From Acidimicrobiaceae bacterium (GTDB lineage: Bacteria; Actinomycetota; Acidimicrobiia; Acidimicrobiales; RAAP-2): a stretch of DNA of 43,690 bases. Each line of letters opens with the position of its first letter. Within the stretch, counting starts at the first letter, position 1. The notes beneath the pieces were generated by a model. The model was not told the DNA's origin, searched no databases, and saw only the letters and a program-made list of their open reading frames with translations. Below are positions 1 through 43,690 of this stretch, piece by piece. The translations under genes and the position numbers were made by a program. Location: NCBI GenBank assembly GCA_003164095.1, contig PLRX01000158.1:1-43690 (forward strand). Reading direction: 5' to 3'.

Positions 1-79
1 CACCCGCCACCAGACGACGAACGGAGCCTGTTCGACCGACCGCCCGAGGTCGTCCCGAGGCGCTGACCCCCGCGGGCGA

Positions 80-99
80 CGCTCTCCGATCGGAGGGCG
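80..99 (-). terminator. Hairpin after the thioesterase gene
   Basis: An inverted repeat directly follows the thioesterase stop codon on the minus strand. Its core CTCCGATCGGAG (84-95) is a perfect 12-base palindrome. Flanking pairs extend it to an 8-position stem with one imperfect pair around a GATC loop. There is no T-tract, so intrinsic termination is only a possibility. Nothing else is recognised in bases 1-100. Confidence 0.35.
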
Positions 100-100
100 C

Positions 101-901
101 TCAGGCCCGGGGCACCAGCGCCAGCTGACGCGACTGGGCCACCAACCGACCATCGACATCCCAGACCTCGCCATCCTCCTCGAGGAAGCCCCCGGTGACG
201 AACCGGGTGGTGAACTGACAGCGGAGCGGGCCGGGCACGGGACGCGTGCGCAGGTGACAGGTCAGCTCGACCGTCGGGGTCCAGGCGACCGGCAGGTTCG
301 TGTTGAAGATGGTGGGTGGAAAGGCATCGAGCGCGCACAGCAAGGCAACTGTGTCCGTCGACTCACCCTGGAGGAGCTGGAACCAACCACGGACGCGGGC
401 GATGCCGCTCCGCTCGCCTTCGGCGAATCCCACATCGTCCGGGTGGAGGTGGAGTTCGACCTTGCCCATGAACGGGGGCGGGAAGGTGTCGGTGGCCGCG
501 ACGTGCACACATTCGTCGACCGGTGGGAGGTCGGGAGGGTAACCGTCGACCAGCAGGGCACCATGGTCCTCATCGAGGTCGCCGAAGGTGCCGAGCACGG
601 TCAGGAGCGGACGGCCATTGGCCATCAGGCTTGCGCGCCCGGTGGCGAACCGCTTCCCCTCCTTGACCACGTCGGTGGCGATCTCTACAGCACCTGGCTT
701 GCCGGGGGCGAGGTAGTGGCCGGTAATCGTGACCGGGTCCGGGCGCCCGGTGGCGTCGAGTAGCGCACGGGCGGCGATGCTCAGCAGGTAGCCCCCGTTG
801 GCGTTACCGGCGATGTCCCAACCGGGCAGGATCTCGGCGCTGAAGGTCCCGGCCCCGGTCGGAGCGACGGCCGTGGCCGCGGCGAAAGGTCCAGTCGTCA
901 T
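101..901 (-). CDS. TesB-like acyl-CoA thioesterase family protein
   Basis: This 266-residue protein reads as a double-hotdog thioesterase of the TesB/4HBT_3 type, which hydrolyses acyl-CoA to free acid and CoA. The first hotdog carries the family's NANGGYL segment (about residues 33-39), and the length fits two fused hotdog units. The ATG at 901 has a GGAG-like Shine-Dalgarno sequence just upstream. It is the last gene of the leftward series that starts with the TetR gene, separated by 132 bases from the oxidoreductase before it. In this context it may release acyl groups made by the P450/dehydrogenase pathway. The family is fairly secure; the substrate is unknown. Confidence 0.75.
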   Translation of the reverse strand: MTTGPFAAATAVAPTGAGTFSAEILPGWDIAGNANGGYLLSIAARALLDATGRPDPVTITGHYLAPGKPGAVEIATDVVKEGKRFATGRASLMANGRPLLTVLGTFGDLDEDHGALLVDGYPPDLPPVDECVHVAATDTFPPPFMGKVELHLHPDDVGFAEGERSGIARVRGWFQLLQGESTDTVALLCALDAFPPTIFNTNLPVAWTPTVELTCHLRTRPVPGPLRCQFTTRFVTGGFLEEDGEVWDVDGRLVAQSRQLALVPRA

Positions 902-1033
902 CCGTGACTCCGATCATGTGTAACGGCAGGACCTGGCGGTCCGGGCCGTGTGACCCGAGGGTAGCGACCACGAAACGGCGTCCGGTCGGCGTCCGGTCGC
1001 CGCGGCGTCACCCGCGAGTCCGGTCCGAACGCG

Positions 1034-2128
1034 TCAGACCAGCGATGCCGGATCGATACCGATGCCCCCGGACTCGTTGCTGGCGTAGGCGGCCAGGGCG
1101 AGCCGCAGCACGTCGAGGGCCTGATCGGCTCCCCACAGGAGCGGCCCCTCGCCCGTTCGCAGGAACCGCAACCAGTGGCGGCCCGAGTCACGGAAGCTGC
1201 TGGCCCAGTCGTCGTCGAGGGCGTGATGGGAGCGGAGTTCGCCGTCACGGTAGACCTCGAGACTCGGCTCCTGGAGCCCACGGGCCGTGCAGCGGTTGAC
1301 GCGGGCGAAGCCATGGCGACCCGTCACCTCCCAGCGCTCGTCGTTCGTGTAGTAGTCCGAGCGCAGGAACATGTCGACGGCCAGGGTGATGTCCCACACG
1401 CCGCGCACGCCGTTCGAGTGCTCCCACACGAGCGTGGTGGGGGCGTCGACGCCGATCCCCGGGATCACCTCCGTGTTCCCGATCCAGGCCCGGACTTCCC
1501 GGACCGGTCCGAAGAGCCACAGAGCGGTGGAGAGTTTGTGCCAGCCGTCATCGAACAGGAGGGTGCCCCGACCACGCTGGGCCTGGGCGAACTGCCGGTC
1601 ATAGGTGCCACCGGGTACGTTCCAGCCGCCGCGGCCGCTGGCCACCATCTTGAGGTGGTAGCCGACCACCTCCCCGATCTCGCCGGAGTCGACCACCTGC
1701 TTCAGTCGTCGCAGCGGCTCGTAGAAGACGTAGTTCTCCATCACCCGTAGGTGTCGTCCGGACGCCCCGGCGGCGGCGGCCATCCCGACCGCCTCGTCCA
1801 GGTCGTTGCAGATCGGCTTCTGGAGGTTGACGTGCCAGCCGTTGCCGAGCAGCTCGGACACACCCTCGGCATGGTGGGCGATCGGGAGCAGGGCCTCGAC
1901 GGCGTCGAACTCGAGCCCGGCGGCGGCGAGCCGGTCGACCGATTCGAACGTGGCGGCGTCCGGCCAGTCGGCCTGCCGCTCGAGTCGTCGATCCTCGCTC
2001 GGGTCGACCAGGGCCACGACCTCGACGTCAGGGTTGCCCCGGTAGGCGAGACGGTTCAGGTCGTAGATCCGGCCGAGCCCGACGAAGGCAGCACGCACCG
2101 GGCGGTCGGGAACGGCAGGCGACGGCAT
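1034..2128 (-). CDS. Gfo/Idh/MocA-family NAD(P)-dependent oxidoreductase
   Basis: This 364-residue protein has an N-terminal Rossmann fold with VGLGRIYD (about 16-23) and VALVDPSEDR (38-47), followed by the C-terminal alpha/beta domain of the Gfo/Idh/MocA family. That family oxidises or reduces sugars, cyclitols and other alcohols with NAD(P). The usual EKP cofactor/catalytic motif reads QKP here (103-105), while the DxGxH element (193-197) is retained. An ATG at 2128 gives a normal family length; the same frame stays open upstream but that sequence is not protein-like. It lies 47 bases after the NTF2-like gene and probably belongs to the same transcript. Substrate unknown. Confidence 0.82.
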   Translation of the reverse strand: MPSPAVPDRPVRAAFVGLGRIYDLNRLAYRGNPDVEVVALVDPSEDRRLERQADWPDAATFESVDRLAAAGLEFDAVEALLPIAHHAEGVSELLGNGWHVNLQKPICNDLDEAVGMAAAAGASGRHLRVMENYVFYEPLRRLKQVVDSGEIGEVVGYHLKMVASGRGGWNVPGGTYDRQFAQAQRGRGTLLFDDGWHKLSTALWLFGPVREVRAWIGNTEVIPGIGVDAPTTLVWEHSNGVRGVWDITLAVDMFLRSDYYTNDERWEVTGRHGFARVNRCTARGLQEPSLEVYRDGELRSHHALDDDWASSFRDSGRHWLRFLRTGEGPLLWGADQALDVLRLALAAYASNESGGIGIDPASLV

Positions 2129-2175
2129 CGCCGCAATGATGTCAGTCTTCCGTCGGAAGCAATGAATCCTGCGGC

Positions 2176-2757
2176 TCAGGCGCCGCCCAGGACTGTCGGC
2201 TCCACGCCGTCCCACAGGCCGACGGTGGACTTGCCGACCGGGTAGTGCCCGGGCTGGCGTCCTGAACCCATCGTCTCGAGACGGGCCTTCATGCCGGGGC
2301 TGAGTGCGTCGGCCTGGATCATCTCGATGTAGGTGGCCGTGGCATTGCCCACGTCGAAGAAGTCGCGTTGCCAGCTCCACTGGTGGTTGCCGCCGTAGCG
2401 GAACCAACTGCCGCCGAGCCCGGCGATCTCGTAGTGGCTGCCATCGGCCCGGGTGGCATCGGCCACCTGCTTCCAGAGGCCGAGGATCTCACCCTGGAGG
2501 TCGTCGATGAGGATGCGCATGTAGGGGTAGGTCCACCCGCCGAGGCCCTCCATCTCCAGGCCGACCGCATACTCCCGGATCTGGTCTCGGCCCACGGCCA
2601 TGAACTCGTCGTTCGGCCCGACGTTCCATCCGTAGGTGGCGTCCTCGGTGTACATGTCGGCGAGCGGCAGCCAGTTGAGCTCCTCCTCGCACTTCTTGTT
2701 CAGGTCGAGCCAGAGCTGCATGGTCTCTTCGAGCTCACTGCGTGGGTACGTCGGCAC
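2176..2757 (-). CDS. NTF2/SnoaL-like protein
   Basis: This 193-residue soluble protein looks like an NTF2-like (SnoaL/ketosteroid-isomerase) cone fold: an early helix, a conserved 'EDATYGWNVG' stretch and alternating aromatic strands (WFRYGG, WSWQRDFF). Such proteins bind or isomerise hydrophobic ring compounds, but many are uncharacterised. The GTG start at 2757 is chosen because AAGGAG lies 7 bases upstream. It sits 61 bases after the ferredoxin gene. M. tuberculosis also carries an NTF2-fold protein (Rv0760c) beside its cyp51 cluster, which supports a pathway role. No catalytic residues can be assigned with confidence. Confidence 0.65.
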   Translation of the reverse strand: MPTYPRSELEETMQLWLDLNKKCEEELNWLPLADMYTEDATYGWNVGPNDEFMAVGRDQIREYAVGLEMEGLGGWTYPYMRILIDDLQGEILGLWKQVADATRADGSHYEIAGLGGSWFRYGGNHQWSWQRDFFDVGNATATYIEMIQADALSPGMKARLETMGSGRQPGHYPVGKSTVGLWDGVEPTVLGGA

Positions 2758-2818
2758 GGGGCGACTCCTTGTCGTGTCGGATGATCGGTACGCGGGGTGA
2801 AGGTGGGATGGAACGGTG

Positions 2819-3013
2819 TTAGTCGTCCACCAGCGAAAGGGCATGTGTCGGGCAGAAGCGGACGGCGGCCTCGAGCTCGGATCGCCGGTCCTCGGAAGGA
2901 GCGGTGTCGAGCACGACCACTTGGTGATCCTTGCCGACCTCGAACACGCCGGGGGCCTCGGACTCGCAGACGCCGTGGCCCTGGCAGAGGTCCCTGTCGA
3001 CGACGATGCGCAT
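2819..3013 (-). CDS. Single-cluster ferredoxin partner of P450
   Basis: This 64-residue ferredoxin has Cys10-x2-His13-x2-Cys16 and a later Cys54-Pro. In this CxxHxxC...CP arrangement His replaces one of the usual cysteines, as is typical of the 3Fe-4S or atypical 4Fe-4S ferredoxins that feed electrons to bacterial P450s. The ATG overlaps the CYP51-like stop codon in a TGATG junction, so the two are translationally coupled and this is very likely its redox partner. The M. tuberculosis equivalent would be Rv0763c, next to cyp51. No ferredoxin reductase is encoded in the window. Confidence 0.92.
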   Translation of the reverse strand: MRIVVDRDLCQGHGVCESEAPGVFEVGKDHQVVVLDTAPSEDRRSELEAAVRFCPTHALSLVDD

Positions 3014-4401
3014 CAGGCGGCACCCCCGGTGCTCCGGGCCACCGCCCGCCGGCGGTAGCGGACGACGCAGGGCTGCTGGAGCTGGACGACCATCTTGGAG
3101 TGGTCGTTGCGGTAGGTCTCTGGCGACTGGGCCGGCTCGAACTCCCAGTCGAGGAGCAGGACGCTGAAGATGGCCTTGAGCTGCATCATGGCGAAGGCCT
3201 GACCGACGCAGCGGTGACGGCCGGCGCCGAACGGGATCCATGTCCATGGGTTGAGGCGGTCCTCATCACGCGGGTCGAGGTACCGGTCGGGCTGGAAGGC
3301 GTCGGCGTCGGGGAAGTCCTCGGGGATCCTGTTCGAGACGGCAGGACTGGCCGCAACCATCTGACCCTCGTGGATGGCATAACCCTCGACCTCGAGCTCC
3401 TCCTTTGCCACCCGTAGGAGCAGGATGAGCGGTGGGTGGAGCCGGAGTGCCTCCTTGATCGACGACTCGAGCAGGGGCATCTCGCGCAGTGCCTGGTAGC
3501 TCACCTCGGCGCCGTCGACGTACAGCTCGGCGAGCTCGTCGTCGACGCGGGCCAGGACCTCCGGGTGGCGGAGCCATTCGATGAGCGTCCAGGCGGCCGT
3601 GCCCGAGGTCGTGTGGTGTCCGGCGAACATCATCGAGATGAACATCCCGGTCACTTCGTCGGGAAGGAAGCGGTCGGTACCGTCGGGGTTCTTGATCGAC
3701 ATCAGCACGTCGACCAGGTCGCGGTCGTCGTCGGACACGGGCGGTCCGGCCGCCCGACGCTCCATGATCCCCTGGATCAGCGACACGAGCTCGGCACGGG
3801 CTGCGTCGCGCTTGTGGAAGCTCTCGATGTCGGCATAGGGGTCGACGTAGGCGATGGCGTCGGTGCCCTGTTCGAGGTCGTGGAAGAGCTTGGCGAAGCG
3901 CCCGTCGAGCTGCTCCCGGAAGCGCTTCCCGACCAGGCAGGCCGAGGAGGTGTACATGAAGAGCTCGGCGAACCACTCGAGGAGGTCGATCTCGCCCTCG
4001 TCGTCCCAGTCGCCCACCATCCGCTCGACCTCGGAGGCGATGGTGGCCGCGTGGCCGCGCATGAACTTGTCGCGCAGCGCCTGGTTGTGCAGCATCTCCC
4101 TCCGGCGCTCCGGCGACGCGTCGAACACGACACCCTCGCCGAAGACGGGGGTCATGAACGGATAGGCCTCGGCCTGGTCGAGGACGTCCTCCGGTGAGCG
4201 GAAGAAGAATTCGTTTGCTTCGGCCCCGCTGAGTAGCACGACGTCCCGGTCGGCCAGACGGAACATCCCCACGTCGCCGCACTCGGACCGGACCCGCTCC
4301 ATGAGGGCGATCGGGTCGGTGCGCAGTTCCTCCAGGTGGCCCGTGGCCCCCTCGCCCCCGGAGACCCGCGCGGGCTCCCTGACTCCTGTGTCGACAGCCA
4401 T
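3013..4401 (-). CDS. cyp51: CYP51-like cytochrome P450 (sterol 14-alpha-demethylase family)
   Basis: This 462-residue P450 shows the full family architecture. The CYP51 B' signature is Y80...PVFGEGVVFD (80-94), the I-helix reads AGHHTT (260-265), ExxR is E317-R320 (KEALR), and the heme loop is FGAGRHRCVG with Cys398 as thiolate ligand. The C-terminal RNDHSKMVVQL block is also characteristic of mycobacterial CYP51. Family members remove the 14-alpha methyl group of sterols using ferredoxin electrons. The ATG at 4401 overlaps the upstream SDR stop (TGATG), and the ferredoxin follows with the same overlap. No sterol-biosynthesis gene is visible, so the natural substrate is uncertain. Confidence 0.9.
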   Translation of the reverse strand: MAVDTGVREPARVSGGEGATGHLEELRTDPIALMERVRSECGDVGMFRLADRDVVLLSGAEANEFFFRSPEDVLDQAEAYPFMTPVFGEGVVFDASPERRREMLHNQALRDKFMRGHAATIASEVERMVGDWDDEGEIDLLEWFAELFMYTSSACLVGKRFREQLDGRFAKLFHDLEQGTDAIAYVDPYADIESFHKRDAARAELVSLIQGIMERRAAGPPVSDDDRDLVDVLMSIKNPDGTDRFLPDEVTGMFISMMFAGHHTTSGTAAWTLIEWLRHPEVLARVDDELAELYVDGAEVSYQALREMPLLESSIKEALRLHPPLILLLRVAKEELEVEGYAIHEGQMVAASPAVSNRIPEDFPDADAFQPDRYLDPRDEDRLNPWTWIPFGAGRHRCVGQAFAMMQLKAIFSVLLLDWEFEPAQSPETYRNDHSKMVVQLQQPCVVRYRRRAVARSTGGAA

Positions 4402-5201
4402 CACTGGCCTCCTTGCTCGTTGTCCGGCGGCACGATGGGCGCCTCCGGTTGGATCTCCATGACGGTGGCGTGCACGCCACGGGGAAGTGCGACCACGGCG
4501 CAGACGGCCTGGGCCACGCCGTCGGGCCGCATGAAATTGGAGTGGCGGGCGAATCCCCAGGCCGCCCACTGCTCGATGATCTCGCCGGTCACCACCGGGT
4601 CCCAGTCCAAGCCCATGCCGGTCATGGTCGGCCCCGGGCGGAGGATGGTGGCGCGCACGCCGGTGCCCTCGAGCTCCATCTGCAGCGAGTGGACGTAGCC
4701 CTCGAGACCCCACTTCGAGGTGACGTAGGCGGCCATGGCCGGTCGGGGTCGCTCGGCCACATCGGAGGTGACGAAGACGACATCACCCCGGCGACGCGAG
4801 ATCATGTCGGGCAGCAGCGCCCGGACCAACCGGTGGGTACCGGTCACGTTGACGGCCAGCACGTCGTCGAGCGACGAGGCATCGGTGTCGAGCACGGCGC
4901 CGGCCATGTTCATGGCGGCGTTGGAGACCACGATCTCCACTTCGCCGAGGGTGTCGACGGCCGAGGCGGCGAACTGTTCGACCGAGTCGTCGTCGGTCAG
5001 GTCCAGGTGGATGGCGACCGCCTCGCCGCCCGCCTCACGGATTGCGACCGCTGCGTCTTCGCAGTCGGCGACGCGTCGCGCCCCCAGCGCCACCGGGTGG
5101 CCGAGCGCGGCCAGGGCGGCAGCTGTCGACCGGCCGATCCCGGACGAGGCGCCCGTCACCACCGCGGGGCGTCGGTCGGGGTTCGGAGGGAACTTCGGCA
5201 T
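4401..5201 (-). CDS. Short-chain dehydrogenase/reductase
   Basis: This 266-residue classical SDR has a cofactor-binding TGASSGIG (16-23), an NAA motif (94-96) and the catalytic set Ser146, Tyr159, Lys163. It would oxidise an alcohol or reduce a ketone with NAD(P). It sits between the two P450 genes with one-base TGATG overlaps at both ends, so it is an obligate part of this operon. It probably acts on a product of one of the P450s. By position and size it corresponds to Rv0765c of M. tuberculosis. Substrate not predictable from sequence. Confidence 0.9.
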   Translation of the reverse strand: MPKFPPNPDRRPAVVTGASSGIGRSTAAALAALGHPVALGARRVADCEDAAVAIREAGGEAVAIHLDLTDDDSVEQFAASAVDTLGEVEIVVSNAAMNMAGAVLDTDASSLDDVLAVNVTGTHRLVRALLPDMISRRRGDVVFVTSDVAERPRPAMAAYVTSKWGLEGYVHSLQMELEGTGVRATILRPGPTMTGMGLDWDPVVTGEIIEQWAAWGFARHSNFMRPDGVAQAVCAVVALPRGVHATVMEIQPEAPIVPPDNEQGGQ

Positions 5202-6406
5202 CAGCGGAGCGTCACTGTCGTCGGCAGGGCGGCGAGACCGCGGACGTTGATGGAGTGGACGCGCTCGACGCCGGCCGGGTCGACGTCGTAGGTGGCGACC
5301 CGCGCGACGAGCTCGGTGAGTGCGATCCTCGCCTCCAGCCGGGCCAGTGGCGCACCCATGCAGAAGTGGCGACCACTGCCGAAGCTCACGAGGGCCTTGG
5401 TGTCGCGGTCGAGGTCGTAACGCTCGGGATCGGGGAAGACGGCCTCGTCCCGGTTGGCCGATCCGACCAGCAGCAGGACCCGGTCGCCCTCTGGGATCGA
5501 GGTGCCGTGCAGGTGGAGGGGCTGTCGGGTCATTCGCAGCAGCATCTGGCTCGAGGTGTCGTAGCGGAGGGTCTCCTCCACCCAGTTCGGGACACGGCTG
5601 GCGTCGTCGAACGGCTTCGCCCGCTCGTCGGGATGGCGCCAGCCCCAGTACCAGGCGTTGCCGAGCAGCTTCGTGGTGGTCTCGTTGCCGGCGACCACCA
5701 TGAGGAAGAGGAAGGCGACGATCTCCTCGTCGGTGAGCTTGTCGCCGTCGATCTCGGCGTCGAGGAGGGCGGAGGTGAGGTCGTCGCGGCGGGACGCCCG
5801 GCGTTCGTCGACCATGGCCTGGTAGTAGACGACGAGGGTCAGGGCCGCCTCCATGCCCTCCGGCGGGACGTCGTAGACGCCGTCGTCGCGGTGCAGCACC
5901 AGGTCGGCCAGTCGGCGTAGTTCGGCCCGATCGGCCACGGGCACGCCCACCAGCTCGGAGATCACGTCCATCGGGACCTTGCCGGCGAAGTCGGCGATGA
6001 AGTCGAACGAGCCCGACTCGAGCGCCGGCTCGAGGTGCTGGAGCGTGATCTCGCGGATCCGCTCCTCCATGGCGTTCACCTTGGTGGGGGTGAACCCTTT
6101 GCCCACCAGCGACCGCATGCGGGTGTGCTTCGGTGGGTCGAGGGCCAGGAAGGACATCATCCGGTGGGCATCGGGACCGAACGCGCTCGGGTCGAGCGAG
6201 ACCCCGTACGCATTGGAGTAGGCGTCGACGTTGCGGAACGCGCCGATCACGTCCTCGTGCCGCGACAGTGCCCAGAAGTCGAACTCGTCGGACCGGTAGA
6301 CCGGTGCCTCCGACCGCAGCCGGGCGTACGTCGGATACGGGTCTTCGTGCATCTCGTACGCGTACGGGTTGTAGGTGACGGGTCCGTCGACCCCGGTGAT
6401 CGTCAT
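5201..6406 (-). CDS. CYP123-like cytochrome P450
   Basis: This 401-residue bacterial P450 has I-helix AGNETTT (239-245), ExxR (E278-R281) and heme loop FGSGRHFCMG with Cys349 as ligand. The N-terminal HEDPYPTYARLR and central FAGKVPMDVISELVGVP resemble mycobacterial CYP123. ATG 6406 is chosen because it overlaps the TetR stop by four bases (ATGA); the open frame upstream is antisense-like noise. It likely shares the downstream ferredoxin with the CYP51-like enzyme. The reaction is probably hydroxylation of a hydrophobic substrate, unknown in detail. Confidence 0.88.
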   Translation of the reverse strand: MTITGVDGPVTYNPYAYEMHEDPYPTYARLRSEAPVYRSDEFDFWALSRHEDVIGAFRNVDAYSNAYGVSLDPSAFGPDAHRMMSFLALDPPKHTRMRSLVGKGFTPTKVNAMEERIREITLQHLEPALESGSFDFIADFAGKVPMDVISELVGVPVADRAELRRLADLVLHRDDGVYDVPPEGMEAALTLVVYYQAMVDERRASRRDDLTSALLDAEIDGDKLTDEEIVAFLFLMVVAGNETTTKLLGNAWYWGWRHPDERAKPFDDASRVPNWVEETLRYDTSSQMLLRMTRQPLHLHGTSIPEGDRVLLLVGSANRDEAVFPDPERYDLDRDTKALVSFGSGRHFCMGAPLARLEARIALTELVARVATYDVDPAGVERVHSINVRGLAALPTTVTLR

Positions 6407-7026
6407 GTGGCGCCTCCGTCGTGGTCGAACAGCAGGGTGGCCGCCTCGGCCACGAAGGCCGGCACGTCGAGGAACGACATGTGCCCGATGCCGGCGGTGA
6501 GCAGTGCGCCGCGGTAGGCGGCCTCGAGTACCCGGACGGCCCGGGGATCGGGTGCGGGCCCGAGTGCAGCGGTCAGGCGGCGGTGCGTCTGCGCCCCGAT
6601 CCGGTCGCGCAGGTGGCTGACATCGGGATGGGGGCTGATGAGCGCCACGGTGCAGGCGTCGACGAGGGCCGGGCTGCTGGCCGCGAACGGGGTCATCTCC
6701 CGGACGGCATGTTCCACCCGCTCGGGCATGGGGACGGTCAGGTCGGCGTCGACGGGTGGCAGTGACTCCATCCGACGCCACAGCACCTCGGCCAGCAGGT
6801 GGTCCTTCGAACTGAAGTAGGTGTAGGCGGTGGCAGGCGCCACCCCGGCACGACGGGCGACGCCCCGGACCGTCAGACCCGCGTAGCCGACTTCCTCGGT
6901 CTCCTCCTCGGCAGCCAGGACGAGCTTGGCCACCACCTCGGCCTGGCGGGCCGTGAGGCGGCGCCGCGTGGCCTCGATGTCGACGAGTCCCGGGCTCTGA
7001 TCGGACAGCGCCGCGGACGAGGTCAC
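6403..7026 (-). CDS. TetR-family transcriptional regulator
   Basis: This 207-residue regulator has an N-terminal TetR helix-turn-helix (about residues 20-75; GLTVRGVARRAGVAPATAYT then YFSSKDHLL) and a C-terminal ligand-binding domain. It is first in the leftward P450 operon, its stop overlaps the CYP123 start (ATGA), and it faces the rightward aldehyde-dehydrogenase operon. It therefore probably controls both from the palindromes at 7081-7108. The GTG at 7026 gives the TetR N-terminus but has no Shine-Dalgarno sequence. Instead it overlaps the stop of an 18-codon ORF in a GTGA junction. A frameshift joining the two frames, or a further-upstream start in the same frame, cannot be excluded. Confidence 0.85.
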   Translation of the reverse strand: MTSSAALSDQSPGLVDIEATRRRLTARQAEVVAKLVLAAEEETEEVGYAGLTVRGVARRAGVAPATAYTYFSSKDHLLAEVLWRRMESLPPVDADLTVPMPERVEHAVREMTPFAASSPALVDACTVALISPHPDVSHLRDRIGAQTHRRLTAALGPAPDPRAVRVLEAAYRGALLTAGIGHMSFLDVPAFVAEAATLLFDHDGGAT

Positions 7027-7079
7027 GCGGCCACGCGGTGTTCGTTGGCCGTGGTCCGGCTCCAGGTGGTGTCGGTCAT
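7023..7079 (-). CDS. Candidate 18-aa leader ORF before the TetR gene
   Basis: An ATG at 7079 opens 18 codons (MTDTTWSRTTANEHRVAA) whose TGA overlaps the TetR GTG as GTGA. The ATG is 8 bases after a TATAGT -10 box on the minus strand, as expected for a leaderless transcript. It may be translated first, with ribosomes re-initiating on tetR, which lacks its own Shine-Dalgarno sequence. Whether the peptide exists is unproven. Confidence 0.35.
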   Translation of the reverse strand: MTDTTWSRTTANEHRVAA

Positions 7080-7080
7080 G

Positions 7081-7108
7081 TGTCCATACTATAGTCCAGA
7101 CACGTGTC
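7081..7108. promoter_or_regulatory. Divergent promoter and TetR operator candidate
   Basis: The intergenic sequence contains a 22-base pseudo-palindrome TGTC-N3-ACTATAGT-N3-GACA (7081-7102) and an overlapping perfect palindrome GACACGTGTC (7099-7108). The central ACTATAGT supplies a -10 hexamer TATAGT on each strand: 7090-7095 rightward and 7093-7088 leftward. A dimeric TetR protein binding here would block both operons at once. Regulation is inferred; the symmetry is directly visible. Confidence 0.65.
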
Positions 7109-7127
7109 CAGCAACGGGGGAGAGGTC

Positions 7128-8033
7128 GTGACCACAGCAACGGGTGCAGTAGACGAGGAGTCGGCCGACCTCCCGACCGTAGGTGTCATCGGGCTCGGGG
7201 CCATCGGGGACGGGGTGGCCGGCAGTGTCCATGCCGCAGGATTCCCGCTCGTGGTCTCGGACATCCGGGAGGAGGCCACGGCCCGGCACGGCGAGCACGG
7301 CGCCGTGGCGGCCTCGCCCGCCGACCTGGCCCGGGCGGCGGACGTCGTGGTCGTGGCGGTGGTCAACGACGAGCAGGTCCACGCCGTCCTGTCCGGTCCC
7401 GACGGCGCCCTGGCGGCTGCCGGACCGGGCACCACGTTCGTGATCGTCAGCACCATCACGCCCGGGTGTGTCCGGTCGGTCGGCGCCGAGGCCGTAGCTG
7501 CAGGCGTCGACCTCGTCGACTGCGGCGTGAGCGGGGGCCCGGCCGCCGCGGCATCGGGCGAGCTGATCTGCATGGTGGGCGGCGACGAGGACGTCGTGGC
7601 CGGCCTCCGACCGGTCTTCGATGCCATGGGGTCCCTGACGGTGCGCATGGGCCCGTTCGGCACCGGGCTGGCGGCAAAGCTGGCCCGCAACCTGGTGCAG
7701 TACGGAGGGTGGCTGGCCGCCTACGAAGGTCAGGTCCTGGCCGAGGCCGCCGGTATCGAACTGTCCAAGCTGGCCCAGGTGATCCGGGCGAGCGACGCCA
7801 AGATCGGAGGCGCCGCGACCCTCATGTTCCGGCCTACGGTGGCGCAGTTCACCGAGGACGACGACCCGGGATTCGTCGGGGCGATGCGGAACGGGGCCGA
7901 TCTGGCCCACAAGGACCTGCTCGCCGCGCTGGCCCTGGGCGACGAGCTGAACGTGGCCCTGCCGTTGGCAGCGATGACCGAGGCCCGTACCGATTTCATC
8001 TTCGGTGTGGCCGGGGACGAGGAGGAACGATGA
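7128..8033 (+). CDS. 3-hydroxyisobutyrate dehydrogenase-like NAD(P) oxidoreductase
   Basis: This 301-residue beta-hydroxyacid dehydrogenase has the nucleotide-binding GLGAIG (22-27), the substrate-binding DCGVSGG (131-137), the catalytic lysine K184 in the GLAAK segment, and HKDLL (261-265). It oxidises a beta-hydroxyacid or similar alcohol with NAD(P). GTG 7128 is preferred over GTG 7104 because a strong GGGGGAGAGG lies just upstream and the predicted transcript starts near 7102. It is the first gene of the rightward operon and overlaps the aldehyde dehydrogenase by ATGA. It matches Rv0770 of M. tuberculosis in type. Confidence 0.85.
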   Translation: MTTATGAVDEESADLPTVGVIGLGAIGDGVAGSVHAAGFPLVVSDIREEATARHGEHGAVAASPADLARAADVVVVAVVNDEQVHAVLSGPDGALAAAGPGTTFVIVSTITPGCVRSVGAEAVAAGVDLVDCGVSGGPAAAASGELICMVGGDEDVVAGLRPVFDAMGSLTVRMGPFGTGLAAKLARNLVQYGGWLAAYEGQVLAEAAGIELSKLAQVIRASDAKIGGAATLMFRPTVAQFTEDDDPGFVGAMRNGADLAHKDLLAALALGDELNVALPLAAMTEARTDFIFGVAGDEEER

Positions 8034-9517
8034 CCGAGGGTACGACGCAGGCGACACCGGTGACGGGGGAGGAGCGCCTCCTCATCGACGGCAGGCTTCG
8101 CACAGCTCGCGCCGGAAAGGTGTTCGAGACGGTGAACCCCGCCACCGGTGAGGTGCTCGGCGTGGCCGCCGACGGCACCGCCGAGGACATGGACGACGCC
8201 ATCGGGGCGGCCCGCAGGGCGTTCGACGAGACGGACTGGTCCACCGACGTCGAGCTGCGGGTGCGCGGTCTCCGTCAGCTCCAGCAGGCATTCGAGCGGC
8301 ACGCGGACGAGATCAGGGCCATGACCGTCGCCGAGACGGGGTCGCCCCTCTCGCTCACCTATTCAGCTCAGCTCGACACGCCCGTGGGGTCGCTCGGCTG
8401 GGTGGCCGATCTGGCCGAGTCCTACGAGTGGGAGACCGACCTGGGCAACGCCGAGCCGCTGGGCATCCCGTCCCACCGCTGGGTGCGCCGTGAGGCGACG
8501 GGTGTCGTCGGCGCCGTCACGCCGTGGAATGTGCCCCACCAGATCAACCTCGCCAAGCTCGGTCCGGCACTCGCCGCGGGCAACACCGTGGTGCTGAAGC
8601 CGGCACCGGACACCCCGTGGTGTGCCACCGCGCTCGGCCGCCTCGTCGCCGAGGAGACGGACATCCCCGCCGGGGTCGTCAACGTCGTCCCGTCGTCCGA
8701 CCATGCCCTCGGGGCCATGCTGTCGACCGACCCACGCGTCGACCAGGTGAGCTTCACCGGTTCGACGGCCACCGGCCGCAAGGTCATGGCCGCCGCAGCC
8801 GACACGGTCAAGAAGGTCTTCCTCGAGCTGGGTGGCAAGTCGGCCTTCGTCATCCTCGATGACGCCGACCTGCGCGGTGCCTGTGCGACGGCGGCGTTCA
8901 CCGTGTGCACGCATGCCGGCCAGGGGTGTGCCATCACCACCCGGCTGCTCGTTCCCCGTTCGCTGTTCGACGAGGCTGTCGACTCGACGTCGCGGGTGAT
9001 GGCCAAGCTGCCGGCCGCCGACCCGACCGACCCCGGCACCATCTGTGGCCCACTGGTCAGCGCCCGCCAGCGGGACCGGGTCGAGGGCTACCTGAAGCTC
9101 GCCCTCAAGGAGGGCGGCTCGTTCGCACTCGGCGGCGGTCGGCCCGAAGGGCTCGACGGGGGGTTCTTCGTGGAGCCCACGCTCATCGTGGGGGTGGGCA
9201 ACGACGCGCGCGTCGCCCAGGAGGAGATCTTCGGTCCCGTGCTGGTCGTCATCCCGTTCGACGACGACGACGACGCCGTGGCGCTGGCCAACGATTCGGC
9301 CTACGGGCTGTCGGGTTCGGTGTGGTCGGCCGACCGGGAACGGGCCGTGGGGGTGGCCAACCGGATCCGGACCGGCACGATCGGGATCAACGGTGGCCTG
9401 TGGTTCAGCCCTGACGTCCCCTTCGGCGGGTACCGCCAGTCGGGCGTCGGCCGCGAGTCGGGCGTCGCCGGATTCGAGGAGTACCTCGAGATCAAGTCGC
9501 TGGCCGAGCCGGCGTGA
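8030..9517 (+). CDS. aldA: NAD-dependent aldehyde dehydrogenase
   Basis: This 495-residue aldehyde dehydrogenase is complete. Asn167 lies in TPWNVP, Lys190 in VLKPAP, FTGST at about 242-246, general base Glu266 in LELGGK, and catalytic Cys300 in GQGC. It oxidises an aldehyde to an acid, most likely the aldehyde formed from P450-generated alcohols in this locus. ATG 8030 follows a GGAGG Shine-Dalgarno sequence and overlaps the preceding stop (ATGA). The gene type and place match aldA (Rv0768) beside the mycobacterial cyp51 cluster. An 80-base gap containing a small hairpin separates it from the next gene. Confidence 0.93.
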   Translation: MTEGTTQATPVTGEERLLIDGRLRTARAGKVFETVNPATGEVLGVAADGTAEDMDDAIGAARRAFDETDWSTDVELRVRGLRQLQQAFERHADEIRAMTVAETGSPLSLTYSAQLDTPVGSLGWVADLAESYEWETDLGNAEPLGIPSHRWVRREATGVVGAVTPWNVPHQINLAKLGPALAAGNTVVLKPAPDTPWCATALGRLVAEETDIPAGVVNVVPSSDHALGAMLSTDPRVDQVSFTGSTATGRKVMAAAADTVKKVFLELGGKSAFVILDDADLRGACATAAFTVCTHAGQGCAITTRLLVPRSLFDEAVDSTSRVMAKLPAADPTDPGTICGPLVSARQRDRVEGYLKLALKEGGSFALGGGRPEGLDGGFFVEPTLIVGVGNDARVAQEEIFGPVLVVIPFDDDDDAVALANDSAYGLSGSVWSADRERAVGVANRIRTGTIGINGGLWFSPDVPFGGYRQSGVGRESGVAGFEEYLEIKSLAEPA

Positions 9518-9533
9518 CCGGCCGTCACGGCCG
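9514..9533 (+). other. Intra-operon inverted repeat
   Basis: Right after the aldehyde dehydrogenase stop, CGGCCG-TCA-CGGCCG (9519-9533) can fold as a 6-bp stem, and GTGAC...GTCAC (9514-9528) offers an alternative fold. The following bases hold two copies of GGGCCACCGTC. It could be a weak attenuator or mRNA-processing element, or have no function. Confidence 0.25.
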
Positions 9534-9596
9534 CACGGGCCACCGTCGGCAGAGCGACATGGGCCACCGTCCGCGAACAGCACCAGAGGAGGCGTG

Positions 9597-10034
9597 ATGT
9601 CAGAGGGAACCACCGGGCCGCGGGCCGCGGGCATGGCCAAGATGGACGAGGTCTACGGCTTCAGCGTCGATCCCGATACCATCGCCGGGCCCTACGTCGA
9701 CGTGACGGTCGACCACCTGTTCGGGTCGATCTGGACCCGTGAGGCGCTCGACGTCCGCGACCGTCGGATGGTGACCATCGGGGTGCTGGCCGCCCTGGGT
9801 CAGGCCAACCTGCTGGAGATCCAGTTCCGCTCGGCCCTCGAGCGCGGCGAGTTGACCGAGGAGCAGGTCCGCGAGCTCGTGCTCCATCTCGCCCACTACA
9901 TCGGGTGGCCGCTGTCGACCGGGGTCAACGCCTCCGCCGAGAAGATCATCGCCGAGCGGGCCAAGGCGGCCAAGGCCGCCGCCACGGCTCCTGCAGCCGA
10001 CGTAACCGAACAGACCAAGGAGTCCTCACCATGA
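9597..10034 (+). CDS. Carboxymuconolactone decarboxylase-family protein
   Basis: This 145-residue all-helical protein of the carboxymuconolactone decarboxylase/AhpD superfamily carries the typical ANLLEIQFRSALERG and LHLAHYIGWP segments. It lacks the CxxC pair of AhpD-type peroxidases, so it is closer to the decarboxylase/lactonase-like branch. The C-terminus is an Ala/Lys-rich tail. ATG 9597 is placed 4 bases after AGAGGAGG. It ends in an ATGA overlap with the next SDR. The type agrees with Rv0771 of the mycobacterial cluster. Reaction unknown. Confidence 0.85.
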   Translation: MSEGTTGPRAAGMAKMDEVYGFSVDPDTIAGPYVDVTVDHLFGSIWTREALDVRDRRMVTIGVLAALGQANLLEIQFRSALERGELTEEQVRELVLHLAHYIGWPLSTGVNASAEKIIAERAKAAKAAATAPAADVTEQTKESSP

Positions 10035-10831
10035 CCGACAACGAGTCCCCCTCGACCGCACCCACGACGCCGACGACGACCTTCGACTTCAGTGGCAAGG
10101 TCGCCGTCGTGACCGGCTCCGCCGGCGGGATCGGCCAGGCCTACGCCGAGGCCCTGGCCGCTGCCGGTGCCTCGGTGGTCGTCGCCGACATCGACGTGGC
10201 CAAGGCCGATGCCGTTGCCGCAGGCATCCGCTCGTCCGGTGGCTCCGCCCTCGGCGTGGCCGTCGACGTGGCCGACCCGGCCTCCGCCGTGGCCATGGCC
10301 CAGGCGGCGGTCGACGAGTTCGGCGGCATCGACTACCTGGTCAACAACGCCGCCATCTTCGGCGGCATGAAGCTCGACCTCCTGCTCACGGTGGACTGGG
10401 AGTACCTCAACAGGTTCCTGTCGGTCAATATGCTCGGTGCGCTGAACTGTGTGCGGGCCTGCTGGCCCGCCATGAAGGCCCGGGGCGGGGGCGCCATCGT
10501 CAACCAGTCGTCGACGGCGGCCTACCTGTACGCCGGCTTCTACGGGCTGGCGAAGGCCGGGGTGAACTCGATCACGCAGCAGCTGGCCCACGAGCTGGGG
10601 GGCGACAAGATCCGCACCAACGCCATCGCTCCCGGGCCCATCGACACCGAGGCGTCCCGGACAGTGGTGCCGGATGCCTTCATGCAGCCGATCCTCGCCG
10701 GCCTCGCACTCAAGCGCATGGGGCAGACCTCCGACCTCGTGGGCATGTGCCTGTTCCTCCTGTCCGACGAGGCCTCCTGGATCACCGGGCACATCTTCAA
10801 TGTCGACGGCGGCCAGGTGGTCCGTCCGTGA
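10031..10831 (+). CDS. Short-chain dehydrogenase/reductase
   Basis: This 266-residue SDR has TGSAGGIG (28-35), NNAA (105-108), a catalytic Ser at 160 or 161, Tyr171 and Lys175, and a typical C-terminal ITGHIFNVDGG. It oxidises or reduces a hydroxyl/keto group with NAD(P). The start overlaps the previous stop (ATGA) and its own stop overlaps the enoyl-CoA hydratase GTG (GTGA), so it is embedded in the operon. It resembles Rv0769 in type and context. A Thr/Pro-rich N-terminal tail (about 18 residues) precedes the fold. Confidence 0.9.
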   Translation: MTDNESPSTAPTTPTTTFDFSGKVAVVTGSAGGIGQAYAEALAAAGASVVVADIDVAKADAVAAGIRSSGGSALGVAVDVADPASAVAMAQAAVDEFGGIDYLVNNAAIFGGMKLDLLLTVDWEYLNRFLSVNMLGALNCVRACWPAMKARGGGAIVNQSSTAAYLYAGFYGLAKAGVNSITQQLAHELGGDKIRTNAIAPGPIDTEASRTVVPDAFMQPILAGLALKRMGQTSDLVGMCLFLLSDEASWITGHIFNVDGGQVVRP

Positions 10832-11613
10832 CGGAGAGTCGGGCGACCGACGACGACCACCGCATCGAACTCGAGTTCCTGGACCACGTCCTTGTGGTCG
10901 CCTTCGATCGTCCCGCCGCCCGCAACGCCTTCGACTCGGCGATGTACCGGGCGGTGGCCGGGGCCCTGTCCGGCGCGCTCGGCGATGACGACGTGCATAG
11001 CGTGGTGCTCACCGGTCGGGGCAAGGCATTCACGTCCGGCCAGGACCTGCGCGAGATGGCGGCGGTGGCCACCGGTGGTGACGGGTCGGCCCTCGGCTCC
11101 GGCTTCGGAGACCTGCTCGACCTGCTCGTGACCTTCGACAAGCCGCTCCTGGCCGCGGTGCACGGCGTCGGGATGGGCCTCGGTTGCACCATCGTCGGGC
11201 ATGTCGACCTCGTGCTCATGGACGAGTCCGCCCGCCTCCGGGCCCCGTTCGCCGAGATGGGTGTCCCTCCGGAGGCGGCCAGCAGCTACCTGCTCCCGGC
11301 TCGCATGGGCTGGCAGGAGGCGTCTCGCGTCCTCCTGGCGTCGGAATGGGTCACGGCCCCCGAGGCCGTGGCCTCGGGCCTCGCCCTGAGGACGTGCCCG
11401 GACGGGACCGTGCTGGAGGAGACCCTCGCCCTCGCCCAGACCATCGCCTCCTTCCCGCCCCACGCCACCCGTCAGATCAAGCGCCTCATGCTGGCCGGCA
11501 GGGGCTCGGCCGTCGCCGACGCCCGTCGCCGCGAGGAGGTGGCCTTCGCCGCGCTGTTCGCCGACCCGGCGGTCAACCCGGGCGACGGCCTGACCGCAGG
11601 ACTGGGGGACTGA
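10828..11613 (+). CDS. Enoyl-CoA hydratase/isomerase-family protein
   Basis: This 261-residue crotonase-fold protein would bind an acyl-CoA thioester. The first oxyanion-hole strand (AFTSGQDL) and second (HGVGMGLGC) are both present. A Glu in GVPPEA occupies the region of a crotonase catalytic acid/base. It could hydrate or isomerise an enoyl-CoA, linking the oxidation steps to beta-oxidation. The GTG start (GTGA overlap) is favoured by coupling and by giving the normal family length. The exact reaction cannot be read from sequence. Confidence 0.88.
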   Translation: MTESRATDDDHRIELEFLDHVLVVAFDRPAARNAFDSAMYRAVAGALSGALGDDDVHSVVLTGRGKAFTSGQDLREMAAVATGGDGSALGSGFGDLLDLLVTFDKPLLAAVHGVGMGLGCTIVGHVDLVLMDESARLRAPFAEMGVPPEAASSYLLPARMGWQEASRVLLASEWVTAPEAVASGLALRTCPDGTVLEETLALAQTIASFPPHATRQIKRLMLAGRGSAVADARRREEVAFAALFADPAVNPGDGLTAGLGD

Positions 11614-11618
11614 CCACC

Positions 11619-12476
11619 GTGCGGTTCGGTGTCACCTGCTTCCTGACGGACCGGGACATGGCTCCCGCCGACCTGGCGCGGGCCGCCGAGGAACGCGGCT
11701 TCACGTCGCTCTTCCTGCCCGAGCACACGCATCTGCCCGTCCGGGCCGACACGCCACCGGCCCTGGTCGAGGGGGTGCGGATCGACGACTACAAGCGCAG
11801 CCTCGACCCGTTCGTCGCGCTGGCCACCGCCGTGCCCGTCACCTCCACACTGCGACTCGGGACCGGGGTGGTACTGGCCGCGCAACACGACCCCATCGTG
11901 CTGGCCAAGCAGGTGGCAACGCTCGACCACCTGAGCGGTGGAAGGGTGGAGCTCGGGATCGGCTTCGGATGGAACCGTGACGAGGCGGCCGACCATGGTG
12001 TCCCCTTCGGTGACCGGCGTCGTATCGCCCGGGAGCACGTGCTGTGCATGCGGGCGCTGTGGCGCGACGACCCGGCCGAGTTCCACGGCGAGTTCGTGGA
12101 CCTCGACGCGTGCTGGTCGGCGCCCAAGCCGATGCAGGGCGCGCACCTCCCGGTCCTGCTGGGCGGGGCCGCGACCGCCGGCAACTTCGCGGCCATCGCC
12201 GAGTACGGGGACGGCTGGATGCCCATCGGTGGATCGGGCCTGGGTGAGGCCCTGCCCGAGCTCCGTCGTGCCTTCGAGGAGCGGGGCCGGGATCCGGGCC
12301 TGCTCCGGGTGCTCCCGTTCGGCACCGTCCCCACCGACGCCAAGCTCGAGCACTTCGCCAGCCTGGGCATCGACGAGGTGGTCCTGCGCGTGCCAGGTGG
12401 GAGCCCGGCCGAAGTACTGGCCGTGCTCGACGCACATGCCGGATTCGTCGAGCGGTTCGGAGGTCCCGGTGCCTGA
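11619..12476 (+). CDS. Luciferase-like F420-type oxidoreductase
   Basis: This 285-residue TIM-barrel protein of the luciferase-like monooxygenase superfamily resembles the actinobacterial TIGR03619 group, usually F420-dependent. N-terminal VRFGVTCFLTDR, LFLPEHTHLP and central GRVELGIGFGWNRDE are diagnostic. It would catalyse hydride transfer or oxygenation on an organic substrate. GTG 11619 follows the hydratase stop by 5 bases with GGGGGA upstream. F420 rather than FMN use is inferred from the subgroup. Its 3' end overlaps the next gene by 8 bases. Confidence 0.85.
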   Translation: MRFGVTCFLTDRDMAPADLARAAEERGFTSLFLPEHTHLPVRADTPPALVEGVRIDDYKRSLDPFVALATAVPVTSTLRLGTGVVLAAQHDPIVLAKQVATLDHLSGGRVELGIGFGWNRDEAADHGVPFGDRRRIAREHVLCMRALWRDDPAEFHGEFVDLDACWSAPKPMQGAHLPVLLGGAATAGNFAAIAEYGDGWMPIGGSGLGEALPELRRAFEERGRDPGLLRVLPFGTVPTDAKLEHFASLGIDEVVLRVPGGSPAEVLAVLDAHAGFVERFGGPGA

Positions 12477-13176
12477 GCGTGCGGGTGCTGAGGCCCCGCG
12501 TCAGGTCGGGCCGCCGGGACGTCCCTGGAGCGGAGGCGGTCGCGAGGAGTTGGCCGCTGCCGTTCGCCGCCTCATGCAGCTGACCGTCACGTCGACCCCC
12601 GCTCCCGGCGCCTTCGCCGACGCCGCGGCGCGGATAGCGGCGTTGTCGGACGAACTGGCGGTCGGGGTCCCCGACGACGGACCGGTGCCGGTCGGGCGGT
12701 TCGCCGAGGAGTCGGTCGGCCCCGATGGGCTCGGTTCCCTGACGGCGGCCATGCCGTTCGACATGGTCGTCGGTTCCTGCAACCCGGTGGCCCCGCCCAT
12801 CGAGCTCTGGTTCGAACCTCCCAAGGCCTTTGGGAGGGTCAACTTCACGGCACAGTACGAGGGCGCCCCCGGGTGCGTGCACGGTGCCGCCATCGCCGCC
12901 GCCTTCGACATCATCCTGACCGCTGCCAACGTCGTCGCCGATGCGGCGGGGCCGACGGTGGAGCTGTCGATCCGCTACCGCAAGCCCACGATCGTCGGCA
13001 TCGACACGGTGTTCGAGTCGTGGGTCACCGAGGTCACCGACCGGCGGACGTTCAGCACCGGCCGCCTGCTCCAGGACGGCGTCGTCAAGGTCGAGGCGAC
13101 CGGCGAGTTCGTCAACATGTCGCGCGAGCGGATCAACGCCATGCACCGGAACCGACTCGCCGGCCGTGAGGGGTGA
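12469..13176 (+). CDS. PaaI-like hotdog thioesterase
   Basis: This 235-residue protein has a variable N-terminal half and a C-terminal single hotdog domain (about 120-220). The GCVHGAAIAAAFD segment is the family's active-site helix start. It likely hydrolyses an acyl- or aryl-CoA. GTG 12469 is chosen because GGAGG lies 5 bases upstream, making an 8-base overlap with the previous gene. It closes the rightward operon. With the TesB-like gene at the far left, the cluster contains two different thioesterases, consistent with CoA-thioester chemistry. Confidence 0.82.
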   Translation: MPERAGAEAPRQVGPPGRPWSGGGREELAAAVRRLMQLTVTSTPAPGAFADAAARIAALSDELAVGVPDDGPVPVGRFAEESVGPDGLGSLTAAMPFDMVVGSCNPVAPPIELWFEPPKAFGRVNFTAQYEGAPGCVHGAAIAAAFDIILTAANVVADAAGPTVELSIRYRKPTIVGIDTVFESWVTEVTDRRTFSTGRLLQDGVVKVEATGEFVNMSRERINAMHRNRLAGREG

Positions 13177-13218
13177 GCCCGGTCATCGAGCTGCCACGCG
13201 AGCGGCTGCGCCGTTCTC

Positions 13219-13224
13219 TAGAGT
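13219..13224 (+). promoter_or_regulatory. -10 box for the ABC substrate-binding protein
   Basis: TAGAGT matches the TANNNT form seen at other genes here. It would start a transcript near 13231 with a leader of about 60 bases that contains the palindrome at 13250-13268. Confidence 0.35.
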
Positions 13225-13249
13225 CTGCAACGTAGGACTACGCCCGGGG

Positions 13250-13268
13250 GGCGGGTCAGTGACCCGCC
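13250..13268. promoter_or_regulatory. 19-bp palindromic operator candidate
   Basis: GGCGGGTCA-G-TGACCCGCC is a perfect 9+1+9 inverted repeat in the leader of the substrate-binding protein gene, 13 bases before its Shine-Dalgarno sequence. This symmetry is typical of a dimeric GntR/LacI/TetR-type operator. It could also fold in the mRNA. No regulator gene is adjacent. Confidence 0.5.
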
Positions 13269-13293
13269 GGGCACCTTGACCAAGGGGGAGACC

Positions 13294-14634
13294 ATGAAGA
13301 GCCACACCATCCGCGGCGGCGGGACGGTCGGACGACGGCGGGGCGGCACGGTCGCCGTGGCCCTGGTCACCCTGGTCCTCGCCGGCACACTCACCGCCTG
13401 CTCGTCGACCGAGGCGCAGCCCGCGACGAGCACCTCCAGCGGATCCTCGGGCGGCTCGACGGGGATCCCGTCGTCGGCGTTCAGTGACACCACCGGTCTC
13501 ACCTCGTCGACGGTCACCGTCGGCAACGTCTCGACCCTCGCCTTCGGCCTGTTCAAGGGAGCTGACGTGGGCACCGAGGCCTGGGCCGACTACGTCAACT
13601 CGACCGGGGGGATCAACGGTCGCAAGCTCGTCGTCGACTCCTACGACGACGGCTACCAGGGGGCGCCGAACAAGCAGGCCACCGAACAGGTCGTCCAGAA
13701 GGACTTCGCGGCGGTCGGCGGGTTCTCCCTCGAGGACAGCTACGGCGAGACGGTGCTCGCCGCCAACCCCGGCGTGCCCAACGTGACGGTCTCGCTGAGC
13801 CAGTCGGCGGGCGACCTGCCCAACAGCTTCAGCCCCGACCCGGCTGCCATCGGCTGGCCGACCGGCCCGCTGATGTACTTCAAGCAGAAGTTCCCGGCCG
13901 ACGTGAAGCACGCAGGGGCACTGGTGGCCGACCAGCCCTCGGCCATCACGAAGTGGGGAGGCGAGAAGGCGGCGATGGAGTCGCTCGGCTACGACGTCGC
14001 CTATGACAAGCAGTTCGACATCACCCAGACCGACTTCACCCAGAACGTGGTGGCGATGCGCCAGGCCGGGATCAAGATCCTGTTCCTCGAGCAGATGCCG
14101 GAGAATTACGCAGCGGCGGTGGTGAAGGCCCTGAACGAGCAGAACTACCACCCGCAGCTGGTGTTCGGCGCCTCGACCTACTCCGAGCAGCTCGTGCCGG
14201 ACTCGGGGGGTGCCTCGGCCACCGAGGGCATCTACATGGAGATGGTGAACTCACTGTTCCTGGGCGAGGACACCGCCCAGCTGCCGGCGGCGAAGACGTT
14301 CCAGACGTGGGTCCAGAAGGCGTCCCCCGGGTTCAAGCCCGACCTCTACACCCTGTTCGGCTGGCTGTCCGGACAGCTGTTCACCCAGGCCCTGCAGGCC
14401 GCCGGTGCCCATCCCACCCGCGGCTCGGTCCTCCAGCAGTTGAAGAAGGTGACCGTATTCAACGGCAATTACCTGATCGCCAGCTCGAACCCTGCGGCCA
14501 AGGCACCCGCCTACTGCTACGTGATCGCCCGTATCGAGAACGGCCAGATCACCCGGGTCGACGATCCCCCGATCAATGGGCCCCAGCACGGCTACCGCTG
14601 CGACGGCAAGTTCTACTACTACCCGCCCAAGTGA
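13294..14634 (+). CDS. ABC-transporter substrate-binding lipoprotein, branched-chain/hydrophobic type
   Basis: This 446-residue exported lipoprotein has a basic n-region, a hydrophobic core and lipobox LTAC with Cys36, then a Ser/Thr/Gly-rich linker and a Peripla_BP_6 (Leu/Ile/Val-binding-like) domain. Recognisable parts are the GADVGTEAWADYVNSTGGIN region and VVAMRQAGIKILFLEQ. It captures a small organic ligand outside the membrane for an ABC importer. ATG 13294 is preferred over an upstream TTG because AAGGGGGAG precedes it correctly. No permease or ATPase gene is nearby, so it is an orphan or works with components elsewhere. Adjacency suggests it binds the substrate of the oxidative cluster. 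Confidence 0.88.
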   Translation: MKSHTIRGGGTVGRRRGGTVAVALVTLVLAGTLTACSSTEAQPATSTSSGSSGGSTGIPSSAFSDTTGLTSSTVTVGNVSTLAFGLFKGADVGTEAWADYVNSTGGINGRKLVVDSYDDGYQGAPNKQATEQVVQKDFAAVGGFSLEDSYGETVLAANPGVPNVTVSLSQSAGDLPNSFSPDPAAIGWPTGPLMYFKQKFPADVKHAGALVADQPSAITKWGGEKAAMESLGYDVAYDKQFDITQTDFTQNVVAMRQAGIKILFLEQMPENYAAAVVKALNEQNYHPQLVFGASTYSEQLVPDSGGASATEGIYMEMVNSLFLGEDTAQLPAAKTFQTWVQKASPGFKPDLYTLFGWLSGQLFTQALQAAGAHPTRGSVLQQLKKVTVFNGNYLIASSNPAAKAPAYCYVIARIENGQITRVDDPPINGPQHGYRCDGKFYYYPPK

Positions 14635-14641
14635 GGGTCAT

Positions 14642-14659
14642 GGTCCCTCCAGGGTGACC
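14642..14659 (+). terminator. Imperfect hairpin after the substrate-binding protein gene
   Basis: GGT-CCCT-cc-AGGG-tg-ACC forms a short bulged stem 8 bases after the stop codon. It lacks a T-tract and is weak, but it lies between this gene and an independently promoted one. Confidence 0.25.
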
Positions 14660-14674
14660 GGGGGCGGCCCGCCG

Positions 14675-14680
14675 TAGGCT
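14675..14680 (+). promoter_or_regulatory. Leaderless -10 box for the SRAP gene
   Basis: TAGGCT lies 8 bases before ATG 14689, with no Shine-Dalgarno sequence between them, as expected if transcription starts at the start codon. Confidence 0.45.
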
Positions 14681-14688
14681 GGACCACC

Positions 14689-15519
14689 ATGTGTGGACGG
14701 ATCTCGCTCTACTCGGACCCGGACTACCTGGCCCGGATCTTCGACAGCCAGCTGGGCCCCGATGTCGATCGCGACGCCCGGCCGAGCTGGAACGTGCCGC
14801 CGACGCGGTCGATCCTGGCCGTGGCGGACGTACCCGACCTATCAGGCGCACCCGGCGCCGAGGGAGGTGACGGTGGCGAAGATCCGGGTGACCGGGGTGT
14901 GCGTGCCGTCCACCGCGAGCTCGGCCGCTACCGGTGGGGCCTCGTGCCCTCCTGGGCGAAGGACCCGTCGATGGGCAGTCGCACCTTCAACGCCAGGGCG
15001 GAGACGGTGGCATCCAAGCCATCCTTCCGGTCCGCATTCACGGCCCGCCGGCTCGCCGTGGTGGCGGACGGCTTCTACGAGTGGCGGCAGGGTCCGGGGA
15101 CGGGCAAGCAGCCCTACTACTTCACCCGTTCCGACGGGAACCCGCTCGCCCTGGCCGGACTGTGGGAGGTCTGGCGGGGCGGACCCGCGGCGAGGGATTC
15201 CCGTGCCGGCGCCCCCGACATCCCGGGTGCCCTCGACCCCGCCGACCCCGACCCCGTCGAACGACCGGCGCTGCGGACCTGCACCGTCATCACCACGACG
15301 GCAGGACCGGACATGGGGGACATCCACCACCGCATGCCGGTCGTGCTCGAGCCCGAGGTGCTCGAGGAGTGGTTGGACCCGGACAACAGGGACAAGCCGG
15401 AGCTGGAGTCGCTGCTGGTGCCGTCGCCCGCGGGCACGCTGGTGCGGCGGGCGGTGGGACGGTCAGTAGGCAATGTGCGCAACGACGGCCCCGAGCTCAT
15501 CGAGCCGGTCGAGGAGTGA
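14689..15519 (+). CDS. SRAP-family protein (YedK/HMCES type)
   Basis: This 276-residue SOS-response-associated peptidase domain protein covalently protects abasic sites in single-stranded DNA. Cys2 directly after the initiator Met is the crosslinking nucleophile. WNVPPT (35-40), WGLVPSWAKD (83-92), Asn101 in FNARAETV, Glu131 in GFYEW and His213 in IHHRMP complete the known active site. The Cys2 requirement fixes ATG 14689 as the start. It is monocistronic, with a hairpin downstream. There is an insertion of about 25 residues (about 48-75) rich in Gly/Asp before the WGLVP block. LexA control is not evident from a recognisable SOS box. Confidence 0.93.
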   Translation: MCGRISLYSDPDYLARIFDSQLGPDVDRDARPSWNVPPTRSILAVADVPDLSGAPGAEGGDGGEDPGDRGVRAVHRELGRYRWGLVPSWAKDPSMGSRTFNARAETVASKPSFRSAFTARRLAVVADGFYEWRQGPGTGKQPYYFTRSDGNPLALAGLWEVWRGGPAARDSRAGAPDIPGALDPADPDPVERPALRTCTVITTTAGPDMGDIHHRMPVVLEPEVLEEWLDPDNRDKPELESLLVPSPAGTLVRRAVGRSVGNVRNDGPELIEPVEE

Positions 15520-15577
15520 ACAGGCTCTGAGCGGGAACCTGATCGGCCTCGGTAGGGCCGGCACGGTCCCTGACGCG

Positions 15578-15604
15578 CCGGATCCCGCCGGTGGCGGGAT
15601 CCGG
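15578..15604. terminator. 12-bp perfect hairpin between convergent SRAP and rpsT genes
   Basis: CCGGATCCCGCC-GGT-GGCGGGATCCGG is a perfect 12-bp stem with a 3-base loop. It lies in the 162-base gap between two convergent genes, so it can act for both strands. There is no T-tract on either side, as is common for GC-rich actinobacterial terminators. Confidence 0.6.
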
Positions 15605-15681
15605 GGACTGCACGTGCTGTGGGCCCCGTCGCAGCCGGAGGGGTGACAGGGTCGTCGGGTCGTCAGGCGAACCGGTCCGGC

Positions 15682-15951
15682 TCAGGCGTCGGCGGACGCA
15701 TTGGCGGCCCGCTTCATGAGCCGGGACTTGCGGTTGGCGGCCTGGTTCTTGTGGATCACGCCCTTGGCGGCGGCCTTGTCGATGCGCTTCACTGCCAGGC
15801 GGATCGCATCGTCGGCAGACGTGACGTCCTCGGCAATCGCCGCGTTCGCCTTCTTGGTGCGGGTGCGCAGTTCCGACCGAACGGCCTTGTTGCGGGCCTG
15901 GCGCTTGACGGTCTGGCGGTTGCGCTTGATCTGGCTACGGATATTGGCCAC
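15682..15951 (-). CDS. rpsT: 30S ribosomal protein S20
   Basis: This 89-residue, highly basic protein begins (V)[13 protein letters not shown] and has the long helices with [20 protein letters not shown] typical of S20, which binds 16S rRNA in the small subunit body. GTG 15951 gives the canonical N-terminus and follows a GAGGA Shine-Dalgarno sequence. It is transcribed divergently from lepA, a common actinobacterial arrangement. A leader of about 105 bases separates it from its likely promoter; S20 autoregulates translation in E. coli, so the leader may be regulatory. Confidence 0.97.
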
Positions 15952-16063
15952 TGGGGTTCCTCGTCGTCTTCGTGCGTCGGGTCGGGGCGGCAGCGTGCGC
16001 CGTCGACCCGGGCGGTGTTCGTGCCCCGGGATCCGTAGGGGACCGCAATGCGGGGGACAGTGA

Positions 16064-16069
16064 AGGATA
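16064..16069 (-). promoter_or_regulatory. Likely rpsT -10 box
   Basis: On the minus strand TATCCT gives a good -10 hexamer, predicting a start near 16057 and a leader of about 105 bases before rpsT. The palindrome at 16076-16093 falls in the spacer/-35 zone of this promoter. Confidence 0.45.
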
Positions 16070-16075
16070 GCAGCC

Positions 16076-16093
16076 CGGGCCCGATCGGGCCCG
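16076..16093. promoter_or_regulatory. 18-bp perfect palindrome between rpsT and lepA
   Basis: CGGGCCCGATCGGGCCCG is a perfect palindrome in the divergent rpsT/lepA promoter region. It overlaps the inferred rpsT promoter and lies about 50 bases upstream of the lepA -10 box. It may be a protein-binding site; no known motif is recognised. Confidence 0.35.
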
Positions 16094-16141
16094 ACGGTAA
16101 CCCGCGGTGCAGGTCGGGGGTGGGGGTCCGCCTGCCTTGGG

Positions 16142-16147
16142 TACGCT
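16142..16147 (+). promoter_or_regulatory. Leaderless -10 box for lepA
   Basis: TACGCT lies 9 bases before the GTG start at 16157, with no Shine-Dalgarno sequence, consistent with leaderless transcription. Confidence 0.45.
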
Positions 16148-16156
16148 GGGCGACCC

Positions 16157-17944
16157 GTGCTCCCCATCGACCGTATCCGCAACTTCTCCATCATCAGCCA
16201 CGTCGACCACGGCAAGTCGACGCTGTCCGACCGCATTCTGGAGCTGACCGGCGCCGTCGACCCGCGTCAGATGCGGGCCCAGTACCTGGACTCGATGGAC
16301 ATCGAGCGTGAGCGGGGCATCACCATCAAGGCCCAGAACGTCCGGGTGCCGTGGGGTGAGCACACGCTGCACCTGATCGACACGCCTGGCCACGTCGACT
16401 TCGGGTACGAGGTCAGCCGGTCGCTGGCGGCCTGTGAGGGCGCAGTGCTCCTGGTGGACGCCTCCCAGGGAATCCAGGCCCAGACCCTGGCCAACTGCTA
16501 CCAGGCACTGGAGAACGACCTCGAGATCGTCGCCGTGCTCAACAAGATCGACCTGCCGGCTGCCGACCCCGAACGGTGCGCCGCCGAGATCGAGCAGGTG
16601 CTCGGCCTGTCGGCCGACGACATCATGCACATCTCGGCCAAGACCGGCGAGGGCGTCCCGGCGTTGCTCGATGCCATCGTGGCCCGCATCCCGGCACCGA
16701 CCGGCGACGCCTCGGCCCCCTTGCGGGCGCTCATCTTCGACTCCGCCTACGACCAGTACCGGGGGGTGGTGAGCTCCATCCGGGTCATGGACGGGACGCT
16801 CCACACGAACGACCGGCTCCGATTCATGCAGGCCGGCGCCAACCACGAGATCGAGGAGATCGGTGTCCGCACCCCGGTCACCGTGCCGGTGGACGAGCTC
16901 GGTCCGGGCGAGGTCGGCTACCTCATCGCCGGCATCAAGGACGTCGGCGGGGCCCGCTCCGGCGAGACGGTCACCACGGCCGCCCACCCGGCCGATACTG
17001 CCCTCGACGGCTACCGCGACCCGAATCCGATGGTCTTCTGCGGACTGTTCCCGATCGACGGCGACGAGTTGCCCGACCTGCGCGACGCCCTCGAGAAGCT
17101 ACGGCTCAACGACGCCAGCTTCACCTACGAGCCGGAGTCGTCGACGGCACTCGGCTTCGGCTTCCGGTGCGGATTCCTCGGCCTGCTGCACATGGAGATC
17201 GTCCGTGAGCGCCTCGAGCGCGAGTTCGACCTCTCGCTCATCGCCACCGCACCGTCCGTCGCCTACCGGGCATTCCTGACCAACGGGACCGAGGTGGCCG
17301 TCGACAATCCGAGCGAACTGCCCGACCCGGCGAGCCTCGACCACGTCGACGAGCCGATGCTGCGGGCGACGATCCTCACCCCGGCCGAGTACACGGGCAC
17401 GATCATGGAGCTCTGTCAGGCCAAGCGCGCCGAGATGCTCAAGATGGACTACCTCTCGCCCGAACGGGTCGAATTCGTCTACACGATCCCCCTGGCCGAG
17501 GTGGTGGTGAACTTCTTCGACCAGTTGAAGAGCAGGACCAAGGGATACGCCAGCCTTGACTACGAGCCCAGTGGCTACGCCACTGCCGACCTCGTCAAGG
17601 TCGATCTCCTGATCAACCGGGTGCCGGTCGATGCCTTCTCCACCATCGTCCACAGGTCGCAGGCCGATTTCTACGGGCGTCGCATGACCGAGAAGCTCAA
17701 GGAACTCATTCCGCGGCAGATGTTCGAGGTCCCCATCCAAGCGGCCATCGGCGGTCGGGTGCTCGCACGCGAGACGGTCAAGGCCCGCCGCAAGGACGTG
17801 CTGGCGAAGTGCTACGGCGGTGACATCACCCGCAAGCGCAAGCTGCTGGAGAAGCAGAAGGAGGGGAAGAAGAAGATGAAGAACATCGGTCGCGTCGAGG
17901 TCCCCCAGGAGGCGTTCGTCTCCGCTCTCAAGCTCGACGACTAG
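16157..17944 (+). CDS. lepA: Elongation factor 4 (LepA) GTPase
   Basis: This 595-residue translational GTPase acts on the ribosome and can back-translocate tRNAs. G1 HVDHGKST (15-22), switch-I RGITIKA, G3 DTPGHVDF (75-82) and G4 NKIDLP are all intact. The EF-G-like C-terminal domains and the LepA-specific C-terminal domain follow, ending in the typical [16 protein letters not shown] basic tail. The GTG start gives the normal N-terminus. It converges on the glycosyltransferase gene with only 10 bases between, so there is no room for a separate terminator. Confidence 0.98.
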
Positions 17945-17954
17945 GCGATCCCGC

Positions 17955-19166
17955 TCAGTCCAGCCCCGCGACCTCGGCGATGCGGCGTGCGGCGCGCTCC
18001 CAGGTGAAACGGGCCGACCTCCGCAGTCCGGCCGCCGCCATGGACGCCACCTGGTCAGGGTCCCCGGCGAGCTCGGCCAGGAGCGCACCGAACGATGCGG
18101 GGTCCTCGGGGTCGACGTAGCGGGCGGCGTCGCCCCCCACCTCGGGCAGCCCGCCCCGCCGTGACGCCACGAGTGCGGTGCCGCAGGCCATGGCCTCGGC
18201 GGCCACCAGGCCGAACGGCTCGTCGAAGACGGAGGGCACGCAGGATACCGACGCACGGCGGTACCGATCGGCCAGCTCCTCCTTCGGGATGAAGGGCACG
18301 AATTCCACGTCCAGGTCCCCGGATGCCGCCAGCGCGCGGAGTGACTGCTCGTACGGGGTCAGCCGGTCGCCGGCGTCGTAGGCGCTGCTGCCGATCAAGG
18401 TGGCCCGCAGCGGCCGGTCGGTCTGACGGGTGGCGACGGCCATGGCTTCGAGGAGCTGGTGAGCACCCTTGTGGGGTGCCATCTGGCCCACGAAGAGGAC
18501 CTCGAACGGTGCGTCACCCGGGTGCTCGTTCCCGCGTCCGTCGCCTCCAGGCCCCGTCGCCGCACCGGTAGGGGATCCCCCATCCGGACGGAACAGGGTC
18601 CGGTCGACCCCGTTCTCGACCACCACGGACACCCCGGCGAGCGCAGGCACCCGCTCGACGAAGCGGGAGCGCAGAAAGGCCGAGACGAACACGACGACGT
18701 CGGCATCGGACAGCGAGCGCACCAGCTCGGCACGCCCGTAGCCGCGCGCCAGCGGGCTGTGCATGTAGAGGACGATCCGTGCGTCGGGGAGGGCCCGGCG
18801 CCAGGCCGGCACGGTGGTCGCGGTGGACAGTCCCTCGTAGAGGAGGAGCAGGTCGGGTCGCCATCCGGCTGCGGCCTCGATGGCCGGAAGGTAGAGGTCA
18901 CCGGTGTACCTGCGGCGCCGGTCGAGCCGTCCGGCGACGTCGTCGCGCAACCGCTCGGTCCGGCTGAACCATTCACGGGGGCAGTGGCGGGTGTAGTCGA
19001 CGGCCAGGTTGTCGAAGCCGTCGAGGTGCACGTCGCGGTTGTCGCTGACCACGACGCCGACGTGGTCGCCGGCCGCGAGCTGGCACCGGCCGAGCTCCGA
19101 GGTGACACCCACGAGCGTGTTCCCACGGCGGGAGAGCGGCAGGGGGACGTGGAGCACGCGCACCAT
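17955..19166 (-). CDS. GT4-family glycosyltransferase
   Basis: This 403-residue GT-B glycosyltransferase has an N-terminal acceptor domain and a C-terminal donor domain with VLFVGQMAPHKGAHQLLEA and the E-x7-E pair in FDEPFGLVAAEAMACG, which binds a nucleotide sugar. It would add a sugar to a lipid-linked surface glycan in the cytoplasm. ATG 19166 (MVRVLHVPLPLS) is preceded at 5 bases by TACCGT, so it is probably leaderless. It is divergent from the flippase gene and convergent with lepA. The inter-domain region carries a Gly/Asp-rich linker (around 215-235). Specificity unknown. Confidence 0.88.
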   Translation of the reverse strand: MVRVLHVPLPLSRRGNTLVGVTSELGRCQLAAGDHVGVVVSDNRDVHLDGFDNLAVDYTRHCPREWFSRTERLRDDVAGRLDRRRRYTGDLYLPAIEAAAGWRPDLLLLYEGLSTATTVPAWRRALPDARIVLYMHSPLARGYGRAELVRSLSDADVVVFVSAFLRSRFVERVPALAGVSVVVENGVDRTLFRPDGGSPTGAATGPGGDGRGNEHPGDAPFEVLFVGQMAPHKGAHQLLEAMAVATRQTDRPLRATLIGSSAYDAGDRLTPYEQSLRALAASGDLDVEFVPFIPKEELADRYRRASVSCVPSVFDEPFGLVAAEAMACGTALVASRRGGLPEVGGDAARYVDPEDPASFGALLAELAGDPDQVASMAAAGLRRSARFTWERAARRIAEVAGLD

Positions 19167-19171
19167 CGGGC

Positions 19172-19177
19172 ACGGTA
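19172..19177 (-). promoter_or_regulatory. Leaderless -10 box for the GT4 gene
   Basis: On the minus strand TACCGT ends 5 bases before ATG 19166, matching the leaderless pattern of this window. Confidence 0.35.
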
Positions 19178-19207
19178 CCAGAGCCGTTCCCGCAGGCACC
19201 CCGAGGG

Positions 19208-19219
19208 TCCGGTACCGGA
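19208..19219. promoter_or_regulatory. 12-bp palindrome in the GT4/flippase divergent promoter
   Basis: TCCGGTACCGGA is a perfect palindrome centred between the two inferred -10 boxes (19172-19177 minus, 19232-19237 plus), so a bound protein could control both genes. A second GGTACC occurs at 19174-19179. Confidence 0.3.
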
Positions 19220-19231
19220 GGGCAACCGGAG

Positions 19232-19237
19232 TACGCT
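19232..19237 (+). promoter_or_regulatory. -10 box before the flippase leader ORF
   Basis: TACGCT lies 9 bases before ATG 19247, the start of a 9-codon ORF that overlaps the flippase GTG. The same hexamer and spacing occur before lepA. Confidence 0.4.
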
Positions 19238-19246
19238 TCGTCCAGC

Positions 19247-19276
19247 ATGCGTCCCTCAGATCAGCGCCCGCTGTGA
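19247..19276 (+). CDS. Candidate 9-aa leader ORF before the flippase
   Basis: ATG 19247 opens MRPSDQRPL followed by TGA; this stop overlaps the flippase GTG as GTGA. The ATG sits where a leaderless transcript from 19232-19237 would begin, and the flippase start itself has no Shine-Dalgarno sequence. The geometry mirrors the TetR leader at 7023-7079. Translation is unproven. Confidence 0.35.
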   Translation: MRPSDQRPL

Positions 19277-20832
19277 CTGCCGCGGACCAGCCACCGGCCA
19301 ACGCCAGCGGGCGCCAGTTCGTCCGGAACGCGGCGTCGTCCTACGCCAACCTGGTGATCGGGATCATCCTGAGCCTCGTCTTGACCCGGGTGATCCTCCG
19401 TCATCTCGGAGCGGGCACCTACGGCCTGTGGATCGTCCTCCTCTCCATCGTCGGCTACCTGGCGTTGCTCGACACGGGGGTGTCGACCGCGGTGGTCCAA
19501 CGGGTGGCCCGCCTGTCGGCCGTCGGCGACCGTGAGGAGACGGCCGACGTCATCCGCACCTCGCTCGTGTTCTTCAGTGCCACCGGGACGATCGCCGTGC
19601 TGGTGACCGTGGCGGTGGCCCCCTATCTTTCGTCGTTCCTGCACCTCGGCGACGTCAGCGGCACCGTGGCCGAACGGACGCTCGTCATCCTCGGGGTGAT
19701 GACCCTGGTCAAGTTCATCGGCTCGGTCCCGTCGGCGGTCCTGTTCGGTGCGGGCCGAGGTGACCGACAGGCGCAGATCGGTGGGGTCGGCCTCATCGTC
19801 ACCCAGGTCGCGCAGGTCGTGGTGGTACTGGCCGGGGGCGGCCTGGTCGGGCTGGCGCTGGTCACCGTCGGCGGGGCGCTGTTCAGTCTCTTCGCCATGT
19901 CGGGCCTGATCCGCCGGGCCACGGGATCCTCCGTCCACGACGGGCGGTTCCGGCGCGCCCTCCTGGTGGACCTGTTGCGCTTCGGTAGCCGCAACACGGC
20001 CATCGCCGTCGGCGGGATCATCGCCTACAGCCTCGATGCCCTGGTGATCGGTCTGATCCTGCCGGTGGCGCAGGTGGCGCCGTACGACATCGCGCTGAGC
20101 ACGGCCAACCTGACGCGCAACCTCACCACCCAGGGCACGGACATGCTGCTGCCCACCTACGCCCACTTCGAGACGGCGGAGGACGCGGGACGCCAGGGGT
20201 GGCTGTTCTCCAAGGCGGTGATGGCCTCCCTCGCCATCTCCATCCCCATGTTGATCGCCCTGGCCGCCTTCGGCGAGCCGATCCTGAAACTGTGGCTCGG
20301 GACGGTCCCCCCGCAGACCTACAAGATCATGATCGCGCTGGGCCTCGTGACCGCCCTCCAGCTACCCGGCCACCAGTGCTTCATCTTCCTGACCGGGGTC
20401 GGGAGGAATCAGGTCCTGATCCGGCTCTCGCTCCTGGGCGCGGCCCTCAACCTGGCCGGCAGTGTCGCCGCGACGTTCTGGCTCGGTCCGGTCGGACCCG
20501 CCATCGGCTCGTTGCCCGTCGTACTGGTGCTCGACTTCTTCGTGCTGCCGGTGCTGGTGTGCCGGCACCTCGAGCTCCCGTTCGCCGCGTACGCGCGCGG
20601 CGCACTGCTGCCGGTGGTCCCGGGCGCGCTCGTCGCGGGGATCCTCACGGCCCTGTTCCTGGTCGTGCACCCGATCCACGGGGGCTCCACCCTGCGCGAC
20701 GGCGTGCAGGCCGCCGCCTCGGCGACGATCGTCGTGGTCGCCGCGTTGGCCACGCTCCTTGCCGTCCTCTTCCGGGTCGAGCCCCAGTTCCGCGACCCGC
20801 TCGTCGCAAGGCTCCGCCGGCGGCGTTCCTGA
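19273..20832 (+). CDS. Wzx-like polysaccharide flippase
   Basis: This 519-residue multi-pass membrane protein has about 12-14 predicted hydrophobic segments in the MATE/MOP polysaccharide-transporter superfamily. An early segment SYANLVIGIILSLVLTRVIL leads into LRHLGAGTYGLW, a hallmark of Wzx/RfbX-type proteins. It would flip undecaprenyl-linked oligosaccharides across the membrane. GTG 19273 is the most plausible start: the fold begins at about residue 20, and the codon overlaps the stop of a 9-codon ORF. The open frame further upstream reads as antisense of the GT4 gene. It pairs naturally with the glycosyltransferases on either side. Confidence 0.88.
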   Translation: MTAADQPPANASGRQFVRNAASSYANLVIGIILSLVLTRVILRHLGAGTYGLWIVLLSIVGYLALLDTGVSTAVVQRVARLSAVGDREETADVIRTSLVFFSATGTIAVLVTVAVAPYLSSFLHLGDVSGTVAERTLVILGVMTLVKFIGSVPSAVLFGAGRGDRQAQIGGVGLIVTQVAQVVVVLAGGGLVGLALVTVGGALFSLFAMSGLIRRATGSSVHDGRFRRALLVDLLRFGSRNTAIAVGGIIAYSLDALVIGLILPVAQVAPYDIALSTANLTRNLTTQGTDMLLPTYAHFETAEDAGRQGWLFSKAVMASLAISIPMLIALAAFGEPILKLWLGTVPPQTYKIMIALGLVTALQLPGHQCFIFLTGVGRNQVLIRLSLLGAALNLAGSVAATFWLGPVGPAIGSLPVVLVLDFFVLPVLVCRHLELPFAAYARGALLPVVPGALVAGILTALFLVVHPIHGGSTLRDGVQAAASATIVVVAALATLLAVLFRVEPQFRDPLVARLRRRRS

Positions 20833-20942
20833 GCGACTCCGGCACCGGCACGTCGCCCACCAGGGACGATCGGGGCGCGTCGACGCATACGACCACGTGA
20901 GCGGGTCCGTCTGCGGCTCAAGGTGTGCGTGTCCGCTGCCGA

Positions 20943-20948
20943 TAGTCT
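20943..20948 (+). promoter_or_regulatory. Leaderless -10 box for the second GT4 gene
   Basis: TAGTCT ends 6 bases before GTG 20955 with no Shine-Dalgarno sequence, in a 122-base gap after the flippase gene. Confidence 0.45.
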
Positions 20949-20954
20949 CTGCCT

Positions 20955-22118
20955 GTGGCCACGCACCCCAGTCCGCCCGCCGACGGCGCCGATCCGGGAG
21001 GACCGGGCGCCGCCGCCCGGAGCGAGGAGCTCCGCGTGCTGCTGTGGATGGCGGGAGCCAACCGGGTCAGTGGCGGTCACATCGTCCAGCTCGAGGAGAC
21101 GGCCCGCGCGCTCCGCAGCTACGGCGTGTCCGCCACGACATGCTTCGACCTCGTCGCCGACCTGAGCGGGATCGACCTGGTCCACGGCTTCGACCTGGAG
21201 CCGAAGCAGGTCCACGAGTGCCGGGACCGCGGTCTGCCGGTCGTCATCTCGCCGATCTACTGGGACATCCGCTACGGCCCCGAGGGATTCACCGACCTGA
21301 CATTCCACTCGTTCCTCGGACGGGTGAGGCGCAGCGCAACGTTCGCCGCCGCGGCCATGACCAGTCAGTCCCGCCTGTCCGAGGTCAGCCTGCAGTCCAT
21401 CGCGCTGGAGCGCAACAAACTGGCCCTCTTCGAGGCCGCCGACCTGCTGTTGCCGAATTCGGAGGGTGAGGCGGACAGCATCCGCCGCGACCTCGGCGTC
21501 TCGACACCGATGGTCTCGGTGCCGAACGCGGTCAATCCCGACCGGTTCGACCAGCCCGGGTTGCCGTTCGCCGAGCGGGACACCGTCCTGTACGTAGGGC
21601 GGATCGACCCGCACAAGAACCAGCTGGGCCTCATCAAAGCGATGCGGGGCAGCGGCAAGCGGCTCGTGCTGGTCGGGTACGACCATCCCGACCATCCCGC
21701 CTACGTGCGTGCATGCCGCAAGGCCGGTGCCGGGTGGGTCGAATTCGCGGGCGGACACCCTCCGGACGAGCTCCCACCGTTCTTCGCGTCGGCCCGGGTG
21801 CACGTCGTCCCCAGCTGGTTCGAGACGACGGGACTCGTCTCGCTGGAGGCTGCGCTCAGCGGCTGCAGCCTCGTGTCCACCGATCGGGGCCATGCCCACG
21901 CCTACCTCGGCGACGGTGCGCTCTACTGCGACCCGGCCGACACGGCATCGATCCGGCGGGCGGTCGACGAGGCATGGGACTGCGAGCCCGGACCCGACAT
22001 CCGCCGTCACGTGCTCGACAATTTCACCTGGGACCACACGGCCCGGGCCACCTCGGACGCCTACCGCCGCCTGTTGGCGGGTAGGAAGCATGCGAGTACG
22101 GGGGAGGCGGCACGTTGA
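20955..22118 (+). CDS. GT4-family glycosyltransferase
   Basis: This 387-residue GT-B glycosyltransferase begins with RVLLWMAGANRVSGGHIVQL after a 25-residue Pro/Gly/Ala tail. The donor domain has LYVGRIDPHKNQLGLIKA and E-x7-E in WFETTGLVSLEAALSG. It transfers a sugar from an activated donor to a growing glycan or lipid. Its stop overlaps the next gene as TTGA, so the hydrolase fusion is translated from the same mRNA. Donor and acceptor are unknown. Confidence 0.88.
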   Translation: MATHPSPPADGADPGGPGAAARSEELRVLLWMAGANRVSGGHIVQLEETARALRSYGVSATTCFDLVADLSGIDLVHGFDLEPKQVHECRDRGLPVVISPIYWDIRYGPEGFTDLTFHSFLGRVRRSATFAAAAMTSQSRLSEVSLQSIALERNKLALFEAADLLLPNSEGEADSIRRDLGVSTPMVSVPNAVNPDRFDQPGLPFAERDTVLYVGRIDPHKNQLGLIKAMRGSGKRLVLVGYDHPDHPAYVRACRKAGAGWVEFAGGHPPDELPPFFASARVHVVPSWFETTGLVSLEAALSGCSLVSTDRGHAHAYLGDGALYCDPADTASIRRAVDEAWDCEPGPDIRRHVLDNFTWDHTARATSDAYRRLLAGRKHASTGEAAR

Positions 22119-23995
22119 CGGCCGGCGACACGACCATGGACAGGGACCATTCGGACAGACCCGGGTCCACTGCCGTCCCGACCTGGTTCGGACCGGTCGA
22201 TCGATCCCTGTTCGGGTGGGTCCACATCCCCGAGACCCCCGACGGCCGGGGGGCCGTGCTGTGCCCGTCGATCGGCCTCGAGGGGGAGGCCAGTCAGTTC
22301 GCCTTCCGTTCGTTGGCCGCCGGGCTGGCGGACGCAGGGTGCGCTGCGATCAGGTTCGACTACGACGGCACGGGCGACTCGGCCGGCGAACTGTCCGACC
22401 CCGACCGGTTGAAGGCCTGGCTCGACGGCATCGCCGCGGCGATCGCCCTCCTACGGGAGGCCGGTGCCACGCAGATCCACCTGGTGGGAGCGCGACTCGG
22501 CGCAGCGTTCGCCGTCCGGGCTGCCGAGATCGACGGCGCGGTCGAGTCGTTGGCGCTGTGGTACCCGTGGACCAAGGGGAGCCAATTCCTGCGCTACCAG
22601 CGTGCGCTGCGACGGATGTACGCCGTCAGTGACGACCCCGTGTCGGCCGACGGAGGTACCGAGATCCCCGGGTTCGTCCTCGACGCCGCCGTCACCGTCG
22701 ACCTGAAGGACCTCGACGGCTCCGCCACGGGGCCCGATGTGCCGTCCACCGTCCTGATCATCGATGCGGCCGACCCGAAGAGCGGGGTCGTCCTGCGCCC
22801 CGGGGCCGGGCCTGACCACGCGGTGCGCCGGGCCGGCACCGATGCCGATGAACTGTTCGGCGTCGAGCTGATGCGGGCGGCGGTGTCCCGTCAGGACATC
22901 GACTGGATCATCGAGTCGATCCTGTCCACTGCGACGCCGACGCCTCCGCCGACCTCGGGCATCCGGCCGACGATCCGGTCGTCCACCGAGATGGCCGCGC
23001 CGGGTGGTGGCACCGTCATCGAGCGACCGGTGTTCTTCGGGACGCGGCGCCTGTTCGGGATCGTGACCGAGCCTGCGGACGTAGGCGGGGACGACGGGTC
23101 AGACGATGCTCCACGGCCGGGCCGGGCGCGGATCCGGGCAGCGGGGGGTCCGGTGCCACGGTTCGCGTCTGCAATCTTCCTCAACGCCGGGAGTCTCCAC
23201 CACGTGGGCCCGGGCCGGCAGTGGGTGGAGCTGGGCCGCCGCTGGGCCGCCGCCGGTGTCCGCTGTCTCCGCATGGATCTCGGTGGGGTGGGGGAGAGCC
23301 CGCTGGTCGGACCACCGGGAGAGCTGTCGAGCTACCCGCCGACCGGCCTCGGCGACGTGGCGGAGGGTGTGCACATGATGGCTCCCGACGATCCGCGGGA
23401 AGTGGTCCTGCTCGGGCTGTGCTCGGGCGCGTACCACTCCCTCCTGGCTGCTCCCTCGACCCACGTCGGTGGTGTGGCCGTGCTCAACCCGCTCCGCCTC
23501 CCGTCGGCCCTCGTGCAGCAGCCGGGCTCGATGGGTGACCTCATCGCCGGCGCCCCGATGGGGAACTGGTCCGGCGGCAGCGACGAACCACCGGTCGCGG
23601 CCCGCCCCAAGCGTCGGTTCCTCGGGTCACTCCGGGACAGCGGCGCCCTCAAGCCGATCTCGCGGCACATCCCGGACAGGGTGTGGTGGGCGGCCAACAC
23701 GCTGTCCCATGCCAGCCGCCCCGTCGACGCACTGCAACGGGTGGTCGGCAGCGGGTCCTCGCTGTTCGTGATCCTCGGTCCGGACGAGTGGCCCGGTATC
23801 GGTCGGGGACGGAGGCACGAGCTGCAACGGGTGGCCCGCAACGGTGTGTTCTCGATGGCCCTGGTCCCGAACCTGGACCACAACTTCCACGTGGCCAGCG
23901 GTCGGCGCGAGGCGCTACAGGTGCTCGACGAATGGGTGCTGGGTTCGGGTCCGGGCGGTCGGACGACGCCGTCCGGCGTCACCTTCATCGGATGA
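22115..23995 (+). CDS. Fused double alpha/beta-hydrolase-like protein
   Basis: This 626-residue protein contains two alpha/beta-hydrolase units joined by a Pro/Thr-rich linker (about 272-300). Unit 1 has FDYDGTGDS (81-89), but its nucleophile elbow reads G125-A-R127-L-G129, so the Ser is lost and it may be inactive. Unit 2 has DLGGVGES (388-395), elbow G434-L-C436-S-G438 with a Cys nucleophile, Asp557 and His589 or His592. Similar pairs, as separate genes, accompany exosortase/polysaccharide loci. TTG 22115 is chosen for the TTGA overlap and the GGGGGAGG sequence upstream; ATG 22136 is an alternative. It may edit acyl or ester groups on the glycan. Function is inferred. Confidence 0.75.
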   Translation: MTAGDTTMDRDHSDRPGSTAVPTWFGPVDRSLFGWVHIPETPDGRGAVLCPSIGLEGEASQFAFRSLAAGLADAGCAAIRFDYDGTGDSAGELSDPDRLKAWLDGIAAAIALLREAGATQIHLVGARLGAAFAVRAAEIDGAVESLALWYPWTKGSQFLRYQRALRRMYAVSDDPVSADGGTEIPGFVLDAAVTVDLKDLDGSATGPDVPSTVLIIDAADPKSGVVLRPGAGPDHAVRRAGTDADELFGVELMRAAVSRQDIDWIIESILSTATPTPPPTSGIRPTIRSSTEMAAPGGGTVIERPVFFGTRRLFGIVTEPADVGGDDGSDDAPRPGRARIRAAGGPVPRFASAIFLNAGSLHHVGPGRQWVELGRRWAAAGVRCLRMDLGGVGESPLVGPPGELSSYPPTGLGDVAEGVHMMAPDDPREVVLLGLCSGAYHSLLAAPSTHVGGVAVLNPLRLPSALVQQPGSMGDLIAGAPMGNWSGGSDEPPVAARPKRRFLGSLRDSGALKPISRHIPDRVWWAANTLSHASRPVDALQRVVGSGSSLFVILGPDEWPGIGRGRRHELQRVARNGVFSMALVPNLDHNFHVASGRREALQVLDEWVLGSGPGGRTTPSGVTFIG

Positions 23996-24003
23996 GTCCG
24001 CAG

Positions 24004-24067
24004 TCAGCCCGGTTCCGGTCGGTCAGCCCGGTTCCGGTCGGTCAACCCGGTTCCGGTCGGTCAGCCT
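24004..24067. repeat. 19-bp tandem repeat, about 3.4 copies
   Basis: Three near-identical 19-mers (TCAGCCCGGTTCCGGTCGG; the third has one change) begin at 24004, 24023 and 24042, followed by a partial fourth at 24061. They fill the gap between convergent genes and run into the 3' end of the leftward hypothetical gene, supplying its stop codon. Because 19 is not a multiple of 3, each unit places a minus-strand TGA in a different frame. Confidence 0.9.
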
Positions 24068-24611
24068 CGTCCGGAGCCTTCGGCTGCGGCGCACGGATGA
24101 CCGCAACCGTCTTCGTGGGGTCGTCGGGGTCGAAGTGCAACGAGATCGGTGCGTCAGGATCGTCCGGCTCACCCGGGGCCTCCATGACGAACGCCGGCTG
24201 TTCCCGGCGCTCCTCGAGGGCGTGCTGCAGGCCCAGGGCGATGCCGGTCAGGATCCCACCGGACGCCGACGAGCGCATCCACCGGTGGAAGCGGAGCGGG
24301 TCGTGTTCCGACGGGGTGTCCTCGGTCTCGTCGTCGTCATCCGATCCGTCCCGGTAGCCGGCACCGTCCGGGAGAGCTGCATCGTCAGGTCCCACTGCAC
24401 CATCCGGTCCCACTGCATCGCCCGGTTCAACTGCACCGTCCGTGAGAGCGACATCGTCCGGTCCCACTGCATCGTCCGCGGATCCGCCCACGACGTCGTC
24501 GCCGGTTCCGTCAGCGACGTCGTCCGTCCGGCCATCCGCCCTGATTCCCGTGCCGGGGTCCGGCACGGGAGGCGTGCCGTCCGTTGGCACCGGACCCGGG
24601 GGGCGTTCCAC
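24042..24611 (-). CDS. Acidic hypothetical protein with 12-residue repeats
   Basis: This 189-residue protein has no recognised function. Residues 1-100 are disordered, Pro/Gly/Asp-rich and strongly acidic, with three 12-residue repeats at 48-83 (units start AVGPDD, AVEPGD, AVGPDD). Residues 108-175 look folded: FHRWMRSSASGGILTGIALG, then ALEERREQPAFVMEAPG and an ISLHFDPDDPTKTVAVI strand. GTG 24611 is preferred because TACCGT ends 6 bases upstream, the leaderless pattern. The frame stays open further upstream but is antisense to the GT2 gene there. It is convergent with the hydrolase fusion. Confidence 0.65.
   Translation of the reverse strand: MERPPGPVPTDGTPPVPDPGTGIRADGRTDDVADGTGDDVVGGSADDAVGPDDVALTDGAVEPGDAVGPDGAVGPDDAALPDGAGYRDGSDDDDETEDTPSEHDPLRFHRWMRSSASGGILTGIALGLQHALEERREQPAFVMEAPGEPDDPDAPISLHFDPDDPTKTVAVIRAPQPKAPDEADRPEPG
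24363..24470 (-). repeat. 36-bp coding tandem repeat, 3 units
   Basis: Three diverged 36-base units encode acidic 12-residue repeats (residues 48-83) of the hypothetical protein, with a recurring (G/E)P(D/G)(D/G)AV core. Length variation between strains would leave the frame intact. Confidence 0.6.
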
Positions 24612-24617
24612 CGTCCC

Positions 24618-24623
24618 ACGGTA
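24618..24623 (-). promoter_or_regulatory. Leaderless -10 box for the acidic hypothetical gene
   Basis: On the minus strand TACCGT ends 6 bases before GTG 24611. This supports the short gene model over the longer open frame. Confidence 0.4.
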
Positions 24624-24766
24624 CCGGGTGGCGCCCGACCGGCCGCCCGACCGGCCGCCCGACCCGTCGCCGGGCGGCGATTCGGCCCACGACCGTCGGT
24701 CGGCAGACCCCGGGGGACGAGCCGGTGGCGGCCTCGGCGCGCTGGGGCGGCACTCCGACGGTGCGG

Positions 24767-25726
24767 TCAGGGGTGTGCGGGAGTGCCGCGGCCGGTGTCG
24801 TCGGCGCCCGACCCTGAGCCGTCGGGGTAGTTGCGCGGCGTGCCACGCTCGACAGCCAGTTCCCTGGCGAAGCTGTAGGCGTACCAGAGCTCGTACTCGC
24901 GCTGGCTGATGCCGTCCGGCAGTTTGGGCCCTCGCCGACGCAGCCGTGCCAGCTCGAACTGGGCACGGAGCCTGCGCAGCCGGAGCCAACGCAGGTCGGC
25001 GTGGAGCCAGTGGTGCCAGAGGTACGCGTGGCTGGAGCCGTTCGAACGTGCGAGGCGCTGCATGGTGGTGTGGTTGAGGCGGTCGGGGGACAGGTGGTGC
25101 TCGACGGGTGGGCCCGTGCACCCGGTGAGCCGGAACCCGCCAGCCTTGAGTCGGAGGTTGAGCAGCACGTCGTCGGCGAACCCGCGTGCGCCCGGCCCCA
25201 GTTCCTCGTCGAACCCGATCCTGCGGACAGCGTCCGTCGACGCCGCCATGTTGGCCCCGACCATCCCCGGGGCGGACCCGGACACGTCGAGGAACTCGGC
25301 GAGGTCGGTGCGGAGGGCCGGAGTGAGCCAGGGGCGATCGAGGTGGGCGGCGAGGACGACCTTGCCGCAGACGGCGTCGGTCATCCCGGCGAGGATCGGG
25401 CCGGCCATGTCCTCGACCCAGGACTCCGACACATGTACGTCGTCGTCGGTGAACACGATCGCCCGTCCGCGGACGTGACCCAGCGCGCGGTTGAGCGCCC
25501 CTGACTTTCCTGGCACGGGGTCGTACACCACGACCAGCTCGGGGGACGTCCGGGCCAGTTCGGCAAGGAGGACCGGTGTCCGGTCGGTCGATCCGTTGTC
25601 GACGAGGAGCACCTCGACCTCGAAGGGGGCACACCTGACCGAGGCCAGGATCCGGTCGAGCGTGGGAGCCAGGTGCTCGGCCCGGTTGCGCGTCGCCATC
25701 AGCACAGTCGCCGCCGGGTCGCCCAT
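24767..25726 (-). CDS. GT2-family glycosyltransferase
   Basis: This 319-residue GT-A glycosyltransferase has VLMATRNRAEHL at the N-terminus, VDNGSTDRT (nucleotide binding), PGKSGALNRAL, a metal-binding TDDDV, and the catalytic-loop GFADDVLLNLRLKAGG. It transfers a sugar from a nucleotide donor and probably acts in the cytoplasm at the membrane, like others of its type. A basic C-terminal region (WLRLRRLRAQFELARLRRR) may bind membrane. ATG 25726 follows TAGGCT by 6 bases, suggesting leaderless expression. It completes the sugar-transferase set of this island and is divergent from the DtxR-family gene. Confidence 0.9.
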   Translation of the reverse strand: MGDPAATVLMATRNRAEHLAPTLDRILASVRCAPFEVEVLLVDNGSTDRTPVLLAELARTSPELVVVYDPVPGKSGALNRALGHVRGRAIVFTDDDVHVSESWVEDMAGPILAGMTDAVCGKVVLAAHLDRPWLTPALRTDLAEFLDVSGSAPGMVGANMAASTDAVRRIGFDEELGPGARGFADDVLLNLRLKAGGFRLTGCTGPPVEHHLSPDRLNHTTMQRLARSNGSSHAYLWHHWLHADLRWLRLRRLRAQFELARLRRRGPKLPDGISQREYELWYAYSFARELAVERGTPRNYPDGSGSGADDTGRGTPAHP

Positions 25727-25732
25727 GGGAAC

Positions 25733-25738
25733 AGCCTA
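25733..25738 (-). promoter_or_regulatory. Leaderless -10 box for the GT2 gene
   Basis: On the minus strand TAGGCT ends 6 bases before ATG 25726. The inverted repeat at 25743-25767 lies immediately upstream, over the spacer and -35 zone. Confidence 0.45.
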
Positions 25739-25742
25739 TCGG

Positions 25743-25767
25743 CGCACCTGTGCGCAGCGCAGGTGCG
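25743..25767. promoter_or_regulatory. Inverted repeat between GT2 and DtxR-family genes
   Basis: CGCACCTG-N9-CAGGTGCG is a perfect 8+9+8 inverted repeat in the divergent gap, overlapping the inferred GT2 promoter. It does not match the classic DtxR box (TTAGGTTAGCCTAACCTAA), but its placement suits an operator, possibly for the adjacent DtxR-family protein. Confidence 0.45.
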
Positions 25768-25801
25768 ATGGACGGCCGACCCACCCCGGACGGCGGTGCC
25801 G

Positions 25802-25807
25802 TAGGAT
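25802..25807 (+). promoter_or_regulatory. Leaderless -10 box for the DtxR-family gene
   Basis: TAGGAT ends 6 bases before GTG 25814; no Shine-Dalgarno sequence is present. Confidence 0.45.
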
Positions 25808-25813
25808 CGGCAC

Positions 25814-26473
25814 GTGCAGGACCGTTTCCACCCACCCGTCGAGGAGTACCTCGAGACGATCTTCGCCCTCGAGGAGGAGGGGATCCCGGTGATCCAGGCC
25901 CGCCTGGCCGAACGGCTCGGCAAGGCCGCCCCCTCCGTGTCCGAGATGCTGGACCGGCTCGAGGCCGACGGGTTGATCACCCGCAGCGCCCGACGCATCT
26001 CCATGACCCCGGCGGGGCGGTCGCTGGCCGAGGGGGTCGTGCGCAAGCACCGATTGGCGGAGCGCCTGCTCGTCGACATCATCGGGCTCGACTGGGACAA
26101 GGCCCACGTGGAGGCCGGCCGGTGGGAGCACGTGATCTCCGACGACGTGGAGGCCCGGCTCGTGGTGCTCCTGGACAACCCGACGACGTGCCCCCACGGG
26201 AACCCGATCCCGGGAGCCGGTCCGGACGGCACCACACAGAAGCGGTTGGCCGAGGCCCAACCGGGCGACCACGTGCGCCTGCTGCGCATCACCGAGAGCG
26301 TCGAGCACGAGGCCGACTCGCTGAGCTACCTCGGTGACCACGGGTTGACCCCCGGCACGAGCGCCGTCGTCCAGTCGAGGGCCCCGGACGGCACGCTCAC
26401 CCTGGTCCTGGGGGACGCAGCCATCGCGCTCGGACCGGCGATGACCGAGCGCATGTTCATCGCCTCCGCCTGA
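25814..26473 (+). CDS. DtxR/IdeR/MntR-family metalloregulator with altered primary site
   Basis: This 219-residue protein has a winged helix-turn-helix (about 5-70), a dimerisation/metal domain (70-140) and a C-terminal SH3-like domain (150-219). It would repress metal-uptake genes when loaded with Fe or Mn. His79, Glu83, His98, Glu105 and His106 match the DtxR metal ligands. However, the DtxR Met10 equivalent is Glu11 and the Cys102 position is Gly102, so the primary site differs from both DtxR (Met/Cys) and MntR (Asp/Glu). The GTG start is fixed by the leaderless -10 box. The stop lies in an 8-bp repeat. Metal specificity is uncertain. Confidence 0.88.
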   Translation: MQDRFHPPVEEYLETIFALEEEGIPVIQARLAERLGKAAPSVSEMLDRLEADGLITRSARRISMTPAGRSLAEGVVRKHRLAERLLVDIIGLDWDKAHVEAGRWEHVISDDVEARLVVLLDNPTTCPHGNPIPGAGPDGTTQKRLAEAQPGDHVRLLRITESVEHEADSLSYLGDHGLTPGTSAVVQSRAPDGTLTLVLGDAAIALGPAMTERMFIASA

Positions 26474-26501
26474 CCCCCTGACCCGCTGACCGCCTGACCA
26501 C
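26470..26501 (+). repeat. 8-bp tandem repeat CTGACCNN, four copies
   Basis: CTGACC recurs at 26470, 26478, 26486 and 26494 with an exact 8-base period. The first copy contains the DtxR-family stop codon. The spacing places TGA in all three forward frames. The rest of the gap up to the CIRCE element (about 26502-26646) shows no recognised gene. Confidence 0.7.
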
Positions 26502-26648
26502 GTCTCCGCCTCACCGCGTGGCCACGTCGCCTCCGCCCGGTAGGCGGACGTTGCCGAAGCACGGGAAGCTGGACGCCGCCGCCGGAGCCCACGTCACGGA
26601 GCGGCCGAGCGGATCGCCCCCCGGAGGGTGCACGGTCGGGTGCCGTCA

Positions 26649-26669
26649 GCACTCACTAGAGTGGAGTGC
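26649..26669. promoter_or_regulatory. CIRCE operator with embedded -10 box
   Basis: GCACTC-N9-GAGTGC (26649-26654 and 26664-26669) preserves the core and 9-base spacing of the HrcA-binding CIRCE element (TTAGCACTC-N9-GAGTGCTAA). A TAGAGT -10 hexamer (26657-26662) sits inside the spacer, so HrcA binding would occlude RNA polymerase. This indicates heat-shock autoregulation of hrcA-dnaJ. Confidence 0.85.
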
Positions 26670-26735
26670 CAGACCAGACCAGACCGGGTGCCCGGTGGGC
26701 GCCCGCCCATGCACGAACTCTCCCTGGTGAGCCCC

Positions 26736-27800
26736 ATGCCGACCGTCGACGACCGCAGACACGAGCACACGCCGCAGACCGACGCGGACCTCGACTCCCG
26801 CAAGGCGGCGATCCTCACGGCCGTGGTCACCGAGTACATCGGGACTGCCCAGCCCGTGGGGTCCCAGCACGTGGTCGACGCTCCCGGCGTGAGCGTGTCG
26901 TCGGCGACCGTGCGATCCGACATGGCCGCCCTCGAGCGGGACGGCTTCCTGGTCCAGCCGCACACGAGTGCCGGCCGCATCCCGACCGACAAGGGCTACC
27001 GCTTCTTCGTCGACCACCTCGGCGCAACGAGCTCCCTCGACCCGGGCGGCCGCCAGCAGGTGCGACAGTTCTTCGATCACGCCCACGGGGAGATCGAGCT
27101 GATGCTCGAGCGCACCTCGGGCCTGCTCGCCGACCTGACGGACTGCACCGCCATGGTGGTCGGCCCGTCCCACGAGTCCGCCGTCGTGCGGTCGGTGCAG
27201 CTCGTCGGACTCGGGCACCGACTCTGCCTGGTGGTGGTGGTCCTGGCCGACGGGGCCGTCCGGAAGCAGACCGTCGAACTGCCCGACGACGCTGACGACT
27301 CCGTGCTGGCCGAGGCCGGTGCCCGGGTGGCCGCCCACGCCCTCGGGGTGCCTCTGGCCCAGGTGGGTGCCACCGTCCCGCCGAGCGGGAACCCGACGGT
27401 GGACATCGTGATGGCGTCAGCCGTCTCCGCGCTGCACTCGCTGGGCGAGGCGGACGGGGCCGAGCAGCTGTTCGTCGGCGGCTCGTCGCGCATGGCCGCC
27501 GCCTTCGACGCGGTGGACACCGTTCGCTCGGTGCTGACCATCCTCGAGCAGCAGCTGGTGGTGGTCTCGCTGCTACGCGACATCCTCGACACCGGGCTGA
27601 CGGTCGCCATCGGCACCGAGCACGGCGTCGAGCCGCTCGCCTCGTGCGCCATCGTGGTCATGCCGGTGTCGGTCGACGGCGTCGAGGCGGGCACGATCGG
27701 ACTGCTCGGCCCGACGCGGATGAACTACCCGCTCGCCCTGGCCGCGGCCACGGTGGTCGGGCACCGGCTCGGTGAGCGCCTCGGCGAGGCGACCCGATGA
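26736..27800 (+). CDS. hrcA: Heat-inducible transcription repressor HrcA
   Basis: This 354-residue repressor binds CIRCE operators and is released on heat stress. The N-terminal winged helix is clear (RKAAILTAVVTEYIGTAQPV, then SSATVRSDMAALERDGFL and HTSAGRIPTDKGYRFFVD), followed by the GAF-like dimerisation domain. ATG 26736 is chosen for a GGTGAG sequence 4 bases upstream; in-frame ATG 26709 is also possible. A CIRCE element lies about 70 bases upstream, so it represses itself. The stop overlaps dnaJ (ATGA), giving the classical hrcA-dnaJ operon. Confidence 0.95.
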   Translation: MPTVDDRRHEHTPQTDADLDSRKAAILTAVVTEYIGTAQPVGSQHVVDAPGVSVSSATVRSDMAALERDGFLVQPHTSAGRIPTDKGYRFFVDHLGATSSLDPGGRQQVRQFFDHAHGEIELMLERTSGLLADLTDCTAMVVGPSHESAVVRSVQLVGLGHRLCLVVVVLADGAVRKQTVELPDDADDSVLAEAGARVAAHALGVPLAQVGATVPPSGNPTVDIVMASAVSALHSLGEADGAEQLFVGGSSRMAAAFDAVDTVRSVLTILEQQLVVVSLLRDILDTGLTVAIGTEHGVEPLASCAIVVMPVSVDGVEAGTIGLLGPTRMNYPLALAAATVVGHRLGERLGEATR

Positions 27801-28939
27801 CCGACACCGATCTCTACGAGCTCCTCGGCGTCGGTCGTGACGCCACCGACGAGGAGCTGAAGCGTGCCTACCGGACGAAGGCACGGCAGTTCCACCCGGA
27901 CACCAACCACGCCGGCTCGGAGGACGACGAGCACTTCAAGGAGATCAGCCTCGCCTACGAGGTCCTCCGTGACCCCGAACGACGGGCTCGCTACGACCGC
28001 TTCGGCCATGCTGGCGTCTTCGGGCAGGCTGCCGGCGGCCCCGGACAGGGCGACCCGTTCGGTGCGGGCGGCCTGGGCGACCTCTTCGACGCCTTCTTCG
28101 GCGGGATGGGCGGCGCGCAGGCCGGCCGTGCGCGACGTCCGGGGCCGACACCGGGGCCCGACGCAGAGCTGACGGTCGACCTCGCATTCCGTGAGGCGGT
28201 GTTCGGCGTCCAGCGTGAGGTCGATGTCACGGTTCCCGTCCACTGCGATACCTGCGAGGGATCGGGTGCCACGCCGGGCACGTCGGTCACCCGGTGCCCC
28301 GAGTGCCAGGGTGCGGGCGAGCTCCGCCGCGTGCGCCAGTCCATCCTCGGGCAGGTCATCACCGCGGTGCCCTGTCCACGCTGCCAGGGGACGGGCCAGT
28401 CGATCGAGTCGCCGTGTGCGGACTGCCGGGGCGAGGGCCGCCGCAGCGAGCCACGCACGCTGACCGTGGACATCCCGGCGGGGGTCGACGACGGGTCGAC
28501 GCTACGGCTCGCCGGCCACGGCCCCGCCGGCTTCCGGGGTGGCCCCAACGGTGCGCTCTTCGTGCACCTGGCGGTCCGTCCCGATGACGACTTCGAGCGG
28601 TCGGGGGTCGACCTCCACGCCACCGTGCATGTGCCGATGGCACTCGCGGCGCTCGGCGGCAGCGTGCCGTTCGACACGCTCGACGACCAACGGGACCTGT
28701 CGATCGCCGAGGGGACCCAGAGCGGCGCCGTCCTGACCCTCAAGGGCCTGGGCGTGCCGAAGCTGCGCGGCCGGGGCCGGGGCGACCTCTACCTCCACGT
28801 GCAGGTGGACACGCCCACCGAGCTCGACGACCAGCAGCGTGAGCTGCTCGTCCGACTGGCCGAGCTCCGCGCCGAGGAACTCGGCGAGGCGCCGCACGCG
28901 GAGGGATTCCTCTCCAAGCTGCGCTCAGCGCTGAGCTGA
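27797..28939 (+). CDS. dnaJ: Chaperone DnaJ
   Basis: This 380-residue type I J-protein stimulates DnaK ATPase and delivers unfolded substrates. The J domain has HPD at 33-35; a Gly/Phe-rich segment follows; four zinc-binding CxxCxGxG repeats are seen (CDTCEGSG, CPECQGAG, CPRCQGTG, CADCRGEG); then the C-terminal substrate-binding domains. It is translationally coupled to hrcA by ATGA and is therefore under CIRCE control. No dnaK or grpE is present here, so this is probably a second dnaJ (DnaJ2-like), as in other actinobacteria. Confidence 0.97.
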   Translation: MTDTDLYELLGVGRDATDEELKRAYRTKARQFHPDTNHAGSEDDEHFKEISLAYEVLRDPERRARYDRFGHAGVFGQAAGGPGQGDPFGAGGLGDLFDAFFGGMGGAQAGRARRPGPTPGPDAELTVDLAFREAVFGVQREVDVTVPVHCDTCEGSGATPGTSVTRCPECQGAGELRRVRQSILGQVITAVPCPRCQGTGQSIESPCADCRGEGRRSEPRTLTVDIPAGVDDGSTLRLAGHGPAGFRGGPNGALFVHLAVRPDDDFERSGVDLHATVHVPMALAALGGSVPFDTLDDQRDLSIAEGTQSGAVLTLKGLGVPKLRGRGRGDLYLHVQVDTPTELDDQQRELLVRLAELRAEELGEAPHAEGFLSKLRSALS

Positions 28940-28941
28940 CC

Positions 28942-29736
28942 GTGACACCAGGGCGGGGCGCCGACGACGCGCCCGGCCGTCCGGCGCCGGACGGACCCGA
29001 CCCGGTGCTGGTGGCGGCGGCCGCCATGGTCTTCGTCGCCGACCCCCTGCAACCGGCGGTCGAGGATGCCGACGTGCGCCACCTGCTCGACGTCCTGCGC
29101 CTCCGCGCCGGCGAGCCGGTGGCGGTGTCCGACGGAGCCGGGCGGTGGACCCCCTGCCGGGTGGCGGCCGGTGCCCCGTCGCGTGGGTCCCGCCGGGTGG
29201 ACGGGACCGGACTGCTGGTTCCGGACGGCCCCGTCGTGTACGTGCCCCGACCGGGACCCGAGCTGACGGTGGCCTTCACGCCGACGAAGGGCGACCGCCC
29301 CGAATGGGTGGCGCAGAAGCTCACGGAGCTGGGGGTCGACCGCATCGTGCCGCTGCGGACGGCTCGATCGGTGGTCCGTTGGGAGGGGGAGCGCGGCGAC
29401 AAGCAGGTGGATCGACTGCGGAGAGTGGCGCGGGAGGCATCCGCACAGTGCCGTCGGGTCTGGCTGCCCGAGGTCTGCGGCGTGTGCCGGCTCGACGGGC
29501 TGGTCGACGTCACCGGCACCGCACCCGCACTCGCCGACCCGGGAGGCGACCCTCCGGGCCTGGACCGGCCCGTGATCGCCGTGGGGCCCGAGGGTGGGTG
29601 GGACGATGACGAGCGCACTGCTGTGACCAGCACCGTCGGCCTCGGCTCGACCGTTCTGCGGGCCGAGACGGCGGCGGTGGTCGCAGGTGCACTCCTGTGT
29701 GCGCTGCGTTGCAGTGTGGTTCTACCCCTTGCGTAA
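28942..29736 (+). CDS. rsmE: 16S rRNA (uracil-1498-N3) methyltransferase
   Basis: This 264-residue SPOUT-class methyltransferase modifies U1498 of 16S rRNA. An N-terminal PUA-like domain (FVADPLQPA...HLLDVLRLRAGEPV) is followed by the trefoil-knot domain with AFTPTKGDRPEWVAQKLTELG and the AdoMet-binding AVGPEGGWDDDE and LGSTVLRAETA segments. GTG 28942 starts 2 bases after the dnaJ stop, so it is in the hrcA operon. A short Gly/Pro-rich N-terminal tail precedes the fold. The position after dnaJ is widely conserved. Confidence 0.95.
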   Translation: MTPGRGADDAPGRPAPDGPDPVLVAAAAMVFVADPLQPAVEDADVRHLLDVLRLRAGEPVAVSDGAGRWTPCRVAAGAPSRGSRRVDGTGLLVPDGPVVYVPRPGPELTVAFTPTKGDRPEWVAQKLTELGVDRIVPLRTARSVVRWEGERGDKQVDRLRRVAREASAQCRRVWLPEVCGVCRLDGLVDVTGTAPALADPGGDPPGLDRPVIAVGPEGGWDDDERTAVTSTVGLGSTVLRAETAAVVAGALLCALRCSVVLPLA

Positions 29737-29773
29737 CCACGCTCCGTGAGGAAAACTGGAACCTGACAGGAAT

Positions 29774-29781
29774 TCACGTGA
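29774..29781. promoter_or_regulatory. Short palindrome upstream of the BldD-like gene
   Basis: TCACGTGA is a perfect 8-base palindrome in the 156-base gap before the BldD-like gene. It resembles the half-sites of BldD operators (TnAC/GTnA) but lacks their usual central spacer, so autoregulation is only a suggestion. No clear -10 box was assigned in this gap. Confidence 0.25.
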
Positions 29782-29892
29782 CAACGAGCACCCTGAGTGC
29801 CCGTCATGGATCGTGAGTACAACATGCTCGGCGACGGGGGACCAACCCGGCCGGAGCTCGAGGGGCGACAGGTGGGGAGCGGAGACGTGGCC

Positions 29893-30483
29893 ATGACGGT
29901 GACCGACAAGACAGTCGTTGCAGTGGACGACGACGAGCAGGAGGAGGCGGCGAGAGTCGCCTATGCCCGGGCCGTCGGCTCCAGGCTGCGGGCGATGCGC
30001 AAGCAGATGCGCCTGTCGTTGCAGGCCGTCGAGGCCATGTCCGACCAGGAGTTCAAGGCGTCGGTGCTCGGTGCCTACGAGCGGGGCGAGCGGGCGATCT
30101 CGGTACCGCGCCTGCAGCGCCTGGCCAAGCTCTACGACGTGCCGGTGGACCAGCTGCTCCCGAACGACGACGCCGTGGCGGGCGGCCGTTGGGGCGGCGG
30201 CTCGTCGGAGGACGGCTCATTGGGAGGCCGGCGTGCGGCCGCCCCGTCCGGCGTGCCGGACAAGGTGGCGATCGACCTGACCAAGCTGCACACGGTGTCG
30301 GGCCCCGAGCGCGACCTGCTGCGACGGTTCCTCAGCATGATCCAGGTCCACCGCCAGGACTTCAACGGCCGGATGATCACCATCCGGGCCGAGGACGTGC
30401 GGGCGATCGCCTGTCTCTTCGGCGTGACGCCGGACAGCATGGGTGCCCGGCTCGACGAGCTCGGGCTGCTCGTCGCAGTCTGA
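29893..30483 (+). CDS. BldD-like c-di-GMP-responsive regulator
   Basis: This 196-residue protein has an N-terminal XRE-type helix-turn-helix (about 26-90: GSRLRAMRKQMRLSLQAVE, SVLGAYERGERAISV, LYDVPVDQLLP), a Gly/Ser-rich linker (93-120) and a C-terminal domain. The latter contains RQD (154-156), exactly eight residues, then RAED (165-168): the RxD-x8-RxxD signature by which Streptomyces BldD binds tetrameric c-di-GMP. BldD represses developmental genes when ligand-bound. ATG 29893 is preferred for a GGAG sequence 8 bases upstream; in-frame ATGs at 29806 and 29824 would add a tail. The stop overlaps the next HTH gene (TGATG). Confidence 0.88.
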   Translation: MTVTDKTVVAVDDDEQEEAARVAYARAVGSRLRAMRKQMRLSLQAVEAMSDQEFKASVLGAYERGERAISVPRLQRLAKLYDVPVDQLLPNDDAVAGGRWGGGSSEDGSLGGRRAAAPSGVPDKVAIDLTKLHTVSGPERDLLRRFLSMIQVHRQDFNGRMITIRAEDVRAIACLFGVTPDSMGARLDELGLLVAV

Positions 30484-30764
30484 TGGGCGACGGCCGGGAC
30501 GCGCCGATCAGCTGGCTGAGCACCAAGGAGGCCGCTGAGCGGCTCGGGGTCACCTTGCGCAGCCTGTACCGCTTCATCGACGAGGGCGGGCTGGTGGCCT
30601 ACAAGTTCGGGCGGGTGATCCGCCTCCAGGAGGCGGACGTCGAGTCGTTCATCGAGTCGAGCCGCATCCGTCCGGGCAGCCTGGAGCACCTCTATCCCGA
30701 GGTGAAGGGCCCGAGCCGCGTGGTCCACTCCATGGATCCGGGGCGCCTGGCCGCCGAAGGCTGA
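30483..30764 (+). CDS. Excisionase/MerR-type small DNA-binding protein
   Basis: This 93-residue protein has an excisionase-family winged helix-turn-helix (about 10-60: WLSTKEAAERLGVTLRSLYR, then GRVIRLQEADVESFIE) and a 30-residue C-terminal extension (GSLEHLYPEVKGPSR). Related small proteins such as BldC bind DNA in actinobacterial developmental control; others are phage or element excisionases. The TGATG junction with the BldD-like gene argues for a chromosomal regulatory role, since no integrase is nearby. Targets unknown. Confidence 0.85.
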   Translation: MGDGRDAPISWLSTKEAAERLGVTLRSLYRFIDEGGLVAYKFGRVIRLQEADVESFIESSRIRPGSLEHLYPEVKGPSRVVHSMDPGRLAAEG

Positions 30765-30840
30765 GCGCGACCCCGCGGGAGGTGCGAGGCGCTGCCCGCA
30801 CGCCGGGCGACCCCGCTCCGGGCGTGCGAGGATGAGCGCC

Positions 30841-31191
30841 ATGGCCGACTGCCTCTTCTGCTCCATCGTCGCCGGCGACGTGCCGGCCGACATCGTCCAT
30901 CGTGACGAACGCACCGTCGCGTTCCGGGACATCGCCCCACAGGCGCCCATCCACGTGCTGGTGGTCACCACCCGTCACATCGCCAACGCCGGCACCGTGG
31001 TCCCCGAGGACGCGGACGACGTCGTGGCCCTGCTGGTGACGGCCAAGGCCGTCGCCGACGCGGAGGGGATCGGCGCCGAGGACCGGGGGTACCGACTCGC
31101 CTTCAACGTTGGACCCGACGCTTCGAACAGCGTGCCCCACCTGCACCTCCACGTGCTCGGGGGGCGCTCGCTGGGCTGGCCCCCGGGCTGA
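30841..31191 (+). CDS. HIT-family nucleotide-binding hydrolase
   Basis: This 116-residue histidine-triad protein hydrolyses or transfers nucleoside monophosphates, typically acting on phosphoramidates such as AMP-lysine. The catalytic HLHLHVLGG motif places the triad at His100, His102 and His104. Cys4 and Cys7 form the N-terminal CxxC of the HinT/YcfF group. ATG 30841 is favoured by GAGGA upstream; ATG 30832 would add three residues. Its place before phoH-ybeY is a common bacterial order. Confidence 0.93.
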   Translation: MADCLFCSIVAGDVPADIVHRDERTVAFRDIAPQAPIHVLVVTTRHIANAGTVVPEDADDVVALLVTAKAVADAEGIGAEDRGYRLAFNVGPDASNSVPHLHLHVLGGRSLGWPPG

Positions 31192-31298
31192 GCCGTCCGA
31201 TCGGTCGCCGCGTGGTGGTACGTCCGGCGGCGCCCTGCCGACCCGTGTCCGACCCCCTGTGCGCGGCTGTGTGCGTCCGGAGGCGTCCGGGCCGCTGG

Positions 31299-31304
31299 TA
31301 GGGT
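31299..31304 (+). promoter_or_regulatory. Likely phoH -10 box
   Basis: TAGGGT lies 16 bases before GTG 31321, predicting a leader of about 10 bases or less. It starts the phoH-ybeY-CNNM-era operon. Confidence 0.4.
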
Positions 31305-31320
31305 CGCAGGCAGAGCGCAC

Positions 31321-32415
31321 GTGGCAGGCACCCCGGTAAAGATCCTCGTTCCCGGCAACCACCTCATGGCCGGTCTCCTCGGCCAGCGCGATGAGCTGCT
31401 CCGCCTGATCGAGGGCGCCTTCCCCGACGTGCACATCGCCGTCCGGGGTAATGAGGTCTCCGTCGAGGCGATCGGACCGGATGCCGGACCGGACGCCGAG
31501 CGGGTGGCATCCCTCTTCCAGGAGCTGATCATCCTGCTCGAGTCGGGCCAGGGTCTCGACGCCGTGCAGCTCCGACGGACGATCGACATGATGCGGGACG
31601 ATGTCCGACCGTCGGAGGTGCTGACCAGCGAACTCGTGCGGTCGACACGCGGCCGTGCCGTGCGCCCCAAGACGGCGGGGCAGAAGGCCTACGCAGACGC
31701 CATCACCCGGAACATCGTGACGTTCGGCGTCGGCCCGGCAGGCACCGGCAAGTCGTACCTGGCGGTGGCACTGGCCGTCCAGTCCCTCCAGGCCCGCCAG
31801 GTCAGCCGCATCATCCTGACCCGACCGGCCGTCGAGGCCGGGGAGCGCCTGGGCTTCCTACCCGGCGACATGCTGGCCAAGGTCGACCCGTACCTCCGAC
31901 CGCTCTACGACGCGCTGCACGACCTGCTCGAAGCGGAAGGCGCCCAACGTCTCATCGACAAGGGAGCCGTCGAGGTGGCCCCGCTGGCCTTCATGCGGGG
32001 GCGGACCCTCAACAACTCGTTCATCATCCTGGACGAGGCCCAGAACACCACTCCCGAGCAGATGAAGATGTTCCTGACCCGCATCGGCTTCGGCTCGAAG
32101 GCGGTCATCACCGGTGACATGACCCAGGTCGACATCCCCGGTGGCCGGTCCGGGCTGGTCGGACTCGAGTCCATGCTCAGCGGGGTCCCGGACCTCGCCT
32201 TCGTGCACCTGAAGGCCCAGGACGTGGTGCGCCACAAGATCGTGGCCGACATCGTCATGGCATATGACCGGGCCCCCGGCGCCGGCGGCACCATCGGGCC
32301 ACCCTCGTCCGCCGGCGGCTACGGCACTGCCTCGGGCAACGGCAGCGGCAGCGGCGGTAGCGCCCACGGCGACAACGGCGGTAGCGCCCACGGCGACAAC
32401 GGCAGCCCGTCGTGA
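31321..32415 (+). CDS. phoH: PhoH-like ATPase
   Basis: This 364-residue PhoH-family P-loop ATPase is probably RNA-related. A KH-like N-terminal region (about 1-110) precedes Walker A GPAGTGKS, RPAVEAGERLGFLPGD, Walker B FIILDEAQN and the TRIGFGSKAVITGDMTQ motif. After about residue 320 there is a low-complexity Gly/Ser tail with a perfect two-copy repeat of GGSAHGDN. GTG 31321 gives the usual N-terminus. The stop overlaps ybeY (GTGA). Association with YbeY suggests a role in rRNA maturation or quality control. Confidence 0.95.
   Translation: MAGTPVKILVPGNHLMAGLLGQRDELLRLIEGAFPDVHIAVRGNEVSVEAIGPDAGPDAERVASLFQELIILLESGQGLDAVQLRRTIDMMRDDVRPSEVLTSELVRSTRGRAVRPKTAGQKAYADAITRNIVTFGVGPAGTGKSYLAVALAVQSLQARQVSRIILTRPAVEAGERLGFLPGDMLAKVDPYLRPLYDALHDLLEAEGAQRLIDKGAVEVAPLAFMRGRTLNNSFIILDEAQNTTPEQMKMFLTRIGFGSKAVITGDMTQVDIPGGRSGLVGLESMLSGVPDLAFVHLKAQDVVRHKIVADIVMAYDRAPGAGGTIGPPSSAGGYGTASGNGSGSGGSAHGDNGGSAHGDNGSPS
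32353..32400 (+). repeat. Perfect 24-bp tandem duplication in the phoH 3' end
   Basis: Two identical 24-base units (32353-32376 and 32377-32400) encode GGSAHGDN twice in the disordered C-terminal tail. Perfect identity points to a recent duplication; copy number can change without a frameshift. Confidence 0.9.
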
Positions 32416-32951
32416 CCCTCGACATCTACGCGGCCGACGAGCAGGCCGACCACCCGGTCGCCGTCGACCGGTGGGCGGCCCTGGCGCGGGCGGTCCTGGT
32501 GGCCGAGGGGATCACCTCGGACACCGAGGTGTCGCTGCTCTTCATCGACGAGCCGTCGATCGCCGCCCTCAACGAGCGGTTCCTCGACAAGCAGGGGCCG
32601 ACGGACGTCCTCTCGTTCCCCATCGAGGACGAGATCGACCGCAGTGGTCGGTCCCCTGACGAGGGAGGGACGGGCCCTGCTTCGATCGAGGCCCCGACGG
32701 GACGCCAGCTCCTGCTGGGCGACGTGGTCATCTGCCCCACGGTGGCGGCCGTCAACGCCGTGGAGCACGGCGTCACCTTCGACGACGAGATCGCCCTCCT
32801 GGTCGTCCACGGGATCCTGCACCTCCTGGGCATGGATCACGAGATCGACGAGGAGGCCCAGCGGATGGAGCGGCGCGAGCAGGAGCTGCTCGACCGCTTC
32901 TACCGGGTCCCCCCGTTGCTCGACCAGTCACCGGCCGAACGGGCGACATGA
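32412..32951 (+). CDS. ybeY: Endoribonuclease YbeY
   Basis: This 179-residue zinc-dependent endoribonuclease processes the 3' end of 16S rRNA and takes part in 70S ribosome quality control. The metal-binding signature HGILHLLGMDH is complete, and the N-terminal half has FIDEPSIAALNERF and TDVLSFP. A Gly/Ser/Pro insertion of about 20 residues follows the DVLSFP block. GTG 32412 overlaps phoH (GTGA) and its stop overlaps the next gene (ATGA). Confidence 0.97.
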   Translation: MTLDIYAADEQADHPVAVDRWAALARAVLVAEGITSDTEVSLLFIDEPSIAALNERFLDKQGPTDVLSFPIEDEIDRSGRSPDEGGTGPASIEAPTGRQLLLGDVVICPTVAAVNAVEHGVTFDDEIALLVVHGILHLLGMDHEIDEEAQRMERREQELLDRFYRVPPLLDQSPAERAT

Positions 32952-34264
32952 CGCTCGCCGCGGCCTTCACGCCCGAGGACGCCGTCCTGTCCGTCGTCAT
33001 CGTGGTCCTGTTGGCCGCGTCGGCGCTCCTGGCCCTGTCCGAGACGGCCCTCGTCCGCACCGGTCGGGCCAAGGCGAAGAGCCTCGCCGACGAGGGGAAG
33101 CGGGGCGCCAAGGTACTGGTCCGCCTCTCCGAGGACCCGCAGGGCTTCCTCAATCCGGTCCTGCTGCTGGTGCTGATCTGCCAGCTCGTGGTGGCCACCC
33201 TGGTCGGCATCCTGGCCGTCCGGTGGTTCGGTGCCTGGGGCGTCGTGGCGGCCACCGTGTTCGAGATCGTGGTCATCTTCGTCTTCGCCGAGGCGGTGCC
33301 GAAGAACTGGGCGGTCCGCCACCCGGAGCGGGCTGCGCTGTTCAGCGCGCCGATCGTCTCGGCCCTCGTCGGCTTCTGGCCGGTCCGGTGGGTGTCCGGA
33401 GGCCTCAACGGGCTGGCCGACCTCATCATCGGCAAGAAGGGGCCCAACGCGGGGGCCCTGATCACCGAGTCGGAGCTCCTGGCCATGGCCGACGTGGCCC
33501 TCGAGGGCGACGTCATCGAGACGGAGGAGCGTGCGCTCATCCACTCGATCATCGAGTTCGGCGACACCGTGGTGCGCGAGGTCATGGTGCCCCGTCCCGA
33601 CATGATGACCATCGGGGCCGACGAGCCCGTCGAGGCGGCGCTCGACATCGCCCTCGCGGCGGGGCGCAGCCGGATGCCGGCCATCGAGCAGCAGATCGAC
33701 GACGTGATCGGCATCGTGTACACCAAGGACATGATCCGGGTGGTGCGTGCCGGGAACGGGGGCGATCCCGTGGGATCCCACGTCCGGGACGCCCATTTCG
33801 TCCCGGAGACGAAGCGGGTATCCGACCTGATGCGGGAGATGCAGTCGGACAAGTTCCACCTCGCCGTGGTGGTCAACGAGTACGGCGGTACGGCCGGCCT
33901 CGTGACCCTGGAGGACCTGATCGAGGAGCTCGTGGGCGAGATCGTCGACGAATTCGACGTCGAGGAGACGCCCATCGAGCACCTCCCGTCCGGTGGGCTC
34001 CGCGTGAGCGCCCGGCTGGCCGTCGACGAGGTCAACGACCTGCTCGACGCCGATCTCCCGACCGGCGCGTGGGACACCGTCGGTGGCCTGGTGTTCGACC
34101 TGCTGGGCCACGTGCCGGTAGCCGGTGAGACCGTCACCTCCGACGGTCTCCGCCTCGAGGTCGACCGGGTGAGCGGACGGCGCATCGAGCGGGTCTCCAT
34201 CGTCCGGGTGGCCGGGCACGCACCGGAGGAGTCGCCCGCGGATGCAGCTTCGGAGCGCCGGTGA
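32948..34264 (+). CDS. CNNM/CorC-type membrane protein with CBS pair
   Basis: This 438-residue protein has an N-terminal DUF21/CNNM membrane domain (about three to four segments within 10-150, including SETALVRTGRAKAKSL and FAEAVPKNWAV), two CBS domains (about 205-325; MVPRPDMMTI, VVVNEYGGTAGLVTLEDLIEE) and a C-terminal CorC_HlyC domain (about 340-420). Such proteins are implicated in Mg/Co efflux; the 'hemolysin' label is historical. It sits between ybeY and era, as in many bacteria, with ATGA/GTGA overlaps at both ends. Confidence 0.93.
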   Translation: MTLAAAFTPEDAVLSVVIVVLLAASALLALSETALVRTGRAKAKSLADEGKRGAKVLVRLSEDPQGFLNPVLLLVLICQLVVATLVGILAVRWFGAWGVVAATVFEIVVIFVFAEAVPKNWAVRHPERAALFSAPIVSALVGFWPVRWVSGGLNGLADLIIGKKGPNAGALITESELLAMADVALEGDVIETEERALIHSIIEFGDTVVREVMVPRPDMMTIGADEPVEAALDIALAAGRSRMPAIEQQIDDVIGIVYTKDMIRVVRAGNGGDPVGSHVRDAHFVPETKRVSDLMREMQSDKFHLAVVVNEYGGTAGLVTLEDLIEELVGEIVDEFDVEETPIEHLPSGGLRVSARLAVDEVNDLLDADLPTGAWDTVGGLVFDLLGHVPVAGETVTSDGLRLEVDRVSGRRIERVSIVRVAGHAPEESPADAASERR

Positions 34265-35220
34265 CGACGTTCCGCTCCGGTTTCGTGGCCGTGGTCGGCC
34301 GGCCCAACGTGGGCAAGTCGACGCTGGTCAATTCCATGGTGGGCACGAAGGTGACCATCGTGTCGCCGCGACCCAACACCACCCGTGCGCAGGTGCGCGG
34401 CGTGCTCAACCGGCCGGACGCGCAGGTGGTGTTCGTCGACACCCCCGGCCTGCACAAGCCCAAGACGGCACTGGGTGAGCGGATGAACGAGTCGGCGACC
34501 TCGTCGCTCGACGACGTCGACGCGGTGGTGGCGCTCGTCGAGGCCACCGGGGCCGTGGGCCCGGGCGATCGGATGGTCCTCCAACACTCGGTCAAGCGGG
34601 TGCGGGCCATGGCCCGTTCGGCTGCGCTGGCCGTCGAGCTGGGGTCCGGTGACCCCGAAGAGGCGGGCCGACCGACGCTGTTCGTGGTGGTCAACAAGAT
34701 CGACCGGGTCGGGGGCGACGGCGTGCTCGGCCACCTGACCGGGGTGTCGGCGGTGGTGGACGCCCTCGACGCCGAGCTCGGCGGCGATCCGGTGCCGGTC
34801 GAGTACTTCCCACTGTCCGCGGCCAAGGGGACGGGGGTGCCCGACCTGGTCGATGCCCTGGTCGACGTGCTGCCTGCAGGGCCCCGGTACTACCCCGAGG
34901 GGATGGTCACGGACGTGGCCGAGGCGTTCTGGGTGGCCGACCTCGTACGAGAGGAGCTGCTCCACCGGGTGGCCGACGAGCTGCCGCACTCCATCGCCTG
35001 CCGGGTCACCGAGTGGGAGTGGCCCCGCGTGCGGTGCGAGATCCTGGTCGAGCGCGACAGCCAGAAGGGCATCGTGATCGGCAAGGGCGGTGAGACCCTG
35101 AAGGCGGTCGGTACAGCGGTGCGGGAGCAGATGGAGCCCGGCGCCTATCTCGAACTGTTCGTCCGGGTGGAGAAGCACTGGCAGCAGCGCGAGGACCAGC
35201 TCGACCGCCTCGGCCTCTGA
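34261..35220 (+). CDS. era: GTPase Era
   Basis: This 319-residue GTPase assists 30S assembly by binding the 16S 3' end. G1 GRPNVGKS (13-20), the PRPNTTR switch I, G3 DTPG and G4 NKID are present, and a C-terminal KH domain carries GIVIGKGGETLK. A short insertion (about 125-140) precedes the G4 motif. The GTG start gives the expected short N-terminus and overlaps the CNNM stop (GTGA). It ends the phoH-ybeY-CNNM-era operon and converges with the dinG-like gene. Confidence 0.97.
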   Translation: MTTFRSGFVAVVGRPNVGKSTLVNSMVGTKVTIVSPRPNTTRAQVRGVLNRPDAQVVFVDTPGLHKPKTALGERMNESATSSLDDVDAVVALVEATGAVGPGDRMVLQHSVKRVRAMARSAALAVELGSGDPEEAGRPTLFVVVNKIDRVGGDGVLGHLTGVSAVVDALDAELGGDPVPVEYFPLSAAKGTGVPDLVDALVDVLPAGPRYYPEGMVTDVAEAFWVADLVREELLHRVADELPHSIACRVTEWEWPRVRCEILVERDSQKGIVIGKGGETLKAVGTAVREQMEPGAYLELFVRVEKHWQQREDQLDRLGL

Positions 35221-35233
35221 ACTCGCCGACCCA

Positions 35234-35286
35234 CTGAGCTGCCCGACCCCAGAAGTCCGCCGGGCCCCGCTGAGCTGCCCGACCCC
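35234..35286 (+). repeat. 17-bp direct repeat in the era/dinG gap
   Basis: CTGAGCTGCCCGACCCC occurs at 35234-35250 and again at 35270-35286, 36 bases apart, in the 81-base gap between convergent genes. Each copy carries a TGA. Confidence 0.85.
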
Positions 35287-35295
35287 GCTGGTCGG
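35279..35295. terminator. Hairpin between era and dinG
   Basis: CCGACC-CCGCT-GGTCGG is a 6-bp perfect stem overlapping the second 17-base repeat. It could terminate both convergent transcripts, but it has no T-tract. Confidence 0.4.
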
Positions 35296-35301
35296 CTCGA
35301 G

Positions 35302-37497
35302 TTAGCCGGCGGCGATGTCGGTCAGGAACTCCAGCACCTCGTCACGGTCGAGCGTCCGCTTCATCGGTGGGACCCGGGCCAGCAACGCGCCGCGGTAGCG
35401 GGCGGTGGCGAGTCGGCTGTCCAGTACGGCCACCACGCCCCGGTCGGACGTCGACCGGATGAGCCGACCGGCACCCTGGGCCAGGAGTGTACCGGCCCGC
35501 GGCAGGTCGACGGCACCGAACGCTCCCGGTCCGGCCAGCTCCCGGCGGGCCTCCAGGACCGGGTCGTCGGGGCGGGGGAACGGGATCCGGTCGATGGTGA
35601 CGAGGCTGAGCGTCCGGCCGGGAACGTCGACCCCCTGCCAGAACCCGAGCGTGGCGAACAGGCACGCCGACTCGTCGGACCGGAAGGCCTCCACCAGGGC
35701 GGGCTTGGGCAGGTCCGACTGCGACAGCAGGGGGAACGGCAGTCGGTCGGAGAGCGCCTCGACGGCGGCCCGCATGGCACGCCAACTGGTGAACAGGGCC
35801 AGGGTACGCCCACCCGCCGCGCTGATCAGCGTCTCGAGCTCGTCGTGCAGTGCCGGCTCCGCCTCCGGTGAGCGACGGTCGGGAAGCGATTTCGCCACGT
35901 AGAGCAGCGAGTGGGCCCGGTAGTCGAACGGGCTGCCCACGTCGAGGGTGTCGGTGGCGCTGCTCGGCATCCCGAGGCGCTCGACCAGGCCGATGGGAAT
36001 GGTCGCCGAGGTCAGGATGCCGGTGACCGAGCCCCACAGCTGTTCGGACAGGATCGGACCGACATCGATGGGGGAGACCCGGAGCGCGGGCGCCCGTGAG
36101 CTGTCCTCGACCCAGGCGACCTCCTCGGTGCCCAGCAGGGCGAGCCTGGCCAGGTCCGCCGCCAGGTGCCCGGCGGCCAGCAGTACCCGGTCCCGGCGCG
36201 AGCGATCGGCCGGGGCCCCGGTGTCGCCCGCCTCCCGCTCTGCACGCCGCAGGTGGTCGACCAATCGACCCACCCGGCCCGTCGCCAGGGCCAGCAGGGT
36301 GGCGAGGTCGGGGTCGCTCCCGACTCCGGTGGGAGCCGCCCGGGCGGTCCGGGCCTTCGATGCCAGCTTCGGCGTCGGTCTCGGGGCCCTGGGCAGTGGG
36401 GCGAGCCCCAGGTCGAGGCCGGCCGGCTCGTTCTCGCCGCCGCCATCGCTGCCGCCGTCCGTGCCGTCCGTGCCGGAGCCCACGCCTCCGACATCGGTCG
36501 CGATCCCACCACCGGAACCGTCGGTGTCGGAGCCGTCGGACAGGTCACCGTGGGGCACCCGTCGCCCCGACCACGGGCGGAGGACGCGGTGGAGGACGTC
36601 AGCCAGATCGGCCACTGCCTCGACGGCACGCGAGGCGCCGTCGTCGTCGCCCAGCACCGGTCGGGCCGCGGTGGCCAGCGCCCGGAACCGTCCGGGCCCG
36701 ACCTCGAGTCCGAGGCTGTCGGTCATCACGTCCTCGACCTCATGGGCCTCGTCGAACACGACCACCTGGTGCTCGGGAAGGACGGCGCCACCGCTCGCCA
36801 GGTGCGCGCCGTAGAGGTGGGTGTTGACGACGACGATGTCCGCCTCGGCCGCACGGGCACGGGCGTCCTCGGCGAAGCAGTCGCGCCCCGACGGGCAGCG
36901 GAAGGCTCCCGGGCACTCGCGGGCCGTGGTCGAGACCATGGCCCACGCCCGGAAGTGGGGCTCGAAGGGCAGCTCGGCACGGTCGCCGGTGGTGGTGTCC
37001 TCGGCCCACCGCACCAGGCTCCGTACCTGGTCGGCGATGGTCGCCGGGTCCGAGGTGTCGGTGTCGGCGCCCGGGGTCAGGCTGTCGTCGGCGTCGGGGG
37101 GATCGGCCGAGCCGGTGGCCAGGGTGAGCTGGCCGCCCACGCCGCCGATCTCGCTCACGCGCTGGCGGCACACGTAGTTGCTCCGTCCCTTGAGGACGGC
37201 GAAGGTCAGGTCGTTGTCGGTGGCGGCCGCCACCATCGGAAGGTCCTTGTCGGCCAGCTGGTCCTGGAGCGCCTTGGTGGCCGTTGCGACCACGATGCGC
37301 TCTCCGGACAGCGCGGCAGGGACGAGGTAGGCGAGGGACTTGCCGGTGCCGGTGCCGGCCTGGACCACCAGGTTGCGTCGCCCGATGACGGCAGATGCGA
37401 CGGCCCCGGCCATCTCGACCTGCCCAGGGCGGGACTCACCGCCCCCGGGCAGTCCTGCTGCCACGCGCTGCAGCGTGGTGGTGACCTCGTCGGGCAT
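35302..37497 (-). CDS. dinG: DinG/XPD-family ATP-dependent DNA helicase
   Basis: This 731-residue superfamily 2 helicase has Walker A AGTGTGKS (47-54), DEAH (248-251) and late helicase motifs including LATLGFWQGVDVPG and QGAGRLIRS. Cys109, Cys194, Cys200 and Cys206 form the four-cysteine iron-sulfur site of the XPD/DinG group. A Gly/Asp/Ser-rich segment of about 45 residues (about 330-375), unusual for the family, interrupts the region after the DEAH box. DinG-type enzymes unwind 5'-3' and remove R-loops. ATG 37497 is 6 bases after TAGTGT, so it is likely leaderless and monocistronic. Confidence 0.93.
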   Translation of the reverse strand: MPDEVTTTLQRVAAGLPGGGESRPGQVEMAGAVASAVIGRRNLVVQAGTGTGKSLAYLVPAALSGERIVVATATKALQDQLADKDLPMVAAATDNDLTFAVLKGRSNYVCRQRVSEIGGVGGQLTLATGSADPPDADDSLTPGADTDTSDPATIADQVRSLVRWAEDTTTGDRAELPFEPHFRAWAMVSTTARECPGAFRCPSGRDCFAEDARARAAEADIVVVNTHLYGAHLASGGAVLPEHQVVVFDEAHEVEDVMTDSLGLEVGPGRFRALATAARPVLGDDDGASRAVEAVADLADVLHRVLRPWSGRRVPHGDLSDGSDTDGSGGGIATDVGGVGSGTDGTDGGSDGGGENEPAGLDLGLAPLPRAPRPTPKLASKARTARAAPTGVGSDPDLATLLALATGRVGRLVDHLRRAEREAGDTGAPADRSRRDRVLLAAGHLAADLARLALLGTEEVAWVEDSSRAPALRVSPIDVGPILSEQLWGSVTGILTSATIPIGLVERLGMPSSATDTLDVGSPFDYRAHSLLYVAKSLPDRRSPEAEPALHDELETLISAAGGRTLALFTSWRAMRAAVEALSDRLPFPLLSQSDLPKPALVEAFRSDESACLFATLGFWQGVDVPGRTLSLVTIDRIPFPRPDDPVLEARRELAGPGAFGAVDLPRAGTLLAQGAGRLIRSTSDRGVVAVLDSRLATARYRGALLARVPPMKRTLDRDEVLEFLTDIAAG

Positions 37498-37503
37498 CCG
37501 CCG

Positions 37504-37509
37504 ACACTA
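37504..37509 (-). promoter_or_regulatory. Leaderless -10 box for dinG
   Basis: On the minus strand TAGTGT ends 6 bases before ATG 37497, inside the 40-base gap after the cysteine-rich gene. Confidence 0.45.
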
Positions 37510-37537
37510 CCGGTCGGCCGTGCGGCACCACCGCGGC

Positions 37538-38275
37538 CTACCCACCGGTCAGGCGACGGCGGAGCTCCACGTACACGGGGGTGCCCACGAGGGCATCGAG
37601 CTCCTCGGCCAGCGACTCGACCACCGGCCGGTCGCCGACGTAGGCCCGGTCGCCCTCGGTGCAGCACCAGGCCATGGTGTCGCCCTCGGGGCCCCAGTCG
37701 GCCCGGCGCCACGCACGCACGTCGGCCACCTCGCCGCCATGGCCGTCATCGGACCAGTCGACCCTGACCGGGAGCTGCCAGCACACCGATGGCTTCCAGT
37801 CGATCGGGGACTCGGCGGCGTCGACGGCGGCGAGGTGCAGCGCGCACCCGGCACCGCCGGCGAACCCGGGCCGATTGAGGAAGATGCAGGCGCCCTCGAC
37901 CACCCGGGTCGCCGCCGGACCGCCGTCGGTCACGATCCCGGCGGCGAAGATGCCGCCGGCTGCGGCCTCGGCATGGAACTGGAACCGGTCCGGGGACAGC
38001 GTGTCGGCCAGTGCGGCGATCCGCATGGCCTCGTCCGCACCGTCGAGCTCGGCGCCGACGGAACAGCACCCCTCGCCCAGCTCGGGCGTCGGCTCCTCGT
38101 GGATGCCGAGGCAACCCCGGCCCCACAGGCACGTCCACCGCGAGGTCAGGAAGGCGTCGTCGAACCGCCAGGTGACGTCGCCGTCCACGATCTCGGTGAC
38201 CCCGTCCCCATCCCCGTCCCCGTCCCGCCCGGACGGCTGTCCCGGCCCGTGACCGTCGGCCGGCGGCCCCGTCAA
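37538..38275 (-). CDS. Cysteine-rich conserved hypothetical protein
   Basis: This 245-residue soluble protein of unknown function has many cysteines in pairs or short spacings: SRWTCLWGRGC, GEGCCS, GACIFLN, GAGCAL, VCWQLP and AWCC. That is suggestive of a metal or iron-sulfur site, loosely like the YkgJ/DUF3109 proteins. The N-terminus is a Gly/Asp-rich tail with a (GD)n run. TTG 38275 is chosen because it overlaps the TSUP stop (TTGA) and has GGAG 6 bases upstream; GTG 38281 is an alternative. Coupling to a TSUP permease suggests a link to sulfur or metal handling (inference). Confidence 0.7.
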   Translation of the reverse strand: MTGPPADGHGPGQPSGRDGDGDGDGVTEIVDGDVTWRFDDAFLTSRWTCLWGRGCLGIHEEPTPELGEGCCSVGAELDGADEAMRIAALADTLSPDRFQFHAEAAAGGIFAAGIVTDGGPAATRVVEGACIFLNRPGFAGGAGCALHLAAVDAAESPIDWKPSVCWQLPVRVDWSDDGHGGEVADVRAWRRADWGPEGDTMAWCCTEGDRAYVGDRPVVESLAEELDALVGTPVYVELRRRLTGG

Positions 38276-39030
38276 TGCCACTCCACGAACAGCGCGATCG
38301 AGACCCCGAGGCCGACCACGACGATGCAGACCCGGAGGATGTCGGCCCGCAGCCGCCGGCCGTAGTGGCCGCCGAGCTGTCCCCCGACGATCGACCCGGC
38401 GGCGATGAGCGCGGCTACCGACCAGTCGATGTGGGTGGAGAGGACGAAGACGATTGCGGCCACGCCGTTCACGAGGAGGGCCAGCGCGTTCTTGGTGCCG
38501 TTGAGCCGCTGCAGGTCGTCGTCGATGAAGATGGCCAGCAGGCTGATCAGGATCACGCCCTGGGCGGCCCCGAAGTAGCCGCCGTAGATACCGGTCAGGA
38601 ACACGCCGACCAGGAGCGGTGCGCCCCCGTGGACCTGGCGCTCGCCGCGTGCGGCCAGCCAGGCGCTCACCCGGGGCTGTACGGCCATGAGCACCGTCGC
38701 CAGCAGGACCAGGGCGGGGATGGCCGCCTTGAACACGCTGGAGGGGAGGGCCAGGAGCAGGACGGCCCCGGTGATCCCGCCGGTGAGTGAGGCGGCTCCC
38801 AGCTTCACCAGCCGAGGACGCTGGCCCTCCATCTCCCGGCGGTAGGCGACGACGGCACTGCCGCTGCCAGGCACCAGTCCGACGTTGTTGGACACGTTGG
38901 CCAGCACCGGCGGGTAGCCGAGGGCGAGCAGGGTGGGAAAGGTGATGAGGGACCCCGATCCGACGATCACGTTGACCGTCCCGGCGGCGAGCCCGGCGGC
39001 GAAGATGGCCAGGGCGGCCCACGGGGTCAT
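38272..39030 (-). CDS. TSUP-family (TauE/SafE-like) membrane permease
   Basis: This 252-residue integral membrane protein has about eight hydrophobic segments and the duplicated TSUP/DUF81 motif: GTVNVIVGSGSLITFP and NVSNNVG in the first half, GIYGGYFGAAQGV in the second. Family members export sulfite, sulfoacetate or related anions, though many are uncharacterised. ATG 39030 opens the fold directly; a TAGACC hexamer ends 6 bases upstream. It is the first gene of a two-gene leftward unit with the cysteine-rich protein (TTGA overlap), divergent from uppS. Confidence 0.9.
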   Translation of the reverse strand: MTPWAALAIFAAGLAAGTVNVIVGSGSLITFPTLLALGYPPVLANVSNNVGLVPGSGSAVVAYRREMEGQRPRLVKLGAASLTGGITGAVLLLALPSSVFKAAIPALVLLATVLMAVQPRVSAWLAARGERQVHGGAPLLVGVFLTGIYGGYFGAAQGVILISLLAIFIDDDLQRLNGTKNALALLVNGVAAIVFVLSTHIDWSVAALIAAGSIVGGQLGGHYGRRLRADILRVCIVVVGLGVSIALFVEWH

Positions 39031-39121
39031 GGGGAGGGTCTAGTCGTCGGGGGACCGTCACTCAACCACCGCAGGCACGGCGGCACCTGTCGGGACGGTT
39101 CGCCCGGAGCAGCCGAGGGGA

Positions 39122-39127
39122 TAGGTT
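39122..39127 (+). promoter_or_regulatory. Leaderless -10 box for uppS
   Basis: TAGGTT ends 6 bases before GTG 39134. It would drive the uppS-recO-phr-hemW run of overlapping genes. Confidence 0.45.
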
Positions 39128-39133
39128 CGCAGG

Positions 39134-39901
39134 GTGCACGATGATGAACTGGAGGTTGGGGACGCACCCGGGCGGGACGAGGTCCTGACCGCCGCCGACG
39201 TGGCCGACGGGCCGATCCCGGTCCACGTCGCCTGCGTGATGGACGGGAACGGTCGATGGGCGGCACGCCGCGGGCTGCCCCGGACCGAGGGCCACGCTGC
39301 CGGCGAGGCGGCACTCCTCGACGCCGTCGAGGGCGCCCTGGAGCTGGGCATCCCCTGGATCACGATGTACGCGTTCTCCACCGAGAACTGGCGACGCCCT
39401 CCGGAGGAGGTCCGGTATCTCATGGGCTTCAACGAGAGCCTCCTGATGCGCCGCCGCGACGAGCTCAATGAGAAGGGCGTCCGCATCCGCTTCGCCGGTC
39501 GACGCGACTGGCGGGTCCCCAAGCGGGTCCTGAAGCGCATGGACGAGTCGATCGAGCTGACCAAGGGCAACCGGCGCTGCACGCTGACCATGGCCTTCAA
39601 CTACGGCGGCCGTGCCGAGATCGTCGACGCCGTCCGTGAACTGGTCCGCGACGGCGTGAAGCCCGAGAAGGTCACCGAGAAGGCGATCCGGTCACACCTC
39701 TACTTCCCCGACCAGCCCGATCCCGACCTGGTCATCCGAACCTCCGGCGAGCACCGCATCTCCAACTTCCTGCTGTGGCAGCTGGCCTACAGCGAGCTGG
39801 TCTTCACCGAGGTGCTCTGGCCCGACTTCCGGCGGTCCGACCTCTTCGCCGGGGTGCGGGACTTCCAGCGCCGACAGCGGCGCTACGGGGGCGTCACCTG
39901 A
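39134..39901 (+). CDS. uppS: Isoprenyl transferase (undecaprenyl/decaprenyl diphosphate synthase)
   Basis: This 255-residue cis-prenyltransferase makes the C50-C55 polyprenyl diphosphate carrier for cell-wall and surface glycans. The active-site MDGNGRWA has catalytic Asp37; FSTENWRRP and the C-terminal RTSGEHRISNFLLWQLAYSEL are canonical. An N-terminal acidic tail of about 28 residues precedes the fold. GTG 39134 is set by the leaderless -10 box. Its product would feed the flippase/glycosyltransferase island at 17955-25726. The stop overlaps the next ATG (TGATG). Confidence 0.96.
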   Translation: MHDDELEVGDAPGRDEVLTAADVADGPIPVHVACVMDGNGRWAARRGLPRTEGHAAGEAALLDAVEGALELGIPWITMYAFSTENWRRPPEEVRYLMGFNESLLMRRRDELNEKGVRIRFAGRRDWRVPKRVLKRMDESIELTKGNRRCTLTMAFNYGGRAEIVDAVRELVRDGVKPEKVTEKAIRSHLYFPDQPDPDLVIRTSGEHRISNFLLWQLAYSELVFTEVLWPDFRRSDLFAGVRDFQRRQRRYGGVT

Positions 39902-40215
39902 TGGCCGCCGGGCGCGTCCGCGACGACGCCGGCGGCGTGTGGATCGTGACCGGCTGGGTCCTCGGCTTCCTCGTCTACGCATGCGTGTTGCTCGCCTGGC
40001 ACGCCGGCTTCACCGCTGCGACGGTGTTCGTCGTCATCCCCCCATTGCTCCTCGTCATGATCGGGGCGGGCAACCTGATCAGCGGTCGGCGGTCCGGGCG
40101 TCCGGCGCCGAGGTTCAACCGACCCGACCCGGTGCCGCTGGCCACGTTGCGGGGCGACCAGGATGTGGCCCCGGGAGGCGACGGCTCCGGCGGGGGTCCC
40201 GGGCCCGGACGATGA
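39901..40215 (+). CDS. Small two-segment membrane protein, hypothetical
   Basis: This 104-residue protein has two hydrophobic segments (about 13-33 and 40-60; WIVTGWVLGFLVYACVLLAW and VFVVIPPLLLVMIGAG) and a basic, Pro/Gly-rich cytoplasmic-like tail. Function unknown. It is wedged between uppS and recO with TGATG and ATGA overlaps, so it is translated with them. Confidence 0.75.
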   Translation: MAAGRVRDDAGGVWIVTGWVLGFLVYACVLLAWHAGFTAATVFVVIPPLLLVMIGAGNLISGRRSGRPAPRFNRPDPVPLATLRGDQDVAPGGDGSGGGPGPGR

Positions 40216-40937
40216 CCCAGTTCCGCGACCGGGGAGTGGTGCTGCGCACCATCCGCCTGGGGGAGGCGGACCGGATCGTCACCCTGATGACCGAGCACCA
40301 CGGCAAGGTCCGTGCCGTCGCCAAGGGCGTGCGCCGCACCACCTCCAAGTTCGGCTCGCGCCTCGAGCCCCTCAGCCACGTCGCCCTGCTGGGCTGGCAA
40401 GGACGGGGCGACCTCGACACGATCAACCAGGTGGAGGTCATCGACACCTTCCGGCCCGTCCGTGAGGACCTCGACCGCATGTCGGCCGCCCTGTCGATGT
40501 TGGAGGTCGTGGACCAGGTGGGTCAGGAGCGGCACGCCAACCCCCGCCTCTACGAGATGTCCGTCCGGGCCCTGGCCGCGCTCGCCGGTCAGGACTCGCC
40601 CATGGTGGCGCCCGCCTTCTTCCTCAAGGTGCTCGCACTCGAGGGGTCGGCCCCGTTCCTCGACGGCTGTGTCTCGTGCGGCCAGGACGACGATACCCAG
40701 CTCGTGGCCTTCGACATCGTGGAGGGCGGCGTCCTGTGCCGGGCCTGCCGGCGCGGTCGGCCACTGTCGCCGGAGGGACTCGACCTCCTGCGCCGGACGC
40801 TCGGCGGGGGGCTCTCCGGCGTGCTGGCCGAGCCCCGGACCGCCACCACCGACGAGGTCACCACACTCGCCACCGAGGCCATGGAGGCCCATCTCGACCG
40901 CCGGCTCCGCTCCGTCCGGGCCGGCCAGGTCACCTGA
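40212..40937 (+). CDS. recO: DNA repair protein RecO
   Basis: This 241-residue RecO works in the RecFOR pathway to load RecA onto SSB-coated gaps and to anneal strands. The N-terminal OB domain begins FRDRGVVLRTIRLGEADRIVT and continues through VRAVAKGVRRTTSKFGSRLEP. A C-terminal zinc finger has Cys153, Cys156, Cys176 and Cys179. ATG 40212 overlaps the preceding stop (ATGA). The uppS-recO neighbourhood next to glyS is widespread in bacteria. Confidence 0.96.
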   Translation: MTQFRDRGVVLRTIRLGEADRIVTLMTEHHGKVRAVAKGVRRTTSKFGSRLEPLSHVALLGWQGRGDLDTINQVEVIDTFRPVREDLDRMSAALSMLEVVDQVGQERHANPRLYEMSVRALAALAGQDSPMVAPAFFLKVLALEGSAPFLDGCVSCGQDDDTQLVAFDIVEGGVLCRACRRGRPLSPEGLDLLRRTLGGGLSGVLAEPRTATTDEVTTLATEAMEAHLDRRLRSVRAGQVT

Positions 40938-40956
40938 GCCGGGGGACGGCGGCCGG

Positions 40957-42309
40957 ATGACCCCGTCCGCGGTCGTCGTGTGGTTCCGACGCGACCTGCG
41001 ACTCGCCGACCACCCGGCACTGCAGGCAGCGGCCGACGAGGCGCGCACCCTGGGCCGCTCGCTGCTCGGCCTGTTCGTCGTCGAGGAAGGGCTGCTCGCC
41101 ACCGGTGGACCCAATCGCCGCGCCTACCTGGCCCGGACCCTGGCCGCGCTGGACGGAGCGCTCGACGGCCGGCTGGTGCTGAGGCGGGGCAGGCCGGAGG
41201 CGGTCGTCCCGCAGGTGGCAGCCGAAGTGTCGGCGTCGACGGTCCATGCCACCGGCGACTGCGCTCCCTACGGGCGACGCCGCGATGCCCGCGTGGCCGA
41301 GGCCCTCGCCGGCGACGATCGCCGCCTGGTGCGCACCGGCTCGCCCTACGCCGTGTCGCCGGGTCGGGTGCTCACCGGCGACGGGGGCCCGTACCGGGTG
41401 TTCACACCGTTCCGACGCGCCTGGGCGGCGCACGGCTGGCCCGCCCCGACGGACGCTCCTGCCGGCGTGCGGTGGGCGCAGGCGGGCCGCGAGCTGGCAC
41501 CGGCCGACCTCGAGCCCGACGCGGGTGACATCACCGCCACGCTGCCCACCGCCGGCGAGGCCGCCGCCACCGACCTGTCGGGCGCGTTCCTCGGCGGACC
41601 GTTCGCCACCTACGACGAGGACCGCGACCGGCCGGACCTGGCCGGCACCTCCCGGCTCTCGCCCCACCTCCGGTTCGGAGCGATCCACCCCCGCCAGATC
41701 CTGGACCGGGTGCCGGCCGGCACGTCGGGCGACGTGTTCCGTTCCGAGTTGGCCTGGCGGGAGTTCTACGCCGACGTGCTGTGGCACCGGCCGGACTCGG
41801 CGTGGGCCCCGCTGTCACCCGTCGGCGCCCACCTCCGGACCGACACCGGCCCCGAGGCCGACGCCCGGTTTGCCGCATGGGTGGCGGGGCGCACCGGCTA
41901 CCCGCTCGTCGATGCCGGGATGCGCCAGCTGTCGGCCGAGGGCTGGATGCACAACCGCCTGCGGATGCTCACGGCCTCGTTCCTCGTGAAGGACCTCCAC
42001 CTGCCCTGGCAGCGGGGGGCGGCCCACTTCCTGGACCTGCTCGTCGACGGCGACCTGGCCTCCAACAACCACGGGTGGCAGTGGGTGGCCGGGACGGGCA
42101 CTGACGCCGCCCCCTTCTACCGGGTGTTCAGCCCCGACCGGCAGGCCGAGCGCCTCGATCCCGCCGGCGCCTACGTGGCCCGCTACGTGCCCGAGCACGG
42201 CACCCCCGACTACCCGGCGCCGATCGTGGACCACGCCGTCGAGCGGGCGGAGGCACTGGACCGTTGGCAGGAGGCCAAGGAGACGGCCGCCCGGGCCGGG
42301 TCGGCATGA
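40957..42309 (+). CDS. phr: Deoxyribodipyrimidine photolyase (cryptochrome/photolyase family)
   Basis: This 450-residue photolyase has an N-terminal antenna domain (VVVWFRRDLRLADHPAL) and a C-terminal FAD domain with RLSPHLRFGAIHPRQ, ELAWREFYADVLW, WMHNRLRM and NNHGWQWVAGTGTDA. These are typical of class I CPD photolyases that repair UV pyrimidine dimers using light. ATG 40957 follows a GGGGGA sequence 20 bases after recO. The stop overlaps hemW (ATGA). Phr within the uppS-recO-hemW run groups two DNA-repair genes in one transcript. Confidence 0.95.
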   Translation: MTPSAVVVWFRRDLRLADHPALQAAADEARTLGRSLLGLFVVEEGLLATGGPNRRAYLARTLAALDGALDGRLVLRRGRPEAVVPQVAAEVSASTVHATGDCAPYGRRRDARVAEALAGDDRRLVRTGSPYAVSPGRVLTGDGGPYRVFTPFRRAWAAHGWPAPTDAPAGVRWAQAGRELAPADLEPDAGDITATLPTAGEAAATDLSGAFLGGPFATYDEDRDRPDLAGTSRLSPHLRFGAIHPRQILDRVPAGTSGDVFRSELAWREFYADVLWHRPDSAWAPLSPVGAHLRTDTGPEADARFAAWVAGRTGYPLVDAGMRQLSAEGWMHNRLRMLTASFLVKDLHLPWQRGAAHFLDLLVDGDLASNNHGWQWVAGTGTDAAPFYRVFSPDRQAERLDPAGAYVARYVPEHGTPDYPAPIVDHAVERAEALDRWQEAKETAARAGSA

Positions 42310-43487
42310 TGGGGAGCACCCCCGCCGACCTCGCCGGCGACACCGGGGCCGATCGCAGCGTCGATCGTGGTGCCGATCGTGGTGCCGAGGGCTCGGGCGA
42401 CCCGACCGGGCGACCGTTCGGGGTCTACGTCCACGTGCCGTTCTGCCGCCACCGGTGCGACTACTGCGCCTTCGCCACCTACACCGACCGGGACCACCTC
42501 ATGGAGGCCTACGCCGCGGCCTGCGTGACCGAGCTCGAGCGGGCAGTCGAACGCGAGGGCCTCCCGGCTGCCACCTCGGTGTTCTTCGGGGGCGGGACCC
42601 CGTCGCGTCTACCGGCCGACCTCCTGGTGTCGGTGCTCCACGCCGTCCCGCGCAGCCCGGGGGCCGAGGTGACGGTCGAGTGTAACCCGGAGGACGTGAC
42701 CGGCGACCTGCTGGCCGTCTACCGGAGTGCCGGTGTGACACGGGTCTCCCTCGGGGTGCAGTCCACCGTCGGTCACGTCCTCAAGGGCCTGGGCAGGAGG
42801 CACGGTCCCGACCACGTGACCACGGCCGCCACTCTGGTGGCGGGCGCGGGGTTCGACTCCTGGAACCTCGACCTCATCATGGGCGGGGCGGGGGAGAGCG
42901 ACGAGGACTGGGAGCGGAGCCTGTCCGACCTGCTGGGCCTGGCGTCGCCGCCGCCCCACCTGAGTGCCTATGCACTGACGGTGGAGCCGGGCACGCCGCT
43001 CGCCCGCACACCCGACCGCCATCCCGACGACGACGTCCAGGCCACGAGGTACGAGACGGCCGACCGGGTGCTCGACGGGGCCGGGTACCGGTGGGAGGAG
43101 ATCTCCAATTGGGCGCGCCCCGGGCACGAGTGCCGCCACAACCACCTCTACTGGGAGCAGGGCGACTACCGCGGCATCGGGTCGGCGGCCCACTCCCACC
43201 GGGACGGCCGTCGCTGGTGGAACGTCCGGACGCCCGACCGCTTCGTCGCACTGATCGACGACGACCGGTCGACCGAGGCGGGGGAGGAGGTCCTGGACGG
43301 CCCGGCCCGGGAATTCGAGGCACTGGCCCTCGCCCTGCGCACACCCGCCGGGGTGCCCGACGGGGCGCTCCCTGACGATCCGGACCTGGACGGGCTCGTC
43401 GACCGGTCGTCCGGCCGGGCGGTGCTGACGGTGCGGGGGCGCCTGCTGGCGAACGCCGTCACCCGCCGCCTCGTCGTACCGACCTGA
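42306..43487 (+). CDS. hemW: HemW-type radical SAM protein (heme chaperone)
   Basis: This 393-residue radical SAM protein has CRHRCDYC with Cys47, Cys51 and Cys54 (CxxxCxxC) binding the 4Fe-4S cluster, FFGGGTPSRL for SAM binding, and a C-terminal HemN-like domain. The short HemW form lacks the N-terminal extension of true coproporphyrinogen dehydrogenase and is thought to insert heme into proteins. An N-terminal tail of about 35 residues includes an imperfect 12-base repeat. ATG 42306 overlaps the photolyase stop (ATGA). In many genomes hemW sits between lepA and hrcA; here it is downstream of recO/phr. Confidence 0.93.
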   Translation: MMGSTPADLAGDTGADRSVDRGADRGAEGSGDPTGRPFGVYVHVPFCRHRCDYCAFATYTDRDHLMEAYAAACVTELERAVEREGLPAATSVFFGGGTPSRLPADLLVSVLHAVPRSPGAEVTVECNPEDVTGDLLAVYRSAGVTRVSLGVQSTVGHVLKGLGRRHGPDHVTTAATLVAGAGFDSWNLDLIMGGAGESDEDWERSLSDLLGLASPPPHLSAYALTVEPGTPLARTPDRHPDDDVQATRYETADRVLDGAGYRWEEISNWARPGHECRHNHLYWEQGDYRGIGSAAHSHRDGRRWWNVRTPDRFVALIDDDRSTEAGEEVLDGPAREFEALALALRTPAGVPDGALPDDPDLDGLVDRSSGRAVLTVRGRLLANAVTRRLVVPT

Positions 43488-43493
43488 TCCGTC

Positions 43494-43533
43494 GACCGGC
43501 ACCCCACACCCACCGCCGCGGCCCGTGCCGGTC
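43494..43533 (+). terminator. Inverted repeat after hemW
   Basis: GACCGGCAC (43494-43502) and GTGCCGGTC (43525-43533) form a 9-bp stem with a 22-base loop, 6 bases after the hemW stop and before the glyS promoter. No T-tract. Confidence 0.4.
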
Positions 43534-43570
43534 ACAGCGACGTGCGGGACGGCGCCCGCGGGCCACCCGG

Positions 43571-43576
43571 TACGAT
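43571..43576 (+). promoter_or_regulatory. Leaderless -10 box for glyS
   Basis: TACGAT ends 8 bases before ATG 43585; no Shine-Dalgarno sequence lies between. Confidence 0.45.
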
Positions 43577-43584
43577 TCCCCCCT

Positions 43585-43690
43585 ATGCCTGAGCCGGAAG
43601 CACCAGACGACGCAGTGTCCGAGCGGACCGACCTCATGGAGAAGGTGGTCGGCCTGTGCAAGCGCCGGGGCTTCATCTTCCAGTCGGCCG
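43585..43690 (+). CDS. glyS: Glycyl-tRNA synthetase, N-terminal fragment (runs off window)
   Basis: Thirty-five codons are visible before the window ends. After an acidic tail, LMEKVVGLCKRRGFIFQSA matches the start of the dimeric class II glycyl-tRNA synthetase, which charges tRNA-Gly. A preceding recO/uppS neighbourhood fits this assignment. The truncation is due to the window edge, not a broken gene. Confidence 0.8.
   Translation, partial: MPEPEAPDDAVSERTDLMEKVVGLCKRRGFIFQSA

Follow-up and report, generated by a model that had tools for sequence, protein, structure and literature searches.

The BldD box of Streptomyces is TNAC(N)5GTNA, and K84, I110, N118, S123 and R130 are secondary c-di-GMP contacts of the Streptomyces protein, according to the parts of PMC4151990 drawn on here. 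A convincing bldD orthologue has been described in Acidimicrobium, and the gene dates back to very early actinobacteria (PMC4255298, consulted in part); the kind of protein described below is therefore already known. RsiG-WhiG is another c-di-GMP switch, for which the excerpted text of PMC8325347 gives twin-motif RsiG in three of four Acidimicrobiales and a pilus role in Rubrobacter.

The second gene considered here also has a precedent. Mlut_14660 of Micrococcus luteus is an HTH_17 gene of the excisionase family that is divergent from cpaB-cpaE, and other genera are reported to have similar arrangements, which means that Tad linkage of an HTH_17 gene has been seen before (PMC8467076, in part). 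When put back alone, the R64W substitution in Mlut_14660 gave the same rise in comEA/EC promoter activity as in its parent mutant, and a single mutation near the Mlut_14660 ribosome-binding site did likewise for its own parent; a mutation in the 5′ untranslated region did not reproduce the promoter rise but lowered transformation 100- to 1000-fold. Without the cpaB-like gene, promoter activity rose and transformation fell 10,000-fold. No deletion of Mlut_14660 itself could be obtained, and the authors regard com-promoter binding and a direct pilus role as points still to be verified (same excerpts of PMC8467076). The literature on BldD, Tad/Flp pili and Acidimicrobiales, represented mostly by titles and the openings of abstracts, yielded no account of an orphan HTH_17 gene beside bldD. 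At the present locus bldD, itself of a known kind, has an instructive neighbourhood.

We analysed a 43,690-nucleotide stretch of an Acidimicrobiaceae contig (PLRX01000158.1 of assembly GCA_003164095.1; hereinafter the window), in which a bldD homologue is followed by a small HTH_17 gene (Table 1). The initial annotation had placed the two genes in a chaperone/ribosome operon region, and Pfam matches confirm hrcA, dnaJ, rsmE, the HIT gene and phoH; ybeY, corC and era were named by eye. Also by eye, a hemW-like gene was recognized at 42264-43487, ~12 kb downstream of bldD; a hemW-like gene precedes hrcA in outer families. In the loci compared below, the label hemW stands for a Radical_SAM match and the label carboxyltransferase for a carboxyl-transferase match.

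Table 1 Features of the bldD/HTH_17 locus, in window coordinates
Feature	Position	Strand	Basis or remark
hrcA, start uncertain	26628..27800	+	Pfam HrcA, searched from 26724
dnaJ	27797..28939	+	Pfam DnaJ, DnaJ_C
rsmE-type RNA methyltransferase, upstream neighbour	28942..29736	+	Pfam Methyltrans_RNA
Candidate BldD-box-like site CCACGCTCCGTGA	29737..29749	+	Within conserved block 29729-29759, rsmE-bldD interval
bldD homologue, 196 aa	29893..30483	+	ATG start; in-frame GTG at 29797 possible
DNA-binding domain, N-terminal, residues 23-90	29959..30162	+	phmmer to 2ewt residues 4-71; model superposition
Predicted c-di-GMP domain, C-terminal, residues 122-193	30256..30471	+	phmmer to 4oaz/2mc4; Foldseek
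Motif 1, R154-Q-D156	30352..30360	+	Signature position and conservation
Motif 2, R165-A-E-D168	30385..30396	+	Signature position and conservation
Excisionase-family HTH_17 protein, 93 aa	30483..30764	+	TIGR01764/HTH_17; synteny
HIT-family protein, downstream neighbour	30832..31191	+	Pfam HIT
phoH	31321..32415	+	Pfam PhoH

Sequence comparison confirms the product of the first gene of the pair as a BldD homologue of two domains whose c-di-GMP signature is intact. The N-terminal HTH proposed at the outset is borne out by a Pfam HTH_3 match at residues 32-88 and by a phmmer match to the Streptomyces BldD DNA-binding domain 2ewt (E 5.6e-16), and the C-terminal half matches BldD-like_C at residues 124-193 (65.6 bits, cut-off 27) as well as the c-di-GMP-bound Streptomyces BldD C-terminal domain 4oaz (phmmer E 6.5e-9). 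Numerous orthologues start their alignment at the ATG at 29893. In the predicted model (mean pLDDT 75.6, pTM 0.42), the N-terminal half superimposes on 2ewt and 4ob4 with TM-scores of 0.90-0.92 and the C-terminal half gives Foldseek TM-scores of 0.78-0.80 to 4oaz and 5khd and 0.66 to 2mc4, all by target length; Foldseek identity to 4ob4 is 54%. The protein accounts for the single BldD-C match in the window's genome (3.7 Mb, 95.5% complete), and its 47 named relatives include 27 from Acidimicrobiaceae/Acidimicrobiales and 17 from Actinomycetes. Its score against the NCBIfam BldD equivalog NF050110 is 138.6 bits, below the curated cut-off of 250. Of six proteins scored as controls, one, Streptomyces-like, lies above it (306.7) and five Acidimicrobiia or other-class homologues, including that of genome G140, lie below (125-209); since only the Streptomyces-like control exceeds the cut-off, NCBI's BldD name is narrower than the family, and we therefore assign the window protein to the wider Pfam family of BldD homologues and do not give it the narrow name.

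Two side observations concern the distribution of the family. Genomes of families f23 and f71 (G069, G111, G135, G168, G284 and G345) hold four to five BldD-like_C matches each, some of them in much longer open frames, which suggests an expanded regulator family. Contigs filed as Acidobacteriota and Eremiobacterota (L074 and L095) carry the window's locus at 74% and 85% identity, respectively, and the filing of both is possibly a binning error.

The c-di-GMP signature RxD-X8-RxxD occurs once in the protein, with R154, D156, R165 and D168 exactly where the initial annotation placed them. As the bare pattern arises in 248 of 20,000 shuffles of the sequence and is weak evidence alone, the argument is carried by homology and conservation, and on both grounds we rejected a chance occurrence. 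Conservation was surveyed in 159 sequences, collapsed to 109, with matches beginning past residue 40 left out. All four residues are found in every distinct close orthologue but one (39 of 40), that one (L087) ending at a contig edge; in another of the 40 (L098) the gene after bldD is hemW-like instead of HTH_17. They are likewise complete in all four of L100-L103, in 22 of 23 sequences from the hrcA-dnaJ locus of other Acidimicrobiia, in all three second BldD copies and in 32 of 32 sequences from other classes, a sample that leans to good matches since it was drawn mainly from the best 30 BldD-C matches. Loss of the four residues among orthologues had been named in advance as a finding that would speak against c-di-GMP control; the close orthologues retain them, but among seven divergent same-family sequences (genera g8, g13 and g14) two have all four and five lack motif 1. 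In an alignment to a Streptomyces-like sequence, the window equivalents of K84, I110, N118 and R130 are kept and S123 is replaced by T. The second BldD copies, at other Acidimicrobiia loci (L158-L160), do not keep R130.

Genera g8 and g14 present a distinct arrangement. In L022-L026 and L161-L165 (g8) and L020/L167 (g14), motif 1 of BldD is eroded and the DNA-binding domain is intact or nearly unchanged; the erosion affects four of five g8 genomes and the g14 genome, and the bldD gene concerned lies outside the hrcA-dnaJ-rsmE locus. In all five g8 loci bldD is next to a gene judged by eye to be peroxiredoxin-like, and in two of them (L162 and L165) a GGDEF-EAL gene is also close to bldD.

Enzymes of c-di-GMP metabolism are abundant in the window's genome, with 16 GGDEF and 14 EAL matches, one of the latter partial. 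Across 61 genomes of the window's family (f1), bldD is found in 25, all of which have GGDEF; the 15 genomes without GGDEF include none with bldD (Fisher p 1.3e-4, uncorrected for kinship and genome size). SsgA and SsgA-like proteins are a marker of Streptomyces-type sporulation. A search for SsgA found none in the window's genome, G140 or G427, and both Streptomyces-like controls were positive (6 and 5 matches). There is no pointer to sporulation in the window's genome, and the developmental role proposed for the regulator in the initial annotation is not upheld: SsgA was not found in this genome, and a bldD gene of Acidimicrobium was already in print (PMC4255298, in part).

Upstream of bldD, in an rsmE-bldD interval of 156 bases in the window, alignment of 39 distinct regions reveals one conserved block, about CCACGCTSMGTGR, in which an AC-N5-GT core with BldD-box spacing is present in all 39. 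The window's site in this block is one outer base off the published box (C for T), the outer T being almost always C in the aligned regions. The exact published box occurs at the block in none of the 39 regions and anywhere within them in five (shuffle mean 1.1, maximum 6), and T(A/C)ACGCTGCGTAA is found upstream of bldD in three Streptomyces-like loci. Because the core pattern was taken from the f1 footprint, its count in f1 (35 of 43, L100-L103 included) is circular, and the independent test is that of 27 other Acidimicrobiia loci (L100-L103 included), where it occurs upstream of bldD in 10 (mean 0.56 and maximum 4 in 200 shuffles); no such site was found in the remaining 17. Control upstream regions of the same loci contain it in 0/26 (hrcA), 0/27 (dnaJ), 0/23 (rsmE) and 1/23 (hemW) cases, an imperfect control in that the first three are partly coding. 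In other classes the pattern lies upstream of bldD in 17 of 33 loci, versus 1.84 for random windows. Judged from sequence, bldD is likely to be autoregulated via the predicted site at 29737-29749.

A wider regulon is not visible by site scanning in the window's genome. The core pattern is unenriched across the window (3 found, 4.5 expected), and the longer consensus with at most one mismatch gives 0 matches there against 4.1 expected; the window's own site would not stand out by itself. The strict site occurs seven times genome-wide versus four in the reversed control. Ten of the 16 GGDEF matches were scanned, with any site in three of the ten stretches (4.5 expected). A promoter scan of 29600-31400 found no promoter. 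Strict BldD-box-like sites in two other contigs of this genome, C105 (L229:1501-1512) and C123 (L231:1501-1512), lie ~55 and ~100 bases upstream of genes whose products look secreted, as judged by eye.

The 93-aa product of the neighbouring gene scores 53.7 bits against TIGR01764 (cut-off 28.8) and 50.3 bits against Pfam HTH_17 (cut-off 27). Of its first description as excisionase/BldC-like, the excisionase family stands; the likeness to BldC is at most one of general fold. BldC is absent from its sequence matches at E up to 10, profile included, and we rejected BldC membership on this ground; Foldseek with a weak model (pLDDT 72) returns Xis, RacA, BldC and RdfS at similar, non-significant E-values.

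Outside f1 and the sister family f5, a Tad/Flp cluster has its cpaB and/or cpaE divergent from the HTH_17 gene in 25 of 28 retrieved loci, the exceptions being L187, L191 (short) and L197; in the window the HTH_17 gene has no divergent cpaB or cpaE. CpaB (RcpC, SAF), CpaF (T2SSE) and TadC (T2SSF) are Pfam-supported in representative loci, and CpaE and TadB were named from position and similarity. Among 396 genomes of the phylum, strong HTH_17 matches occur in 34, close CpaF (60% identity or more, with at most four candidates scored per genome) in 27 and both in 26 (Fisher p 1.3e-32, kinship uncorrected), the genomes counted in this and the other HTH_17, CpaF and bldD comparisons being non-independent. 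Two of the 27 close CpaF genes are in pieces (G253 and G069). HTH_17 without close CpaF is seen in eight genomes (the window's G000, G278, G140, G146, G364, G373, G408 and G439) and close CpaF without strong HTH_17 in G378 only. Close CpaF was found in none of the 61 f1 genomes, with a top identity of 38%.

Seven Acidimicrobiales genomes outside f1 and f5 contain both bldD and a strong HTH_17 match, and in four of them (G140, G350, G427 and G435) the two genes, 9-15 kb apart, flank the Tad genes; they are ~337 kb apart in G340 and on separate contigs in G194 and G330. The order hrcA-dnaJ-rsmE-bldD is common to G140 and the window, but in G140 a hemW-like gene directly follows bldD, with the Tad genes and the HTH_17 gene further along. 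At 23 other Acidimicrobiia bldD loci (L135-L157), the next gene is hemW-like in 13, phoH in six and HTH_17 in one (G278, f5); in three, none of these genes is within reach.

We consider it probable that the window encodes a BldD orthologue under c-di-GMP control and that its HTH_17 neighbour is a separate Tad-divergon regulator, left beside bldD after loss of an intervening block. We infer c-di-GMP binding, dimerisation, repression and the existence of targets for the window BldD: at high c-di-GMP, a c-di-GMP cage would join two C-terminal domains, and the paired HTH domains of the dimer would bind BldD-box-like sites, the protein's own promoter among them; as c-di-GMP falls, the dimer would open and release its targets. 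The HTH_17 protein would be a DNA-binding regulator in its own right, forming a divergon with Tad/Flp pilus genes elsewhere. In several other Acidimicrobiales, bldD and HTH_17 mark the ends of a ~9-15 kb pilus-operon block, usually with a hemW-like gene; in f1 this block would have gone and the HTH_17 gene, kept in place, would have become the neighbour of bldD. On the simplest reading, the block was lost in f1 and f5 and not gained elsewhere. In some species the HTH_17 gene may share a transcript with bldD, and in f1 it would have to serve something other than that pilus operon.

The initial annotation had instead taken the pair for a two-regulator module of c-di-GMP-gated developmental control, which we considered in the form of a dedicated unit whose members are expressed together and act jointly. 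The TGATG overlap of the bldD stop and HTH_17 start that it described is present in the window, and the two genes are adjacent in all 18 of the f1 loci L001-L018, but the overlap recurs in only 6 of 43 distinct loci, with gaps of up to ~275 bases elsewhere, and bldD is beside the HTH_17 gene in none of the 28 loci outside f1 and f5, where the partner in 25 is the divergent Tad cluster. The survey of co-occurrence that the annotation called for cuts both ways: BldD-C accompanies strong HTH_17 in 30 of 34 genomes, compared with 115 of 396 genomes overall, but bldD matches are missing from 11 of the 33 f1 genomes in which HTH_17 matches strongly. With or without bldD, the HTH_17 gene in f1 occupies a place between rsmE and the HIT gene; eight of the 11 bldD-less loci were read, of which seven show rsmE-HTH_17-HIT and the eighth is cut by the contig start, and four g8 loci show the same order with bldD elsewhere. 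The core-pattern site is upstream of the HTH_17 gene in 0/41 loci, and the 28 HTH_17-Tad intergenic regions hold 0, 1 and 0 sites for three BldD-box-like patterns; a word search across 29 sequences preceding HTH_17 also turned up no common motif, the best word occurring in 18 versus 14, 15 and 19 in three shuffles. The SsgA result in the window's genome also counts against development. As HTH_17 keeps its place without bldD, the overlap is rare and the gene is Tad-linked elsewhere, we reject such a module and judge it unlikely. Still further from probable, to the point of being hardly credible, is that the HTH_17 protein acts as a genuine excisionase of a prophage or integrative element: the closest solved sequence to its family profile is indeed mycobacteriophage Pukovnik Xis (E 7e-4), and TIGR01764 is named for the excisionase family, but its neighbours are housekeeping genes, its place is fixed in the f1 loci read, a single strong copy is present in 32 of 33 f1 genomes and its pairing elsewhere is with divergent Tad genes, on which grounds this identity was rejected.

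A different doubt concerns the ligand, in that this lineage might have kept the BldD fold and DNA site and given up dependence on c-di-GMP. The divergent g8 and g14 sequences, with a nearly unchanged DNA-binding domain, a broken motif 1 and yet GGDEF proteins in the same genomes, indicate that the family can drop the ligand site; for the window protein such a loss appears improbable, given the retention of the four residues in every untruncated close orthologue, the secondary contacts kept alongside them and the number of GGDEF matches in its genome. The reading of a c-di-GMP-controlled BldD beside a separate Tad-divergon regulator can also be extended. In some Acidimicrobiales bldD and HTH_17 bracket a Tad pilus operon, and in its older actinobacterial role BldD might have linked c-di-GMP with surface appendages and the uptake of DNA instead of sporulation, with f1 having lost the pilus, kept both regulators and joined them in one transcription unit with new targets; we offer this as speculation with a small chance of being right.

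In a lineage that shows no sign of Streptomyces-type development, the locus has both an intact c-di-GMP signature in BldD and a site likely to serve autoregulation, which opens a direct approach to the ancestral role of BldD; a natural control is provided by a sister genus in which the ligand site is eroded and the DNA-binding domain intact. The HTH_17 gene, usually just named excisionase, gains a testable role as a regulator of the actinobacterial Tad pilus operon, an assignment that agrees with the Micrococcus luteus mutant data (PMC8467076, in part).

Compared with BldD of Streptomyces (2ewt, 4ob4, 4oaz and 5khd; PMC4151990, in part), the window protein is alike in domain order and in both folds, and has in common with it the RxD-X8-RxxD signature, most secondary c-di-GMP contacts and a related upstream site; it differs in a longer interdomain linker and in T in place of S123, its gene has a different chromosomal place (hrcA-dnaJ-rsmE), and SsgA was not found in its genome. 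BldD of Acidimicrobium (PMC4255298, in part) belongs to the same class as the window protein. The HTH_17 product and Streptomyces BldC (6ama, 6amk), a small winged-HTH protein of MerR-like fold, are linked by a weak Foldseek match (E 0.02-0.1), not by a sequence match at E up to 10. With Mlut_14660 (PMC8467076, in part) the product has in common that it is a small HTH_17 protein of the excisionase family; Mlut_14660 is divergent from cpaB-cpaE, whereas the window gene has no pilus genes beside it and has bldD as its neighbour.
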